In this document: positions 1 through 64,000 of the stretch, piece after piece
Position numbering within the stretch: position 1 is the first letter of the stretch
Layout: each line of letters starts with the position of its first letter
The notes under the pieces: generated by a model
What the model was told of the DNA's origin: nothing
The model's input: only the letters and a program-made list of their open reading frames with translations
Database searches by the model: none
Origin: Nisaea sp.
Lineage (GTDB): Bacteria > Pseudomonadota > Alphaproteobacteria > Thalassobaculales > Thalassobaculaceae
Direction of reading: 5' to 3'
Length of the DNA: 64,000 nt
NCBI RefSeq assembly: GCF_017640745.1
Contig: NZ_JAEPQA010000001.1
Coordinates: 206,852 to 270,851 of the forward strand
Made by a program: the position numbers and the translations under genes

Positions 1-557
1 CTGTTTGTCCCCTCTTCCGGCAGCTCCGGCGGCCGGATTGCGATCCGCGGCAATTGTGCCGCCGCACGGTAGAGCGCATCGAGCGAGAGATTGATGCCCG
101 GCGCGATGATGCCGCCGGCATAGCCGCCGTCCGGTTCCACCACGTCGAAGGTCGTCGCGGTACCAAAATCGATCACGATGAGCGCGCCATCATAGACCGC
201 GTGCGCCGCGACGGCGTTCACCAGCCGGTCCGCCCCGACCTGTTCCGGACGGTCGATCCGGATGTCGAGGCCGAGGTCGACGCCCTTCTTGCCGACCACC
301 ATCGGCTCGATCTTGAAATATTTCCGGCAAAGCGTCTCGAGATTGAACATGACCTCCGGGACAACGGTCGCGATGATCACGTCCGTCACGTCGCTCAGGG
401 TCATGCTCTCGAGCGCCATCAGCTGCGTCAGCCAGACAGCATACTCGTCCGCGGTCCGCGCCACGTTCGTCGAGGTCCGCCACGAACCACGCTTTCCCTT
501 GCCGGCAAAGACGGCGAAGACCGTGTTGGTGTTGCCGCAATCGATCGTCAGAAGCAT
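1..557 (-). CDS. coaX: Type III pantothenate kinase, 3' end cut by window
   Basis: CoaX phosphorylates pantothenate in the first step of coenzyme A synthesis. The frame read from ATG at 557 stays open to the window edge, giving about 185 residues of a family usually near 255-260. Visible motifs are the N-terminal phosphate-binding DCGNTNT (residues 6-12), GADRLVNA (about 107) and IDFGTATT (about 128), followed by GGIIAPGI, all diagnostic of the type III ASKHA-fold enzyme. The start overlaps the birA stop by one base (TGATG), so translation is probably coupled. The order nuoN-birA-coaX is common in alphaproteobacteria. Confidence 0.93.
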   Translation of the reverse strand, partial: MLLTIDCGNTNTVFAVFAGKGKRGSWRTSTNVARTADEYAVWLTQLMALESMTLSDVTDVIIATVVPEVMFNLETLCRKYFKIEPMVVGKKGVDLGLDIRIDRPEQVGADRLVNAVAAHAVYDGALIVIDFGTATTFDVVEPDGGYAGGIIAPGINLSLDALYRAAAQLPRIAIRPPELPEEGTN

Positions 558-1309
558 CAGCTGTCCTCCGCCAGACGCACATCGCCCGCCGCGATTTTCT
601 CCTGCCGACCGTCGTCGAGACGCAGGATCATGGTTCCGTCGGCATCGATCCCTTCATAGCACCCGGATTTGCGTTCGGGGCCGTTTTCGACGATCACCCG
701 CTGGCCGATCCATCGCGCCCGCGCGATCCAGGCCTCCCGAATGGCCTCGAAACCGTCCTGCCGCCATTGCCCGTAGCGAGCAGACAGGGCCGCCAGGTAG
801 CATTCCAGAAAATTTTCGACTGTCGGAGGTTCGGCAAGATGCTCCCGGATCGACGTCGCCGGATAGCGCGTTTCAGCCGGAGCGTGTCCGAGATTGATCC
901 CGACGCCGAGCAGCGCGACATACCGCCCGTCCCGCGGCAGTGTCTCCGTCAGGATGCCCGAAAGTTTCGCCCCTTCGAGAAGGACGTCGTTCGGCCATTT
1001 CAGTTTGAGATCGGCCCCGGGCAACAATCCGGCGACGGCATCATGCACGGCGAGCGACGCGACGAAGGAGAGTTCCTGAAGACGGCCGAGGGGCAGATCC
1101 GGATCAAGGATCGCCGTGGTGTAGAGATTGCCTTCCGGAGAGGACCAGGGCCGGCCGAGCCGGCCGCGCCCGGCCGTCTGGCTCCGCGCCCGGACCAGCG
1201 AGCGGTCCGGCGCGCCCTCCCGGGCGAGCCGTTCCGCTTCGTCGCTGGTGCTGGCGACGGCGTCGAAGCTGTGGATCGTGAAGCCGTGACTCTGGCGGTT
1301 CTGGTCCAA
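557..1309 (-). CDS. birA: Biotin--[acetyl-CoA-carboxylase] ligase (BirA)
   Basis: This enzyme makes biotinyl-AMP and transfers biotin to the carrier lysine of biotin-dependent carboxylases. The 250-residue product shows the biotinyl-AMP binding loop GRGRLGRPW (residues 47-55) and the catalytic KWPND (104-108) followed by GAKLSGIL, whose Lys115 matches the conserved active-site lysine. There is no N-terminal winged-helix domain, so this is a monofunctional ligase and not an E. coli-type repressor. A C-terminal SH3-like part is present at about 200-248. It lies 46 bases after nuoN and overlaps coaX by one base, so it is probably the tail of the nuo transcript. Confidence 0.94.
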   Translation of the reverse strand: MDQNRQSHGFTIHSFDAVASTSDEAERLAREGAPDRSLVRARSQTAGRGRLGRPWSSPEGNLYTTAILDPDLPLGRLQELSFVASLAVHDAVAGLLPGADLKLKWPNDVLLEGAKLSGILTETLPRDGRYVALLGVGINLGHAPAETRYPATSIREHLAEPPTVENFLECYLAALSARYGQWRQDGFEAIREAWIARARWIGQRVIVENGPERKSGCYEGIDADGTMILRLDDGRQEKIAAGDVRLAEDS

Positions 1310-1355
1310 TTGACCCGATCCTTCCGGGGTCAGAGCGTCCGGTCAGACGTCCGGA

Positions 1356-2816
1356 TTATCCGGCGAACAGAGCAGAAGCGGCAGCCTTGGCGCTGCTGAC
1401 GAGCGGTGCCGGGACGATGAAGAACAGCAGCGTCACAGCGGCCATGACCGTCATGACGATCTTCAGATCGCCCGGAACGGCACTGTCGAGCGGCTCCTCC
1501 GCCTCGTCGAAATACATGATCTTGACGATGCGCAGGTAATAGAAGGCGCCAATCACGCTGGCGAGCACGCCAAGCACGGCGAGGGTGATCAGGCCGGACT
1601 CGACCGCAGCCATGAAGACGAACCATTTGCCGAAGAAGCCCGCGAGCGGCGGAATGCCGGCCATCGAGAACATGAAGATCAGGATCATCGCCGCCATGCC
1701 CGGATGGGTCTTGGAGAGCCCGGCAAGGTCGTTGATGCCTTCGACCGCCCGGCCCTGCCGGCGCATCGCGAGGATGCAGGCGAAGGTCCCGACATTCATG
1801 AAGAGATAGATCGCGAGATAGACCAGGATTCCGGCAACCCCCGCCTCGTTCGCGGCGGCGAGACCGACCAGCGCGTAGCCCATATGGCCGATCGAGCTGT
1901 AGGCCATCAGACGCTTGATGTTGGTCTGGACCAGCGCACCGACCGCGCCAAGCGCCATGGAGAGCACCGCTATCAGCGAAATGATCTGCTGCCATTCGCC
2001 GACCAGCGCGCCGAACGGCTCGAGCAGGACGCGGAGGAACAGCGCCAGAGCCGCCACCTTCGGCGCCACTGCGAAGAGCGCGGTGACCGGGGTCGGCGCG
2101 CCTTCGTAGACGTCCGGCGTCCACATGTGGAACGGCACGGCCGAGACCTTGAAGGCGAGACCGCAGATCACGAAGACCAGACCGACGATCAAGCCAACGG
2201 AAGGCTCCGTCCCCGCAAGGCCGGTGAAGACCCGCGCCAGTGCGTCGAATTCGGTGGTGCCGGCGAAGCCGTACACCATCGAGGAACCGTAAAGCAGCAT
2301 CCCCGAGGAGAGCGCGCCGAGCACGAAATACTTCAGACCGGCTTCGGTCGAACGGAGCGTGTCGCGCCGGATGGAGGCGATGACATAGAGCGCAAGGCTC
2401 TGGGTCTCCAGGCCGACATAGAGCGCGATCATGTCGTTGGCCGACACCATCATCAGCATGCCGACGGTGGAGAGCACGATCAGCACCGGGTATTCGAAGC
2501 GCTCGAAACTGTCTCGCCGGAAGGTGCTGCGCGACATGATAATCGCAAGGATCGAGCCCGCGAGAATCAGAAGCTTGGCGAACTGGGCGAAGGGACCGGA
2601 GGAGAACATGCCGAAGAAGGCCGGCGTGGTGTCTCCGCCGTAAGTCACGACCAGACCGCCGGCAATCACCATGACGGCGACGGCGAGCCAGGATGTCGCC
2701 TCCTGCGCCTTGCCGCCCTTGAAGACGCCGAACATGAGCAGCGCCATGGCCGCGGCCGCGAGGAAGATCTCGGCGGCCGCCGGGCTCATCACGGGAAGCG
2801 TTGTGATCGCATCCAT
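1356..2816 (-). CDS. nuoN: NADH-quinone oxidoreductase subunit N
   Basis: NuoN is one of three Mrp-antiporter-like membrane subunits of complex I and contributes a proton channel. The 486-residue protein has about 14 predicted membrane helices. It carries the family stretch with a conserved lysine in a helix (IKRLMAYSSIGHMGYALVG) and FKVSAVPFHMWTPDVYEGAP. I chose ATG at 2816, preceded by GGAG eight bases upstream. An in-frame start at 2873 would add a 19-residue basic stretch overlapping the nuoM end region and has no family support. It is the last nuo gene, 16 bases after nuoM. Confidence 0.95.
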   Translation of the reverse strand: MDAITTLPVMSPAAAEIFLAAAAMALLMFGVFKGGKAQEATSWLAVAVMVIAGGLVVTYGGDTTPAFFGMFSSGPFAQFAKLLILAGSILAIIMSRSTFRRDSFERFEYPVLIVLSTVGMLMMVSANDMIALYVGLETQSLALYVIASIRRDTLRSTEAGLKYFVLGALSSGMLLYGSSMVYGFAGTTEFDALARVFTGLAGTEPSVGLIVGLVFVICGLAFKVSAVPFHMWTPDVYEGAPTPVTALFAVAPKVAALALFLRVLLEPFGALVGEWQQIISLIAVLSMALGAVGALVQTNIKRLMAYSSIGHMGYALVGLAAANEAGVAGILVYLAIYLFMNVGTFACILAMRRQGRAVEGINDLAGLSKTHPGMAAMILIFMFSMAGIPPLAGFFGKWFVFMAAVESGLITLAVLGVLASVIGAFYYLRIVKIMYFDEAEEPLDSAVPGDLKIVMTVMAAVTLLFFIVPAPLVSSAKAAASALFAG

Positions 2817-2832
2817 GGGTCTAACTCCTGCC

Positions 2833-4344
2833 TTACCGGGCGGCCACGGCCACGCTCGCATTGCCGAGCGCAACCTTGTAATTGCTGATCAGGTGATCGA
2901 CCGACACCGACATCATGTCGAGGAAGGTCGAGGGATAGATCCCCATCCAGAACACCAGAATGATGAGCGGGGCGAAGACGGCGATCTCGCGCGGCGAGAG
3001 GTCGAGCATCTTCTTCAGCGCTTCCTTGTCGAGCGTGCCGAAGATGATCCGCCGGTAGAGATAGAGCATGTAGGCCGCACCGAGGATCAGGCCGGTCGCC
3101 GCCAGGGCCGCGAGCCAGGTGCTCTTCTCGAAGGCGCCCATCAGGATCAGGAACTCGCCGACGAAACCGCTGGTGGCCGGCAAGCCGACCGAGCCCATGG
3201 TGAAGATCATGAAGACCAGCGCGTAGCGCGGCATCCGTTCCACAAGACCGCCATAGGCCGCGATCTCGCGGGTATGCATCCGGTCATAGACCACGCCGAC
3301 GCAGAGGAAGAGCGCGCCGGAGACGATGCCGTGGCTCAGCATCTGGAAGATCGAGCCCTCGACGCCCTGGGTCGTCATGGTGAACATGCCGATGGTCACG
3401 AAGCCCATATGCGCGATCGAGGAATAGGCGATCAGCTTCTTCATGTCCTCCTGCACCAGCGCGACGAGCGAGGTGTAGATCACCGCGACGATGCTGAGCG
3501 CATAGACCAGCGGCGTGAAGAATTCGGTCGCCTCCGGGAACATCGGAATGGAGAAGCGGAGGAAACCGTAGCCGCCCATCTTCAGCAGCACGCCCGCCAG
3601 GATCACCGAGCCCGCTGTCGGCGCCTCGACGTGGGCGTCCGGGAGCCAGGTATGGACCGGCCACATCGGGACCTTCACCGCGAAGGAGGCGAAGAAGGCG
3701 AGCCAGAGCCAGGTCTGCAGCTCAGCCGGGAAACCGGCCTGCATCAGCGACGGGATGTCGGTCGTGCCGGCCTGCAGATACATCGCCAGGATGGCGATCA
3801 GCATCAGCACGGAGCCGAGCAGCGTGTAGAGGAAGAACTTGAAGGCCGCATAGACCCGGCGTGCACCACCCCAGACGCCGATGATCAGGAACATCGGGAT
3901 CAGAACGCCTTCGAAGAAGATGTAGAAGACGAGGATATCGAGCGCGCAGAACATGCCGACCATAAGGGTCTCAAGCACGAGGAAGGCGATCATGTATTCC
4001 TTCACGCGCTTCTGCACAGCCTCCCAGCTCGCCAGAATGCAGATCGGCGTCAGCAGGGTCGAGAGCAGCACGAACCACATGGAAATGCCGTCGACACCCA
4101 TGTGATAGCCGATGCCCCAGTCGGGCAGCCAGTCGCGCTTCTCGACGAACTGGAAATCCGCCGTGGTCGGGTCGAACCCGGCCCAGATCAGCAGCGAGAT
4201 GACGAAGGTGATCAGCGAGGTCCAGAGCGCCACGTAGCGGGCATTCCGTGCGACCTGCGCCTCCTCGCCCCGGGTGAGCGCCACGAAGAGCGCGCCCGCG
4301 AGCGGCAGGAACGTAACCAGTGAGAGTAGCGGCCAATCGCTCAT
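2833..4344 (-). CDS. nuoM: NADH-quinone oxidoreductase subunit M
   Basis: NuoM is an antiporter-like proton-pumping subunit of complex I in the inner membrane. The 503-residue product is hydrophobic throughout, with about 14 helices. It contains the conserved glutamate segment after residue 140 ([15 protein letters not shown]), the [20 protein letters not shown] stretch and [16 protein letters not shown], all standard for this subunit. The start lies four bases after the nuoL stop, and the gene is followed closely by nuoN, so all three antiporter subunits are translated from one message. Confidence 0.96.
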
Positions 4345-4348
4345 GGTC

Positions 4349-6280
4349 TTAGTTCCCGCTCGTCAGCATGTACCAGGAGATGATGGCGACGACGCCGATC
4401 ATCATCACGAAGGCGTAGTGATAGACGTAGCCCGACTGCATCTTGCCGGCCCTGACCGCCGCAAGGCGGGTCACCAGGCTGACGCCGTCCGGACCGAAGC
4501 CGTCGATGATCGCGCCGTCGCCGTTCTTCCAGAAGATGCGGCCGATCTTCATCGACGGACGCACGAAGAGGAAGTCGTAGAGTTCGTCGAAGTACCACTT
4601 GTTCAGCAGGAACAGGTAGAACGGACGGAAGCTGCTCGCGACCTTGGCCGGCAGGCCGGGCATGAACATGTACATCAGGTAGGCGAGCCCGATGCCGGCG
4701 ACCGTGACGACGATCGGGATGATCTTCACCCAGAGCGGGACATGGTGCGCCCCCTCGATCGTGTCGTTGCCCTCGGCGACGAAGATTGCCGCGCCCCAGA
4801 ATTCCTGGCGCAGATCGCCGCCGAAATACTGGTAGCCGAGCCAGCCGGAGAGCACCGCGCCGACCGCGAGCACCATCAGCGGAATGGTCATCACGCTCGG
4901 GGATTCGTGGATGTGGCTCATCACCTCCTGGCTCGCGCGCGGCTTGCCGTGGAAGGTCATGATCAGCAGGCGCCAGCTGTAGAACGCGGTCATGAACGCG
5001 GCGCCGACACCGAGCCAGAAGGCGTAGTCGCCGACACCGGTGTGTTTCGCGTAGGCCACCTCGATGATCAGGTCCTTGGAGAAGAACCCGGCGAAGGGCG
5101 GCAGGCCAACCAGTGCCCAGCTGCCGATCCACATCATGATGTAGGTGAGTTTGATGTGCTTCCAGATGCCGCCCATGTTGCGCATGTCCTGCTCGTCCGA
5201 CATGGCGTGGATCACGGAGCCCGCACCAAGGAACAGCAGCGCCTTGAAGAAGGCGTGAGTCATCAGGTGGAAAATAGCGGCGGAATAGGCCGAGACGCCG
5301 CAGGCGAAGAACATGTAGCCGAGCTGGCTACAGGTCGAATAGGCGATCACCCGCTTGATGTCGTTCTGGCAGAGTCCGACAGTCGCCGCGAAGAAGGCCG
5401 TGGTCGCCCCGACGATCGTGATCACCATCAGCGCGGTCTCGGAGAACTCCATCATCGGCGACAGGCGCGCGACCATGAAGACGCCGGCCGTCACCATGGT
5501 CGCGGCGTGGATGAGCGCGGAGACCGGGGTCGGACCTTCCATCGCGTCCGGCAGCCAAGTGTGCAGGCCGAGCTGCGCGGACTTGCCCATCGCGCCGATG
5601 AAGAGCAGCAGGCAGAGCACCGTCATGGCATGCCACTCGTAGCCGAGGAACTCCATGGTCACCGCGGCCTTTTCCGGCACCGCGGCAAAGATGTCGTCGA
5701 GCACGACCGTATCGAACAGCAGGTATGTACCGAAGATACCGAGCGCGAAGCCGAAATCGCCAACGCGGTTGACGATGAAGGCCTTCATCGCGGCGGCATT
5801 GGCCGACGGCTTATGGAACCAGAACCCAATCAGCAGGTAGGACGCGAGACCGACGCCTTCCCAGCCGAAGAACAGCTGCACCAGGTTGTCGGCCGTCACC
5901 AGCATCAGCATCGCGAAGGTGAACAGGCTGAGATACGACATGAAGCGCGGCTTCGAATGGTCGTGGCTCATGTAGCCGATGGAATAGACATGCACCATCG
6001 TCGAGACGCCGGTCACCACGATCAGCATGACCGCCGTCAGGGTGTCGAACTTGAGCGACCAGGCCGCTTCCATGGAGCCGGAGGCGATCCAGGTGAAGAG
6101 CTCGATCGTGACCGGGTTGCCGCCCAGAGCGACGTCGAAGAAGGCGATGATCGAAAGGGCGAGCGAGCCGAACATGGCTCCGCAGGTGACCAGCTGGGCC
6201 GGGCGGTCGCCGATGGCCCGGTTCCCGAGACCCGCGACGAGACTGCCGAGCAGCGGCAGGAAGACGATTGCGGCGTACAT
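4349..6280 (-). CDS. nuoL: NADH-quinone oxidoreductase subunit L
   Basis: NuoL is the distal antiporter-like subunit of complex I. The 643-residue protein has about 16 hydrophobic helices. The motifs [38 protein letters not shown] and [18 protein letters not shown] carry the Glu, Lys and His residues of the proton path. The C-terminal part beyond about residue 500 contains the segment expected to form the long lateral amphipathic helix that braces NuoM and NuoN. It follows nuoK after six bases. Confidence 0.96.
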
Positions 6281-6286
6281 CCGGCC

Positions 6287-6598
6287 TTACCCTTTCATCA
6301 GGTTGATGTCTTCGACAGCGATGCTGCCGCGGTTGCGGAAGTACACAACCAGGATGGCGAGGCCGATGGCCGCCTCGGCGGCGGCGACGGTCAGCACGAA
6401 GAGCGCGAAGACCTGGCCGACGAGGTCGTTCAGGAAGACCGAGAACGAGACCAGGTTGATGTTCACCGAGAGCAGGATCAGCTCGATCGACATCAGGATG
6501 ATGATCACGTTCTTCCGGTTCAGGAAGATCCCGAACATGCCGAGCGTGAAGAGCACGGCGGCGACGGTCAGGTAATGGGCGAGACCGATTTCCAGCAT
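6287..6598 (-). CDS. nuoK: NADH-quinone oxidoreductase subunit K
   Basis: NuoK is a three-helix membrane subunit (MrpC-like) of complex I. The product is 103 residues, close to the usual 100-102. Glu39 in MSIEL and Glu75 in AAAEAA correspond to the two membrane-buried glutamates needed for proton translocation (E36 and E72 in E. coli). It starts two bases after the nuoJ stop and is followed by nuoL after six bases. Confidence 0.95.
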
Positions 6599-6600
6599 GA

Positions 6601-7206
6601 TCAGGCTCCTCCCCCGCGCGGAACTTCGACGACTTCGACGGTTTCTTCCGTGGTCCGGGCGAGCTGCGCGGAAATCCGCTGACGCTTGACGCCCGGGCGG
6701 CTGCGCAGCGTGAGCACGATGGCGCCGATCATGGCGATCAGCAGGATCAGGCCCGCCGCCTGGAAGAGATAGACATAGCGCGTGTAAAGCAGAGCGCCGA
6801 GCGCGTGGGTATTGCTCACCTGCGACGCGTCGGGCGCGGGCGCCGTTGTGATCAGATCGGGCGCAATGACCCAGCTCGTCACCACGAAGAAGAGCTCGAC
6901 GAAGATCACCAGCCCGATCAGCATACCGATCGGCAGGTACTTCATGAAGCCCTGCCGCAGCTCGACGAAGTTGATGTCGAGCATCATCACGACGAACAGG
7001 AAGAGCACCGCGACCGCACCGACATAGACGACGACGAGGATCATCGCGATGAACTCGGCGCCAAGCAGGACGAAGAGCCCGGCGGCATTGAAGAAGGCCA
7101 GGATCAGGAACAGGACCGAATGGACCGGGTTCCGGGAAGAGACCACCATGACGCCCGAGGCAATCGTGATCGCGGCAAAAACATAGAATATGAGTGCCTG
7201 GATCAT
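6601..7206 (-). CDS. nuoJ: NADH-quinone oxidoreductase subunit J
   Basis: NuoJ is a five-helix membrane subunit of complex I near the quinone-to-membrane coupling site. The 201-residue product shows the conserved third-helix stretch with [19 protein letters not shown], where the pi-bulge region of the family sits. After the last helix comes a charged C-terminal tail (about 170-201) rich in Arg, Glu and Val. The ATG is preceded by GGAGGAGGGCGCCG and overlaps by four bases (ATGA) the stop of a small upstream frame at 7203-7280. Confidence 0.95.
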
Positions 7207-7280
7207 CGGCGCCCTCCTCCCGCCGCCGTAACGGCGGGCGATTTCTGAGTCAACTCAGCCATTTCGCCGGCTTTCTTCAT
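7203..7280 (-). CDS. Candidate 25-residue small protein between nuoI and nuoJ
   Basis: In the gap between nuoI and nuoJ an ATG at 7280, preceded by GAGGGGAAC (a good ribosome-binding site), opens a 25-codon frame. It ends in a TGA that overlaps the nuoJ ATG as ATGA, the same coupling used at nuoD-nuoE and nuoE-nuoF. The peptide begins [13 protein letters not shown] and ends in a Gly-Arg tail, with no membrane segment. I do not recognise it. It may be a true accessory peptide, a leader that delivers ribosomes to nuoJ, or chance. A hairpin CCGCCG-TTA-CGGCGG lies inside it, just ahead of the nuoJ ribosome-binding site. Confidence 0.4.
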
Positions 7281-7304
7281 GTTCCCCTCGCCCCCCGAGC
7301 GCCA

Positions 7305-7793
7305 TCAACGATACGGCGCTTCGACGGTCAGATTGTGCGCGATCTCGCGCTCCCAGCGGTCCCCGTTCGCGAGCAGCTTGTCCTTGTTGTAGAACAGCTC
7401 TTCGCGGGTTTCCGTGGCGAATTCGAAGTTCGGTCCCTCGACGATCGCATCGACCGGGCAGGCTTCCTGGCAGAAACCGCAATAGATGCATTTCGTCATG
7501 TCGATGTCGTAGCGCGTCGTCCGGCGGCTGCCGTCCTCGCGCGGTTCGGCCTCGATGGTGATGGCCTGCGCCGGGCAGATCGCCTCGCAGAGTTTGCAGG
7601 CGATGCAGCGTTCCTCGCCGTTCGGGTAGCGGCGCAGCGCGTGCTCGCCGCGGAAACGGCTGCTGATCGGGCCCTTTTCGTAGGGGTAGTTGATCGTGAC
7701 CTTCGGCTTGAAGAAATACTTCAGCGTCAGATACATCCCGGACAGCAGCTCGGTCAGCAGAAGCCCGCGCGCACTTTGTTGCAGCATGCTCAT
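7305..7793 (-). CDS. nuoI: NADH-quinone oxidoreductase subunit I (2x[4Fe-4S])
   Basis: NuoI carries clusters N6a and N6b, which pass electrons from the peripheral arm towards NuoB. The 162-residue protein has two ferredoxin motifs: Cys63, 66, 69 and 73 ([12 protein letters not shown]) and Cys102, 105, 108 and 112 ([12 protein letters not shown]). An N-terminal amphipathic segment (about 10-30) anchors it to the membrane arm. The gaps on either side are larger than elsewhere in the operon: 62 bases before it (after nuoH) and 98 after it (before nuoJ). Confidence 0.96.
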
Positions 7794-7855
7794 GGCTCAG
7801 CCTCTCTCCGTCGTGCGTTTGTGGTTCGCGTTCGGCGTCATTTTCACGTCAATCC

Positions 7856-8884
7856 TCATCCCAACACCGGATCCGGCACCCAGCCGAAGGCGACGAGCAC
7901 GCCGGCGGTGATGACGACCCAGAGCAGCGAGAACGGCAGGAAGACCTTCCATCCGAGGCGCATCAGCTGGTCGTAGCGGTAGCGCGGGAAGGTCGCCCGG
8001 ACCCAGAGGAAGAAGAACAGAACGAAGCAGATCTTCAGCGCGAGCCAGATCGGACCCGGGATCCAGTTGAACGGCGCGATGTCGAAGATCGGCAGCCAGC
8101 CGCCGAGGAACAGGATCGCGGTGATCCCGCTCATCAGGATCATGTTCGCGTATTCGCCGAGGAAGAACAGGGCGAAGGTCATCGAGGAATACTCGACGAA
8201 ATAGCCCGCCACCAGTTCCGACTCGCCTTCCGGAAGGTCGAACGGCGCGCGGTTGGTTTCCGCCAGCGCCGAGACGAAGAAGATCACGAACATCGGCAGC
8301 AGCGGAATGGCGAACCAGACCGTCTTCTGCGCCTCGACGATCGCCGAGAGGTTCAGCGAGCCGACGCAGAGCAGCACGGTGATCATCACGAAGCCGATGG
8401 AGACCTCGTAGGACACCATCTGTGCCGCGGAGCGCAGCGCGCCGAGGAAGGCGTATTTCGAGTTCGACGCCCAGCCGGCCATGATCACGCCATAGACGCC
8501 GAGCGAGGAGATCGCGAAGAGATAGAGCACGCCAACATTGATGTCGGCCAGCACCATGCCCTCGTCGAACGGGATCACCGCCCAGGCGATCATCGCCAGG
8601 ATGAAGGTCAGCATCGGCGCCATCGCGAACATCAGCTTATTCGCGCCGGCCGGCAGGATGGTTTCCTTGGCAAAGAGCTTCACGCCGTCCGCGAGCGGCT
8701 GCAGCAGGCCGAACGGACCGACGACGTTCGGCCCCTTCCGCATCTGCATGGCGCCGATCACCTTGCGCTCGAAATAGGTCAGGTACGCGACGGCCACAAG
8801 CAGCGGCACCACGATGGCGAGGATCTGCGCCAGGATGATCGCGGTCGGGATCACGTAGGTGTCGAGGATCGCATTCATATCCAT
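7856..8884 (-). CDS. nuoH: NADH-quinone oxidoreductase subunit H
   Basis: NuoH forms much of the quinone chamber and the first half-channel of complex I. The 342-residue product has eight or nine hydrophobic helices. It contains the hallmark loops [21 protein letters not shown] (about 48-68) and [18 protein letters not shown] (about 205-222), whose glutamates line the quinone-to-proton coupling path. The start is seven bases after the nuoG stop. Confidence 0.96.
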
Positions 8885-8891
8885 CGGACTC

Positions 8892-10988
8892 TTACCCCTC
8901 GGTCCCGGTCCGGCCCTGCTTCGGCAGGACGAACACCTCGGTACACTCGGCCATGGTCTTGGAGGCCCGGCTGATCGGATCGGTCATGTAGAAATTCTCG
9001 ACCGTGGTGCCGAAACCGGTGTCGCTCATCGCGCCTTCGGTTCCGAACGGTCCCCATTCGGCGACCGGCGCGACGTCGATCTCGGTGAAGATCTCGTTCT
9101 CGCTGCGGAGCTTGGCGCGGAGCTGGTCGAGGCTGTCATAGGGCAAAGCCTGGCCGAGATGAGCCGAAAGCGCACGAAGGATCGCCCAGTCCTCGCGGGC
9201 CTCGCCCGGCGGGAAGCTGGCGCGCAGCCCCATCTGGACCCGCCCCTCGGTATTGACGTAGAGCGCGTCCTTCTCGGTATAGGCCGCACCCGGCAGGATC
9301 ACGTCGGCGCGATGCGCGCCACGGTCGCCATGGTGGCCCTGATAGATCACGAAGGCATCGCCGAGCCGCTGGGTATCGATCTCGTCGGCCCCGAGCAGGT
9401 AGACCGCCTTGATCTTGCCCTTGGAGGCACCTTCGAGAATGCCGGAGACGTCCGCGCCGCCCTTGCCCGGCAGGAAGCCGAGATCGAGGCCGCCGACGCG
9501 GGCGGCCGCGGTGTGCAGCACATTGAAACCGTTCCAGGCCGGGATCTCGTTGCCGTCAGCATCCGTCGAGGCAGCGACCAGCATGCCGGTGCTCTCGGCG
9601 ATCTTGCGCGCTGTCGCCAGAACGGCGGCACCGTCCTCGCGGGTGAGCGCGCCCATGCCGAGAATGATCATCGGCCGCTTGGCGTCCTTCAGCACGGTGG
9701 CGAAGGCGTTCTTGCCGTCGGCGACTTCGGTCAGGGTCTGCGGACCCGCGCCGAGATGCTCGTATTCATAGGTCAGTTCGACCGGCGCGCCGATCAGGCC
9801 GACCTTGAGGCCGCCGGCGAGCCAGCGCTTGCGGATCCGCGCGTTCAGTACGGCGGCGTCCCATCGCGGGTTCGCGCCGACGATCAGGATCGCGTCCGCG
9901 TCCTCGATTCCGGCAATGGTCGAATTGAAGAGATAGCCGGCGCGTGTCGTCGCATCGAGCTTGGCGCCGTCCTGGCGGCAGTCGAGGTTCGGCGAGCCGA
10001 GCGCGGTCATCAGCCCCTTCAGGGCATACATGGACTCGACATCCACGGTATCGCCCGCCACAGCGGCGATCTCGGCGCCCTTGAGGCCCTTCAGTTTCGC
10101 CGCGATGGCAGCGAATGCCTCATCCCAGGAAACCGGCGAGAGCTTGCCGTTCTTGCGCAGATACGGACGGTCGAGACGCTGGCGCTTAAGTCCGTCGCAG
10201 GCATAACGCGTCTTGTCGGAGATCCACTCCTCGTTCACGTCCTCATGCAGGCGCGGCAGGACCCGCATGACCTCGGAGCCGCGCGCATCGACACGGATGT
10301 TGGAGCCGACCGCGTCCATCACGTCGATGCTCTCGGTCTTGCGCAGTTCCCAGGGGCGCGCGACGAAGGCATAGGGCTTGGAGGTCAGCGCACCGACTGG
10401 GCAGAGGTCGATGACATTGGCCGACATCTCGCTGTCGATGGCCTTCTCGAGATAGGTCGTGATCTCGGCGTTCTCGCCCCGGCCGAGCAGGCCCATGTCG
10501 GTCACGCCGGCGACCTCGGTCGAGAAGCGGACGCAGCGCGTGCAATGGATGCAGCGGGTCATGATGGTCTTGACCAGCGGGCCCATATACTTGTCTTCGA
10601 CCGCGCGCTTGTTCTCGTCGTATCGGCTGTCGTTCTGGCCGAACGCCATCGCCTGGTCCTGCAGGTCGCATTCGCCGCCCTGGTCGCAGATCGGGCAGTC
10701 GAGCGGGTGGTTGATGAGGAGGAACTCCATCACCCCTTCCCGCGCTTTCTTCACCATCTCTGTGTCGGTGCGGATCACCATGCCGTCACCGGCAGGCATC
10801 GCACAGGACGCAACCGGCTTCGGCGAGCGCTCCATCTCGACCAGACACATGCGGCAGTTACCGGCGATCGAGAGCCGTTCGTGATAGCAGAAACGCGGCA
10901 CTTCGACGCCGGCTTCCTCGCAGGCCTGGAGCACGGACGCGCCGGCGGGTACTTCGACCTCGACCCCGTTGACCGTCAATTTAGGCAT
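8892..10988 (-). CDS. nuoG: NADH-quinone oxidoreductase subunit G
   Basis: NuoG is the large peripheral subunit that carries the iron-sulfur wire from NuoF towards NuoI. In the 698-residue product the [2Fe-2S] ligands are Cys34, 45, 48 and 62. The His-Cys3 cluster N5 is His94, Cys98, 101 and 107, and cluster N4 is Cys146, 149, 152 and 196. A molybdopterin-oxidoreductase-like domain without cofactor fills about 220-690. The extra N7 cluster motif of E. coli is not apparent, as is usual in alphaproteobacterial and mitochondrial forms. It follows nuoF after 36 bases. Confidence 0.95.
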
Positions 10989-11024
10989 TGCGCTCTCCCC
11001 CGAGGCACTTCGTCGTCACGCGCA

Positions 11025-12319
<1,295 letters not shown>

Positions 12320-12323
<4 letters not shown>

Positions 12324-12982
12324 TTCTCTCCCGTTTCGCCGGCACTGATTTTCGGATCGTAGGTCCGGGCGGCACCGTTGTCCTTGTAGGACAGCAGCGT
12401 CTGCGCACCCGCCTCCGGCTCGGAAACGTTGCGTCCGGAAAGCGATCCCGGCGCCGGGACCTCGCCCTTCTTCAGGGCGTCCAGCAGCTTCGCCGTGCTC
12501 TCGTAATCGGCGTCTTCGTAGAAATCGTCATTCACCTGAAGGATCGGCGCGTTGGCGCAGGCGCCGAGGCACTCGACCTCGAGCAGCGTGAACATGCCGT
12601 CCTCGCTGGTCTGGTGGTTCTCCAGACCCAGCTTGTCCTTGATGCACTTCATCACCTGGTCGGAGCCACGCAGCCAGCAGGGCGTCGTGGTGCAGGCCTG
12701 CAGGAAGTATTTCCCGACCGGCTTAAGGTTGAACATCGTGTAGAAGGTCGCGACCTCGAGGACGCGCATCTTCGGCATCTTCAGCTTTTCGGAGATGACG
12801 TCGATCGCGGCGAGCGGGATCCAGTTGTCGTGCTGACGCTGAGCCAGGTCGAGCAGCGGCATCACCGCGCTGGCCTGCCGGCCTTCCGGATACTTGGAGA
12901 TGATCGCCTCCGCCTTCGCCTCGTTCTCGGGCGTGAAGGCAAAGCTCTCCGGCTGGTTTTCGGCGATGTCGATACCGCTCAC
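12320..12982 (-). CDS. nuoE: NADH-quinone oxidoreductase subunit E ([2Fe-2S])
   Basis: NuoE is the 24-kDa-type thioredoxin-fold subunit with cluster N1a. Its ligands are Cys97 and Cys102 (C-x4-C, CTTTPC) and Cys138 and Cys142 (CLGAC). At 220 residues it is longer than the E. coli protein, because of a C-terminal extension from about 175 rich in Pro, Gly and Ser. Such tails are common in alphaproteobacteria. The start overlaps the nuoD stop by four bases and the stop overlaps the nuoF start by four bases. Confidence 0.95.
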
Positions 12983-14157
12983 CGGTCAATCTCCCCGAAC
13001 ACGATGTCAAGCGAGCCGATGATGGCGACCGTGTCGGCCAGCATGTGCCCCTTGGACAGGAAATCCATGGCCGCGAGGAAGGAGAATCCAGGCGCCCTGA
13101 TCTTGCAGCGATAAGGTTTGTTGGTGCCGTCGGATACTAGGAACACGGCAAACTCGCCCTTCGGCGCCTCGACCGCCGTGTAGGTCTCTCCCGCCGGGAC
13201 GTGATAGCCCTCGGTATAGAGCTTGAAGTGATGGATCAGCGCTTCCATCGAGTGCTTCATCTCGCCGCGGCTTGGCGGAGCGACCTTGCGGTCCTCGGTC
13301 TTGACCGGACCTTCCGGCATGTTTTCAGCAGCTTGCCGGATGATCTTCAAGCTTTCCCTGATCTCCTTGATGCGTACCAGATAGCGCGCATAGCAGTCGC
13401 CGGTCTTGCCGATCGGGATGTTGAAATCCATCTCGTTATAGGCGTCGTAGGGCTGCGACTTGCGCAGATCCCAGGCGAGGCCAGAGGCGCGGATGCAGGG
13501 GCCGCTGAAACCGATCGCCTGCGCCTCTTCGGCCGAAACGACGCCGATATCGACGGTGCGCTGCTTGAAGATCCGGTTTTCGGTCAGCAGGCTCTCGATG
13601 TCGTCCATCAGGGCCGGGAACGTCTCGGTCCAGGCCAGGATGTCGTCCAGAATGCCGGCGGGCAGATCCATCGCGACCCCGCCCGGCCGGAAATAGGCCG
13701 CGTGGAGACGCGCGCCGCAGGCCCGCTCGTAGAACTCCATGAGCTTCTCGCGCTCTTCGAAGCCCCAGAGCAGCGGCGTCATGGCGCCGACGTCGATGGC
13801 GAAGGTCGTGATGTTCAGAAGATGGTTCAGGATCCGCGAGATCTCGGCGTACATCACCCGGATATACTGGGCGCGCTTCGGCACCTCGATGCCGAGCAGC
13901 TTCTCGACCGCGAGCGCGTAGGCATGTTCCTGCGACATCGGCGCGACATAGTCGAGCCGGTCGAAATACGGCACCGCCTGCAGGTAGGTCTTGTACTCGA
14001 TCAGCTTCTCGGTGCCGCGATGCAGCAGACCGATATGCGGATCGGCACGCTCGACAATCTCGCCGTCCATCTCAAGGACGAGGCGCAACACGCCGTGCGC
14101 GGCCGGGTGCTGCGGGCCGAAATTCAGCGTAAGCGGCTTGATCTGCGCTTCAGCCAT
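12979..14157 (-). CDS. nuoD: NADH-quinone oxidoreductase subunit D
   Basis: NuoD is the 49-kDa subunit, related to the large subunit of NiFe hydrogenases, and forms one wall of the quinone site together with NuoB. The 392-residue product begins with the typical [14 protein letters not shown] (about 13-26), whose histidine contacts the quinone headgroup. It also contains the [10 protein letters not shown] and RPGGVAMD stretches. NuoC and NuoD are separate here, unlike the fused E. coli NuoCD. The start overlaps the nuoC stop by one base. Confidence 0.96.
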
Positions 14158-14789
14158 CAGGAGGCTCCCTCTTCGGCCTGGTCTTCGGCCTTTTCGTCAC
14201 CCGGAAGCAGCGAACGGGCGCCTTCCCACGGGCTCAGGAAGTCGAAGCTGCGGAAGTCCTGCACGAGCTTCACCGGCTCGTAGACCACGCGCTTCTGTTC
14301 GTCGTCGTAACGGACCTCGACATGTCCCGTCAGAGGGAAATCCTTGCGCAGCGGATGCCCCTCGAAACCGTAATCGGTCAGAAGACGGCGCAGGTCGGGG
14401 TGATCGGAGAAGAACACGCCGAACATGTCCCAGGTTTCCCGCTCGAACCAGTTGGCCGAAGGGAACACGCCGGTCGCGGACGGGACCGGCGTCTCTTCGT
14501 CGGTCGCGACCTTGACCCGGATCCGGTTGTTCTGCTGCACGCTGAGCAGGTTGTAGACCACATCGAACCGCAGCTCGCGCTCGGGGTAGTCGGTGCCGCA
14601 GATATCGACCAGACAACGGAACTGGCACTGCGAATCGTCGCGGAGGAAAGTCAGGACCTTGCAGATATGCTGCGGACGGGTCCGGAGAACCAGTTCGTCC
14701 AGCACGAAGCCGACCTCGACCAGCTCGGTCGAGAGCTGGTTCTTGAGATATTCCGCCAGCTCTTTCTGCGTTTCAGTTGGTGATGCCAT
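14157..14789 (-). CDS. nuoC: NADH-quinone oxidoreductase subunit C
   Basis: NuoC is the 30-kDa peripheral-arm subunit that packs against NuoD. The 210-residue product has the family signature [20 protein letters not shown] followed by [12 protein letters not shown] at about 120-155. The C-terminal end is Glu/Ala-rich and variable. The gene sits 40 bases after nuoB and overlaps nuoD by one base. Confidence 0.95.
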
Positions 14790-14829
14790 GCTGTCGTCTG
14801 CCTCTGCCTGGCGTTAACTCGCGCCCGAA

Positions 14830-15369
14830 TTACCGGGCGATGGTCGAAGTGCGCTTGATCTTCTTCTGCAGCTGGAGGAGCCCGTAGAGAAGCGCCTCGG
14901 CCGTCGGCGGGCACCCGGGGACGTAGACATCGACCGGAACGATCCGGTCGCAGCCGCGGACCACGGAATAGGAATAGTGATAGTAGCCGCCGCCATTGGC
15001 GCAGGAGCCCATGGAAAGCACCCAGCGCGGCTCCGCCATCTGGTCGTAAACCTTGCGCAGTGCCGGCGCCATCTTGTTGGTCAGCGTGCCGGCCACGATC
15101 ATCACGTCGGACTGGCGCGGGCTCGGACGGAACACCATGCCGAAGCGGTCCATGTCATAGCGGCTGGCCGCGGTGTGCATCATCTCGACGGCGCAGCAGG
15201 CGAGACCGAAAGTCATCGGCCAGAGCGAGCCGCTACGGGCCCAGTTGAACAGCTTGTCGGCCTGCGCGACCACGAAGCCCTTCTCGTTCAGCTCGTCCCC
15301 GACCGCCTTCAGGATGGCATCCTGATCGGCGCCGGGAGGAATCGGGCGAAGATCCTGCGAAGTCTGCAT
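14830..15369 (-). CDS. nuoB: NADH-quinone oxidoreductase subunit B (cluster N2)
   Basis: NuoB (PSST) holds cluster N2, the final electron carrier before quinone. With ATG at 15369 the product is 179 residues, and the N2 ligands are the adjacent Cys58-Cys59 (ACCAVEMM), Cys123 (GSCANGGG) and Cys153 ([10 protein letters not shown]). I preferred this ATG to one 39 bases upstream because the upstream option would start inside the 3' end of nuoA. The ribosome-binding GGAG lies in the last codons of nuoA, and eight bases separate the nuoA stop from this start. Confidence 0.95.
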
Positions 15370-15377
15370 GATGGCTC

Positions 15378-15743
15378 TTACTCCCACTCCAGGGCGCCTT
15401 TGCGCCACTCATAGACGAAGCCGATGGTCAGCACGCCAAGGAAGACGATCATCGACCAGAAGCCGAACAATCCGATTCCGCCGAGCGAGATCGCCCAGGG
15501 GAAGAGGAAGGCCACTTCGAGATCGAAAATGATGAAGAGGATGGCAACGAGATAGAAGCGGACATCGAACTGGCCGCGAGAATCGTTGAAGGCCTCGAAG
15601 CCGCATTCGTAGGCAGATACCTTCTCGGAGTCCGGACGCTGCTTCACTACCAGCAGCGAGCCGATCACCATCGCGAGGCACAGGCCGATCGCGACCACGA
15701 GAAATATCAGGATAGGCAAATATTCCCGGAGAATATCGCTCAT
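15378..15743 (-). CDS. nuoA: NADH-quinone oxidoreductase subunit A
   Basis: NuoA is a three-helix membrane subunit at the junction of the two arms of complex I. The 121-residue product contains the conserved cytoplasmic loop with KVSAYECGF (about 40-48), whose cysteine is next to the quinone site, and FLFPWAISL in the second helix. It is the first gene of the operon. The 225 bases upstream must hold the nuo promoter. A TATAGT -10-like hexamer lies at 15818-15823 on the minus strand, but no convincing -35 stands at the right distance. Confidence 0.95.
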
Positions 15744-15968
15744 ATCGTCAGCTCTCTCTCATTCCCGGCGTTTTCTGGGGACTCCGGCGGAGCGCCCGAC
15801 ACCTTGTCAACGGGCGCACTATAGTTCCATCGGACGGCCAAGAAAAGCCCGTGTCGTGACTAGATTCTCGAAAGAAGCCTTTAAATTCCGGCGCTTGCAA
15901 CGCGTTTTTCGGCGCCGGTCAAAGACCGCGCCGTGATGTTGCACGAACGAAGATTAAAAAGAGGTAAG

Positions 15969-16045
<77 letters not shown>

Positions 16046-16098
16046 GTATCCGGGCCGCGGTGCCGTGTGTTTGGCGGCGCCCCCGACGAGGAGGCGCT

Positions 16099-16127
16099 TA
16101 TGTACTTTGGGCCCTATGGAGTGTCAA
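16099..16127 (-). promoter_or_regulatory. Probable sigma-70 promoter of tRNA-Asp
   Basis: On the minus strand a perfect -35 TTGACA (16122-16127) is followed after exactly 17 bases by TACATA (16099-16104). Transcription would start near 16092, giving a leader of about 47 bases before the tRNA 5' end. The same TTGAC-N17-TA layout stands upstream of tRNA-His and tRNA-Leu. Confidence 0.55.
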
Positions 16128-16284
16128 GCGCGATAGGCCGGAAAAATGACTCTTTTTTTGACCGCTCTCTCCCAACCCACGGAAACAGCGGAAAGTCAGG
16201 CGAAAATTCTTTGTTCAACCGGGCTTGGGGCCACGCGTATGCTATCGGGCATGGGGAAATCAAACCAAATGGAACCGTCCGCCC

Positions 16285-16692
16285 ATGATGACCGAACGCG
16301 ATTATCAGCGCCTCAGCAAACTGGTCGCGATGCTTGCCAGCGACAATGACGGCGAAGTCCTGAACGCCGTCGATGCCATCAGCAACATCCTGAACGAATA
16401 CGGCCTCGTCTGGACCGATCTGCTGCTGCCGCGCAAGTTCCTAAAGGTCCGCAATGCCCAGGCGGACGATCTCAAGGCGGAGCCGGCGGAAAGCGGACCG
16501 CTGGACCCGACGCAGGCGACTCCGAAGCAGATGTATGACGCGCTGATGCAGAGCCCGCGGGTCTCGATCGACACCAAGCGCGACATTCGCGACTACACGA
16601 AGGAGATTTCGGAGAATCGGGTCAGCCCGAAGACCCGCGCGGACCTGCAGGCCATGTATCGCTACGCGATCATGCAGGGGCGGCATATCTGA
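16285..16692 (+). CDS. Hypothetical protein, 135 residues
   Basis: I do not recognise this small soluble protein. From ATG at 16285 (a second ATG follows at once) it runs 135 residues: a helical N-terminal part (1-55) ending in LVWTDLLLP, a Pro/Ala-rich linker (about 65-85), and a charged helical C-terminal part with many Arg and Lys. There is no signal peptide, membrane segment or metal motif. The frame upstream of 16285 is open for 20 codons but its codon content looks non-coding. It lies between two oppositely oriented tRNA genes, so it must have its own promoter in 16128-16284. Confidence 0.7.
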   Translation: MMTERDYQRLSKLVAMLASDNDGEVLNAVDAISNILNEYGLVWTDLLLPRKFLKVRNAQADDLKAEPAESGPLDPTQATPKQMYDALMQSPRVSIDTKRDIRDYTKEISENRVSPKTRADLQAMYRYAIMQGRHI

Positions 16693-16711
16693 GGAAGTTT
16701 GCGGGTCGGGA

Positions 16712-16787
16712 TGGTGGGCGCTGACGGGATCGAACCGCCGACCCTCTCGGTGTAAACGAGATGCTCTCCCAGCTGAGCTAAGCGCCC
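16712..16787 (-). tRNA. tRNA-Val (anticodon TAC)
   Basis: A 76-base cloverleaf with encoded CCA. The acceptor stem is GGGCGCT/AGCGCCC, the anticodon stem TCTCG/CGAGA holds loop TTTACAC with anticodon TAC, and the T loop is GGTTCGATCCC. It begins 28 bases after the hupB terminator, and no TTGAC-type -35 is seen in between, so it may be transcribed with hupB. Confidence 0.96.
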
Positions 16788-16814
16788 GACCGACGCCAGG
16801 AACAGGCCCTGACG

Positions 16815-16844
16815 AAAACGCCGCCCCTTCTAACAGGGACGGCG
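16815..16844 (-). terminator. Intrinsic terminator after hupB
   Basis: Downstream of hupB the minus strand reads a 10-bp stem CGCCGTCCCT/AGGGGCGGCG (one G-T pair) around a 6-base loop, followed by TTTTCG. The stem is 16819-16844 and the T run is 16815-16818. The T run is short, so read-through into tRNA-Val is plausible. Confidence 0.7.
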
Positions 16845-16873
16845 TGTCGCGAAAAGAAAAGAAATCTATTCGA

Positions 16874-17146
16874 TCAATTCAGTGCGTCTTTGAGGCCTTT
16901 GCCAGCCTTGAATTTCGGCTGCTTGGACGCGGCGATCTTGATCTTTTCGCCGGTCCGCGGATTGCGGCCTTCGCTCGCGGCACGGGATGCCACGCTGAAA
17001 GTGCCGAAACCGACAAGCCGAACCTCTCCGCCGGACTTCAGCGCAGATGTAATGGAGTCGAGGACAGCGTCGACGGCCGAAGCCGCATCGGCCTTGGTCA
17101 GATCCGCAGACTCGGCAACAGCCGCGACGAGCTCATTCTTATTCAC
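16874..17146 (-). CDS. hupB: DNA-binding protein HU
   Basis: HU is a small dimeric nucleoid protein that bends DNA. The 90-residue product has the full family pattern: N-terminal helices starting MNKNELV, the VRLVGFGTF beta segment (about 43-51) and the DNA-binding arm with GRNPRTGEKIKI (about 61-72). The start codon is GTG at 17146, preceded by AGGGGGG eight bases upstream. It follows lon, as in many alpha- and gammaproteobacteria. Its 5' region has three GANTC sites and an inverted repeat. Confidence 0.95.
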   Translation of the reverse strand: MNKNELVAAVAESADLTKADAASAVDAVLDSITSALKSGGEVRLVGFGTFSVASRAASEGRNPRTGEKIKIAASKQPKFKAGKGLKDALN

Positions 17147-17186
17147 GTTATAGCCCCCCTATAAGAAGAAGAATCACCCAGAAATT

Positions 17187-17202
17187 GGCCGAATCTTCGG
17201 CC
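17187..17202. repeat. Inverted repeat with central GANTC in hupB leader region
   Basis: GGCCGAA-TC-TTCGGCC is a 7-bp inverted repeat with a 2-base centre, 41-56 bases upstream of the hupB start codon. Its centre creates GAATC at 17191-17195, and a second GAATC stands 20 bases away at 17171-17175. It could be an operator or a small hairpin in the leader. Confidence 0.5.
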
Positions 17203-17216
17203 CAATCAGTGCGTCA

Positions 17217-17245
17217 CTGTAAATCGCGGGAAATGCGGGCGTCAA
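17217..17245 (-). promoter_or_regulatory. Possible hupB promoter
   Basis: The minus strand carries TTGACG (17240-17245), then 17 bases, then TTACAG (17217-17222). The -35 is good but the -10 is poor. It would give a leader of about 64 bases that contains the inverted repeat and both GAATC sites. Confidence 0.3.
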
Positions 17246-17344
17246 TCACGCAACCGGCGGATTTCCGCAGATCTGCGGGGATTCTCACTATTAACCAATC
17301 GTTTACGAATAAATTCAAGATAAATCAGGTTGATATAACAAGAG

Positions 17345-17370
17345 AAACCCCGGCGCTAAGGCCGGGGTTT
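17345..17370 (-). terminator. Intrinsic terminator after lon
   Basis: A perfect 10-bp stem AAACCCCGGC/GCCGGGGTTT (17345-17354 with 17361-17370) closes a 6-base loop, 44 bases after the lon stop. On the minus strand it is followed by TCTCTTGTT. The A/T flanks let it work in either direction. Confidence 0.75.
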
Positions 17371-17413
17371 CCACAGTCAGATCGGGCGCCGCTGCGCCAA
17401 ATCCATAAAAATA

Positions 17414-19813
17414 TCAGTGAGTCGTGAGCGACTTCTCACCTTTATCATCAGCCTTGGCAACCGGCTCGATGACAATATCTTCGGGATCGATCGGAACGAG
17501 CGGTTTTGTCAGCGCCGTCGCCAGCACCTCGTCAACCGAAGACACCGGAATGATCTCGAGGCCTTCCTTCACGTTGTCGGGGATCTCCGTCAGGTCCTTT
17601 TCGTTGTCCTTCGGGATCAACACGACCTTGAGGCCGCCCCGGAGCGCCGCGAGAAGCTTTTCCTTGAGGCCCCCGATCGGCAGGACACGGCCGCGCAAAG
17701 TCACTTCACCTGTCATCGCGACATCGCGCCGGACCGGAATCCCGGTCAGCACCGAGACGATCGAGGTCACCATGCCGACGCCGGCGGACGGACCGTCTTT
17801 CGGCGTCGCACCTTCCGGAACGTGGACGTGGATATCCTTGTTCTCGATGCTCTTCGGCGAGATGCCGAACATCAGGGAGCGGGATTTCACGAAGCTTTCC
17901 GCTGCCTGGATCGATTCGCGCATCACATCGCCAAGCTTGCCGGTGGAGATCACCTTGCCCTTGCCCGGGACGGTCACGGATTCGATCGACAGCAGCTCTC
18001 CGCCGACCTCGGTCCAGGCAAGCCCCGTGGTCACGCCGACCAGATCGGATTCCTCGACCTCGCCGTAGCGATATTTTCGGACGCCCGCGAACTTCTCGAG
18101 ATTCGCCGGTGTGACCTCGACCTTCTTGAGACCCTCCATGAGGATCTCCTTGACCGCCTTGCGCGCCAGATTGGCCAGCTCGCGCTCCAGATTCCGGACG
18201 CCTGCCTCGCGGGTGTAATAGCGGATCAGGTCACGCAGCCCCTCGTCCGTGATCGACCATTCGCCCTTCTTCAGGCCGTGCTGCTCGATCTGCTTGCCGA
18301 TCAGGTGGCGCTTGCAGATCTCGATCTTCTCATCCTCGGTGTAACCGGAGATCCTGAGAACCTCCATACGGTCGAGGAGCGGCTGCGGCATCCGCAGAGT
18401 GTTGGCCGTGGTGACGAACATGACGTCGGAAAGATCGTAGTCGACCTCGAGATAGTGATCCTGGAAGGTCGAGTTCTGCTCAGGGTCGAGCACTTCGAGG
18501 AGCGCCGAGGACGGATCGCCCCGATAGTCGTTCCCGAGCTTGTCGATCTCGTCGAGCAGAAACAGCGGGTTGGAGGACTTCGCCTTCTTCATCCCCTGGA
18601 TCACCTTGCCCGGCAGGGAGCCGATATAGGTCCGCCGGTGGCCCCGGATCTCCGCCTCGTCACGCACGCCGCCGAGCGAGATGCGAACGAAGTTGCGTCC
18701 GGTCGCCTCCGCGATCGACTTGCCGAGCGAGGTCTTGCCGACGCCCGGAGGGCCGACCAGACACAGAATCGGGCCCTTCACCTTGCCCGTGCGCTGCTGC
18801 ACGGCGAGATATTCGAGGATCCGTTCCTTGACCTTCTCAAGCCCGTAGTGATCCCGATCGAGAATCGATTCCGCGAGCTTGATGTCTTTCTTGATACGGG
18901 ACCGCTTCTTCCACGGAATCGTCAGCAGCCAGTCGAGATAGTTGCGCACGACCGTCGCTTCCGCCGACATCTGGCTCATGTTGCGGAGCTTCTTGAGTTC
19001 CGCGTCGGCCTTCTCACGCGCTTCCTTGCTGAGCTTCGTCTTGCGGATCCGCTCCTCGAGCTCGACCAGTTCGTCGCGGCTGTCGTCGGTCTCGCCGAGT
19101 TCCTTCTGAATGGCCTTCATCTGCTCGTTCAGATAGTACTCGCGCTGGGTCTTCTCCATCTGCCGCTTGACGCGGTTGCGAATGCGCTTCTCGACCTGCA
19201 GAACGCCGATCTCGCCTTCCATGAAGCCGTAGACCCGTTCCAGCCGGTCGATCACGGTCTCGCTCTCGAGCAGTTCCTGCTTCTCGGCGATCTTGAGCGC
19301 CAGATGGGACGCTATCGTGTCGGTCAGTTTCGCCGGGTCCTCGATCTGGTTCACCGAGACCAGAACCTCCGGCGGGATCTTCTTGTTGAGCTTGATGTAC
19401 TGCTCGAACTGCGAGACCACGGCGCGGGCAAGCGCCTCCTTCTCCGGTTCGTCGCTGTCCGCGTCGGTCATGACCTCGGCGTAGGCCTCGAAGAAGTCCT
19501 CGTTGTCCTTGAAATCGGTGATGCGCGCACGCTGCACGCCCTCGACCAGAACCTTGACGGTCCCGTCGGGGAGCTTGAGCAGCTGCAGCACGGTTCCGAT
19601 GGTGCCGACAGTGTAGATCTCGTCCGGCGAGGGATCGTCGTCGGCCGCGTTCTTCTGCGTCACCAGGAGGATCTGCTTGTCATCTTTCATGACGTCTTCG
19701 AGGGCGCGTACGGATTTATCGCGGCCGACGAAGAGCGGCACGATCATATGCGGAAAGACAACGATGTCGCGCAGCGGAAGGACGGGATAGCTCGCGGTGC
19801 CTGTCTCTTTCAT
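17414..19813 (-). CDS. lon: ATP-dependent protease La (Lon)
   Basis: Lon is a hexameric AAA+ serine protease that degrades misfolded and regulatory proteins. In alphaproteobacteria its substrates include cell-cycle regulators such as CcrM. The 799-residue product has the N-terminal LON substrate domain (about 10-200), a coiled region, the AAA+ module with Walker [10 protein letters not shown] (about 355-363) and Walker [10 protein letters not shown], and the protease domain. The catalytic Ser676 lies in [10 protein letters not shown] and Lys719 in GGLKEK, a spacing of 43 that matches E. coli Ser679/Lys722. It follows clpX after a 113-base gap and ends before a strong terminator. Confidence 0.97.
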
Positions 19814-19926
19814 CAGTCTTTCAACTCGCTCCCCTCTTCAGAGCGGCTGACCGGATGGGGAAAGAGTCCGGGCCAGCCCTTGCAGTTAAGTGGCGCTAGC
19901 TTCGGCCCGGTTCAAGGCTGGTCGTG

Positions 19927-21213
19927 TCAAGCACTCGATCCGACATCTCCGCGCCGGTCCGCATGGACCATGATCGGCAGCGCGCCGTTCTCGACGACCT
20001 CGCCGTTGATGATGATCTCCTCGACATCTTCCATGCCGGGCAGATCGAACATCGGGTCGAGCAGGATACCTTCCATGATCGACCGCAGGCCGCGGGCGCC
20101 GGTCTTGCGCTCGATCGCCTTCTGGGCGATCGCCTGCAGCGCCTCCTCGCGGAACTCGAGGTTGACGTTCTCCATCTCGAACAGGCGCTGATACTGCTTC
20201 ACCAGCGCGTTTTTCGGCTTGGTCAGGATATCGACCAGGGCGTCGTTATCGAGATCCTCGAGCGTCGCGACGACCGGCAGACGGCCGACGAATTCCGGAA
20301 TGAGACCGAACTTCAGCAGATCTTCCGGCTCGACTTCGCGCAGGATCTCACCGGTCCGGCGGTCGTCCGGCGATTTCACGTCGGCACCGAAACCGATGGA
20401 GGAGCCCTTCGAGCGATTCGAGATAATCTTCTCGAGCCCGGCGAAAGCGCCGCCGCAGATGAACAGGATGTTGGTCGTGTCCACCTGCAGGAATTCCTGC
20501 TGCGGGTGCTTGCGGCCGCCCTGCGGCGGAACCGAGGCGACCGTGCCTTCCATGATCTTCAGCAGCGCCTGCTGCACCCCTTCGCCCGAAACGTCTCGGG
20601 TGATCGAGGGGTTGTCGGACTTGCGGCTGATCTTGTCGACCTCGTCGATATAGACGATGCCGCGCTGCGCGCGCTCGACATTATAGTCGGCGGCCTGCAG
20701 CAACTTCAGGATGATGTTCTCGACATCCTCGCCGACATAGCCGGCCTCGGTCAGGGTCGTCGCGTCCGCCATGGTGAAGGGGACGTCGATGATCCGCGCC
20801 AGGGTCTGCGCCAGCAGGGTCTTGCCGCAGCCGGTCGGTCCGACGAGCAGAATGTTGGATTTCGCCAGCTCGACATCGTTGTTCTTGCTGGAGTGCGAGA
20901 GCCGTTTGTAGTGGTTGTGCACCGCAACGGAGAGAATCCGCTTCGCGTACGGCTGACCGATCACATAATCGTTCAACACTTCCATGATATCGCGCGGTGT
21001 CGGAACCCCGTCGCGCGATTTGACCAGCGTGGTCTTGTGCTCTTCACGGATGATGTCCATACAGAGTTCGACGCACTCGTCGCAGATGAAGACCGTGGGG
21101 CCCGCAATCAGTTTGCGGACCTCGTGCTGGCTCTTGCCGCAGAACGAGCAGTACAAGGTGTTCTTCGAATCACCACCGTTCGTGCTTCCGCCGGATTTGC
21201 TCATCTTACCCAC
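19927..21213 (-). CDS. clpX: ATP-dependent protease ATPase subunit ClpX
   Basis: ClpX is the AAA+ unfoldase that feeds substrates to ClpP. The 428-residue product begins with a Gly/Ser-rich stretch, then the zinc-binding domain with Cys22, 25, 44 and 47. The AAA+ core follows with Walker A GPTGCGKT (about 126-133), Walker [10 protein letters not shown], and the ClpP-docking IGF-type loop, visible here as SSIGFGAD. A 167-base gap with a large hairpin separates it from clpP, so clpX may have its own promoter as well as read-through. Confidence 0.97.
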
Positions 21214-21316
21214 ATTCGTTACGGGACGGCTGATTGGTCATGTTAGCCAAAGGCGGCGAAGCCGCACAATGCGAAAAAATCACATAGCAATTGGCGACGC
21301 GGCACTCCTCTGGCGG

Positions 21317-21370
21317 ATGCGGACCGCAAGACGTCCCCGTAAGCCATCATCGACGGGGACCGGTCCGCAT
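21317..21370 (-). ncRNA. Large composite stem-loop in the clpP-clpX gap
   Basis: A 10-bp outer stem (21317-21326 with 21361-21370) and an 8-bp inner stem (21333-21340 with 21353-21360) form one long hairpin with a single 6-base bulge and a 12-base loop. It starts 10 bases after the clpP stop. No T run follows on the minus strand, so it looks more like an RNA processing or 3'-end protecting element than a simple terminator. It could reset the clpP:clpX ratio. Confidence 0.55.
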
Positions 21371-21380
21371 TCCAGAATGC

Positions 21381-22022
21381 TTAGCTCTTGCCGGACTCGT
21401 CTTTGCCGTCGACCGGCCGCTTGTGCACGACTTCGTCGATCAGGCCGAACTTTTTGGCGTCTTCCGGCACCATGAAATTGTCGCGTTCCATCGCGGTTTC
21501 AATCTCATCGAGCTTACGGCCGGTATGCTTCACGTAAATCTCGTTCAGACGCGCACGGGTCGCCAGGATCTCGCGGGCGTGGATCTCGATATCCGTCGCC
21601 TGTCCCTGGAAGCCGCCGGACGGCTGGTGAATCATCACTTTCGCGTGCGGCAGGCAATAGCGCTTGCCCTTGGCGCCGGCGGTCAGCAGCAGCGAGCCCA
21701 TGGAGGCGGCCTGACCGATGCAGACGGTGGAGACGTCCGGGCGGATATATTCCATCGTGTCGTACATCGCGAGACCGGACGAAACCACGCCGCCCGGCGA
21801 GTTGATGTACATCGAGATGTCCTTGGTCGGATTCTCGGCTTCGAGGAACAGCAGCTGCGCGCAGACGACGCTGGAAATGGCGTCGTTGATCGGGCCGACC
21901 ACAAAGATGATCCGCTCCTTCAGCAGGCGGGAGTAGATATCGTAGGCCCGCTCCCCGCGGTTGGTCTGCTCGACCACCATGGGGACCAAGGAGTTCATAT
22001 AGATCTCTGCGGGATCATGCAT
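21381..22022 (-). CDS. clpP: ATP-dependent Clp protease proteolytic subunit
   Basis: ClpP is the tetradecameric serine protease partner of ClpX and ClpA. The 213-residue product has the catalytic triad Ser107 (GQAASMGS), His132 (MIHQPSGG) and Asp181, with the same spacings as E. coli Ser97, His122 and Asp171. The ATG at 22022 gives an N-terminus that keeps the axial-loop segment before [12 protein letters not shown]. The gene is flanked by hairpins on both sides, at 21317-21370 and 22071-22091. Confidence 0.97.
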
Positions 22023-22070
22023 TTCAGTCGGCCTTCTTGGGTTACGTCGCGTTCAGGTCTGTGCAGATCA

Positions 22071-22091
22071 TATGGGGCTTTTCGCCCCATA
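22071..22091 (-). terminator. Hairpin between tig and clpP
   Basis: TATGGGGC and GCCCCATA form a perfect 8-bp stem with a 5-base loop, 11 bases after the tig stop. On the minus strand the loop is A-rich, and no T run follows the stem. It may therefore be a weak terminator or a processing signal and not a full stop. Confidence 0.45.
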
Positions 22092-22101
22092 CAACACCCC
22101 C

Positions 22102-23613
22102 TTATGCGTCGTCGGAGTCCTTCTTCGCGGCGGTCTTCTTCGCGGGAGCTTTTTTCGCCTGCGCCTTCTTCTTCTCGGCAGGCTTCTTGGCTGCCGCCTT
22201 CTTGGCCGGCTTCTTCTCCGCGCTCTCGCCCTCTTCCTCTTCCTTGAAGAGGTCTTCCGCGCTCACCGTCTTGTCGGTGACCTTGGCCATCTCGACGATG
22301 AAATCGACGATCTTGTCCTCGAGCAGCGGCGCACGGATGTTGGCCTGGGCCTGCGCGTTCTGCTGATAGAACTGCACGACCTGCTGTTCCTGGCCCGGAT
22401 ACTTCGTCGCTTCCTGATAGATCGCCCGCGCCACCTCCTCATCGGTGATGGAAATGTTGTTCAGGCGGCCGACTTCCTGCAGCAGCAGTCCGAGACGAAC
22501 CCGGCGCTCGGCGATGCCGCGATACTCGGCCTTCTCCTCGTCGCTCAGACCTTCGTCGGCCGCATGCTCGTGGTGATGATGATCGTGATCGTGATCGTGA
22601 TCGTGATCATGGTCGTGATCATGATCATGGTCGTGGTCATGATCATGCGCCCGCGGCTTCACCGCATTGCAGATCGCCTGGTACTCGGCATCGACCATGC
22701 CTTCCGGCACGCCGAAATCGTGCTTGCTTTCGAGCGCATCGAGCAGCGTGCGCTTCAGCTTGGCGCGTGCAGCACCCGCATATTCTTGCGACAGCTGGCC
22801 CTTGATCGCTTCCTTGAGGGTGTCGAGATCGTCCATGCCGAACAGCTTGGCGAACTCGTCGTCGATCACCGGATCGGTGGTCTCGCGGATCTCGGTGACC
22901 TCGGTCTCGAACACCGCGTCCTTGCCGGCGAGCGTTTCCTGGCCGTAGTTCTCCGGGAAGGTCACCTTCACGTCGACCTTGTCGCCCGCATTCACGCCGA
23001 CGAGCTGATCCTCGAAGCCCGGAATGAAGGTGCCCGAACCAAGCTCAAGATGATGTCCCTCGGCCGCACCGCCGTCGAACGCGACACCGTCGACAGTACC
23101 CTTGAAGTTGATGACGACGATGTCGCCTTCCTTGGACTTCCGCTTGCGCTTGATCGGCTCGGAGGTCTTGTGCTGCGAGGCCAGCTTGCCGATCGCCTCA
23201 TCAAGCTCCTTGTCGCTCGGCTCGGCGGTCAGGCGCTCAATCTCGAGAGTAGAGAAATCCACCGGTGTGATTTCCGGCATGATGTCGACGCTGAGGTTGA
23301 ACTCGAGATCGCCACCTTCCTCGAACGAGGTGATTTCGATCTGCGGCTGCGTGGCGGCACGCAGCTCACGCTCTTCCAGCGTCTTCTGGGAGGTCTCGTT
23401 GACCGTCTTTTCCAGGACTTCGCCCATGACGGACGGGCCGTAACGCTTTTTCAGAAGCGCCACCGGCACCTTGCCCGGACGGAAGCCCGGCATGCGGATG
23501 GTCGGGGCGAGCTGCGTCAGGCGCGCATCGACCTCGCCATTAATCGTCTCGGCGGGAATCACGACCTTGAATTCGCGCTTCAGGCCTTCGGAGGAAGTTT
23601 CGGTAACCTGCAT
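22102..23613 (-). CDS. tig: Trigger factor with His-Asp repeat and Lys/Ala tail
   Basis: Trigger factor is the ribosome-bound chaperone and prolyl isomerase. The ribosome-docking signature GFRPGKVP is at residues 43-50, the FKBP-type PPIase domain at about 150-245, and the rest is the SurA-like substrate-binding part. At 503 residues it is longer than the usual 430-450 for two reasons. Residues about 323-350 are eleven consecutive His-Asp dipeptides followed by HHHHEH (16 histidines). The last about 45 residues are an acidic patch, then a Lys/Ala/Pro-rich tail resembling histone H1. The His tract lies within the C-terminal substrate-binding region and should bind divalent metals. It is followed by clpP, as is usual. 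Confidence 0.96.
   Translation of the reverse strand: MQVTETSSEGLKREFKVVIPAETINGEVDARLTQLAPTIRMPGFRPGKVPVALLKKRYGPSVMGEVLEKTVNETSQKTLEERELRAATQPQIEITSFEEGGDLEFNLSVDIMPEITPVDFSTLEIERLTAEPSDKELDEAIGKLASQHKTSEPIKRKRKSKEGDIVVINFKGTVDGVAFDGGAAEGHHLELGSGTFIPGFEDQLVGVNAGDKVDVKVTFPENYGQETLAGKDAVFETEVTEIRETTDPVIDDEFAKLFGMDDLDTLKEAIKGQLSQEYAGAARAKLKRTLLDALESKHDFGVPEGMVDAEYQAICNAVKPRAHDHDHDHDHDHDHDHDHDHDHDHHHHEHAADEGLSDEEKAEYRGIAERRVRLGLLLQEVGRLNNISITDEEVARAIYQEATKYPGQEQQVVQFYQQNAQAQANIRAPLLEDKIVDFIVEMAKVTDKTVSAEDLFKEEEEGESAEKKPAKKAAAKKPAEKKKAQAKKAPAKKTAAKKDSDDA
22564..22647 (-). repeat. GATCGT/GATCAT hexamer repeat coding (His-Asp)n in tig
   Basis: This 84-base tract inside tig is built of hexamers CAY-GAY on the coding strand: eleven His-Asp units, then four His, Glu, His. 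The four units nearest the 3' end are identical (CACGAT), while the rest mix synonymous codons. That suggests old units kept for their amino acids and a newer expanded end. Confidence 0.9.
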
Positions 23614-23675
23614 TGGTTTTGCTCAATCTGCTTCGTCTGCGTACGCCCACGATCTCGCGCCATGGCCTAGCCCGG

Positions 23676-23760
23676 TGGTGCGGGTGAAGGGACTTGAACC
23701 CCCACGGCTTTCGCCACCAGAACCTAAATCTGGCGTGTTTACCAATTCCACCACACCCGC
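23676..23760 (-). tRNA. tRNA-Leu (anticodon TAG)
   Basis: An 85-base class II tRNA with a long variable arm and encoded CCA. The acceptor stem is GCGGGTG/CACCCGC, and the anticodon stem CCAGA/TCTGG holds loop TTTAGGT with anticodon TAG. It ends 62 bases before the tig start on the same strand. Confidence 0.95.
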
Positions 23761-23805
23761 GGACCGCTGGCGTCCATGGAGGCGCCATGTCGTATTGGAC
23801 CGGCA

Positions 23806-23834
23806 TGGCTATCCGAACCGGGGGAGCGCGTCAA
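23806..23834 (-). promoter_or_regulatory. Possible promoter of tRNA-Leu
   Basis: On the minus strand TTGACG (23829-23834), then 17 bases, then TAGCCA (23806-23811), about 46 bases upstream of the tRNA and just past the end of the malonyl-CoA decarboxylase gene. The -10 is weak, but the spacing matches the tRNA-Asp and tRNA-His promoters. Confidence 0.35.
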
Positions 23835-23846
23835 CACTTATGGGTT

Positions 23847-25328
23847 TCAGTCGCGAACGAGCGGTTTCACCGAGGAGGAAACGGCGATTTTTCCGGAAGC
23901 GGAATAGGCCCCGCTGTTGGTCTCGATATCGGATAGACGGTAGAGATAGTTGATCATCATCCCGTGGGCCTGCGCGATCCCCTTCTTCGAGGTGTCGCCG
24001 AGCCAGTTCAGCCGCTCCATACGGGCCCCGTTCGAAAGGTGGAAATGGGCCACCGGATCCTTCGCCTTGCCGTCCGGCCGGCGATCTCCATAGAGGTACC
24101 GCGCCGCCAGCCTGGTAACCGGGCCTTTCAGCGCCGCCGCCAGATGCTCGTCTTCGAACCATTTCGTCCGGCCGAGCGCTTCGCTCAGCATCGCTCCGTC
24201 GGTCTCGCCCTCGACGATCTGGGCAAGCGCCTTGCGTTCCGCGTTGGTCAGCTCGAAACCATCTTCGTCCAGGGTCTTCGCGCTCCATTTCGAGAGCCCC
24301 GGAATCGGCGAGAGCGTGGCGAACTTCTTCAGGTTCGGGAAATCGTGCTGCAGCACCTCGACGACCCGCTTGATGAGGAAATTGCCGAAACTGATCCCGA
24401 CAAGGCCCTTCTGCGCGTTGGAAATCGAGTAGAAAATCGCCGTTGTGGCCGCCGAGACGTCCCCCTTCGGCGCATCCGCGTCGAGAATGTCATGCACGTT
24501 GGCCGCCATTTCCGGCAGAAGCGCAACCTCGACGAAGATCAGCGGCTCGTCCGGCATCGCCGGGTGGAAATAGGCGAAACAGCGCCGATCGGAATCGAGA
24601 CGGTTCTTCAGATCGTCCCAGGAGCGGATCTCGTGCACGGCCTCGTAAGCGATCAGTTTTTCAAGGATCGCCGCCGGGCTTTCCCAGGTGATCTGCTTCA
24701 GCTCGAGCAGCCCGACATCGAACCAGGCGGAGAGCATGTCCTGGAGATCGTCCGAAAGCGCCCTGATCGCGGGCTCGCTACGGGCATGCTCCAGCATGAC
24801 GACGCGCATATCGACGAGGAACTTCACGCCCTCCGGAAGCGTGGTGAAGCGCTTCAGCAGACGCCGCCAGCGCGGTTCCAGCGTCCGGCGGAGTTTCGCC
24901 TCGGCCTTCGCACGTGCTCCGTCGTCCTTCGCCGAACGGACCGCGTCCATCGCCTGATCGACTGCCTCCCGATCGACGCCGTAATTCTCCGCCAGAAGCT
25001 TCAGGAAGCGGAGCTGTCCGGTCGGATCCAGGGCGAGATATGTCCGTCCGAGCCCCGCGGCACGTGCCCGTGCGGAAACCTCGTCGGAGCGGACCGTGAG
25101 GCAATCCTCCATCTGCTGGTGGACGCGCTCGAGATCCTCTTCGGGGAGTTCCGGGCGGGGCAGCCCGGTGATCATGTAGCGGGTGGAATCGGACAGCCCG
25201 GACCATGCCTGGCGCAGGTTCGAGAGGGTCCGGTCGATGAAGCTGGTCGGTTGATCGTTTGGCATGGCTTTAAGATGGCTCAGCTCCGCAATGCCTTCAA
25301 TGATCTCTTGATGACTCCTTGGTGTCAT
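23847..25328 (-). CDS. Malonyl-CoA decarboxylase
   Basis: The enzyme converts malonyl-CoA to acetyl-CoA and CO2, feeding malonate use or draining malonyl-CoA. The 493-residue product matches the MCD family: a helical N-terminal domain (about 25-190) and a GNAT-like catalytic domain with CFAYFHPAMP, LIFVEVAL, FYSISNAQKGLVGISFGNFL and FATLSPIPGL. It ends with HLSNGARMERLNWLGD, then IAQAHGMMINYLY. ATG at 25328 overlaps the upstream nnr stop as ATGA. A second ATG at 25265 gives a form 21 residues shorter that may be the real start. No malonyl-CoA synthetase or malonate transporter is adjacent, so the physiological substrate source is unclear. Confidence 0.9.
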   Translation of the reverse strand: MTPRSHQEIIEGIAELSHLKAMPNDQPTSFIDRTLSNLRQAWSGLSDSTRYMITGLPRPELPEEDLERVHQQMEDCLTVRSDEVSARARAAGLGRTYLALDPTGQLRFLKLLAENYGVDREAVDQAMDAVRSAKDDGARAKAEAKLRRTLEPRWRRLLKRFTTLPEGVKFLVDMRVVMLEHARSEPAIRALSDDLQDMLSAWFDVGLLELKQITWESPAAILEKLIAYEAVHEIRSWDDLKNRLDSDRRCFAYFHPAMPDEPLIFVEVALLPEMAANVHDILDADAPKGDVSAATTAIFYSISNAQKGLVGISFGNFLIKRVVEVLQHDFPNLKKFATLSPIPGLSKWSAKTLDEDGFELTNAERKALAQIVEGETDGAMLSEALGRTKWFEDEHLAAALKGPVTRLAARYLYGDRRPDGKAKDPVAHFHLSNGARMERLNWLGDTSKKGIAQAHGMMINYLYRLSDIETNSGAYSASGKIAVSSSVKPLVRD

Positions 25329-26803
25329 CTCGTCGCAGAAAGGAGTGACGCCAGGATCGCCGGGAACTGTTCCGGCAGATCCTCAGCGATCAGGCCGGGC
25401 CCGAACCGGTCGGCCGCCGCACCATTGATCCAGACCGCCGCCGCCGCGGCTTCGAAGGCGGGCATGCCCTGCGCGAGCAATCCGAGAATCGTACCGGCCA
25501 GAACGTCTCCCGTGCCGCCGGTCGCAAGCCAGGGCGGCGCATTGCCGTTGATGGCCGCCCGCCCGTCCGGAGCGGCTATGACCGTATCCGGTCCCTTGAG
25601 TACAAGCACCGCCCCCATTTGCAGCGCCGCTGCCCGCGCTCTTTCGAGCTTGCTGCCCGCAAGCGCCGGAAACAGGCGCCGGAACTCGCCTTCATGGGGC
25701 GTCAGCACGACCGGCCCCTTGATCAGGTGGGCGAGGCCGGCCGCATTCCCCGACCAGACCGTCAGGGCATCGGCATCGAGGACGACCACCTTGCCCGTCC
25801 GGAGCGCGGCGGCGGAAAACGTGCGGGTGCGCCCGATGACGCCGTGTCCAGGGCCGACCAGGACTGCGTTCTTGCGCGCGTCCGCGAGGATCTGTTCGAA
25901 GTCCTGCAGCCCATCGACCGGCAGCACGATGGCGCCGGGCGCATCGGCGGCGAACAGACTGCAAACTTCCGGCGCGGCGGCTATGCTCAGCAGCCCTGCT
26001 CCAGCCCTGCGGGCGGCCCGCGCCGCGAGGCGCCCGGCCCCGGTCATCGGTCCGCCGCTGACGACGGCGTGGCCGCGCGTGTATTTGTGACTGTCGGAGC
26101 CCGGCGCCGGGAACAGGTCCCGCCAGAGAGCCGGCCCGTTCTCGAAGCATTTCGGGTCGATCGCCCGCAAGACATCCGGAGCGATCCCGATATCGGTCAC
26201 CGCGAGCTCCCCCGAGAGCGACCGGCCGGGTTGGAGGAGATGCCCCGGTTTCTTGCGGAAAAACGTCACTGTCAGAGCGGCCGGTACCGCAATGCCCCTC
26301 ACCGCACCGCTATCTCCGTCGACGCCACTCGGCATGTCGACAGCAACCGACATGAGCGTTCCGGCCGCGACGCGGTCTTTAGCTGCCGTCAAGAAACGCA
26401 AGGCAGCGCCCTCGATGTCGCGCGCAAGCCCGGCGCCGAAGAGAGCGTCCACGAACAGTTCGGCGCGTTCGAGCTGAGCCGGATCGAGCTCCGGAGCCGC
26501 ACCGTCCCAAGCCGTCGCCGCCAGTGCGGCATCGCCCTTGAGTGCGGCCAGCCCACCAAACAGCGCAAGCTCCACTTCCCAGCCCGCCGCGCGCAACAGC
26601 CGCGCGACGACGAAACCGTCGCCGCCGTTATTGCCGGGACCGCAGGCGACGAGAGTCCGCCGGGGCGAAAACCGGGCCATGGTTGCATCCGCGACGGACT
26701 GGCCGGCCGCCTCCATCAGCTCGATGCCCGGCACACCGCCTTCGATCGTTCTCCGGTCCGCCTCTCCCATTTCCGAGACGGAGAGCAGCGCCAGCTCGTC
26801 CAC
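25325..26803 (-). CDS. nnr: Bifunctional NAD(P)H-hydrate repair enzyme
   Basis: This protein repairs hydrated NADH and NADPH. The N-terminal YjeF_N domain (about 1-210) epimerises the hydrate, shown by LMEAAGQSVAD and the substrate loop GPGNNGGDG. The C-terminal ribokinase-like domain (about 220-490) is the ADP-dependent dehydratase, shown by GPGHG, LTPHEGEFRRL and the GTGDVLAGTI anion hole. I place the start at GTG 26803, preceded by GGGGGA five bases upstream, because the family normally begins just before the LLSVSEM segment. An ATG-like frame opens 66 bases further up. It is translationally coupled to the decarboxylase gene. Confidence 0.92.
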   Translation of the reverse strand: MDELALLSVSEMGEADRRTIEGGVPGIELMEAAGQSVADATMARFSPRRTLVACGPGNNGGDGFVVARLLRAAGWEVELALFGGLAALKGDAALAATAWDGAAPELDPAQLERAELFVDALFGAGLARDIEGAALRFLTAAKDRVAAGTLMSVAVDMPSGVDGDSGAVRGIAVPAALTVTFFRKKPGHLLQPGRSLSGELAVTDIGIAPDVLRAIDPKCFENGPALWRDLFPAPGSDSHKYTRGHAVVSGGPMTGAGRLAARAARRAGAGLLSIAAAPEVCSLFAADAPGAIVLPVDGLQDFEQILADARKNAVLVGPGHGVIGRTRTFSAAALRTGKVVVLDADALTVWSGNAAGLAHLIKGPVVLTPHEGEFRRLFPALAGSKLERARAAALQMGAVLVLKGPDTVIAAPDGRAAINGNAPPWLATGGTGDVLAGTILGLLAQGMPAFEAAAAAVWINGAAADRFGPGLIAEDLPEQFPAILASLLSATR

Positions 26804-26939
26804 GACATTCCCCCGATCCTGATCCGGCCCGGCAATTCGCCGCAGCCGCCAGCACTTGTCATTGGCCAAGGATATGTCGAGAGTTCGCCCCGTGGAATGC
26901 GCTTATCCGCCTCAACCGCGACCGGCATCGGACCTGTAG

Positions 26940-27326
26940 ATGATTATTCTGACGCGATTTCTATGGCTCGCCCTCGGACTGCTCGGTCTTTCGGCAGTGG
27001 CGCTCGGAGCCTACGGGGCACACGCGGCCGGGTTCGATCAGGTCGCACGGGACCGCTTTTCGACCGCCCTGCTCTACCACCTCGTCCATCTCGCAGGTCT
27101 CGCGGCAGCCCTGCTGCTCGCCGGGCATTCCGGACCGAGACTGCCGCTTGGCAGCGCCCTGCTCTTCGTCGCCGGAACCGCGTTCTTTTCCGGATCGCTC
27201 TATGCGAGCGCCTTCAGCGGCGGCGCAACGACGACCGAGCTCGCGCCGCTCGGAGGCACCTGCTTCATGGCCGGCTGGCTCGCCCTCGGCGTGGCCGGGG
27301 CACGTTCTGTCAGAAAACAGTTGTAA
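26940..27326 (+). CDS. DUF423 family small membrane protein
   Basis: A 128-residue protein with four hydrophobic helices belonging to the DUF423 (YgdD-like) family. The family marks are GAYGAHAA near the first helix, the YHLVHLAGL helix, FFSGSLYASAFSGG and the C-terminal APLGGTCFMAGWLAL. It is predicted to be in the inner membrane. No biochemical function is established for the family. It is divergent from nnr with a gap of 136 bases and converges on tRNA-His. Confidence 0.85.
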   Translation: MIILTRFLWLALGLLGLSAVALGAYGAHAAGFDQVARDRFSTALLYHLVHLAGLAAALLLAGHSGPRLPLGSALLFVAGTAFFSGSLYASAFSGGATTTELAPLGGTCFMAGWLALGVAGARSVRKQL

Positions 27327-27335
27327 TAGGGAGAA

Positions 27336-27413
27336 TGGGGCGAGTGATGGGTCTTGAACCCACGACCTCCAGATCCACAATCTGGCGCTCTAACCAGCTG
27401 AGCTACACCCGCC
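27336..27413 (-). tRNA. tRNA-His (anticodon GTG)
   Basis: A cloverleaf with an extra 5' G (position -1) opposite discriminator C73, the identity mark of tRNA-His, and an encoded CCA. The anticodon stem CCAGA/TCTGG holds loop TTGTGGA with anticodon GTG. Confidence 0.96.
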
Positions 27414-27445
27414 ACATGTTCGCTCGCGTCACCGCGAGGGCCGAT

Positions 27446-27474
27446 TACCTACTGTAACAAGGTTGGTCCGTCAA
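27446..27474 (-). promoter_or_regulatory. Probable promoter of tRNA-His
   Basis: On the minus strand TTGACG (27469-27474), then 17 bases, then TAGGTA (27446-27451), 32 bases upstream of the tRNA. The layout is the same as at tRNA-Asp and tRNA-Leu. Confidence 0.45.
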
Positions 27475-27505
27475 CCGATTTACCGTGCGAATTGACGGGT
27501 AATTT

Positions 27506-28669
27506 CTAACCGCCGAAATGGGCCGAGAGCCTGGCGACGGCATCATCGAGAATGGTGTCCTTCTTGGCGAAACAGAAGCGAATGAAATTCTTCGGCGCCT
27601 CGCCATGAAAGAAGGCGCTGACGGGCACGGCCGTCACCCCGGCCTCTGTGGTGATGTGGCGGCAGAAGGCGACATCGTCGCCGTCAAACCCGAGACCGGA
27701 AATGTCGACGAACTGGAAATAGGTGCCTTCGCACTCGACGCAGTCGATGCCGTTGATCCTGCTCAGGCCATCCGCGAGCCGATCCCGCTTCGCCTGCATG
27801 GAGTCGCGCAGCCCGTTGAAATAGCTGTCGTCCTGCTCAAGCCCGAACGCGACGGCGCGCTGCAGGTTCGGTGCGGTGGTGAAGACGAGAAACTGGTGCG
27901 CCTTGGCAATCGGCTGCAGCAACTCCGCCGGCGCCGTCAGGTAGCCGACCTTCCAGCCGGTCAGCGAGAAGGTCTTGCCGGCCGAGCCGATCCGCACCGA
28001 GCGCTCGCGCATGCCCGGAAGCGTCATCAGCGGATGATGGCGGCGCCCGTCGAACGCCATGTGCTCGTAGACCTCGTCACAGACCGCGTAGCAATCATGC
28101 GCGATCACCGTCTCGGCAATCGTCTTGAGTTCTTCCTCGGTGAAGACCTTCGACGCCGGGTTCATCGGCGAATTGATCACCAGCAGCTTCGTCTTGTCGT
28201 TGAACGCAGCCTTGAACGCCGCCACATCGAGCTTCCATTCCGGCGGACGCAGAGTGACGACACGCGGGATGCCGCCTGCACGGCGAATGATCGGCAGATA
28301 GCAGTCATAGGTCGGTTCGATCAGCACGACCTCGTCGCCGGGCTCGATCAGGCCGAAGAAGCAGGCCGCGAGACCTTCTGTCGCACCGGTGCTGACCATG
28401 ACCTCGGACTGCCAGTCCACATCGAGCCCGTAGAACCGCTTGTTATGTTTGGCGACAGCCTCGCGAAGCTCCGGAACGCCGAGCATCGGCGGATACTGGT
28501 TCGGCCGGTCAAAGAGGAATTCCGAGGCCTTTTTCAGCACCGGATCGGGGCCGAGATCGTCCGGAAAGCCTTGTCCCAGATTGATCGACCCGTGCTCGAT
28601 CGCCAGCCGCGACATGACCTCGAATACGGTCGTCCCGTAAGAGGATAGCAGACTGTTGGCAGGCTTCAT
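27506..28669 (-). CDS. PLP-dependent class I/II aminotransferase (YbdL/kynurenine aminotransferase type)
   Basis: A fold-type I aminotransferase of 387 residues. The PLP lysine is in SAGKTFSLTGWKVGY (about 235), with VINSPMNPASKVF and CDEVYEHMAF as the Asn and Asp/Tyr cofactor contacts. LGQGFPDDLGP near residue 35 is typical of the YbdL/KAT branch, which prefers methionine and aromatic amino acids. The exact substrate cannot be read from sequence. ATG at 28669 has GGAG eight bases upstream; GTG nine bases earlier is the alternative. It is divergent from another aminotransferase gene with 182 bases between them. Confidence 0.9.
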   Translation of the reverse strand: MKPANSLLSSYGTTVFEVMSRLAIEHGSINLGQGFPDDLGPDPVLKKASEFLFDRPNQYPPMLGVPELREAVAKHNKRFYGLDVDWQSEVMVSTGATEGLAACFFGLIEPGDEVVLIEPTYDCYLPIIRRAGGIPRVVTLRPPEWKLDVAAFKAAFNDKTKLLVINSPMNPASKVFTEEELKTIAETVIAHDCYAVCDEVYEHMAFDGRRHHPLMTLPGMRERSVRIGSAGKTFSLTGWKVGYLTAPAELLQPIAKAHQFLVFTTAPNLQRAVAFGLEQDDSYFNGLRDSMQAKRDRLADGLSRINGIDCVECEGTYFQFVDISGLGFDGDDVAFCRHITTEAGVTAVPVSAFFHGEAPKNFIRFCFAKKDTILDDAVARLSAHFGG

Positions 28670-28851
28670 CGGGGTCACTCCGGCAAGGGCCCAGGCAAAA
28701 GAGAGCGATGGCGATTAGCCCAAGGCCACGTCCTTGGCAAGGTTTCCCGCTTCCACGCGGCGAAACGGCAGATTGTGAGTGTCCCGACTCGCCGTTATAA
28801 GGTCGCCGGAGAAAACAATAATTCGCCGATAAATTCGGAAGGAACAGGGAT

Positions 28852-30018
28852 ATGACGAAGCTGGCAGAACGGCTCAACCATCTCGGAACGGAAACGGCCT
28901 TCTCAGTGCTGGCGCGCGCCAATCAACTCGCGGCGCAGGGGAAGAGCATCATCAATCTCGGCATCGGCCAGCCCGATTTCCGGACTCCCGACAATATTGT
29001 CGAGGCCGCGGTCAAGGCACTGCACGACGGCCATCACGGCTACACCCCGGCCAACGGTATCCCGGCCCTGCGGGAAGCGGTCGCCGCCAATCTCGAGCGG
29101 CGCCACGGCGTCGCGATCGATCCGGGCCGCGTGCTGGTGGTTCCCGGCGGCAAGGTCACCATGTTCCTCGCGATGATGATCTTCGGCGAGGAAGGTGCCG
29201 AGATCATGTTCCCCGATCCGGGCTTCCCGATCTACAAATCGGCGATCGAGTTCTCCGGCGCCAAGGCGGTCTCGATCCCGTTGCGCGAAGAGAACGGCTT
29301 CGCCTTCTCCGCGGAGGAAGTGCTTGCCGGCATCACCGAACGCACCCGGCTGATCATCGTCAACAGCCCGGCCAACCCGACCGGCGGCGTCGTCCCGCGG
29401 GAGGAATTCGACAAGCTGGTCGCCGGCCTGCAGGCCTGGCCCGACGTCGCCGTCATGAGCGACGAGATCTATAGCGAGATGCTCTACGACAACCGCGAGC
29501 ATGTCAGCCTGCTGCAGTATCCCGAAATCGCCGACCGCCTGATCCTGCTCGACGGCTGGTCGAAGACCTATGCGATGACCGGATGGCGGCTCGGCTATAG
29601 CGTCTGGCCGAAGGACCTCTTCCCGCACGCAGAGAAGCTCTGCGTGAACATCCATTCCTGCGTCAACGCGGCGGCCCAGTATGCCGGCCTCGAGGCTCTG
29701 ACGGGCCCGCAGGATGCCGTCGGCGAGATGCTCAAGGCGTTCGACGAGCGGCGCAAGGTGATCGTCCGCGAGCTGAACCAGGTCCCCGGATTCCGTTGCA
29801 TCGAGCCGGGAGGCGCTTTCTATGCCTTCCCGAACATCGAAGGCACCGGCATGAAGGCTCAGGCCCTGCAGGAAAAGCTGCTCGAGCAGGCCGGTGTCGC
29901 CGTCATCGCGGGCACCAGTTTCGGTGGCCATGGCGAAGGCTATCTGCGCTTCTCTTACGCAAACTCGACGGAAAACATCGTCGAGGCGATCAAGCGCATC
30001 AAAGCCTGTCTCGCCTGA
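28852..30018 (+). CDS. PLP-dependent aspartate aminotransferase-family protein
   Basis: A 388-residue fold-type I aminotransferase of the aspartate aminotransferase superfamily. It shows NLGIGQPDFRTP (substrate-domain loop, about 37-48), IVNSPANPTGG (Asn contact), MSDEIYSEML, the PLP lysine in GWSKTYAMTGWRLGY and a terminal RFSYA with the carboxylate-binding Arg. It resembles the broad-specificity subgroup more than AspC. It is preceded by AGGAACAGGGAT. The metallo-hydrolase gene starts 22 bases later, so the two probably form one transcript. Confidence 0.9.
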   Translation: MTKLAERLNHLGTETAFSVLARANQLAAQGKSIINLGIGQPDFRTPDNIVEAAVKALHDGHHGYTPANGIPALREAVAANLERRHGVAIDPGRVLVVPGGKVTMFLAMMIFGEEGAEIMFPDPGFPIYKSAIEFSGAKAVSIPLREENGFAFSAEEVLAGITERTRLIIVNSPANPTGGVVPREEFDKLVAGLQAWPDVAVMSDEIYSEMLYDNREHVSLLQYPEIADRLILLDGWSKTYAMTGWRLGYSVWPKDLFPHAEKLCVNIHSCVNAAAQYAGLEALTGPQDAVGEMLKAFDERRKVIVRELNQVPGFRCIEPGGAFYAFPNIEGTGMKAQALQEKLLEQAGVAVIAGTSFGGHGEGYLRFSYANSTENIVEAIKRIKACLA

Positions 30019-30039
30019 TCTGCCCGGAAGTTCCCCGGA

Positions 30040-30795
30040 ATGGACGCAGCCGGCGACATCACACTGACCTTCGTCGGCTGCGGCGACGCGTTCGGCAGCG
30101 GAGGGCGTTTCAACACCTGCTTTCACGTCGAGACGCCGGAGACACGCTTCCTGATCGATTGCGGTGCGAGTTCCCTGATTGCCATGAAGGCGCTCGGGCT
30201 CGACCGCAACCGGATCGAGACGATCCTGATCACCCACTTCCACGGCGATCATTTCGGCGGAATCCCCTATTTCATGCTCGATGCCCAGTTCTTCTCTAAG
30301 CGAACCGGGCCACTGACCGTCGTCGGCCCGCAAGGGCTGAAGGAATGGATCGAACGGGCAATGGAGACCGCCTTCCCGGGCTCATCCCGGACGCGTCAGA
30401 AATTTCCGCTGGAGCTGATCGAGATCTCACCGGGTGAAACCAAATCGGTCGCGGGCCTAGACATTCTGGCGGAACAGGTCGTCCACGGCCCGCCGGACGG
30501 ACCGTTCCTCGCCTATCGCGTAACCGCGTCTGGAAAGGTGATCGCCTATACGGGCGACACCGAGTGGACGGATACGCTGATCCGGATCGGGCGCAAGGCG
30601 GACCTGCTGATCGCAGAGGCCTATTTCCGTGACAAGCAGGTTCCCTTCCATCTCGACCTTGCCGCCCTGGAAAAACATCTGCCGGCCATCGAGCCGAAGC
30701 GCCTGATCCTGACTCATATGAACGACGACATGCTGTCCAGAAGATCAGCTCTGGACTACGAAACCGCCGAGGACGGGATGGTGCTGAAGATCTGA
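30040..30795 (+). CDS. Metallo-beta-lactamase-fold hydrolase (RNase Z-like)
   Basis: A 251-residue MBL-fold protein with the dinuclear metal motif THFHGDH (His66, His68, Asp70, His71), a later His in VVHGPPDG, the bridging Asp in YTGDTEWT, and a final His in LTHMND. The layout is that of the RNase Z/PqsE-like branch without the long exosite arm, so tRNA processing is not assured. It follows the aminotransferase gene and may hydrolyse a small thioester or phosphoester. Confidence 0.85.
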   Translation: MDAAGDITLTFVGCGDAFGSGGRFNTCFHVETPETRFLIDCGASSLIAMKALGLDRNRIETILITHFHGDHFGGIPYFMLDAQFFSKRTGPLTVVGPQGLKEWIERAMETAFPGSSRTRQKFPLELIEISPGETKSVAGLDILAEQVVHGPPDGPFLAYRVTASGKVIAYTGDTEWTDTLIRIGRKADLLIAEAYFRDKQVPFHLDLAALEKHLPAIEPKRLILTHMNDDMLSRRSALDYETAEDGMVLKI

Positions 30796-30911
30796 TCCGA
30801 GCGCTGCGAAGATGCCCGATTTCCAATGCGCCCAATTGTTGGCGCCTAAAAAATAGGCAGGCGCTTATAATTTGCGCAGAAGATGCGTTCGAAACTTGAA
30901 CCCTGGTTTAA

Positions 30912-31361
<450 letters not shown>

Positions 31362-31565
31362 TTAGGGCTATGAACCCGTTCCGCCTTTACCGGAGGAACG
31401 AAACGCCCGCTCTGATGTCAGGCGGGTAAACAAATGGCTGGACCGCCCGGGGAGAGGGCACCGCCGAAACAGGGACGCGATGCCGGCGGCATTCGGTCAA
31501 CCAGGCACAGGTTGTCCAAGCGCCGACAAGGCAGCGGCCCGTTTAAGTAGTCAGGAAGGAAGACT

Positions 31566-32975
31566 ATGTCTGATGTGAATGCCGTAATGAGCATGATCAA
31601 GGAACATGATTGCAAGTTCGTTGACCTGCGCTTCACAGATCCGCGCGGCAAGATGCAGCACGTGACCCAGGCCATCGAGACGATCGACGAGGAAAGCCTC
31701 ACCGAAGGCTTCATGTTCGACGGCTCCTCCATCGCCGGCTGGAAGGCGATCAACGAGTCCGACATGGGCCTGAAGCCGGACCTCTCGACCGCTCGCGTCG
31801 ATCCGTTCTTCGCGCAGCCGACCCTGATGCTGTTCTGCGACATCCTGGATCCGATCACCGGTCAGCCCTACGAGCGCGACCCGCGTTCGACCGCGAAAGC
31901 CGCGATCAACTATCTGAACAGCCTCGGCATCGGCGACACCGCCTTCTTCGGCCCGGAAGCCGAGTTCTTCGTGTTCGAGGACGTGAAGATCAAGACCGGC
32001 AGCAACGTCGGGTACTACGAACTCGATCACCCGGAACTCCCGGCCAACTCCGCCCGCGCCTATGAAGAAGGCAACATGGGTCACCGTCCGGGCGTCAAGG
32101 GCGGCTACTTCCCGGTCCCGCCGGTCGACAGCGAACAGGATCTGCGCAGCGAAATGCTGGCGGTCATGGGCGAAATGGGCGTGCCGATCGAAAAGCACCA
32201 CCACGAAGTCGCCCCGGGCCAGCACGAGCTCGGCATGAAGTTCGGCACCCTGCTGGAAACCGCCGACGCCCTGCAGCTCTACAAGTACGTCGTGCACAAC
32301 GTCGCGCACGCCTACGGCAAGACCGCGACCTTCATGCCGAAGCCGATCGCCGGCGACAACGGCTCGGGGATGCACGTGCACCAGTCGATCTGGAAGGACG
32401 GCAAGCCGCTCTTCGCGGGCAACGGCTACGCCGATCTCTCCGAGATGTGCCTCTACTACATCGGCGGCATCATCAAGCACGCCAAGGCCATCAACGCCTT
32501 CGCGAACTCCACGACCAACAGCTACAAGCGTCTGGTCCCGGGCTTCGAGGCGCCGGTTCTGCTGGCCTACTCCTCGCGTAACCGCTCGGCCTCCTGCCGT
32601 ATCCCGTTCGTGAACAGCCCGAAGGGCAAGCGCGTCGAGGTCCGGTTCCCGGATGCCGCCGGCAATCCGTACCTGATCTTCTCCGCCATGCTCATGGCCG
32701 GTCTCGACGGTATCCAGAACAAGATCCATCCGGGCGACCCGATGGACAAGGACCTCTATGACCTGCCGCCGGAAGAGCTGGCCGAAGTTCCGACCGTCGC
32801 CGGCAGCCTCCGCGAGGCTCTGGAATGCCTCGATGCGGACCGTTCGTTCCTGACCCAGGGCGATGTCTTCACCAACGACCAGATCGATGCCTATATCGAG
32901 CTTAAGATGGAAGAGGTCATCAAGTTCGAACAGACCCCGCATCCGATCGAATTCCAGATGTACTATTCCTCCTAA
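31566..32975 (+). CDS. glnA: Glutamine synthetase, type I
   Basis: GlnA makes glutamine from glutamate and ammonia with ATP. The 469-residue dodecameric type I-beta enzyme has the signatures FDGSSIAGW (about 51-59), the ATP-binding region with [10 protein letters not shown] and [17 protein letters not shown], and the adenylylation Tyr398 in DKDLYDLP. Activity should therefore be controlled by GlnE and PII. A strong AGGAAGGA precedes the ATG, and a terminator follows at 33074-33104. Confidence 0.98.
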
Positions 32976-32983
32976 GACGGCCG

Positions 32984-33005
32984 GGGGCCGGTTCGCCGGC
33001 CCCCT
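32984..33005 (+). terminator. Hairpin directly after glnA
   Basis: An 8-bp GGGGCCGG/CCGGCCCC stem with a UUCG-type tetraloop (TTCG), starting nine bases after the glnA stop. It has no T run, so it probably protects the 3' end or pauses polymerase ahead of the true terminator. Confidence 0.5.
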
Positions 33006-33073
33006 CGTCTCAGGAGACCGCAAGTCCTCCCGCCGGTGCGCTTATGGCCGGCGGGCGGCTTCCTCCCAAAACT

Positions 33074-33104
33074 CGGGCCGCCTCGCGCGGCCCGTTCTTT
33101 TTTT
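33074..33104 (+). terminator. Intrinsic terminator of glnBA
   Basis: An 8-bp stem CGGGCCGC/GCGGCCCG with a 5-base loop is followed by TTCTTTTTTT. This is the clearest rho-independent terminator in the window. It sits six bases from the end of the convergent transporter gene. Confidence 0.9.
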
Positions 33105-33109
33105 CTGGA

Positions 33110-33982
33110 TCAGGCTGTCCGGGGACGAATGAACGCGATCGCGAGACCGCTCGTCACGATCATTCCGCCGCCGATCAGGAGATGCAGCCCGGGGACCTCA
33201 TCGAAAAACAGCAGACCGAACAGCGCGGCATAGAGCAGCGTGCTGTAATAGAATGGTGCAATGAAATTCGCCTCCCCGATGGCCGCCGCCTTCAGAAAAA
33301 GCAACTGGCCACAGACCATGATGGAGCCGACCCCGACGAGGTATGGAATCTGGTCAGCCGTCGGCATCTGGAGAAACGGGAGGGCCGCCAGCCCCGAAAT
33401 GATCAGGCCAGCCAGATTATTGATCGCGAGAATGGTCAGCGGCCGATCCGTCTGCGCCAGCATGCGGATCGTCACCACTTCGGCGCCGACGAGAATGGCG
33501 GACAGCAGTGCGATCAGGGCGCCCGGCTGAAGCACGCCTGCCCCCGGCCGGGTCATCACGACAACGCCCGCGAGCCCGACGGCCGCGGCCAGCCAGCGGA
33601 GCGGGACGAGTTTCTCCTTCAGCACCAGGATCGCGAAGCCCATCGCAAAGATCGGGCTTGTCCAGGCAATGGCGAGGGCATCGGCAAGCGGCATCATGCC
33701 GACCGCGGCAAACGACGCAGCGACGCCGGCGGCACCGAAGGCCACCCGTATGCCGTGCTTTACCGGAATACCGGTGCGGAACACGCCCCTGCCGCGATGG
33801 ACAACGAAAGGCAGCAGGGTGAGAAACCCGAACAGAAAGCGTGAGAAAGCAATCTGGACCGGATGCAGAGCGGGTCCGGCCTCAAGTAACTGTACGCCCT
33901 TCGCGCAGGCATTGGCCCCGGCAAAGAAGGCGCAGGAGACGACAACAAGAAGCGCCGTCTTCAGTGCAGATCCGATGTTCAT
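33110..33982 (-). CDS. DMT-family transporter (EamA domains)
   Basis: A 290-residue inner-membrane protein with ten hydrophobic helices in two EamA repeats, with the break at about residue 145. This is the drug/metabolite transporter superfamily layout. GVVVMTRPG at the end of repeat 1 and the short basic C-terminus are typical. The substrate is unknown. ATG at 33982 was chosen with AGGA just upstream; the in-frame region above it is not hydrophobic and would precede the natural first helix. It is last in the minus-strand group thioesterase, exported protein, ParA, transporter. Confidence 0.85.
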   Translation of the reverse strand: MNIGSALKTALLVVVSCAFFAGANACAKGVQLLEAGPALHPVQIAFSRFLFGFLTLLPFVVHRGRGVFRTGIPVKHGIRVAFGAAGVAASFAAVGMMPLADALAIAWTSPIFAMGFAILVLKEKLVPLRWLAAAVGLAGVVVMTRPGAGVLQPGALIALLSAILVGAEVVTIRMLAQTDRPLTILAINNLAGLIISGLAALPFLQMPTADQIPYLVGVGSIMVCGQLLFLKAAAIGEANFIAPFYYSTLLYAALFGLLFFDEVPGLHLLIGGGMIVTSGLAIAFIRPRTA

Positions 33983-34090
33983 GTTCCTGTCCCGGTCACT
34001 CCTGAAGGCCCGCGGATAGTCCGCATCTCCAAGAGACCCGGCAACGAACAATGCGGGTGCCGACGCGTGCAAAAATGTTCAACGCGCGGT

Positions 34091-34726
34091 TCAGCCGCCG
34101 AGACGTGTTTCCTCAATGAAGTCGATCAATGGCTGCAGGTCCATGACATGCTCGTAGGCCCGGCGGCTGGGCAGTTCCATGATCGATTTTCCTTCCGCCG
34201 CCGCCTGCGCGAAAAGCTGCGTGTCGCGCAGGGTCGCGACTTTCGGAAAACCCAGGTCCTCGAGGAACGCCTCGAGGCGATCCGCTGCCTTCGTCCGCAG
34301 CCGGACGCGGTTCCCGACAAAGGCGACGGCGCGCTTGTTCTTCCGGATCGGTTTAAGACCTGCGAGCTGATCCATGAAATGCCGGGTGCCGTCCTCGTCG
34401 AATGCGGAGGGAAGAACAGGGATCACGATCACGTCAGCCTGCTTTACGACATCCTTCACCACGTCCCGACTCATGGCCGCGACACAGTCCACCACAAGAA
34501 TCTCGGTTTTCTTGCGCGGCTTGGCACCCTCTGCCTCAAGATCGACTCCGCGGATCTTCGGCAGATCCGCCGGCCGCCGCCGCAGCCAGGAGAGCGAACT
34601 CTGCTGTGTATCGAGATCTCCAAGCGCTGTGTCCAGGCCCCTTGCGGCGTAGTGCGCGGCCAAAGTCGTCGCAAGTGTCGTCTTTCCGGCTCCGCCCTTG
34701 GTATTGGCGACGGCTATGGTGAACAT
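34091..34726 (-). CDS. ParA/MinD-family ATPase, orphan
   Basis: A 211-residue deviant Walker-type ATPase with KGGAGKTT at residues 10-17 including the signature lysine, switch I DTQQSS (about 39-44) and a Walker B-like LVVDC (about 77). It has no N-terminal DNA-binding domain and no C-terminal membrane-targeting helix, which points to the small ParA type that moves cargo over the nucleoid. No parB or centromere-like repeats are adjacent, so it is not the chromosomal ParA. The cargo is unknown. GGAGGAACG precedes the ATG. Confidence 0.85.
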   Translation of the reverse strand: MFTIAVANTKGGAGKTTLATTLAAHYAARGLDTALGDLDTQQSSLSWLRRRPADLPKIRGVDLEAEGAKPRKKTEILVVDCVAAMSRDVVKDVVKQADVIVIPVLPSAFDEDGTRHFMDQLAGLKPIRKNKRAVAFVGNRVRLRTKAADRLEAFLEDLGFPKVATLRDTQLFAQAAAEGKSIMELPSRRAYEHVMDLQPLIDFIEETRLGG

Positions 34727-34780
34727 CGTTCCTCCGTACTTTCGTCCCGGCGCAGAACCGGGAACCTGCTTCGGCAGAGA

Positions 34781-35182
34781 TTACGGAAGTTCGACTTCGA
34801 AATCCCGGCCGCCCTTCCCGTGCTGACTGTCGCGCGCCCTGACGATCACGCGAGTCACTCCAGCCGGAATAGAAACGCCGGAGAGCGACCTCGTGAAAGG
34901 TTGTTCGTCGACATGCGGGTGATAGAGCACCCGCTCGCCGAGCAATGTCCCGTCAGGGGCATGCACTGTCCAGGCATTGGCGTAATGGTCCCACCCCGTA
35001 TCCGCGTGACAGACGGTCACGTGGAACGTGTATGTCCCGCCCGGGGCACGCTCGACACGAACATTTTCGACATCCGCCTCACCGGCCCGAACGGCATCTG
35101 CTCCAAAGACCGGGAACAGCAACAGGATCGCGGCGGCAATCCGGAATGGACCGCACCGACGCAACGTGAATTCAGCGATCAT
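34781..35182 (-). CDS. Exported hypothetical protein
   Basis: I do not recognise this protein. From ATG at 35182 (GAGG six bases upstream) it has 133 residues: a short basic N-terminus, a hydrophobic core and an Ala-x-Ala-like site near GADAVRAGEA, consistent with a Sec signal peptide. The mature part of about 105 residues is predominantly beta, with single His, Cys and Trp residues clustered in VCHADTGWDHYANAW. That cluster is a possible metal or ligand site. It lies between the thioesterase and parA on the same strand, with gaps of about 55 bases. Confidence 0.75.
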   Translation of the reverse strand: MIAEFTLRRCGPFRIAAAILLLFPVFGADAVRAGEADVENVRVERAPGGTYTFHVTVCHADTGWDHYANAWTVHAPDGTLLGERVLYHPHVDEQPFTRSLSGVSIPAGVTRVIVRARDSQHGKGGRDFEVELP

Positions 35183-35236
35183 CTCGCCCTCATATGCGCA
35201 CAAAGTACGCCTTTGAAAAGCCGGATGCAACCGGAC

Positions 35237-35632
35237 TCAGACGCTTTCCAGCTTCCGCTTCCGGCCGCTCGCGTCAAGGGCGACGAAGGTAAACTGCCCT
35301 TCGGTCACAAGAACTTCATCGAGATGGTATTCCCCGGAGCGGATCGCCCAGGCCTCGATCTTGTAGGTTAGCGACGTCGTGCCCTGCTTCTGAAAGCTGG
35401 CATAGCAGCAGAGGATGTCGCCGACCTTCACCGGCTTATGGAAGGTCATCGCTTCGACGCCGACCGTGGCGACGCGGCCCTTTGCACGTTGCGCCGCAGC
35501 CGTGCCCCCGGCTATATCCATCTGGCTGAGCACCCAGCCGCCGAAAATATCGCCGCTCGGGTTCGTGTCCGCGGGCATGGCTATGGTGCGGACCTGCAGG
35601 GTCCCGACCGGCTGTCTCTCGTCTTGCGCCAT
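35237..35632 (-). CDS. Acyl-CoA thioesterase, YciA type
   Basis: A 131-residue hot-dog-fold thioesterase that hydrolyses acyl-CoA. The family motif MPADTNPSGDIFGGWVLSQMD (about 19-39) has the catalytic Asn and Asp region, followed by the long helix with GGTAAAQRAKG. ATG at 35632 has AGGAG six bases upstream and gives the normal family length; an upstream frame would add 25 unrelated residues. It is divergent from parE. Confidence 0.9.
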   Translation of the reverse strand: MAQDERQPVGTLQVRTIAMPADTNPSGDIFGGWVLSQMDIAGGTAAAQRAKGRVATVGVEAMTFHKPVKVGDILCCYASFQKQGTTSLTYKIEAWAIRSGEYHLDEVLVTEGQFTFVALDASGRKRKLESV

Positions 35633-35634
35633 GA

Positions 35635-37743
<2,109 letters not shown>

Positions 37744-37873
37744 GGCCGCGGCGCTGTACTTTTGCGGAAAACGAAGTCCCGAAATAGTTTCACAAATATT
37801 ACCGGGACATTGTTTTGATACTACAGTGGCCGCGAAAACATGGCTGCAATGCGCGGTTTCGGCCATCTCTTTG

Positions 37874-37901
37874 TTGACAGCGCGCGCCCTGCACCTAATA
37901 T
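37874..37901 (+). promoter_or_regulatory. Sigma-70 promoter of the RNA helicase gene
   Basis: TTGACA (37874-37879), then 16 bases, then TAATAT (37896-37901) is close to consensus. Transcription would begin near 37908, leaving a leader of about 69 bases before the TTG start. Confidence 0.75.
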
Positions 37902-37976
37902 CCGCGTCATCTTCGCGCCAGGCACCGATGCAAAGAACAGTGCCTCTTCAGACAACGCGATAAAATAGGCGGTACC

Positions 37977-39392
<1,416 letters not shown>

Positions 39393-39482
39393 CCCGGCGG
39401 CGCTCGAAATTGTGCGCCGCTTGATTTCCCCGCTCTTTTCGGAAACGATCAGAAGTCTTCCGTTCTTAGCCCCGGGCCTCCG

Positions 39483-39725
39483 ATGCAGACGATCTTCGTT
39501 CAGGTTAAGTGTGAACTAGGCGAAGCCTACAACGTGGCCGATTCCGCGATCATGGATATCGAGGAAGTCTCCGAAGTGCATTCGACGTCGGGCCAATACG
39601 ACCTGATGATGAAATGCTATCTGAAGGACGATACGGATATCGGCCGGTTCGTGACCGAGAATATCCAGAAGATCAGGGGCGTGAAGGACACCTTCACGAT
39701 CATCACCTTCAAAGCGTTCAGCTAG
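39483..39725 (+). CDS. Lrp/AsnC ligand-binding (RAM) domain protein without HTH
   Basis: An 80-residue protein consisting only of the RAM alpha/beta sandwich found at the C-terminus of Lrp/AsnC regulators. The pattern is beta (FVQVKCE), helix, beta (VSEVHSTSGQYDLMMKCYL), helix (IGRFVTENIQKI), then a final beta strand (VKDTFTIITF). No helix-turn-helix is encoded upstream. Such stand-alone RAM proteins can bind amino acids or pair with full-length Lrp proteins. It lies 90 bases after the helicase gene and converges on the pentapeptide gene. Confidence 0.88.
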   Translation: MQTIFVQVKCELGEAYNVADSAIMDIEEVSEVHSTSGQYDLMMKCYLKDDTDIGRFVTENIQKIRGVKDTFTIITFKAFS

Positions 39726-39733
39726 AAGCGGCT

Positions 39734-40972
39734 TCAGCTCCGCTGAGGCACTGCTTCCGGAGTCAATGCTTCCTCATCGGATACTTTGTCTCCGGCATCG
39801 AAAATCGCGCCGTCGGTGATTGAAGTCTCGAACGACACGCCGTCCAGACGCGCACCGTCGAAATTTGTTTTCGAACAGATCGTCTTCTCGAAGATCGCGC
39901 CGTTGAGTGTCGCCGGGAAGCGCACGACGCGCCGATCGCCACGGGTGCTGAGCACGTTCACATAACCGAGATCCGCGCTGGCGATGTTTGCCGCCGTCAG
40001 ATCGGCGTTCATCAGAATGACGCCGCGCATGTCGGCATTCATGAAGTTCGTATTCTTCAGATTGGCGCCGGTGAAATCCGCCATGGTGAGGAACGAGCTG
40101 CCGAAATTGCACTTCTCGAGATTTGCGCCGGTGAATTTGGCGACGCTCAGATCCGCGTTTCGAAAATCGAGCCCGGCCATGTTGGCGCCAGAGAAGTCCG
40201 CCTGCTCGCCCTCTTTTCCGTCGGTCGCCAGCCATTTCATGTGTTTCTGGACCTTGACCTTGAGGCCGTCCTCGAGATCCCGGATGCCGAGGAAGACCCG
40301 GCAATTATCGAGCCGGGCACCTTTCATGTCGCAGACCGAAACATCGACGTTGCGCAGCACGGCACCTTCGAGGTCGGCACCCCTGAGGCTGGCCCCCTTG
40401 AGATTCGTCCCGGCCATCACGGCATTCTTCATGCGCGCGAGCTCGAGATTGGCCCCTTCGAGGTCGGCGCCGGAAAGATTGACCGCGACCAGTTCTGCCT
40501 CGGACATGTTGCTGTTCCGGAGCGATGCGCCTTCCATGTTCGCTTCGGTCAGGTTCGAGCGCGAGAAGTTCGACTTGTCGAGCACCGCGTCTGACATGTC
40601 GACGCTTTGCGTGCGCTTCATCCCGGCATCGCGGATATCGCCCGGACGCATGTCGGCTTCGCGGAAATCAGACCCGCCGAGACGGGCCCCGGTGAACTTG
40701 GCGCCGCGGAGATCGGCACGAAAGAAGTTCGAACCCGCGAGATTGGCCCGGCGCATCACCGCTCCGAACAAATCCGCTCCGGAAAAATCACCGCGCACAA
40801 AGGCGGCACCCGTCATGTCTACACCGGACAACAGGGCATTGTGTAACTTGGCGTTGGGCGCGCGCAGCCCCTTGAGGCTTGCATTTCGTAAATCCGCACG
40901 CTTGCAGCCGGGCACACCATCAAGGTAGCCCCGATGGAGGACGATTATTTCTTTAAGCGCTGCTTCATCCAT
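39734..40972 (-). CDS. Pentapeptide-repeat protein
   Basis: A 412-residue protein made mostly of A(D/N)(L/F/M)xx-type pentapeptides, predicted to fold as a right-handed quadrilateral beta-helix. Block 1 covers about residues 15-215 and block 2 about 250-370. They are separated by a non-repeat segment containing DLEDGLKVKVQKHMKWL. The C-terminal end is acidic. There is no signal peptide. ATG at 40972 is preferred: a TATAGA -10-like hexamer at 41005-41010 would start transcription near 40997, which excludes the TTG at 40999. The function of such proteins varies; Qnr and MfpA bind topoisomerases. Confidence 0.88.
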   Translation of the reverse strand: MDEAALKEIIVLHRGYLDGVPGCKRADLRNASLKGLRAPNAKLHNALLSGVDMTGAAFVRGDFSGADLFGAVMRRANLAGSNFFRADLRGAKFTGARLGGSDFREADMRPGDIRDAGMKRTQSVDMSDAVLDKSNFSRSNLTEANMEGASLRNSNMSEAELVAVNLSGADLEGANLELARMKNAVMAGTNLKGASLRGADLEGAVLRNVDVSVCDMKGARLDNCRVFLGIRDLEDGLKVKVQKHMKWLATDGKEGEQADFSGANMAGLDFRNADLSVAKFTGANLEKCNFGSSFLTMADFTGANLKNTNFMNADMRGVILMNADLTAANIASADLGYVNVLSTRGDRRVVRFPATLNGAIFEKTICSKTNFDGARLDGVSFETSITDGAIFDAGDKVSDEEALTPEAVPQRS

Positions 40973-41098
40973 CGAGTTAAAGTTCCGGCACGGCCCCAAG
41001 TAAATCTATACCAGAGGGTCATTGAGCGTTCATTTTTCCGATTTATCAAGCACTAAAGATTACAATAGCGCTCTCATTTAAATCGAATTGTATTGATT

Positions 41099-41761
41099 TC
41101 ATGAGGATTTTATCAGCGTATTGGTTAACGCATTGCTAACCGCTGCCTGAGTGGGGTCGATAACAGGTATCAATAGCTCTTCTTCGAGCGCCTGGCGGTA
41201 GCGCGCCATTCCGGCACATCCAAGCACTACGGCCTGGGCCCCGTCCTTGTCCCTGAGCTCCCTCCCCGTCTCGACGAGGCGCGCATATGCCCTGTCCTCG
41301 TCCGAGAGTTCGACGACGCCGAGGCCGAGCGCCCGTTCACCGGCCAGCCGGGACTCAAACCCGAGTGCCCGGATGTAACGCATATGCCTCGGGATCGAAC
41401 GATCGAGAATAGCGATCACACCGAACTTCTCGCGAATGCTCATGGCCCGGAGCATCCCTGACTCGGCGATCCCGAATACCGGCTTGTCCGTCGCCTCGCG
41501 CGCGGCATGGATCCCCGGATCTGAATAACAGGCAATGACGAAGGCCGACGCGCTGTTCGCCCGGCGGGCAACGATCTCGCGGACCTGGACCGCGGCCAGA
41601 TCCGCATCTGCCTGGCTTTCGACGCCGGGCGGGCCGTCCGGATTGGTCAGGCAGTCGATCTCCGGTCCCCCCGGGACACGGAGTCCGTCGAGCGCATCGC
41701 TCATCGATTTTGTGACGGCTTCGGTGCTGTTCGGATTGATGACGACGATCGGATCGCTCAT
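41099..41761 (-). CDS. Aspartate/glutamate/hydantoin racemase-family protein
   Basis: A 220-residue protein of the Asp/Glu/hydantoin racemase superfamily. The paired catalytic cysteines are visible in VIACYSDPG (about 78) and VLGCAGM (about 182), and the N-terminal VINPNSTEAVT is the usual substrate-binding start. ATG at 41761 is five bases after the pepN stop, so the two are co-translated. The 3' end of the gene and the following 126 bases are markedly AT-rich compared with the surroundings. The substrate is unknown. Confidence 0.87.
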   Translation of the reverse strand: MSDPIVVINPNSTEAVTKSMSDALDGLRVPGGPEIDCLTNPDGPPGVESQADADLAAVQVREIVARRANSASAFVIACYSDPGIHAAREATDKPVFGIAESGMLRAMSIREKFGVIAILDRSIPRHMRYIRALGFESRLAGERALGLGVVELSDEDRAYARLVETGRELRDKDGAQAVVLGCAGMARYRQALEEELLIPVIDPTQAAVSNALTNTLIKSS

Positions 41762-41765
41762 GAAA

Positions 41766-44432
41766 TTACCCTTCTTCCCCAAGGCCTTTGGCAACGAGTT
41801 CGGTAACGTCGGGCGACAGGCCCGGATGGCGCCGGATGCGCGCGAGACACTCCCGCATCATGCGCTGACGCGCTTCGTCATAGCGCTTCCAGCGGGTCAG
41901 CGGCGCCACGAGCCGCGCCGCGACCTGCGGGTTGAGCCCGTCGAGACGAATGATCTGGTCGGCAAGGAAGCTGTAGCCGGAGCCATCGGCGGCATGGAAA
42001 TGAACCGGGTTGCCGGTCGCGAAGGCGCCGATGACGGCGCGCACCCTGTTTGGCGTGCCCAAATCGAACTTCGGATGCTGCAGCAGCCCCTTGACGGTTT
42101 CCAGCGTGCCCGGCAGCGCACTCGTCGCAGAGAGCATGAACCATTTGTCGAGCACGAGGGGCGTGCCGATCCAACGGTCATGGAAGGCGGCCAACGCCGT
42201 CTCACGCTCGGAGCATTCGACATTGTTCAAAGCCTGCAGCGCGGCCATGGACTCCGTCATCGTCGTGGCCGCGGAGGCCTGATTTGCGGCGAGCGTGCGC
42301 GCGGCGCTCTCTCCGCTTGCCACGAGATACCCGAGCGCAAGCGCCTTCAGGGCGCGCGTCCCCATGGCTTCGGTCGACATGTCGTCCGGAGCATAGGCAC
42401 CCGACAGCCGGTCGTAGATCGTCCGAAAGAGCGCCGTGTGACGAAGACCGACTTCACGGCGCGCCGCATCCCGCGCCGCGTGAATGGCGTCCGGGTCCGC
42501 CGGAAGCATGGCGTCGGCCAGAACCGTCTCCCCCGGCAGCGTCAGGAGTTCGGCTGCGAAAGCCGGCTCGATCGCGGGATCGTTCAGAATCTCTCCCACT
42601 GCATCGAGGAAATCATCGTCGAGCACCGCTCCGCCGGTACCGTTCTCTGCCGCGTCGATCACGGCCCGGGTCAGATAGCTCTGCCCGGCATCCCAGCGCG
42701 CGAACGGATCGTCGTCGTGGCGGAAAAGGAAGCAGTCTTCGACGGCATTGCGGCTCGAGCGCAGTCTTACAGGGGCGGAGAACCCGCGCAGCAAAGACGG
42801 GACCGGCCGCTCGGCCACGTTCTCGAAGACAAACTCCTGCTCTTCGACACTGACGGGCAGCACGCGCGCGGCCGGTGCCGCACCGCTGTTGTCGCCACGC
42901 AGTTCCAGCGGCAGGGTCCGTCCATCCACCCCGAGCAGAGCCATCGAAAGCGGGATCAGCATCGGTTTTTTGTTTGGTTGTCCCGGCGTCGGCGGCAGGA
43001 TCTGGCGCACTTTCAGCCGCGCGGTTCTTGACGACGGGTCGTGTTCCAGGGCGACCTCCAGCTCCGGCGTTCCGGACTGGCTGTACCACAGCCGGAACTG
43101 GCCAAGATCGACGCCGCTCGCGTCTTCCATGGCGGCGACGAAATCCTCGCATCGGACCGCCTCACCGTCATGACGCTCGAAATAGAGATCCATGCCCTTG
43201 CGGAAGGCGTCGGCCCCCAGCAGTTCGTGGATCATCCGGATCACCTCCGCGCCCTTCTCGTAGATCGTCACCGTGTAGAAGTTGTTGATCTCGAGATAGC
43301 TTTCGGGGCGCACCGGATGCGCGGTCGGTCCCGCATCCTCGGGGAATTGGACAGTACGCAGCAGACGCGCATCGGCGACGCGCTTCACGCCGCGGGAATG
43401 AGTGTCGGACGTGAATTCCTGATCGCGGAAGACGGTCAGCCCTTCTTTCAGGCTGAGCTGGAACCAGTCGCGGCAGGTCACCCGGTTGCCGGTCCAGTTG
43501 TGGAAATACTCGTGCGCGACGATGCCTTCGAGGCGTTCGTAATCGGCATCCGTTGCGGTCTCGGGGTCGGCCAGCACGAACTTGCTGTTGAAGATGTTCA
43601 ACCCCTTGTTTTCCATCGCCCCCATGTTGAAATGGCTGACGGCCACGATCATGAAGAGATCGAGATCGTATTCGAGACCGAACCGCTCCTCGTCCCATTT
43701 CATCGAGCGCTTCAGGCTGTCCATCGTATGGCCGGTCAGACGCTCGTTGCCGTGCTCGACATAGATCCGGAGTTCGACATCGCGGCCGGACATGGTCCGG
43801 AAGCTGTCGCGCACGCAGGCGAGGTCTCCCGCGACAGCGGCAAAGAGATAGGACGGCTTCGGGAAGGGGTCGTTCCAGACCGCGAAATGCCGTCCGCCGT
43901 CGAGCGAACCGGACCCGACGAGATTGCCGTTGGAAAGCAGCACCGGAAAACGCTCCGCATCCGCCTCGAGGCGCGTCGTATAGACCGCCATGACGTCCGG
44001 GCGGTCCGGGAAATAGGTGATCCGCCGGAACCCTTCCGCTTCGCACTGGGTGCAATACATCCCTTCCGACATGTAGAGTCCTTCGAGCGCCGTGTTCTTT
44101 TCGGGCTCGATCACCGTGACAATCTCCAGCGTAAAGGCGTCCGGGACGCCGGAGAGATAGAGCTTGTCGCCCTCGACGCGGTAACCGCTCTCGGGGACGG
44201 CCGCGCCGGCAAGCGCCACGGAGAGCAGACGCAGCTCGTTGCCATCAAGTTCGAGCACGTCCGAAGTATCGTTCGACGCCGGATTGCGCCGCCCCTTCAG
44301 CACGCTCGTGACTTTGGTTTCGCCGTCGTGGAGATCGAAATCGAGATCGACCGTGTCGATCAGAAAGACTGGCGGCGCGTAGTCGGCAAGGCGTTTCACT
44401 TGAGGTCCGGCGGCGTTCTCGACGCGTGTCAT
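41766..44432 (-). CDS. pepN: Aminopeptidase N
   Basis: A zinc M1-family aminopeptidase that removes N-terminal residues from peptides in the cytoplasm. With ATG at 44432 (GGAG five bases upstream) the product is 888 residues. It has the substrate motif GAMEN (271-275), the zinc motif HEYFH (His307, Glu308, His311) and the third ligand Glu330 in SLKEGLT. The C-terminal domain is the long helical PepN type. An upstream start at 44492 would run into the SDR gene. It lies between an SDR gene (gap 37 bases) and a racemase gene. Confidence 0.96.
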   Translation of the reverse strand: MTRVENAAGPQVKRLADYAPPVFLIDTVDLDFDLHDGETKVTSVLKGRRNPASNDTSDVLELDGNELRLLSVALAGAAVPESGYRVEGDKLYLSGVPDAFTLEIVTVIEPEKNTALEGLYMSEGMYCTQCEAEGFRRITYFPDRPDVMAVYTTRLEADAERFPVLLSNGNLVGSGSLDGGRHFAVWNDPFPKPSYLFAAVAGDLACVRDSFRTMSGRDVELRIYVEHGNERLTGHTMDSLKRSMKWDEERFGLEYDLDLFMIVAVSHFNMGAMENKGLNIFNSKFVLADPETATDADYERLEGIVAHEYFHNWTGNRVTCRDWFQLSLKEGLTVFRDQEFTSDTHSRGVKRVADARLLRTVQFPEDAGPTAHPVRPESYLEINNFYTVTIYEKGAEVIRMIHELLGADAFRKGMDLYFERHDGEAVRCEDFVAAMEDASGVDLGQFRLWYSQSGTPELEVALEHDPSSRTARLKVRQILPPTPGQPNKKPMLIPLSMALLGVDGRTLPLELRGDNSGAAPAARVLPVSVEEQEFVFENVAERPVPSLLRGFSAPVRLRSSRNAVEDCFLFRHDDDPFARWDAGQSYLTRAVIDAAENGTGGAVLDDDFLDAVGEILNDPAIEPAFAAELLTLPGETVLADAMLPADPDAIHAARDAARREVGLRHTALFRTIYDRLSGAYAPDDMSTEAMGTRALKALALGYLVASGESAARTLAANQASAATTMTESMAALQALNNVECSERETALAAFHDRWIGTPLVLDKWFMLSATSALPGTLETVKGLLQHPKFDLGTPNRVRAVIGAFATGNPVHFHAADGSGYSFLADQIIRLDGLNPQVAARLVAPLTRWKRYDEARQRMMRECLARIRRHPGLSPDVTELVAKGLGEEG

Positions 44433-44469
44433 GTCAGCTCCAGGTCTTGCGGGATCTCGGTCGGGCGGA

Positions 44470-45240
44470 TCAGTTGGCCATCCAGCCGCCATCGACCATC
44501 AGGTTCTCTCCGGTAATATAGGTTGCCTCGTCGCTCGCGAGAAACAGCACCGCGTTGGCGACGTCGAGCGGCCGGCCGAGGCGCGGCCAGGGTGTGCGGG
44601 CCTCTGAATAGGCGAGGATATCGGGATCTACGGCCCGCCCGGTCTTGCCGGTAAGGATCTTGCCGGGGGCGACGGCGTTGCAGACGATCCCCTCGGCAGC
44701 GTAATCGCCTGCGATCTGCCGCGTCATGTAGACGACGGCCGCCTTTCCGGTGCCGTAGGCGAGATCGTGCGGCGACCGGACCATGCCATGCTGCGACGAG
44801 ATATTGACGATACGGCCACGCACCCCATCGCGTGCCGGCTGCGTCAGCATCTGCTGCACGGCCCGCTTGCAGCCGAAGAATACACCCTTCGCGTTGACGC
44901 TCATCACCAGGTCCCACTCTTCCTCGCTGGTTTCCAGCAGAGGTTTGCCGACCCCGATCGCCGCGTTGTTCACCATGATGTCGAGCGCGCCGAACCTTGT
45001 GACCGCGGCGCCGACCGCGGCATCGACAGACGCCCAATCGGCGACATCCAGTTCCGCGAATTCGGCGCTGCCCCCGGCGCTCCGGATGAGATCCAGCGTC
45101 TTCTCTCCACCCTCGCGCGGCTGATCGGTCCGGTCCGCCACGATCACGTTCGCGCCCTCTTCGGCGAAACGGATCGCGATCGCCTTTCCGATACCGGACG
45201 CAGCGCCGGTCACAATGGCGGTTCTGTCTTTCAGTCGCAT
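44470..45240 (-). CDS. Short-chain dehydrogenase/reductase
   Basis: A 256-residue classical SDR oxidoreductase. It has the NAD(P)-binding TGAASGIGKAI (about 11-21), an Asp after the second strand (VADRT) that favours NAD(H), the NNAAIG motif, the catalytic Ser in NISSQHG, and Tyr and Lys in YGTGKAA. It ends with DGGW as usual. ATG at 45240 has GGAG seven bases upstream. The substrate cannot be told from sequence. It is the first gene of an apparent SDR-pepN-racemase operon. Confidence 0.9.
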   Translation of the reverse strand: MRLKDRTAIVTGAASGIGKAIAIRFAEEGANVIVADRTDQPREGGEKTLDLIRSAGGSAEFAELDVADWASVDAAVGAAVTRFGALDIMVNNAAIGVGKPLLETSEEEWDLVMSVNAKGVFFGCKRAVQQMLTQPARDGVRGRIVNISSQHGMVRSPHDLAYGTGKAAVVYMTRQIAGDYAAEGIVCNAVAPGKILTGKTGRAVDPDILAYSEARTPWPRLGRPLDVANAVLFLASDEATYITGENLMVDGGWMAN

Positions 45241-45400
45241 CTGCTGCTCCGGAAGGTCTGTGCCGGGAACCGGCAGGAGTGAGTGCTGATTTGGGACGGA
45301 CGCCCCTCGTTCATCGAACAATAGAGAGGGGGCGGGATTTGGCAATATGCGCCCTGTCGCTTGCCCGGCACGGATATGGGGCGACGCCGGAAACAGCGAA

Positions 45401-45426
45401 GGGGGCCGCGGCTTCCCGCGGCCCCC
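45401..45426 (-). terminator. Strong hairpin after gcrA
   Basis: An 11-bp stem GGGGGCCGCGG/CCGCGGCCCCC with a 4-base loop lies 28 bases after the gcrA stop. The T content after it is low (TTCGCTGTTT), so it is a probable but not perfect intrinsic terminator, placed between gcrA and the SDR operon. Confidence 0.65.
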
Positions 45427-45453
45427 TCCGGTTATCGTGACACGCCGGCCGGA

Positions 45454-45837
45454 TCAGGCGGCCGCGGTATCCCGCATGTTGGTGTAGGCGACCGCGCAAT
45501 GGGTCGTGCAATAGGGGCGGCCCGGCAACACGCTGTCGCCGCAGAATTTGAAGTCCGGAGACTTCGGATCGCCGATGGGCCAGGAGCATTTGTTCCGGTC
45601 CCATTCCTGCGCCGCGAGCGGCGAAACCTTGCGCTTCTTCGGCTCGACAGGCTTGTCGGAACGCACGATCGGCGACTGCCGCTTCGGCAACCCCATCCGA
45701 TGCACCTTGCCGACGACGGCATTCCGCGAAACCCCGAGTTCGTTCCCGATCTGCGTGATCGACAATCCGTCGGCCCAGAGCTGCTTGAGCTGTTCCAGAC
45801 GGTCCTCGGTCCACGCGCTGACTGCGCTTTCGGCCAT
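45454..45837 (-). CDS. gcrA: Cell-cycle regulator GcrA
   Basis: GcrA is an alphaproteobacterial transcription factor that binds sigma-70 RNA polymerase and acts at promoters with methylated GANTC sites. The 127-residue product has the N-terminal helix-turn-helix with WTEDRLEQLKQLW and GLSITQIGNELGVSRNAVVGK (about 9-42). A basic linker follows, then the C-terminal Cys-rich sigma-binding part with CSWPIGDP, FCGDS and PYCTTHC. I chose ATG at 45837 for its strong GGAGGG six bases upstream; the in-frame ATG 21 bases earlier has none. It confirms the alphaproteobacterial origin. Confidence 0.95.
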   Translation of the reverse strand: MAESAVSAWTEDRLEQLKQLWADGLSITQIGNELGVSRNAVVGKVHRMGLPKRQSPIVRSDKPVEPKKRKVSPLAAQEWDRNKCSWPIGDPKSPDFKFCGDSVLPGRPYCTTHCAVAYTNMRDTAAA

Positions 45838-46146
45838 TCTGCCCTCCAAGTCTGACATAATGCCGGCACTTTTCCGGTTTGAAACGGCGCGTCTCCCGGT
45901 TGAAAAGAGACGCAATATGTTGTGCCGACTTGAGTTGAGCCTACTCCTTGTTGTGGTTTCAGTTCAAGCTCCTTGCGAGAAAACTTAACGATTCGCGCCG
46001 ATTCAAAGGGTTACGGCAAAGCGCTCTCAGCCAACTCAAGCTCAAGCCGGCCGCGCCTCTCCGCACAGCCCCATTTGCACCCGGTTCCGGATGAGGTATG
46101 CAGAATTTCGAGAGAATGTTGGCACTGAAGGATCGGCGGCCACCCC
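45838..46146. other. Divergent intergenic region between gcrA and the UXS gene
   Basis: This 309-base gap holds the promoters of both genes but no supported small gene. It contains two GATTC (GANTC) sites ten bases apart at 45990-45994 and 46000-46004. A 9-bp inverted repeat, CTTGAGTTG (45929-45937) and CAACTCAAG (46032-46040), brackets them. No clean -35/-10 pair was found. Confidence 0.6.
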
Positions 46147-47091
46147 ATGCAGACAGTTCCAAAACGCGTCCTGGTTACCGGAGGTGCCGGCTTTCTCGGC
46201 TCCCATCTCTGCGAGCGGCTGCTGGAGCGCGGTGACGACGTTCTTTGCGTCGATAATTTCTATACGGGTATGCGGCACAACGTGGCCCATCTGCTCGATC
46301 ACGCAAATTTCGAGCTGATGCGGCACGACATCACCTTCCCGCTCTATGTCGAGGTCGACGAGATCTACAACCTCGCCTGCCCGGCCTCCCCCATCCACTA
46401 CCAGCGCGATCCGGTACAGACGACCAAGACCAGCGTGATCGGCGCGATCAACGTCCTCGGACTTGCCAAGCGGGTGAAGGCGAAGGTCCTGCAGGCCTCG
46501 ACCTCGGAGGTCTATGGCGACCCGACGGTGCATCCGCAGACCGAGGAATACTGGGGCAACGTCAACACGACCGGCATCCGGGCCTGCTACGATGAAGGCA
46601 AGCGCTGTGCCGAGACCCTGTTCTTCGACTATCTGCGCCAGCACCGGCTGCGCATCAAGGTTGCGCGGATCTTCAACACCTACGGCCCGCGCATGCATCC
46701 GAACGACGGCCGCGTGGTGTCCAACTTCGTCCTATCGGCCCTGCGCGGCGAGGACCTGACGCTCTACGGCGACGGCAGCCAGACACGTTCCTTCTGCTTC
46801 GTCGACGATCTGGTCGAAGGCCTGATGAGGCTGATGGACAGCGAGGACTCCGTGGTCGGCCCGATCAACCTTGGAAACCCGACCGAGATGACGGTGAAGG
46901 AACTGGCGGAAACCGTGACCGAACTGGTCGGCGGGAAGAACGGGATCTCCTACCACCCGCTGCCGCAGGACGACCCGATGCAGCGCCAGCCGAACATCGA
47001 CAAGGCGAGACGTCTCCTCGGGTGGGAACCGAAAGTTCCGCTCCGAACCGGCCTTGAAAAGACGATCGCCTATTTCCGCTATTTCGTCTGA
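46147..47091 (+). CDS. UDP-glucuronate decarboxylase (UDP-xylose synthase type)
   Basis: An extended SDR of 314 residues that converts UDP-glucuronate to UDP-xylose, a precursor for polysaccharides. The NAD motif is [10 protein letters not shown] (12-21). The family-specific [22 protein letters not shown] (catalytic Ser/Thr), CYDEGKR (Tyr and Lys) and [11 protein letters not shown] are all present. No other polysaccharide genes are adjacent, so it acts with distant pathways. It converges on the AAA ATPase gene with 19 bases between. Confidence 0.93.
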
Positions 47092-47110
47092 GCGCTGACC
47101 GTATCTGCCC

Positions 47111-48823
47111 TCAAGGGGTTCCGGACTTCAGGATATCCTTCAGCTTTTCCTCGAACGGAAAGGGCAATGGGGGCTCGACCAGAGAGCCCGTGGCCGGAAC
47201 CGCACGGCCGTCGGACCAGCGCCTCAGCTCGTCGATCTCTTCCGCCCGGGTGACCGACAGCGGCTTGGTCTCGAGCACCGCAGCCTCGAGGTGTCTCTGC
47301 TCGAGTGACGGCAGCTTCTGGGCATCCGCGCCCTCGGAAAAGGCCGAGATCAACGCCTCGCGCACCACGGCCTCGATTTCCGCGCCACTGAAACCGCCCT
47401 CGCCCGTCGTATCGTCGGTCCCGGTCATCTCGGTCAGGGCATCAAGGTCGAACTCCTCCGGAACATGGCCCACCCGGCTGATATGGATCCGGAAGATCTC
47501 CTTCCGCTCCTCCGCGTTCGGAAGATCGACGAAAAAGATTTCGTCGAAACGTCCCTTGCGCAGGATTTCCGGCGGCAGGAGGATCGTCTCGTTTGCGGTC
47601 GCGATCACGAAGACGGGTGCTGTCTTTTCCTGCAGCCAGGTCAGGAACGTCGCCAGCACGCGCAACGAGACGCCGCTGTCGCCGACATGGCCGCGGTTGC
47701 GCGGCAAGCCCTTCTCGATCTCGTCGATCCAGAGCACGCAGGGCGCAACCGCCTCGCAGATCGCGATCGCATCGCGAATATGCTGCTCCGACGCGCCGAC
47801 AAGCGAGGCGTAGACCCGTCCCATATCCAACTTGATCAGCGGGATACCCCACGACGTCGCGGTGCATTTCGCCGCCAGAGACTTGCCGCAGCCGGGAACC
47901 CCCGTGAGCAGGACCCCCTTCGGCGGGGTGATCCCGAAGGCAAGGCCCTTCTCGCTCGACGCCAGGGCGCGCTTGCGAAGCCATTCCTTCAGGGTATCCA
48001 ACCCGCCGACATCGTCCATCGACCAGTCGCTGGTATCGATATATTCGAGAATGCCGCTTTTCTTCACGACATCCTGCTTCAGACGGTAGATCTCCCGGAC
48101 ATCGTCCCGGGAAAGCTCCTTGTCCTCGATCAGGGCATCGGAAAGCGCATTGCGGATCTCGTACATCGTGAGGCCGCTGGCCGCGTTCACCACCGCCTCT
48201 TTCAGGAAATCGACATCCTCGTCGACCTTGATCGCGGATGTCGCCTTCAGGCGCTCCAGGATATCGTCCACCCAGCCCTTGATCTCTTCTTTCGTCGGCA
48301 GGGGGAAATCGAGGCGCAGGATTTCCTTTTCGAGTTCCGGAGTAAGTTCGCCGTCGGACGACACCAGGAGAATGGTGCCGTTTTTCGTCGAGAGCCGGCT
48401 TTGCAGGGCAAAGTCGCGCAACCGTCTGCGGTGGGCCGGATTATTGTGACGCTCGACGAGGAAGGGCGAGGCATCGAGCAGGACGAGAAAGGTATTCCGG
48501 CGCTCGGAGCTTTTCTTTTCCCGCTCCCGTTCCAGCTTTCGCTCGAAAGCCTCTATCGCGGTCATGACATCGGCGTTCTGAGCCGACTTCACAAGACTTT
48601 CGGGAGCCTTGTCGGTCCGGCTCAGGAGCGAGCCAATCCGCTTCATGTGGATTCCCCGGGTGCAGGACCAGAAGATGATGTCGCACTTCTCCTTAATCGC
48701 CACGCGCTCGATGCTGTCGATCACGCGGTTCTCTTCGAAAGAATGGATGGCGATCAGCGGGTGTAGCGACGAAACGGCAAGCGTCAGGGCATGCTCGAAA
48801 TCCTTCTGGGTTCTGATTTTCAA
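47111..48823 (-). CDS. AAA+ ATPase, Ycf46-like
   Basis: A 570-residue ATPase. The N-terminal half (1-250) is a degenerate P-loop-like region: it has LVLLDASPFL, a Walker B-like strand, but no Walker A. The second half is a true AAA+ module with GVPGCGKS (about 318), Walker B VLWIDEIEKG, a sensor IATANE and an arginine-finger region RKGRFDEIF. This two-part plan is that of chloroplast/cyanobacterial Ycf46. The start is TTG at 48823 with AGGAGGAGG six bases upstream. Nearby genes give no clear partner. Confidence 0.85.
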   Translation of the reverse strand: MKIRTQKDFEHALTLAVSSLHPLIAIHSFEENRVIDSIERVAIKEKCDIIFWSCTRGIHMKRIGSLLSRTDKAPESLVKSAQNADVMTAIEAFERKLEREREKKSSERRNTFLVLLDASPFLVERHNNPAHRRRLRDFALQSRLSTKNGTILLVSSDGELTPELEKEILRLDFPLPTKEEIKGWVDDILERLKATSAIKVDEDVDFLKEAVVNAASGLTMYEIRNALSDALIEDKELSRDDVREIYRLKQDVVKKSGILEYIDTSDWSMDDVGGLDTLKEWLRKRALASSEKGLAFGITPPKGVLLTGVPGCGKSLAAKCTATSWGIPLIKLDMGRVYASLVGASEQHIRDAIAICEAVAPCVLWIDEIEKGLPRNRGHVGDSGVSLRVLATFLTWLQEKTAPVFVIATANETILLPPEILRKGRFDEIFFVDLPNAEERKEIFRIHISRVGHVPEEFDLDALTEMTGTDDTTGEGGFSGAEIEAVVREALISAFSEGADAQKLPSLEQRHLEAAVLETKPLSVTRAEEIDELRRWSDGRAVPATGSLVEPPLPFPFEEKLKDILKSGTP

Positions 48824-48923
48824 CGCACGCCTCCTCCTGCACGCAACGTGTCACGCCCAAAAAGAGTAAGGCGCACACTCGTACAAATCTATCAGCACCT
48901 AAACGCGCAGGAATTGACCTGGA

Positions 48924-50084
48924 TCAGGCCCTCTGGTTGAACCGGCGCCCCACCAATGCCGCGGCGATATTCACCTTCTGGATATCGATTGCTCCGCCGG
49001 CGATGCCCCAGCCCCAGCCATCGCGCAGCCGCTGTTCCATGCCGTAGGACTTGGAATAGCCGTAGGCGCCCATGACCTGCAGCGCGGCGCCGGTCACGTC
49101 CCGGACGATCTCGTTGGCGAAACATTTCGCCAGGCTGGAATCCAGCACCGACGGCAAGCCGTCCTCGGCATTCTTGGCGGCTCGGTATATCAGCAGGCGC
49201 GAGGCCTCAACCCGCATCGCCATCTCGGCAAGCTTCATCTGCACCGCCTGAAACTCGACCAGTTCCTTGCCGAAGGCCTTGCGTTCCTGGGTATAGGCGA
49301 GCGCGGTCTCAAATGCGGCGGACGCGATGCCGAGGCACATGGTGGCATTGCCGCAGCGCTCAAGATCAAAAGCTTCCATCAGCTGGCGGAAGCCGCCCGC
49401 CGGCACGATCACGTTCTCCTTCGGAATCTCGACATTGTCGAAGAAGATGTCCGCGCTCGGAATGCCGCGGAACCCCATCAGCCGCTCACGCTCGCCGAAG
49501 CTGACGCCCTTCATGCCTTTCTCGACATAGACCGCGCCGATCCCCTTGGCGCCGGGAGCGTCGGACATCTTGGTGTAGACCACATAGGCCTCGGCATGAC
49601 CGCCACCGGAGCACCAGCGCTTCTGGCCATTGAGAACGAGCTTGCCGCCCTCGTCCTTCACCCGCGTCTTGAGGTCGGTCAGGGCGGAGCCGGCATCCGG
49701 CTCGGACATGGCGACCGCGACCGTCAGCTCACCGGCGCAGACCTGCGGCAGAACCTTCTTTGCCAGTTCGGACGAGGCGAAATGCTCGACGGCTCGGCAA
49801 GGTCCGACGGAGGATTCGAAGATCGGAAACGCAATGGCCGGCGAGACCTTGGCGAACTCCTCCAGCACGATCAGCGCCTCGAGGTTGCCGAGCCCGAGCC
49901 CGCCATATTCCTCCGCGACATTGATTCCGAGGAAACCCATCTCCGCATAGCGCCGGATATGTTCGCGGGACGGCGCCTCGTCCTTTTCCTCCAGCTCGCG
50001 GGCGAGGTCCGCCATTTCCTGGGTCGCGAAGGCACGCGCCGTTTCCTGCAGACTGCGCTGCTCCTCGGTCAGCTGGAAGTCCAT
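48924..50084 (-). CDS. Acyl-CoA dehydrogenase
   Basis: A 386-residue flavoprotein that introduces the alpha-beta double bond into an acyl-CoA. The three ACAD domains are complete: N-terminal helical (1-125), beta barrel with AMSEPDAGSALTDLKT and KRWCSGG (FAD and substrate contacts), and C-terminal helical with ERKAFGKELVEFQ. The general base Glu is probably in the region with QVMGAYGYSKSYGMEQRLRD. GGAGGGG stands five bases before the ATG. Chain-length or branched-chain specificity cannot be read. The nitroreductase gene is 41 bases upstream on the same strand. Confidence 0.93.
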   Translation of the reverse strand: MDFQLTEEQRSLQETARAFATQEMADLARELEEKDEAPSREHIRRYAEMGFLGINVAEEYGGLGLGNLEALIVLEEFAKVSPAIAFPIFESSVGPCRAVEHFASSELAKKVLPQVCAGELTVAVAMSEPDAGSALTDLKTRVKDEGGKLVLNGQKRWCSGGGHAEAYVVYTKMSDAPGAKGIGAVYVEKGMKGVSFGERERLMGFRGIPSADIFFDNVEIPKENVIVPAGGFRQLMEAFDLERCGNATMCLGIASAAFETALAYTQERKAFGKELVEFQAVQMKLAEMAMRVEASRLLIYRAAKNAEDGLPSVLDSSLAKCFANEIVRDVTGAALQVMGAYGYSKSYGMEQRLRDGWGWGIAGGAIDIQKVNIAAALVGRRFNQRA

Positions 50085-50125
50085 CTTGTCCCCTCCGGTC
50101 CTTTATCGTTTCAATTGAAATGATC

Positions 50126-50836
50126 TTACCCGCGATGGAACCGGACGTAATCCTCCAGCGCCATGCGTTCGGTAATAAGTGTGTTCTCGATCTTCGACCA
50201 ATCGGCCTTGCCGAGCGCCATGCCCGCAACAACAACATCCTCCTCGGCGAGGTCCAGATGCGCCCGAATTATCTTGTGATAGGTCGCGAAAGCGGCCTGC
50301 GGGCAGGTTTCCAGCCCGTGGCTCCGGGCAAGGATCATGACATTCTCCATGAACATCCCGAAATCGAGCCAGCTGCCGATCTCGAGCCCGCGATGGATGG
50401 TGAAGATCAGCCCGACCGGCGCGTCGAAGAAGGTGAAGTTCCGCGCATGCTGCGCCTTGGTCTTCTCGAAATCGCCCTTCTTGATGTCGAGCAGGCCGTA
50501 GAGCGCCCAGCCGACCGCGCGGCGGCGTGACTTGAAGGGCTCGAAAAACTCCTTCGGATAGTACTGATACTCGCCGCTGTGGCTTGCGCCCTCATGGTGC
50601 GCCTCGACGATCTCGGTGCAGAGCCGGTCCCGTGCCGCGCCGGTCACGACATGCACCTTCCAGGGCTGCATGTTGGTTCCGCTGGGCGCCCGTCCGGAGA
50701 GATAGAGAATGCGGGCGACGGTCTCTTCCGGCACCGGGTCAGGCAGGAAGGCACGAACGGAACGCCGCTGCGAGACCGCCTCCTCGACAGGGTTCAGGTT
50801 TTCGTAGCCGGTCTCTATGATCGGTGCGTCTGTCAC
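50126..50836 (-). CDS. Nitroreductase-family flavoprotein
   Basis: A 236-residue FMN-dependent nitroreductase-fold protein. RRSVRAF (about 24-30) and APSGTNMQPW (about 49-58) form the FMN phosphate and ring site, and GMALGKADW near the C-terminus completes it. The family reduces nitro compounds, quinones or flavins; the natural substrate is unknown. The start is GTG at 50836. Only 28 bases separate it from the divergent CoA-transferase start, so both promoters must overlap. Confidence 0.9.
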   Translation of the reverse strand: MTDAPIIETGYENLNPVEEAVSQRRSVRAFLPDPVPEETVARILYLSGRAPSGTNMQPWKVHVVTGAARDRLCTEIVEAHHEGASHSGEYQYYPKEFFEPFKSRRRAVGWALYGLLDIKKGDFEKTKAQHARNFTFFDAPVGLIFTIHRGLEIGSWLDFGMFMENVMILARSHGLETCPQAAFATYHKIIRAHLDLAEEDVVVAGMALGKADWSKIENTLITERMALEDYVRFHRG

Positions 50837-50864
50837 GGTTCTTTTCTCGGGATATCTGATCGAA

Positions 50865-52076
50865 ATGGCGGGTGAAGCTGCGACCGGCCCCCTTGCGGGG
50901 ATCCGGGTACTGGATCTGACCTCGGTCCTGCTTGGACCTTATGCGACGCAGATCATGGGCGACATGGGCGCCGATGTCATCAAGGTCGAGTCCCTCGAGG
51001 GCGACGTCACGCGCAACGTCACGCCCTTCCGCAACCCGGGCATGGGCACGGTTTTCCTCAATGTGAACCGCAACAAGCGCTCGCTCTCGATGGACCTGAA
51101 AAACACCGGTGCCCGGGACGCATTGCTGAAGCTGGCGCAGAGCGCCGACGTCTTCGTAAGCTCCGTCCGTCCGGCCGCGATGCGTCGCCTCGGTCTCGGC
51201 TACGAGGATCTGAAGACGATCAATCCGAAGCTGATCTATTGCGGCGCCTACGGTTTCAGCGAACAGGGCCCCTATGCGGGCCGCCCCGCCTATGACGATA
51301 TCATCCAGGCCGCCTGCGGGCTGGTCGACTATCACGACCGGGCTGACGGTGCACCGGCCTACAGCCGTACGGTGATCGCCGACAAGGTCACCGGACTGAT
51401 GTGCCTTTCCGCCATCTCCATGGCGCTGGTGGCGCGCGAGCGTTCCGGCATCGGCCAGTTCGTCGAGGTGCCGATGTTCGAGAGCCTGGTCGCCTTCCTG
51501 CATCCGGAGCATCTTCAGGGCGCGACATTCCCGGACGGCGACGGCAAGACAGGCTACGACCGGGTTCTCGCCCCGCACCGCAAACCCTACCGGACCAGGG
51601 ACGGGCACGTCGCGCTGCTGCCCTACACGGCACGTCAATGGGGCGATTACCTGCGCGCCATCGGCCGTGAGGATATCGCGACGGCGAATTGGGTCACCGA
51701 TGCAGCGGAACGCTCGCGCAATATCGCCAAGCTCTACCAGATCGTCGCGGAGGCGACGCCGGCGCGCACGTCGGCGGAATGGCTCGCGCTCTTCGCGGAG
51801 ATCGACGTACCCGCCATGCCGGTCATGGGAACCGAAGACCTGCTTCAGGACCCACATCTCGACGAGATCGGTTTCTGGCCGCTCTTCAAGCATCAGAGCG
51901 AGGGCGAGATCCGCCTGGTCGGCCAGCCGATCCGCTATGGCAGCACGCCGGCCTCCTACCGTCTCGGCGCGCCGCGCCTCGGCGAGCACAGCCGGGAAAT
52001 CCTCATCGAGGGCGGCCTTGCCGCGCCAGATATCGACGCCCTGCTGTCCGCCGGCGCGGTCTTCCAGGCCTCATGA
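50865..52076 (+). CDS. CaiB/BaiF-type (family III) CoA-transferase
   Basis: A 403-residue class III CoA-transferase. It shows PLAGIRVLDLTSVLLGPYATQIMGDMGADVIKVE near the N-terminus and the NRNKRSLSMDLK segment. The catalytic Asp region is in RPAYDDIIQAACGL, and the small domain lies at about 210-310. The acyl donor and acceptor are unknown. ATG at 50865 was chosen because the ATG at 50817 would lie inside the divergent nitroreductase gene. It starts the plus-strand run leading into the MoxR/CoxE genes, but the next gene is 77 bases away, so it may not share their role. Confidence 0.9.
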   Translation: MAGEAATGPLAGIRVLDLTSVLLGPYATQIMGDMGADVIKVESLEGDVTRNVTPFRNPGMGTVFLNVNRNKRSLSMDLKNTGARDALLKLAQSADVFVSSVRPAAMRRLGLGYEDLKTINPKLIYCGAYGFSEQGPYAGRPAYDDIIQAACGLVDYHDRADGAPAYSRTVIADKVTGLMCLSAISMALVARERSGIGQFVEVPMFESLVAFLHPEHLQGATFPDGDGKTGYDRVLAPHRKPYRTRDGHVALLPYTARQWGDYLRAIGREDIATANWVTDAAERSRNIAKLYQIVAEATPARTSAEWLALFAEIDVPAMPVMGTEDLLQDPHLDEIGFWPLFKHQSEGEIRLVGQPIRYGSTPASYRLGAPRLGEHSREILIEGGLAAPDIDALLSAGAVFQAS

Positions 52077-52153
52077 TCCGGCGCCCTCCCCTTTAAACCG
52101 CCTTGCCCGCGTGCTATCTGACCATTGATCCCGCTGGATATCTGGACGTTCCC

Positions 52154-53071
52154 ATGCCGACACCGCTTCCCGCTTCCGTCGAAGATACGCTCGCCCTGCT
52201 CGGACAAGGCCAGTACGTTGCCGACACTCCGCTCGCGACCGCCCTCCATCTCGCCCTGCAGCTGAAGCGCCCGCTCTTCCTCGAGGGCGAGGCCGGCGTC
52301 GGCAAGACAGAGATCGCGAAGGTCCTGTCGGAAACGCTCGGCCGCAAACTGATCCGCCTGCAGTGCTACGAGGGGCTCGATGTCTCCTCTGCGGTCTATG
52401 AGTGGAACTATTCGCGCCAGATGCTGGAGATCCGGATGGCCGAGGCGGCCGGCGGCGCGGACCGCAAGGCGCTCGCGGCCGATCTCTTTTCCGACGAGTT
52501 CCTGATCAAGCGCCCGATCCTGCAGGCGCTGGAACCGACCGAAGGAGGCGCGCCCGTCCTGCTGATCGACGAACTCGACCGCACCGACGAGCCGTTCGAG
52601 GCCTTTCTGCTTGAAGTGCTCTCCGACTACCAAGTCACCATTCCCGAAATCGGCCCCTTCAAGGCCGAGGAACCGCCGATCGTGATCATCACTTCGAACC
52701 GGACCCGCGAGATCCACGACGCGCTGAAGCGGCGCTGCTTCTACTACTGGGTCGATTATCCAAGCGCCGAGCGCGAGCTGGAAATCCTGCGCAAGAAAGC
52801 CCCGTCGGCGCCGGAAGACCTCAGCCGCCAGGTCGTCGCCTTCGTGCACCAGCTGCGCAAGATGGATCTGTTCAAGCAGCCGGGCGTCGCCGAGACCATC
52901 GACTGGACCCACGCGCTGGTGCAGCTCGACTATCTCGCCCTCGATCCGCGCGCCGTCGACAACACGCTCGGCGTGCTGCTGAAGTACCAGGACGACATCC
53001 AGAAGATCCAGGGCAGCGAAGCCAACCGCATCCTGACCCAAGTCCGCAGCGAACTGGCGATGGCCGGTTAA
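52154..53071 (+). CDS. MoxR-family AAA+ ATPase, CoxD-like
   Basis: A 305-residue MoxR ATPase with Walker A GEAGVGKT (45-52), Walker B VLLIDELDRTD (about 132-142), sensor 1 ITSNRTRE and an Arg finger region LKRRCFYYW. This is the CoxD subtype; CoxD works with the VWA protein CoxE to insert sulfur into the Cu-Mo site of CO dehydrogenase or to remodel related molybdenum hydroxylases. ATG at 52154 gives the family N-terminus. coxE follows four bases later, so the two are co-translated. Confidence 0.92.
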   Translation: MPTPLPASVEDTLALLGQGQYVADTPLATALHLALQLKRPLFLEGEAGVGKTEIAKVLSETLGRKLIRLQCYEGLDVSSAVYEWNYSRQMLEIRMAEAAGGADRKALAADLFSDEFLIKRPILQALEPTEGGAPVLLIDELDRTDEPFEAFLLEVLSDYQVTIPEIGPFKAEEPPIVIITSNRTREIHDALKRRCFYYWVDYPSAERELEILRKKAPSAPEDLSRQVVAFVHQLRKMDLFKQPGVAETIDWTHALVQLDYLALDPRAVDNTLGVLLKYQDDIQKIQGSEANRILTQVRSELAMAG

Positions 53072-53075
53072 GCGG

Positions 53076-54395
53076 ATGCCCCCGCTCGACAACCACGCCC
53101 CGCCCCCGGGCGACAGGACGGAGCTTCCGGCCACGCCGGAAGGCGGCGGCGGACGTCTGGTCGAGAACATCCTGCATTTTGCCCGCGTGCTCCGGGCCGC
53201 CGGCCTGCCCGTAGGCCCCGGCAAGGTCATGGACGCGATCGAGGCGGTCAGAACGGTCGGGATTACCGACCGCGAAGTCTTCTACTGGACGCTGCACGCC
53301 GTGTTCGTGAACAGGCGCGACCAGCGCGAAATCTTCGACCAGGCCTTCCACATCTTCTGGCGCAATCCCCGCATCCTCGAAAAGATGATGCAGATGGTAC
53401 TGCCGGAGATGAAGCTTGCCGGGGACGCGGACGAGGATGATGCCGAGAAGATCAGCCGCCGGGTCTCCGAGGCCCTCACCCAGCAGCAGGAACCGGGTCA
53501 GGACGCAAATGCGCCGGACCGCGAGCAGGAGCAGGAAATCCAGCTCGATGCGGTGATGACCTATTCCGACGAGGAACTGCTGCAGGGCATGGATTTCGAG
53601 AAGATGAGCGCGGAGGAGATCCGCGCCGCCCGCACGGCGATCGAGAAGATGCATCTGCCGCTGGCGGACATCCCGACCCGCCGTTTCTCGCCCAGCCCCT
53701 ATGGCCGCCGGGTCGATCTCCGCAACACGCTGCGCCAGGCGCTCCGCTCCGGCGGCGACATCATTCCGCTGCAGCTGAAGAAACGCCGGATGCGCCCGCC
53801 GCCTCTGGTCGCGCTCTGCGACATCTCCGGCTCGATGACGCGCTACTCGCGGATGCTGCTGCATTTCATGCACACGCTGACCAACGACCGGGACCGGGTT
53901 CATACTTTTCTCTTCGGCACGCGTCTGACCAATGTGACGCGCTATCTGCGCCACAAGGACGTGGACGAAGCGCTGGACAAGATCAGCGCCTCCGTGGAGG
54001 ATTGGTCCGGCGGAACGCGAATCGGCCATTGTCTGCACGATTTCAACCGTCACTGGTCCCGCCGGGTACTGACCCAGGGTGCGGTCGTCCTGCTTATAAC
54101 GGACGGCCTCGACAGGGAAGCCGGCAAGGGGCTCGGTGCCGAAATGGAACGACTGCATAAGTCGTGTCGCAGGCTGATCTGGCTCAACCCGCTGTTGCGC
54201 TATGACGGCTTCGCCCCCAAATCCATGGGGGTGCGGGCCTTGTTGCCGCATGTGGACGAGTTCCGTCCGGTGCATTCTCTCGACAGCCTCGAAGATCTGG
54301 CAAAACTGTTGGGAGAGCCGGCCGGAATACGCCGCAGGGGCATGGGGGACTGGCTCGGCAAACTGGCCGAGATCGAAGCGGCGGAGACAGCCTGA
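53076..54395 (+). CDS. VWA-domain protein, CoxE-like
   Basis: A 439-residue CoxE-family protein, partner of MoxR/CoxD. The N-terminal part (about 25-110) is helical, the middle (about 110-170) is acidic and Gln-rich, and the C-terminal half is a von Willebrand A domain. Its MIDAS motif is CDISGSMTRYS (about 248-258), with a later GGTRIG and ITDGLD giving the other metal contacts. Pairs of this kind act as metal-insertion or remodelling chaperones. Confidence 0.9.
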   Translation: MPPLDNHAPPPGDRTELPATPEGGGGRLVENILHFARVLRAAGLPVGPGKVMDAIEAVRTVGITDREVFYWTLHAVFVNRRDQREIFDQAFHIFWRNPRILEKMMQMVLPEMKLAGDADEDDAEKISRRVSEALTQQQEPGQDANAPDREQEQEIQLDAVMTYSDEELLQGMDFEKMSAEEIRAARTAIEKMHLPLADIPTRRFSPSPYGRRVDLRNTLRQALRSGGDIIPLQLKKRRMRPPPLVALCDISGSMTRYSRMLLHFMHTLTNDRDRVHTFLFGTRLTNVTRYLRHKDVDEALDKISASVEDWSGGTRIGHCLHDFNRHWSRRVLTQGAVVLLITDGLDREAGKGLGAEMERLHKSCRRLIWLNPLLRYDGFAPKSMGVRALLPHVDEFRPVHSLDSLEDLAKLLGEPAGIRRRGMGDWLGKLAEIEAAETA

Positions 54396-54431
54396 GGCGC
54401 TCCCCCGCGGATGGGAAGGGAGACCGGCAGG

Positions 54432-54773
54432 ATGAACAAGTACGATCCCAGGCAGCAGGACGATATTCTCGGACGGATCGCGGAATGGCGCCGCGACGGC
54501 CGCCGCATCGCGGTAGCAACGGTCATCAAGACATGGGGCAGCTCGCCCCGCCCCGTCGGCAGCCAGCTCGCGATCGACGACAGCGGCGCGATGATCGGGT
54601 CCGTCTCCGGTGGCTGCATCGAGGGCGCCGTGGTACGCGAGGCGATGCAGTCCATCCAGGACGGCCAGCCGCGCATGCTCGATTTCGGTGTCAGCGACGA
54701 ACAGGCCTGGGAAGTCGGGCTCGCCTGCGGCGGCGAGGTGAAGGTCTACGTGGAACGGATCGAAGGACAATAA
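54432..54773 (+). CDS. XdhC/CoxI-family protein, N-terminal domain only
   Basis: A 113-residue protein equal to the N-terminal domain of XdhC, the chaperone that binds molybdenum cofactor and helps sulfurate it for xanthine-dehydrogenase-family enzymes. The conserved TWGSSPRPVGSQLA and SGGCIEGAVV motifs are intact. The Rossmann domain is encoded by the next gene, one base after the stop and with its own AAGGA. The split is therefore a two-gene arrangement and not a frameshift. ATG at 54432 is preferred over one seven codons upstream. Confidence 0.88.
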   Translation: MNKYDPRQQDDILGRIAEWRRDGRRIAVATVIKTWGSSPRPVGSQLAIDDSGAMIGSVSGGCIEGAVVREAMQSIQDGQPRMLDFGVSDEQAWEVGLACGGEVKVYVERIEGQ

Positions 54774-54774
54774 G

Positions 54775-55482
54775 ATGAAAGCCGAACTGTTCGATGCCCT
54801 GATGGCCTACCGGGAGGCGAAGACTCCCGTGGCCATGGTCACGCGCCTGGAGGGCGGAGAACAGGCGCTGGTGACCAAGGACGTGGCCGAAGGTTCGCTT
54901 GGCCTTTCGGATGCTTTGGTAACCGAAGCGCGCACGCGGATGCGGGACGACCGCAGCGGGATCAGTACGGACGGCTCGCATTTCATCCATGTGCACAACC
55001 CGTCGCTGCGCATGATCATTGTGGGCGCGGTTCATATCAGCCAGCTGCTCGCACCGATGGCCGCGCTCGCCGGATATGCCGTGACCATCGTCGATCCGCG
55101 CGCCTCTTTCGCGACGGAAGAACGCTTCCCAGGCGTCGAACTCAGTGACGACTGGCCGGACGAGGCACTGGAAGCGCTGCAGCCGGACAGCCGCACGGCA
55201 ATCGTCACCCTGACCCATGACCCGAAACTGGACGATCCGGCTCTGCAGGTCGCGCTCCGCAGCGAAGCCTTCTATATCGCCTGTCTCGGCAGCAAGCGGA
55301 CCCATGCAAGGCGCCTGGACCGGCTACGCGAGGAAGGCTTCAACGACAAGGATTTCGCGCGCCTGCACGGACCGGCCGGACTCGATATCGGCGCGGTATC
55401 CCCGGCGGAGATCGCGATCTCCGTGCTGGCTGAAATGACCGCGGTCAAGCACGGGGCAGAGCCGCTCAAGGCCGCGGCCTGA
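54775..55482 (+). CDS. XdhC/CoxF-family protein, Rossmann domain part
   Basis: A 235-residue protein corresponding to the C-terminal XdhC domain. It has a Rossmann start IIVGAVHISQLLAPMA (about 80-95), DPRASFATEERFP, TLTHDPKLDDPAL and YIACLGSKRTHARR, then GLDIGAVSPAEIAISVLAE. These are the family marks for the part that contacts Moco. The Gly-rich loop reads GAVHIS, with His where CoxF proteins often have His or Gly. It should act together with the preceding N-terminal-domain protein. Confidence 0.88.
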   Translation: MKAELFDALMAYREAKTPVAMVTRLEGGEQALVTKDVAEGSLGLSDALVTEARTRMRDDRSGISTDGSHFIHVHNPSLRMIIVGAVHISQLLAPMAALAGYAVTIVDPRASFATEERFPGVELSDDWPDEALEALQPDSRTAIVTLTHDPKLDDPALQVALRSEAFYIACLGSKRTHARRLDRLREEGFNDKDFARLHGPAGLDIGAVSPAEIAISVLAEMTAVKHGAEPLKAAA

Positions 55483-55491
55483 GGTCCTCGC

Positions 55492-57138
55492 ATGTATTTC
55501 GGCGAACTGCCGGTGGCGAAAGCGGAGGGCGCGATCCTCGCCCATAGCCGCCGGCTCGACGGACGCAGCCTTAAAAAAGGCAGGGTGCTGGACCACGAGG
55601 ATCTGGAGGCGCTCAAGGCCGCCGGGATCGATCGTGTGGTCTGTGCCCGGCTGGATGACGGCGACATTCCCGAAGACCGTGCGGCTGATCGGCTGGCCGA
55701 GGCCTGCCGCGGTGCCGATGTGCGCGCCGGCGCCGCCTTCACGGGCCGCTCCAACCTTTTCGCCGAACGCGAGGGAGTGGTGCTCTACGATCCGGTGCGG
55801 CTCGACGGGCTCAATCTGGTCGATGAATCCATCACCCTCGGGTTGGTTCCGCCCTTCCAGGCTGTTTCGGAAGGCCAGATGATCGGTACGCTGAAGATCA
55901 TCCCCTTCGCGGTGCCCGACAGTCTGGTCAAGGTTGCCGAGGCCCTCGCCAGTCAGGGCGAACCTCTCGTCCGGGTCAAGCCTTACTCTACTCTGGACAC
56001 GATCCTCATCCAGTCCAAGCTCCCCGGTACCAAGGAAAGCGTGCTCGACAGCACCCTGCGCGTGACCTCGGAACGGCTGGAGGCGCTGGGCTCCAGGCTG
56101 ATCACGGAAGCACGCTGCGAGCACAGTCAGAACGCGCTCGCAGACGCAATCCGTCGGGCCGTCGCGGCGAAACCGGGCCTGATCCTGATCTCCGGCGCTT
56201 CCGCTGTGGTCGACCGCCGCGATGTGATCCCGGCGGCGGTGGAACAGGTCGGCGGCCAGATCCTGCATTTCGGCATGCCGGTCGATCCGGGCAACCTCAT
56301 GCTGATCGGCCGCATCGGCTCCATTCCCGTCATCGGAATGCCCGGCTGCGCGCGCTCGCCGAAACTGAACGGATTCGACTGGGCCCTGCAGCGCATCTGC
56401 GCCGGTCTCGAGATCCGTCCCGAGGACATCATGCGGATGGGGGCTGGAGGATTGCTGAAGGACGTGGCGCACCGCCCCCTGCCCCGTGCCAGCGCGAAGA
56501 AGACGGAGAGCGCCGGAAAGGAAACATCCAGAGCCGGAATCACTGCGATCGTTCTGGCGGCGGGACAATCGACCCGCATGGGCGCGGCAAACAAGCTGCT
56601 GAGCCTGCTGGACGGCAAAGCGATGGTCCGCCGGGTCGTCGAAACCGCGCTCGCCTCGACGGCGGGACGCGTGCTCGTCGTGACCGGACACGAGCCGGAC
56701 CGGATCCGGGCGGCACTCGCCGGTCTCGACGTCGCCTATGTACACAATCCGAATTTCGCCGGCGGCATCAGTACCAGCGTCCGGACGGGCATATCGGCCC
56801 TGCCGGAAGGCACCGAGGCTGCTCTCGTCTGCCTCGGCGACATGCCGCAGGTCAGCGCGGAGGTTCTGAACCGGATGATTGCTGCCTACGATCCTGTCGA
56901 GGGCCGGGCCATCATCGTTCCCCTGCATGACGGGCGGCGCGGCAATCCGGTTCTCTGGGACAGCCGCTTCTTTGGCGAGATGCAGGAACTCGAAGGCGAT
57001 CGCGGCGCGCGGATGCTGCTGGACGAATTCGCAGATCTGGTCTGTGAGGTCGAGATCTCCGAGGCAGGCGTGCATCTCGATATCGACACGCCCGAAATGC
57101 TGAGAGATGCGGGCGGAACGCTCGAAGAGGTGAAGTGA
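55492..57138 (+). CDS. Fusion of molybdopterin-binding (MoeA-like) and MobA-like nucleotidyltransferase domains
   Basis: A 548-residue two-domain protein. Residues 1-340 resemble the molybdopterin-binding domain of MoeA/MogA, with the ISGASAVVDRRDVIPAA segment for pterin and MPGCARSPKLNG. Residues about 348-548 are a MobA/MocA-type NTP transferase with the signature VLAAGQSTRMG, then NKLL, and LVCLGDMPQV with its metal-binding Asp. This would hold molybdopterin and attach CMP or GMP; CTP is expected for xanthine-oxidase-family enzymes. It starts nine bases after the XdhC gene. Confidence 0.88.
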   Translation: MYFGELPVAKAEGAILAHSRRLDGRSLKKGRVLDHEDLEALKAAGIDRVVCARLDDGDIPEDRAADRLAEACRGADVRAGAAFTGRSNLFAEREGVVLYDPVRLDGLNLVDESITLGLVPPFQAVSEGQMIGTLKIIPFAVPDSLVKVAEALASQGEPLVRVKPYSTLDTILIQSKLPGTKESVLDSTLRVTSERLEALGSRLITEARCEHSQNALADAIRRAVAAKPGLILISGASAVVDRRDVIPAAVEQVGGQILHFGMPVDPGNLMLIGRIGSIPVIGMPGCARSPKLNGFDWALQRICAGLEIRPEDIMRMGAGGLLKDVAHRPLPRASAKKTESAGKETSRAGITAIVLAAGQSTRMGAANKLLSLLDGKAMVRRVVETALASTAGRVLVVTGHEPDRIRAALAGLDVAYVHNPNFAGGISTSVRTGISALPEGTEAALVCLGDMPQVSAEVLNRMIAAYDPVEGRAIIVPLHDGRRGNPVLWDSRFFGEMQELEGDRGARMLLDEFADLVCEVEISEAGVHLDIDTPEMLRDAGGTLEEVK

Positions 57139-57139
57139 G

Positions 57140-57574
57140 ATGAGCGATGCGCTCTACCAGGCGGAGATCCTGCGGCTGGCAAAGGAAGGCCGCGGCAATC
57201 AGCGGCTGGAGGCGCCGGATGCCAGCGCCCGCGTGGACAACCCGCTCTGCGGCGACCGGGTCACGATCGATCTGAAACTGACAGGCGGCAAGATCGCCGC
57301 GGTCGGGCATCGTGTTCAGGGGTGCGCGCTCTGCGAGGCCTCGGCCGCTCTGATCCGCGAAAACGCCCCGGGCGCCGGTCTGGACGATCTGGAATCCGTC
57401 CGCCGTCACCTGCTTGCCTATCTGGAGGGCAGCGACGACGTCGAGCTCGACTGGAAGGAACTGGAGAGCTTCGCGCCCGTGCGCGATTTCAAGACACGGC
57501 ATGACTGCGTGCGCCTGCCGTTCGATGCGGCACTGAAAGCACTCAAAGACGCAAAAGCGGAAGTGTCGGATTAG
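57140..57574 (+). CDS. SufU/IscU-like iron-sulfur scaffold protein
   Basis: A 144-residue NifU_N/IscU-family protein. The cluster ligands are visible: Cys37 and Asp39 in NPLCGDR, Cys62 in GCALCEAS, and Cys123 in RHDCVRLPF. The final motif lacks the His-Cys pair of IscU and has Arg-x-x-Cys with a long insert before it, which makes it closer to SufU, a zinc-dependent sulfur acceptor. It starts one base after the molybdopterin fusion gene, with GAGGTGA upstream, so it belongs to the same operon. No iscS/sufS is adjacent. Confidence 0.88.
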   Translation: MSDALYQAEILRLAKEGRGNQRLEAPDASARVDNPLCGDRVTIDLKLTGGKIAAVGHRVQGCALCEASAALIRENAPGAGLDDLESVRRHLLAYLEGSDDVELDWKELESFAPVRDFKTRHDCVRLPFDAALKALKDAKAEVSD

Positions 57575-57582
57575 CCCTGATC

Positions 57583-58020
57583 TCAGGCGAGGATGTCGAT
57601 CGCTTCCTCAAGCAGATCGTCGCCGGTGCGGATCACTGCCGCATTGGCTTCCAGCTGGCGCTGCGCCCCGATCAGGTTCACGGTCTCGTTCTCGATAGAC
57701 ACGTTCGGGATCGACGAGATGCCGTCCGCGTTCGCGTCTGCCGCGCTCGGATCGTAGATCGGGAATGAGGCAGGATCGACCAGCGTGATCCGGTTACGGA
57801 CGCCCGCAGGACCAGCGGTGGTCGACTGCACTTCGGTCGGACGGAAGATCCGTTCGCCGTTGGCGTTGGTTTCAGGAATAGGCTGGTCCGGACGCAGCAC
57901 TTCACCGGCCCGCGCCGCGACACTCCGGATATTCGCCAGATTGTTCGCAGCATTGCCGGTGCGGTTGCCCGCCGACACAATGCCCGAAACGGCGATGTTG
58001 AGTGCGCCTGAAATACTCAT
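57583..58020 (-). CDS. Mini flagellar basal-body rod-like protein
   Basis: A 145-residue protein with both ends of the flagellar rod/hook family. The N-terminal ISGALNIAVSGI and ANNLANIRS (about 3-33) correspond to the flg_bb_rod motif. The C-terminal ENETVNLIGAQRQLEANAAVIRTGDDLLEEAIDIL (about 108-143) corresponds to the family's terminal helix. The middle is short and Pro/Asp-rich. It is FlgC-like in size but lacks FlgC landmarks. No other flagellar gene is nearby. It may be a divergent rod part or serve another envelope machine. Confidence 0.75.
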   Translation of the reverse strand: MSISGALNIAVSGIVSAGNRTGNAANNLANIRSVAARAGEVLRPDQPIPETNANGERIFRPTEVQSTTAGPAGVRNRITLVDPASFPIYDPSAADANADGISSIPNVSIENETVNLIGAQRQLEANAAVIRTGDDLLEEAIDILA

Positions 58021-58172
58021 GCCTATTTCCTACCACAGATTATCTTAAAAAATAGTTTCCTGATCGCCGGTTTGCAAGCCGCGCGGCATCCGCGGGCCGC
58101 GTGACGGCTTCCACGCATGCGTGGTATGTGCGAAAAACCAGTTTGCTCCGAACGAAAGGATCGCGCTCGCCA

Positions 58173-58955
58173 ATGGATCGACCGTCCCCTCGCCCGCGCG
58201 GCACGCAAGGCCGCCTGCGACCCGCGTTGATCTTCGCAATTGCGCTGGGTGTGCTCGCCACGTTGAGTTCCGGGGCCCGAGCCCAGACGATCCAGTGGTA
58301 TGTCGAGGTCCTGACCGACCCGATCACCAAGGCGCCGGTTCTCGAAGCGCGCATCCTGACGCGCAAAGGCTACCGCTTTCATTTTCAGAAGCGTGACGAC
58401 AACTCGCTCTGGGCCGAGTTCCGCATGCCGCGCCACGTTGAAAAGAACATCAGCCGCAAGCGCCTCCCGACCTACTGGATAGACGGCCGCGACCCGGTCA
58501 ACCTGGAATCGCTGAAAGAGCTTGAGGTCGGCTTCAAGCCGACGCTCTACAATATCGACGAAAAAAGCGTCTATTTCATCATCTGGGGGGCGCTGAAGAA
58601 GGGCATTGTCCCGCCGCCGTTGCGCGATTTCATGCTCGGCGACACGTTGCACGTGCGCTATTGGACCGAAACCGGCGAGATGGAGCAGGCGGATATTCCG
58701 CTGAAAAGGGCCAACGAGGCCATTGCGCAAATGCTGAACGTGACGCCGCTGAACCGCGCGCCGGAAGTTGCCGAGCAGCGCCGCAGCGAGACCTTCGAAA
58801 CCGTGGCACGGCATTATCTCGATTTTTGCGACGAACTGAGGTTCGTCGGCAGCGACACGGATTTCGATATCTGCCGGGATCGGTTCGTCACCTGCAGCGA
58901 GGCACCGGATCAGTCCGAGGAAAGCTTCAGAGAATGCTTAAACAAAAGCGAATAG
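58173..58955 (+). CDS. Exported hypothetical protein with four C-terminal cysteines
   Basis: I do not recognise this 260-residue protein. From ATG at 58173 a basic N-terminus is followed by a hydrophobic core and a likely signal peptidase site after GARAQ (about residue 37). The mature protein is mixed alpha/beta, with basic and aromatic stretches and one hydrophobic segment around VYFIIWGALKKG. The last 45 residues hold four cysteines, enough for two disulfides in the periplasm. It converges on the HEQAH protein gene with eight bases between. Confidence 0.75.
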   Translation: MDRPSPRPRGTQGRLRPALIFAIALGVLATLSSGARAQTIQWYVEVLTDPITKAPVLEARILTRKGYRFHFQKRDDNSLWAEFRMPRHVEKNISRKRLPTYWIDGRDPVNLESLKELEVGFKPTLYNIDEKSVYFIIWGALKKGIVPPPLRDFMLGDTLHVRYWTETGEMEQADIPLKRANEAIAQMLNVTPLNRAPEVAEQRRSETFETVARHYLDFCDELRFVGSDTDFDICRDRFVTCSEAPDQSEESFRECLNKSE

Positions 58956-58963
58956 CTATCTGA

Positions 58964-60058
58964 TTATACTAAAATATCGAGCGTTGCGCGGCCAACTGAA
59001 GGCGTGAAGCTGAATGGCGATTGCCCACTTCCTTCAATGCCGAAACCGCCATCAGAGCGGTTCTGACCCGACTGCTCGATCCCGAATGGTCCTGTCTCGG
59101 ATTGGCCGCCCAGGTTCGCCGCGACGGAGAACGGCGATCCATTCGATCCCTCGGACGCACCACTCTCCGCTGCAAACGGAGTGACCTCAATGCCTTCCGC
59201 AGGCGACGCCGGATCCGCACCGGTGTCCGGCGCAACGGGCGCGTTCACGGCGGAGGCCTCCGACGCGTCTCCGCCCTCGGTCAGTTCCTCGAGTTCTTCG
59301 GCGCTTGCCTGCGCCTGTTCAGCGCGCGCCTGCTGTATGCCCTGTGTCGCCTGCGAAGCCACGGCCCGGTCGGCACCGGACGGCTCCGCCGGCGCCAGAG
59401 CGGCACGGCGCACCTGTTCCAGCTTGCGGATCGTCGCGTCCGGATCACCCGGTATCGGGCTCGCATCGATCGGCACCTCGCCGCCGACCGCATATTGCCG
59501 TCCGTCCGGGCCCGACTGGTAGGTATAGGAAATCGAGCCCGCATATTGGCCGCCAACCGCCTTGTGCGCCTGCTCGTGACGGCGAACCTCGGCATCGCGC
59601 TGCTTCAGGTCCTGGACCAGCTCTTCCTCTTCCTGGGTCAGCTCACCCGGCCCGGTCTCTTCCTCTCCTGTTGCGGAAGTCACCGCCTGGGAGCCGCCTG
59701 CCGGATCCGACGGCTGAGCGATTCCGGCGCCGGCGTCGGAAGCGGTTCCGCCATCCTTTTCGGCTGTCCCGCCATTCTGTTCCTGGATCGCGGCGATGCT
59801 AGGAGGCGCCAGAAGTCCATTTAGGCCAGATGCGAAAAACGGCCCCTCGTCTTCACCTTCTTCGGGCTCGCCATTGCCGAAGGGACGAATGACGGAGGAT
59901 CCCGACGCTTCACCAAGCGAAGCAACAGAACTCTTCCCGGCGCCCTCTCCGGCAAAGCGATCGAGCGGATTGGCACGGTCATCGCGCTGACCAAAAGCCG
60001 CGCCGGCGAACGCGCTGTTCGCCCGGATGATGAGACCTGTTTCGACGCCAGAGACCAT
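58964..60058 (-). CDS. SprA-like putative metalloprotease (HEQAH)
   Basis: A 364-residue protein with a conserved core at about 145-245: RDAEVRRHEQAHKAVGGQY, then SYTYQSGPDGRQYAVGGEV and a PGDPDATIRKLEQVRRAALAP helix. This matches the SprA-related putative metalloprotease family, with HEQAH (161-165) as an HExxH zinc motif. The flanks are long, acidic and low in complexity, and the C-terminus carries a short repeated FGIE-x-SGQ. There is no signal peptide. AGGGAT precedes the ATG. Proteolytic activity is not established for the family. Confidence 0.8.
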   Translation of the reverse strand: MVSGVETGLIIRANSAFAGAAFGQRDDRANPLDRFAGEGAGKSSVASLGEASGSSVIRPFGNGEPEEGEDEGPFFASGLNGLLAPPSIAAIQEQNGGTAEKDGGTASDAGAGIAQPSDPAGGSQAVTSATGEEETGPGELTQEEEELVQDLKQRDAEVRRHEQAHKAVGGQYAGSISYTYQSGPDGRQYAVGGEVPIDASPIPGDPDATIRKLEQVRRAALAPAEPSGADRAVASQATQGIQQARAEQAQASAEELEELTEGGDASEASAVNAPVAPDTGADPASPAEGIEVTPFAAESGASEGSNGSPFSVAANLGGQSETGPFGIEQSGQNRSDGGFGIEGSGQSPFSFTPSVGRATLDILV

Positions 60059-60275
60059 TTCTATCCCTAGTTACCGGAAATTCTGTCCGGAGTTCTGGAA
60101 ACTGGAAAGTAAGTCAACCGGGGCGATCGGTCAATCTCGTGCCGTTCACGAACGAGTGCCGGCCAAATGGCCGCGAGAATTGCATCCTCGTGAAATGAGC
60201 TTATTTATTTCGAGCGCCTTTGGACAGACATCGCTCTCCCGCCCGGCGTCGAAAAACAAGAAAAACAGGTGACCC

Positions 60276-61499
60276 GTGACAGCCAAGCCCAAGGCGCCGC
60301 CGATCCTCGTGCTGATCGCCGCGACTGCGACCGGTCCGCTGGCGCTCAATCTCTTCGTCCCCTCGATGCCGGGCCTCGTCGGGCTGTTCGGAACCGATTA
60401 CGGGACCGTACAGCTTACCTTGACGCTCTATCTCGCCGGCGTAGCCATCGGACAGCTTATCTACGGGCCGATCTCGGACCGGATCGGCCGCCGCCCTACT
60501 CTCTTGGCAGGTCTCACTATTTTCGCACTTTCGAGCCTGGCCTGTTCCTTCGCGACCTCTATCGATCTCCTGATCGCGGGCCGGATCTTCCAGGCCCTTG
60601 GCGGATGCGCCGGCATGGTGCTCGGACGCGCCATCGTGCGCGACGTCTATGAGCGCGAGGAAGCCGCGCCGGTGATCGCCTATATCACCATGGCGATGGC
60701 GGTCGCACCCATGATCGGCCCGGCGATCGGCGGGTTCCTCGACAGCGCGTTCGGCTGGTATGCGGGCTTCTATGTTGTCGCCGCGGTCGGCGGAGCGGTG
60801 CTGCTCTATGCCATTCCGTCCCTGCACGAGACCCACCCGCAGCGGGAGAGCAGGATCGACGTCGTGGCACTGCTGCGAAGCTATGGAACGCTGCTCGGCT
60901 CGAAAGCCTTCCTCGGCTATACCCTAAATACCTCCTTCTCGATCGGCTGCTTCTTCGCCTTTCTCTCCTCGGCGCCGTACGTGACGATCAACATTCTTGG
61001 GCTGGAGCCGCAGGTTTACGGCTTCTTCTTCATCATTGTCTCGCTGTCCTACATGTCCGGCAATTTCACTGCGACTCGCCTGTCGAGGCGTCTGGGGATC
61101 GATCGCATGATCCTGCTCGGCTGCAGCGTCTCCCTGCTCGGGGCGCTGACCCTAACGACGGTTTCGACGATGGGCGTGATCAGCGCGACGGCGATCTTCC
61201 TGCCCTTCGCGCTTGTCGCATTCGGAAACGGCATGAGCCAGCCGAACGCGATTGCAGGCGCCGTCAGCGTGAACCCCGCCATCGCCGGCGCCGCGTCGGG
61301 CCTCATGGGCTTCCTGCAGATGTGCGCCGGCGGCCTTGCCACTGTGGCGGTCGGGTACTTCCAGGACGATACCGGCTACGGAGCACTCGCTTATGCCCTG
61401 ATGATCGGATCCGGCGGCGCCCTTCTGAGCCTCCTGCTTGCCATCCGCGCGGCAGCCGAGGCGCGGGCCGCAACGCAGGGTGCCACGGCGAATGAGTAG
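60276..61499 (+). CDS. MFS exporter, Bcr/CflA type
   Basis: A 407-residue major-facilitator protein with 12 hydrophobic helices and the Bcr/CflA drug-efflux features: SMPGLVGLFGTDYGTVQLTLTLYLAG near helix 2, the loop motif GPISDRIGRRP, and FQALGGCAGMVLGRAIVRD in helix 4. It should export small amphipathic compounds; the substrate is unknown. The start is GTG at 60276 with AGGTGA just upstream. The stop overlaps the next gene by eight bases. Confidence 0.9.
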   Translation: MTAKPKAPPILVLIAATATGPLALNLFVPSMPGLVGLFGTDYGTVQLTLTLYLAGVAIGQLIYGPISDRIGRRPTLLAGLTIFALSSLACSFATSIDLLIAGRIFQALGGCAGMVLGRAIVRDVYEREEAAPVIAYITMAMAVAPMIGPAIGGFLDSAFGWYAGFYVVAAVGGAVLLYAIPSLHETHPQRESRIDVVALLRSYGTLLGSKAFLGYTLNTSFSIGCFFAFLSSAPYVTINILGLEPQVYGFFFIIVSLSYMSGNFTATRLSRRLGIDRMILLGCSVSLLGALTLTTVSTMGVISATAIFLPFALVAFGNGMSQPNAIAGAVSVNPAIAGAASGLMGFLQMCAGGLATVAVGYFQDDTGYGALAYALMIGSGGALLSLLLAIRAAAEARAATQGATANE

Positions 61500-62076
61500 C
61501 GCACCGGGACAAATCCCCCCGGCCGCCGACGCTCTGCTGGCGAAAGCACAGGCACTGCTGTCAAATGCGGTTAGCGAACGGGACGCCGCCTTCCGTTATC
61601 CGGTTCTGGCAACAGCCGACGATGAGGGCGGCGCCAATGCGCGCATCCTGATCCTGCGCGACTTCGATGCCGAAAGCTGGCGTGTCACGCTCCATACCGA
61701 CCGGCGTAGCGCGAAAATGTCCGAAATCGCCGCCGGAAATACTGCAAGCCTGGTCTTTTACGACCACATCGCCGCACTTCAGGTTCGCATGAAAGGTACC
61801 GGCGAGACAGAGAAGGAAAAATCGGCGCTCAGGAACGTCTGGGAGAACCTCCCCGATGGCACCAAACCGAACTATCGAAGCGCAAAGCCTCCAGGAGCCC
61901 TCCTTGAATCTGCCGATGGCAACCCGGTTTCGCTAGGACAAACGGATGGCTTCGAGAATTTCGCCATCATTCGTTTCATCCCCGAAAGCGTCGACATCCT
62001 GCAGCTCTCGCCCCAAGGAAACAGCCGCTACCGCTTCAGCCCCCGGACGCGTCTGGGGACGTGGCTGATACCTTAA
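61492..62076 (+). CDS. Pyridoxamine 5'-phosphate oxidase-family (Alr4036-type) flavoprotein
   Basis: A 194-residue split-barrel FMN-binding protein of the PNPOx-like family. It has the N-terminal helix with ALLSNAVSERDAAFRYPVLAT, the FMN-contact ARILILRDFD and TDRRSAKMSEI, and the C-terminal RYRFSPRTRLGTWLIP that resembles the PdxH end. True PdxH substrate residues are not clear, so the role may be other flavin reduction. ATG at 61492 lies within the MFS gene's last codons, indicating translational coupling. Confidence 0.82.
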   Translation: MSSAPGQIPPAADALLAKAQALLSNAVSERDAAFRYPVLATADDEGGANARILILRDFDAESWRVTLHTDRRSAKMSEIAAGNTASLVFYDHIAALQVRMKGTGETEKEKSALRNVWENLPDGTKPNYRSAKPPGALLESADGNPVSLGQTDGFENFAIIRFIPESVDILQLSPQGNSRYRFSPRTRLGTWLIP

Positions 62077-62088
62077 GCCGAAGCCCCT

Positions 62089-62433
62089 TCAACGGTCGAA
62101 AATACTGAGTTTCAGCTCTTCGGATCTGCCAAGCCAGATGACATGGTCGGTATGGTCACTCAGCTCCTCGCCGGTATCGGCGTGCACGAAAACCGTGAGC
62201 CCCTCCCGGTTGAGGGAGAGCCAGGGAATTAGGGATCCGAACATCTCCGGTGCGAAAGCGACCTGATAGCTGAAACACGGGTGCGGACCGACCGGCTTTT
62301 CATGAAACCGCCCCATCTCGATATCGAACCGGCGCTCTATCTCATCGCGCAGGCGCCGCGCCGTCTCGGCGGTCCCGGCATCGAAATAGACGTGGGCGTG
62401 GTAGCCGCGAATCTCTGAAACGTCTCTTGTCAT
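62089..62433 (-). CDS. DOPA 4,5-dioxygenase-family protein
   Basis: A 114-residue protein matching the DOPA 4,5-dioxygenase family (small extradiol-type fold). The metal-binding histidines are in GYHAHVYFD (about 10-18), GPHPCFSYQVAF and the later FVHADTGEELSDHTDHVIWLG. In bacteria such proteins are mostly uncharacterised; DOPA ring cleavage is established only for some members. AGAGGAATGACCC precedes the ATG. It converges on the PNPOx-family gene and is divergent from the PAS gene. Confidence 0.88.
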   Translation of the reverse strand: MTRDVSEIRGYHAHVYFDAGTAETARRLRDEIERRFDIEMGRFHEKPVGPHPCFSYQVAFAPEMFGSLIPWLSLNREGLTVFVHADTGEELSDHTDHVIWLGRSEELKLSIFDR

Positions 62434-62664
62434 GGGTCATTCCTCTTCCGCTCCCCGAACCGGAGCGGGATGCCAGACTGGATCAACTCTGCCACCTCCG
62501 CCAGCCGACTTTTGGGCTGCACGAAAAAGATGATTTTGACGATCGGCGAAAATGCTGCTCGACTTACCGAAGCATCCAAGCGGAATTGGACCCCGCAGAC
62601 AGCGGCTTGGCGCCCGGATTTTGCGAATCCGGCAGAAAAGCGCCCGGTTCTTGAGGACGAGCGG

Positions 62665-63219
62665 ATGAGCCATTCCACAGACGCGATCAGGACCGAGCTG
62701 AGCTCTCAGGGAAACGAATTCCTCGATTACTGGCTTTCCCTGCGTGCAGGCCGGCTGCTGCCCGACCGGGCTGAGTTCGATCCGGTCCAGGTGAAGCATC
62801 TGTTGCCGTTCATCGTGATCCACGAGCTGATCGACCCGGAGATAATCCGGCTCAGGCTTGTTGGCACCGGGGTGGTCAGCCAGTACGGCCAGGAAAGCAC
62901 CGGGCGGAACTATCTCGATTTCGTCGAACCGGAGCGCCGGGCCAAGGCATCGGAAGCCATCTTCCTCGTCCGCGAGCATCCCGCCGGCATGAGCGTCACC
63001 CTCCAGTCATCAACGCATGGCGGCGGCAATTTGCTGCGCCGAACGATTGCCCTTCCGGTGGGAGACGCGAAAGAAGACCGAAAATTCGTCTATTTCTGCA
63101 GCACTCGCCATGAGGCGAGCGAACGGCCCCTGACCGAGCCGGCAAAGCTCGCCGTTCAGTCGGTTGCCAACCGGCGCTACTTCGATATAGGCGCCGGGAT
63201 ACCCGAATTTTCGGACTGA
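62665..63219 (+). CDS. PAS_5-domain protein
   Basis: A 184-residue protein with a single PAS-like fold of the PAS_5 type common in alphaproteobacteria. DYWLSLRAGRLLPDRAEFDPVQVKHLLPFI near the N-terminus and YGQESTGRNYLDFV mark it, followed by the core strand region to about 150. No kinase, cyclase or helix-turn-helix domain is attached. ATG at 62665 has GAGGA upstream; the in-frame stretch above it looks non-coding. Function unknown, possibly a small sensory or scaffold protein. Confidence 0.82.
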   Translation: MSHSTDAIRTELSSQGNEFLDYWLSLRAGRLLPDRAEFDPVQVKHLLPFIVIHELIDPEIIRLRLVGTGVVSQYGQESTGRNYLDFVEPERRAKASEAIFLVREHPAGMSVTLQSSTHGGGNLLRRTIALPVGDAKEDRKFVYFCSTRHEASERPLTEPAKLAVQSVANRRYFDIGAGIPEFSD

Positions 63220-63224
63220 GCAGG

Positions 63225-64000
63225 CTAGAAGTCGCTGAGACCGTTGAACAGAACCAATGCGACGGATACCGGCACGACAATCCGAAGCAGCCAGATCCAG
63301 AGCCAACCCAGAGCCCCGTTCAGACCGGCAAAGAGAAAGGCATCGCGCCGCTGCAGGCTCCAGCCGACGAAAAGCGAGATGAAGATCCCGCTCAGGGGGA
63401 GAAGAACGGAGGATGCGAGAAGGTCGAACAGCCCGAAGAGATCTTCTCCGGCGATCCGCACCTCCTTCAGCAGGCTGAAGCTCAGTCCCGGAGCCAGGCC
63501 CATGCCGAGCACCAGCAAGCCCATCAAGAGCGACGCGGAACGGCGCCGGAGACCGAAACGGTCCATGCAGATGGCAACGGTAACCTCGAGGACGGAGATC
63601 ATCGACGTCAATCCGGCGGCGGCAAGCAGGAAGAAGAAAGCCGCCGCGAGCACCGTCCCGCCTTCGATCTCGCTGAAAACCCGCGGCAGGGCGACGAAGG
63701 CCAGCTCGGGGCCGGAGGAAGGGTCGAGCCCATAGGCAAACACGGCCGGAAAAATGGCCACGCCCGCGAGCACCGCGAACAATGTGTCCCCGGTCACGAT
63801 ATAGAGAGCCGATCTCAGAACCGGCACCTCGGTTCGCATGTAGCTCCCATAGGTAATGAAGATCGCCATGCCGATCCCGATCGAGAAGAACGCCTGGCCA
63901 AGCGCCGCAAGATAGACGCTCGGACGGCCGAAGGCTTCGAGATCGACGCGGAACAGATAATCGAGACCGCCAGCGCCGTCCGGCCGTGACAAACCATAGA
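63225..64000 (-). CDS. Sodium:neurotransmitter symporter-family transporter, C-terminal part
   Basis: The frame is open to the window edge and codes the last about 258 residues of an NSS (SNF) family Na+-coupled transporter. Helices after residue 20 include LGQAFFSIGIGMAIFITYGSYM, the family's sodium-site helix 6-7 region, and FVALPRVFSEIEGG, then AAAGLTSMISVLEVTVA (helix 8 with the Na+-binding Ser/Thr). Several more helices follow. The family imports amino acids or related solutes. The N-terminal half lies outside the window. Confidence 0.88.
   Translation of the reverse strand, partial: YGLSRPDGAGGLDYLFRVDLEAFGRPSVYLAALGQAFFSIGIGMAIFITYGSYMRTEVPVLRSALYIVTGDTLFAVLAGVAIFPAVFAYGLDPSSGPELAFVALPRVFSEIEGGTVLAAAFFFLLAAAGLTSMISVLEVTVAICMDRFGLRRRSASLLMGLLVLGMGLAPGLSFSLLKEVRIAGEDLFGLFDLLASSVLLPLSGIFISLFVGWSLQRRDAFLFAGLNGALGWLWIWLLRIVVPVSVALVLFNGLSDF

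Follow-up and report, generated by a model that had tools for sequence, protein, structure and literature searches.

The stretch of DNA analysed here, called the window throughout, is 64,000 nucleotides long, and positions 22102-23613 carry the gene (tig) for a trigger factor (TF) of 503 residues; this gene and all of its features discussed below lie on the minus strand. Three Pfam domains, all above the curated cut-offs, follow each other in the TF order (Trigger_N, 3e-40; FKBP_C, 5e-18; Trigger_C, 1e-32), and the closest PDB folds are those of the Escherichia coli TF (2vrh and 1w26). The ribosome-binding signature GFRPGKVP occupies residues 43-50 (23464-23487), and G43, F44, R45, G47, K48 and P50 are invariant or nearly so among 27 TFs compared. 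The FKBP-type peptidyl-prolyl isomerase (PPIase) or head domain, residues 157-239 (22897-23145), is without the insert-in-flap domain of SlyD, FKBP_C being a single contiguous match to positions 2-93 of the 94 in the profile. The protein ends in a Lys/Ala-rich tail (residues 460-503; 22105-22236) that is predicted to be disordered (pLDDT about 40); it is histone H1-like and common to many, although not all, alphaproteobacterial TFs. The gene order tig-clpP-clpX-lon, with genes of complex I (nuo) beyond, looks ordinary and was set aside as uninformative on the tract described next. A reading of the sequence alone had placed complex I and a molybdenum-hydroxylase maturation module in the window; the former is borne out by NuoG, and the latter was not found among the subset of open reading frames scanned.

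Residues 323-350 of the TF (22564-22647; tandem repeat finder, 22574-22647) read HDHDHDHDHDHDHDHDHDHDHDHHHHEH, that is, eleven consecutive His-Asp dipeptides followed by HHHHEH. Translation gives 16 His, 11 Asp and one Glu in 28 residues; the span, the His count and the eleven dipeptides are exactly as the sequence-only reading had them. The codons are mixed (His, eight CAC and eight CAT; Asp, three GAC and eight GAT). The run of four identical CACGAT units that had been singled out lies at 22582-22605 (residues 337-344) and is probably the most recent portion of the repeat. The 4.5 Mb genome has just two sites with three or more consecutive CAYGAY units, one in tig and one at the N-terminus of nitrile hydratase alpha, and a reversed control pattern gives zero matches in the same 4.5 Mb, which puts the TF tract far beyond chance. 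The nitrile hydratase alpha N-terminus (MSGDHHHHHHDHDHDHDH...) is the genome's only other tract of three or more His-Asp units and lies outside the window (L002; G000:C11:360309-360941).

An AlphaFold2 model of the TF (mean pLDDT 85.8) has an extended fold with two C-terminal arms, and its best Foldseek matches in the PDB are E. coli TF 2vrh and 1w26. The alignment with E. coli TF stops at E. coli residue 315 and resumes at 339, so that by alignment the tract stands in place of residues ~316-338. Arm 1 of the substrate cradle comprises residues 302-360 in E. coli (PMC5722895), and the break falls inside it, which identifies the tract with the arm-1 tip. In the model, one arm-1 helix precedes the tip loop (residues 304-318; 22660-22704; alignable with E. 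coli TF as far as residue 315) and another follows it (residues 358-384; 22462-22542; residue 366 aligned with E. coli 339). The loop between them, residues 319-357 (22543-22659), is predicted to be unstructured, with pLDDT about 50 at residues 321-350; since it joins two confident helices, the tract would lie outside the folded parts of the protein. According to the model, then, the tract belongs to a disordered loop at the arm-1 tip. E. coli TF shares the three domains and the fold, but has a short arm-1 tip without His where this protein has a 28-residue His-Asp loop. The earlier statement that an insert of this kind is missing from ordinary TFs holds for most of them but not for this family, in which a His-rich loop is the rule.

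Comparison with the nearest species, whose TF is 98% identical over the whole protein and has a tract of equal length (28 residues), indicates how the tract has been maintained. Sixteen of its 28 codons differ synonymously and none non-synonymously, and none of the 56 first and second codon positions has changed, whereas the remaining 475 codons contain 79 synonymous and nine non-synonymous differences (synonymous excess in the tract, p=4e-6). The repeat DNA therefore appears to turn over fast while the protein sequence stays unchanged, which supports the earlier proposal that selection acts on the amino acids. The companion proposal of local slippage or homogenization also stands, since the run of four CACGAT units is missing from the nearest species, which shows a CATGAC run of its own.

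The tract is neither absent nor random in close relatives, and the sequence-only reading survives on this point as well. The genome falls in the family of Thalassobaculum: Thalassobaculum fulvum (L008) and L043, which is of the same family, share one and the same blastp match. All five species of the genus carry it, with ~20 to 28 residues and 10 to 16 His, and a His-rich tract at the same site is found in eight of the ten family genera with a readable TF (g1, g5, g6, g7, g8, g9, g10 and g11). The TF loop is without His in the low-GC genera g3 and g12 and has just two His in two 1.5 Mb genomes of the family; such losses and reductions, together with its absence from most alphaproteobacterial TFs, mean that the tract is dispensable. 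Its length ranges from ~15 to more than 50 residues between relatives. Among 143 alphaproteobacterial TFs, 39 have a His-rich loop, eight a His-rich C-terminal tail and 96 neither. A tree of these 143 proteins, built with the loop and tail columns left out, requires 13 changes of loop state, at least six of them forced by well-supported branches. By this comparison the tract is old in this family and the neighbouring families f82 and f116, with several further gains or losses elsewhere. The tail form is found in Parvibaculum, Sphingomonas, Aestuariivirga and one Bradyrhizobiaceae MAG, so that the C-terminal tail appears as a second site for the tract on TF. Several TFs with a short arm loop (L010, L017, L027, L099 and others) have the His-Asp tract on this tail, with up to 29 His in L027. 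TFs with His-Asp tails were found in other phyla too, in matches fetched with His-Asp patterns and hence biased, which establish their existence but give no frequency.

The company kept by such tracts was surveyed in 387 alphaproteobacterial genomes, of which 49 have five or more consecutive His-Asp units, (HD)5+, somewhere; loci are listed for 48. TF, although a single gene among thousands, is the commonest carrier, with 19 of the 55 listed loci. The other 36 include 11 CobW/COG0523 GTPases, seven nitrile hydratases (six alpha, one beta), four TonB receptors, for which a metal role is assumed, and single loci for HypB, UreE, a NicO nickel transporter, a CDF exporter, CbiX, a ZnuC-like ABC protein and a heavy-metal P-type ATPase, making 29 in all (six near-copies were assigned by their siblings, and HypB and the ZnuC-like protein by reading). 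The relation to metals is unclear for the remaining seven: two FtsX-like permeases, two PPDK_N proteins, an RNase E, a cupin and one unknown. Judged by these assignments, most non-TF proteins with (HD)5+ tracts are proteins that handle metals. Only one of the 19 genomes with a TF tract (G301) has another (HD)5+ tract, and this rarity of co-occurrence gives no sign of a shared mutational cause.

Several of these tracts were seen in other settings. N-terminal His-Asp tracts on nitrile hydratase alpha occur in at least six other alphaproteobacterial genomes and in G031 (L253), of a genus without the TF tract, and opisthokont nitrile hydratases have a His-rich stretch between their subunits (PMC3323583). 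A PEP-synthase-like protein (PPDK_N and PEP-utilizers mobile domain) of two genera of one family has a long HD/HG insert near the domain junction (L120:214-1581 and L121:405-1889; G210 and G285), and a ribonuclease E/G has an HD-rich insert in its N-terminal part (L083:1027-3030; G064).

Could the tract be no more than the product of neutral slippage of a hexanucleotide, allowed to persist because the loop is flexible? The number of repeat units does differ between species, and local runs of identical codons with an excess of synonymous turnover are what slippage would leave behind. However, all 50 loci read with five or more CAYGAY units are in the His-Asp frame, the codon changes are 16 synonymous to none non-synonymous, and the tract is retained over genera and recurs in TF and in metal proteins. 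The residues that vary point the same way. In 37 His-rich loops, leaving out HH and DD neighbours, 82 of 421 positions with His on both sides hold something other than Asp (28 Ala, 20 Gly, 10 Glu and others), whereas not one of 246 positions with Asp on both sides holds anything but His, although the loops were partly picked for their His content, which biases the test. The same asymmetry is seen in TF tails and in other His-Asp proteins. Frame, codon and His-versus-Asp data together led us to reject slippage as the main explanation, and we regard it as scarcely credible.

His is thus the residue that is kept, which argues for metal ligands rather than for charge or disorder. The side chain of His titrates near pH 6-7, and the loop could instead serve without metal, as a highly charged and disordered spacer, either to maintain the solubility of the arm tip or to adjust client binding to pH. 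Its predicted disorder agrees with such a role, as does the retention of a long acidic loop in lineages without His (L044; 47 residues with nine Asp, four Glu and no His). A role of this kind leaves unexplained both the constraint on His against the free replacement of Asp and the presence of the same tract on metal proteins, and we give it little credence.

Metal handling by the TF tract is supported indirectly, through the proteins that share such tracts and through peptide binding. The peptide Ac-HDHDHDHDH-NH2 binds Zn, Fe(II) and Mn with Kd values of 1.8e-7 M, 6.3e-6 M and 8.4e-5 M, respectively, through interchangeable sites, and among six His peptides it is the strongest binder of Fe(II) (PMC11938343). 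E. coli without TF is sensitive to copper, which aggregates proteins (PMC9040851), and TF is present in E. coli at ~50 uM (PMC5722895). With moderate confidence, we lean towards the view that the tract is a selected, disordered loop at the arm-1 tip that binds transition metals and acts as a distributed metal buffer or shield; metal binding in the cell, this role and the choice of metal we infer. The alternation of His and Asp would create many overlapping, weak and fast-exchanging sites. As TF is abundant and located at the ribosomal exit tunnel, the loop could turn it into a distributed buffer of low affinity and high capacity, taking up excess Zn, Ni, Cu, Co or Fe(II) and so protecting nascent chains, while still unfolded, from binding the wrong metal and from aggregation caused by metal; a further possibility is that it keeps metal near nascent metalloproteins. 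Because the affinities of the peptide are weak, the loop may hold no metal when Zn is at its normal buffered level. The variable length of the tract and its alternative position on the tail agree with a dose-like rather than a site-like function, which favours a buffer or shield over precise delivery.

Another possibility is that TF changes shape or oligomeric state when its loop binds metal. Loading of the loop could hold the protein in storage or off the ribosome, so that chaperone activity would follow metal status. In E. coli, residues 320-325 and 332/336 of the arm-1 tip make contacts with the PPIase head in simulations (PMC3615003), and residues 323, 331, 335 and 336 shift when the ribosome-binding domain of the other subunit binds in the dimer (PMC5722895); the tract replaces this very region. 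The same variation in length and the tail alternative argue against so precise a switch, and we consider it unlikely.

A shade less likely again, in our estimate, is co-translational delivery, in which nascent metalloenzymes, for example urease or nitrile hydratase, would receive metal from the TF loop, as hydrogenase does from SlyD. TF works at the exit tunnel, and the genome encodes urease with a His-rich UreE, as well as the nitrile hydratase alpha with its own His-Asp tract. No SlyD-like FKBP with a His tail was found in the genome, which has just two FKBP proteins, and TF may therefore do part of the work that SlyD does elsewhere. Apart from TF, the only FKBP-type protein is a rhodanese-like fusion with an apparent signal peptide by reading (L233; G000:C21:31260-31529). 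Across 80 genomes the tract is associated with urease (22 of 29 tract-bearing genomes against 20 of 51 others; raw p=0.002) and with nitrile hydratase (raw p=0.04), but these associations are not phylogenetically independent, and only three supported independent contrasts are available. Moreover, seven of the 29 tract-bearing genomes are without urease and four without nitrile hydratase, and dedicated metallochaperones (UreE, UreG, COG0523) are already present. Other than TF, nitrile hydratase alpha and UreE, strong His enrichment was seen in this genome in ZnuC and a COG0523 GTPase, which are encoded next to each other and to a regulator of the Fur family.

His-rich chaperones of other kinds offer the closest comparisons. 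SlyD has a His-rich C-terminal tail that serves in nickel delivery and storage, and like the present TF it is a cytosolic chaperone that combines an FKBP PPIase domain with a disordered His-rich tract. It differs in its insert-in-flap chaperone domain, in having the tract as a C-terminal tail and in not working at the exit tunnel, whereas in TF the tract is internal, at the tip of a cradle arm, and the PPIase domain is without the insert. Membership in SlyD was rejected on these grounds: FKBP_C is contiguous, the C-terminus is Lys/Ala-rich and the tract is internal. In Helicobacter pylori, HspA is a GroES with a His/Cys-rich C-terminal extension that sequesters nickel (PMC7840056). It resembles our TF as a housekeeping chaperone that has gained a His-rich extension, one known to bind metal in HspA; it is a different chaperone, however, confined to Helicobacter, with a C-terminal extension in which Cys is present. 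The His-rich C-terminus of mycobacterial GroEL1 (DHDHHHGHAH) binds Cu(II) (PMC10170517). Here too a chaperone carries an HD/HH tract, and the metal sites of GroEL1 are degenerate and interchangeable, but the tract is the C-terminal tail of a chaperonin paralogue, whereas TF is the sole copy of the ribosome chaperone. The COG0523/CobW, UreE, HypB, ZnuC and CDF proteins have the same His-Asp tracts in the same bacterial class and are dedicated metal proteins, in contrast to TF, a general folding factor. With SlyD, HspA and GroEL1, the TF shares a disordered His-rich extension under selection. Such extensions are known on these three chaperones; within the full-text literature searched, whose reach excluded most subscription papers, no earlier description of a His-rich TF was found.

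In summary, sequence comparison indicates that selection maintains the TF tract and that such tracts have appeared repeatedly among related bacteria; the most likely function of the tract is to bind transition metals at the site of protein synthesis. More tentatively, TF in these bacteria could be a metal-responsive or metal-delivering chaperone, one that would have evolved several times and that, with metal held at the arm-1 tip, either gives it to nascent metalloproteins at the exit tunnel or switches between ribosome-bound and storage forms; we hold this to be rather doubtful. The recurrent gains and losses of the tract provide natural comparison pairs, and the existence of many TFs without it means that the tract should be cleanly removable, which makes the idea directly testable. 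If true, a selected metal-binding loop on a general ribosome chaperone would bring metal handling to the exit tunnel and bear on the site and manner of metal entry into new proteins and on the protection of unfolded chains from the wrong metal, and a metal-responsive or metal-delivering TF would link the birth of proteins to the metal status of the cell.
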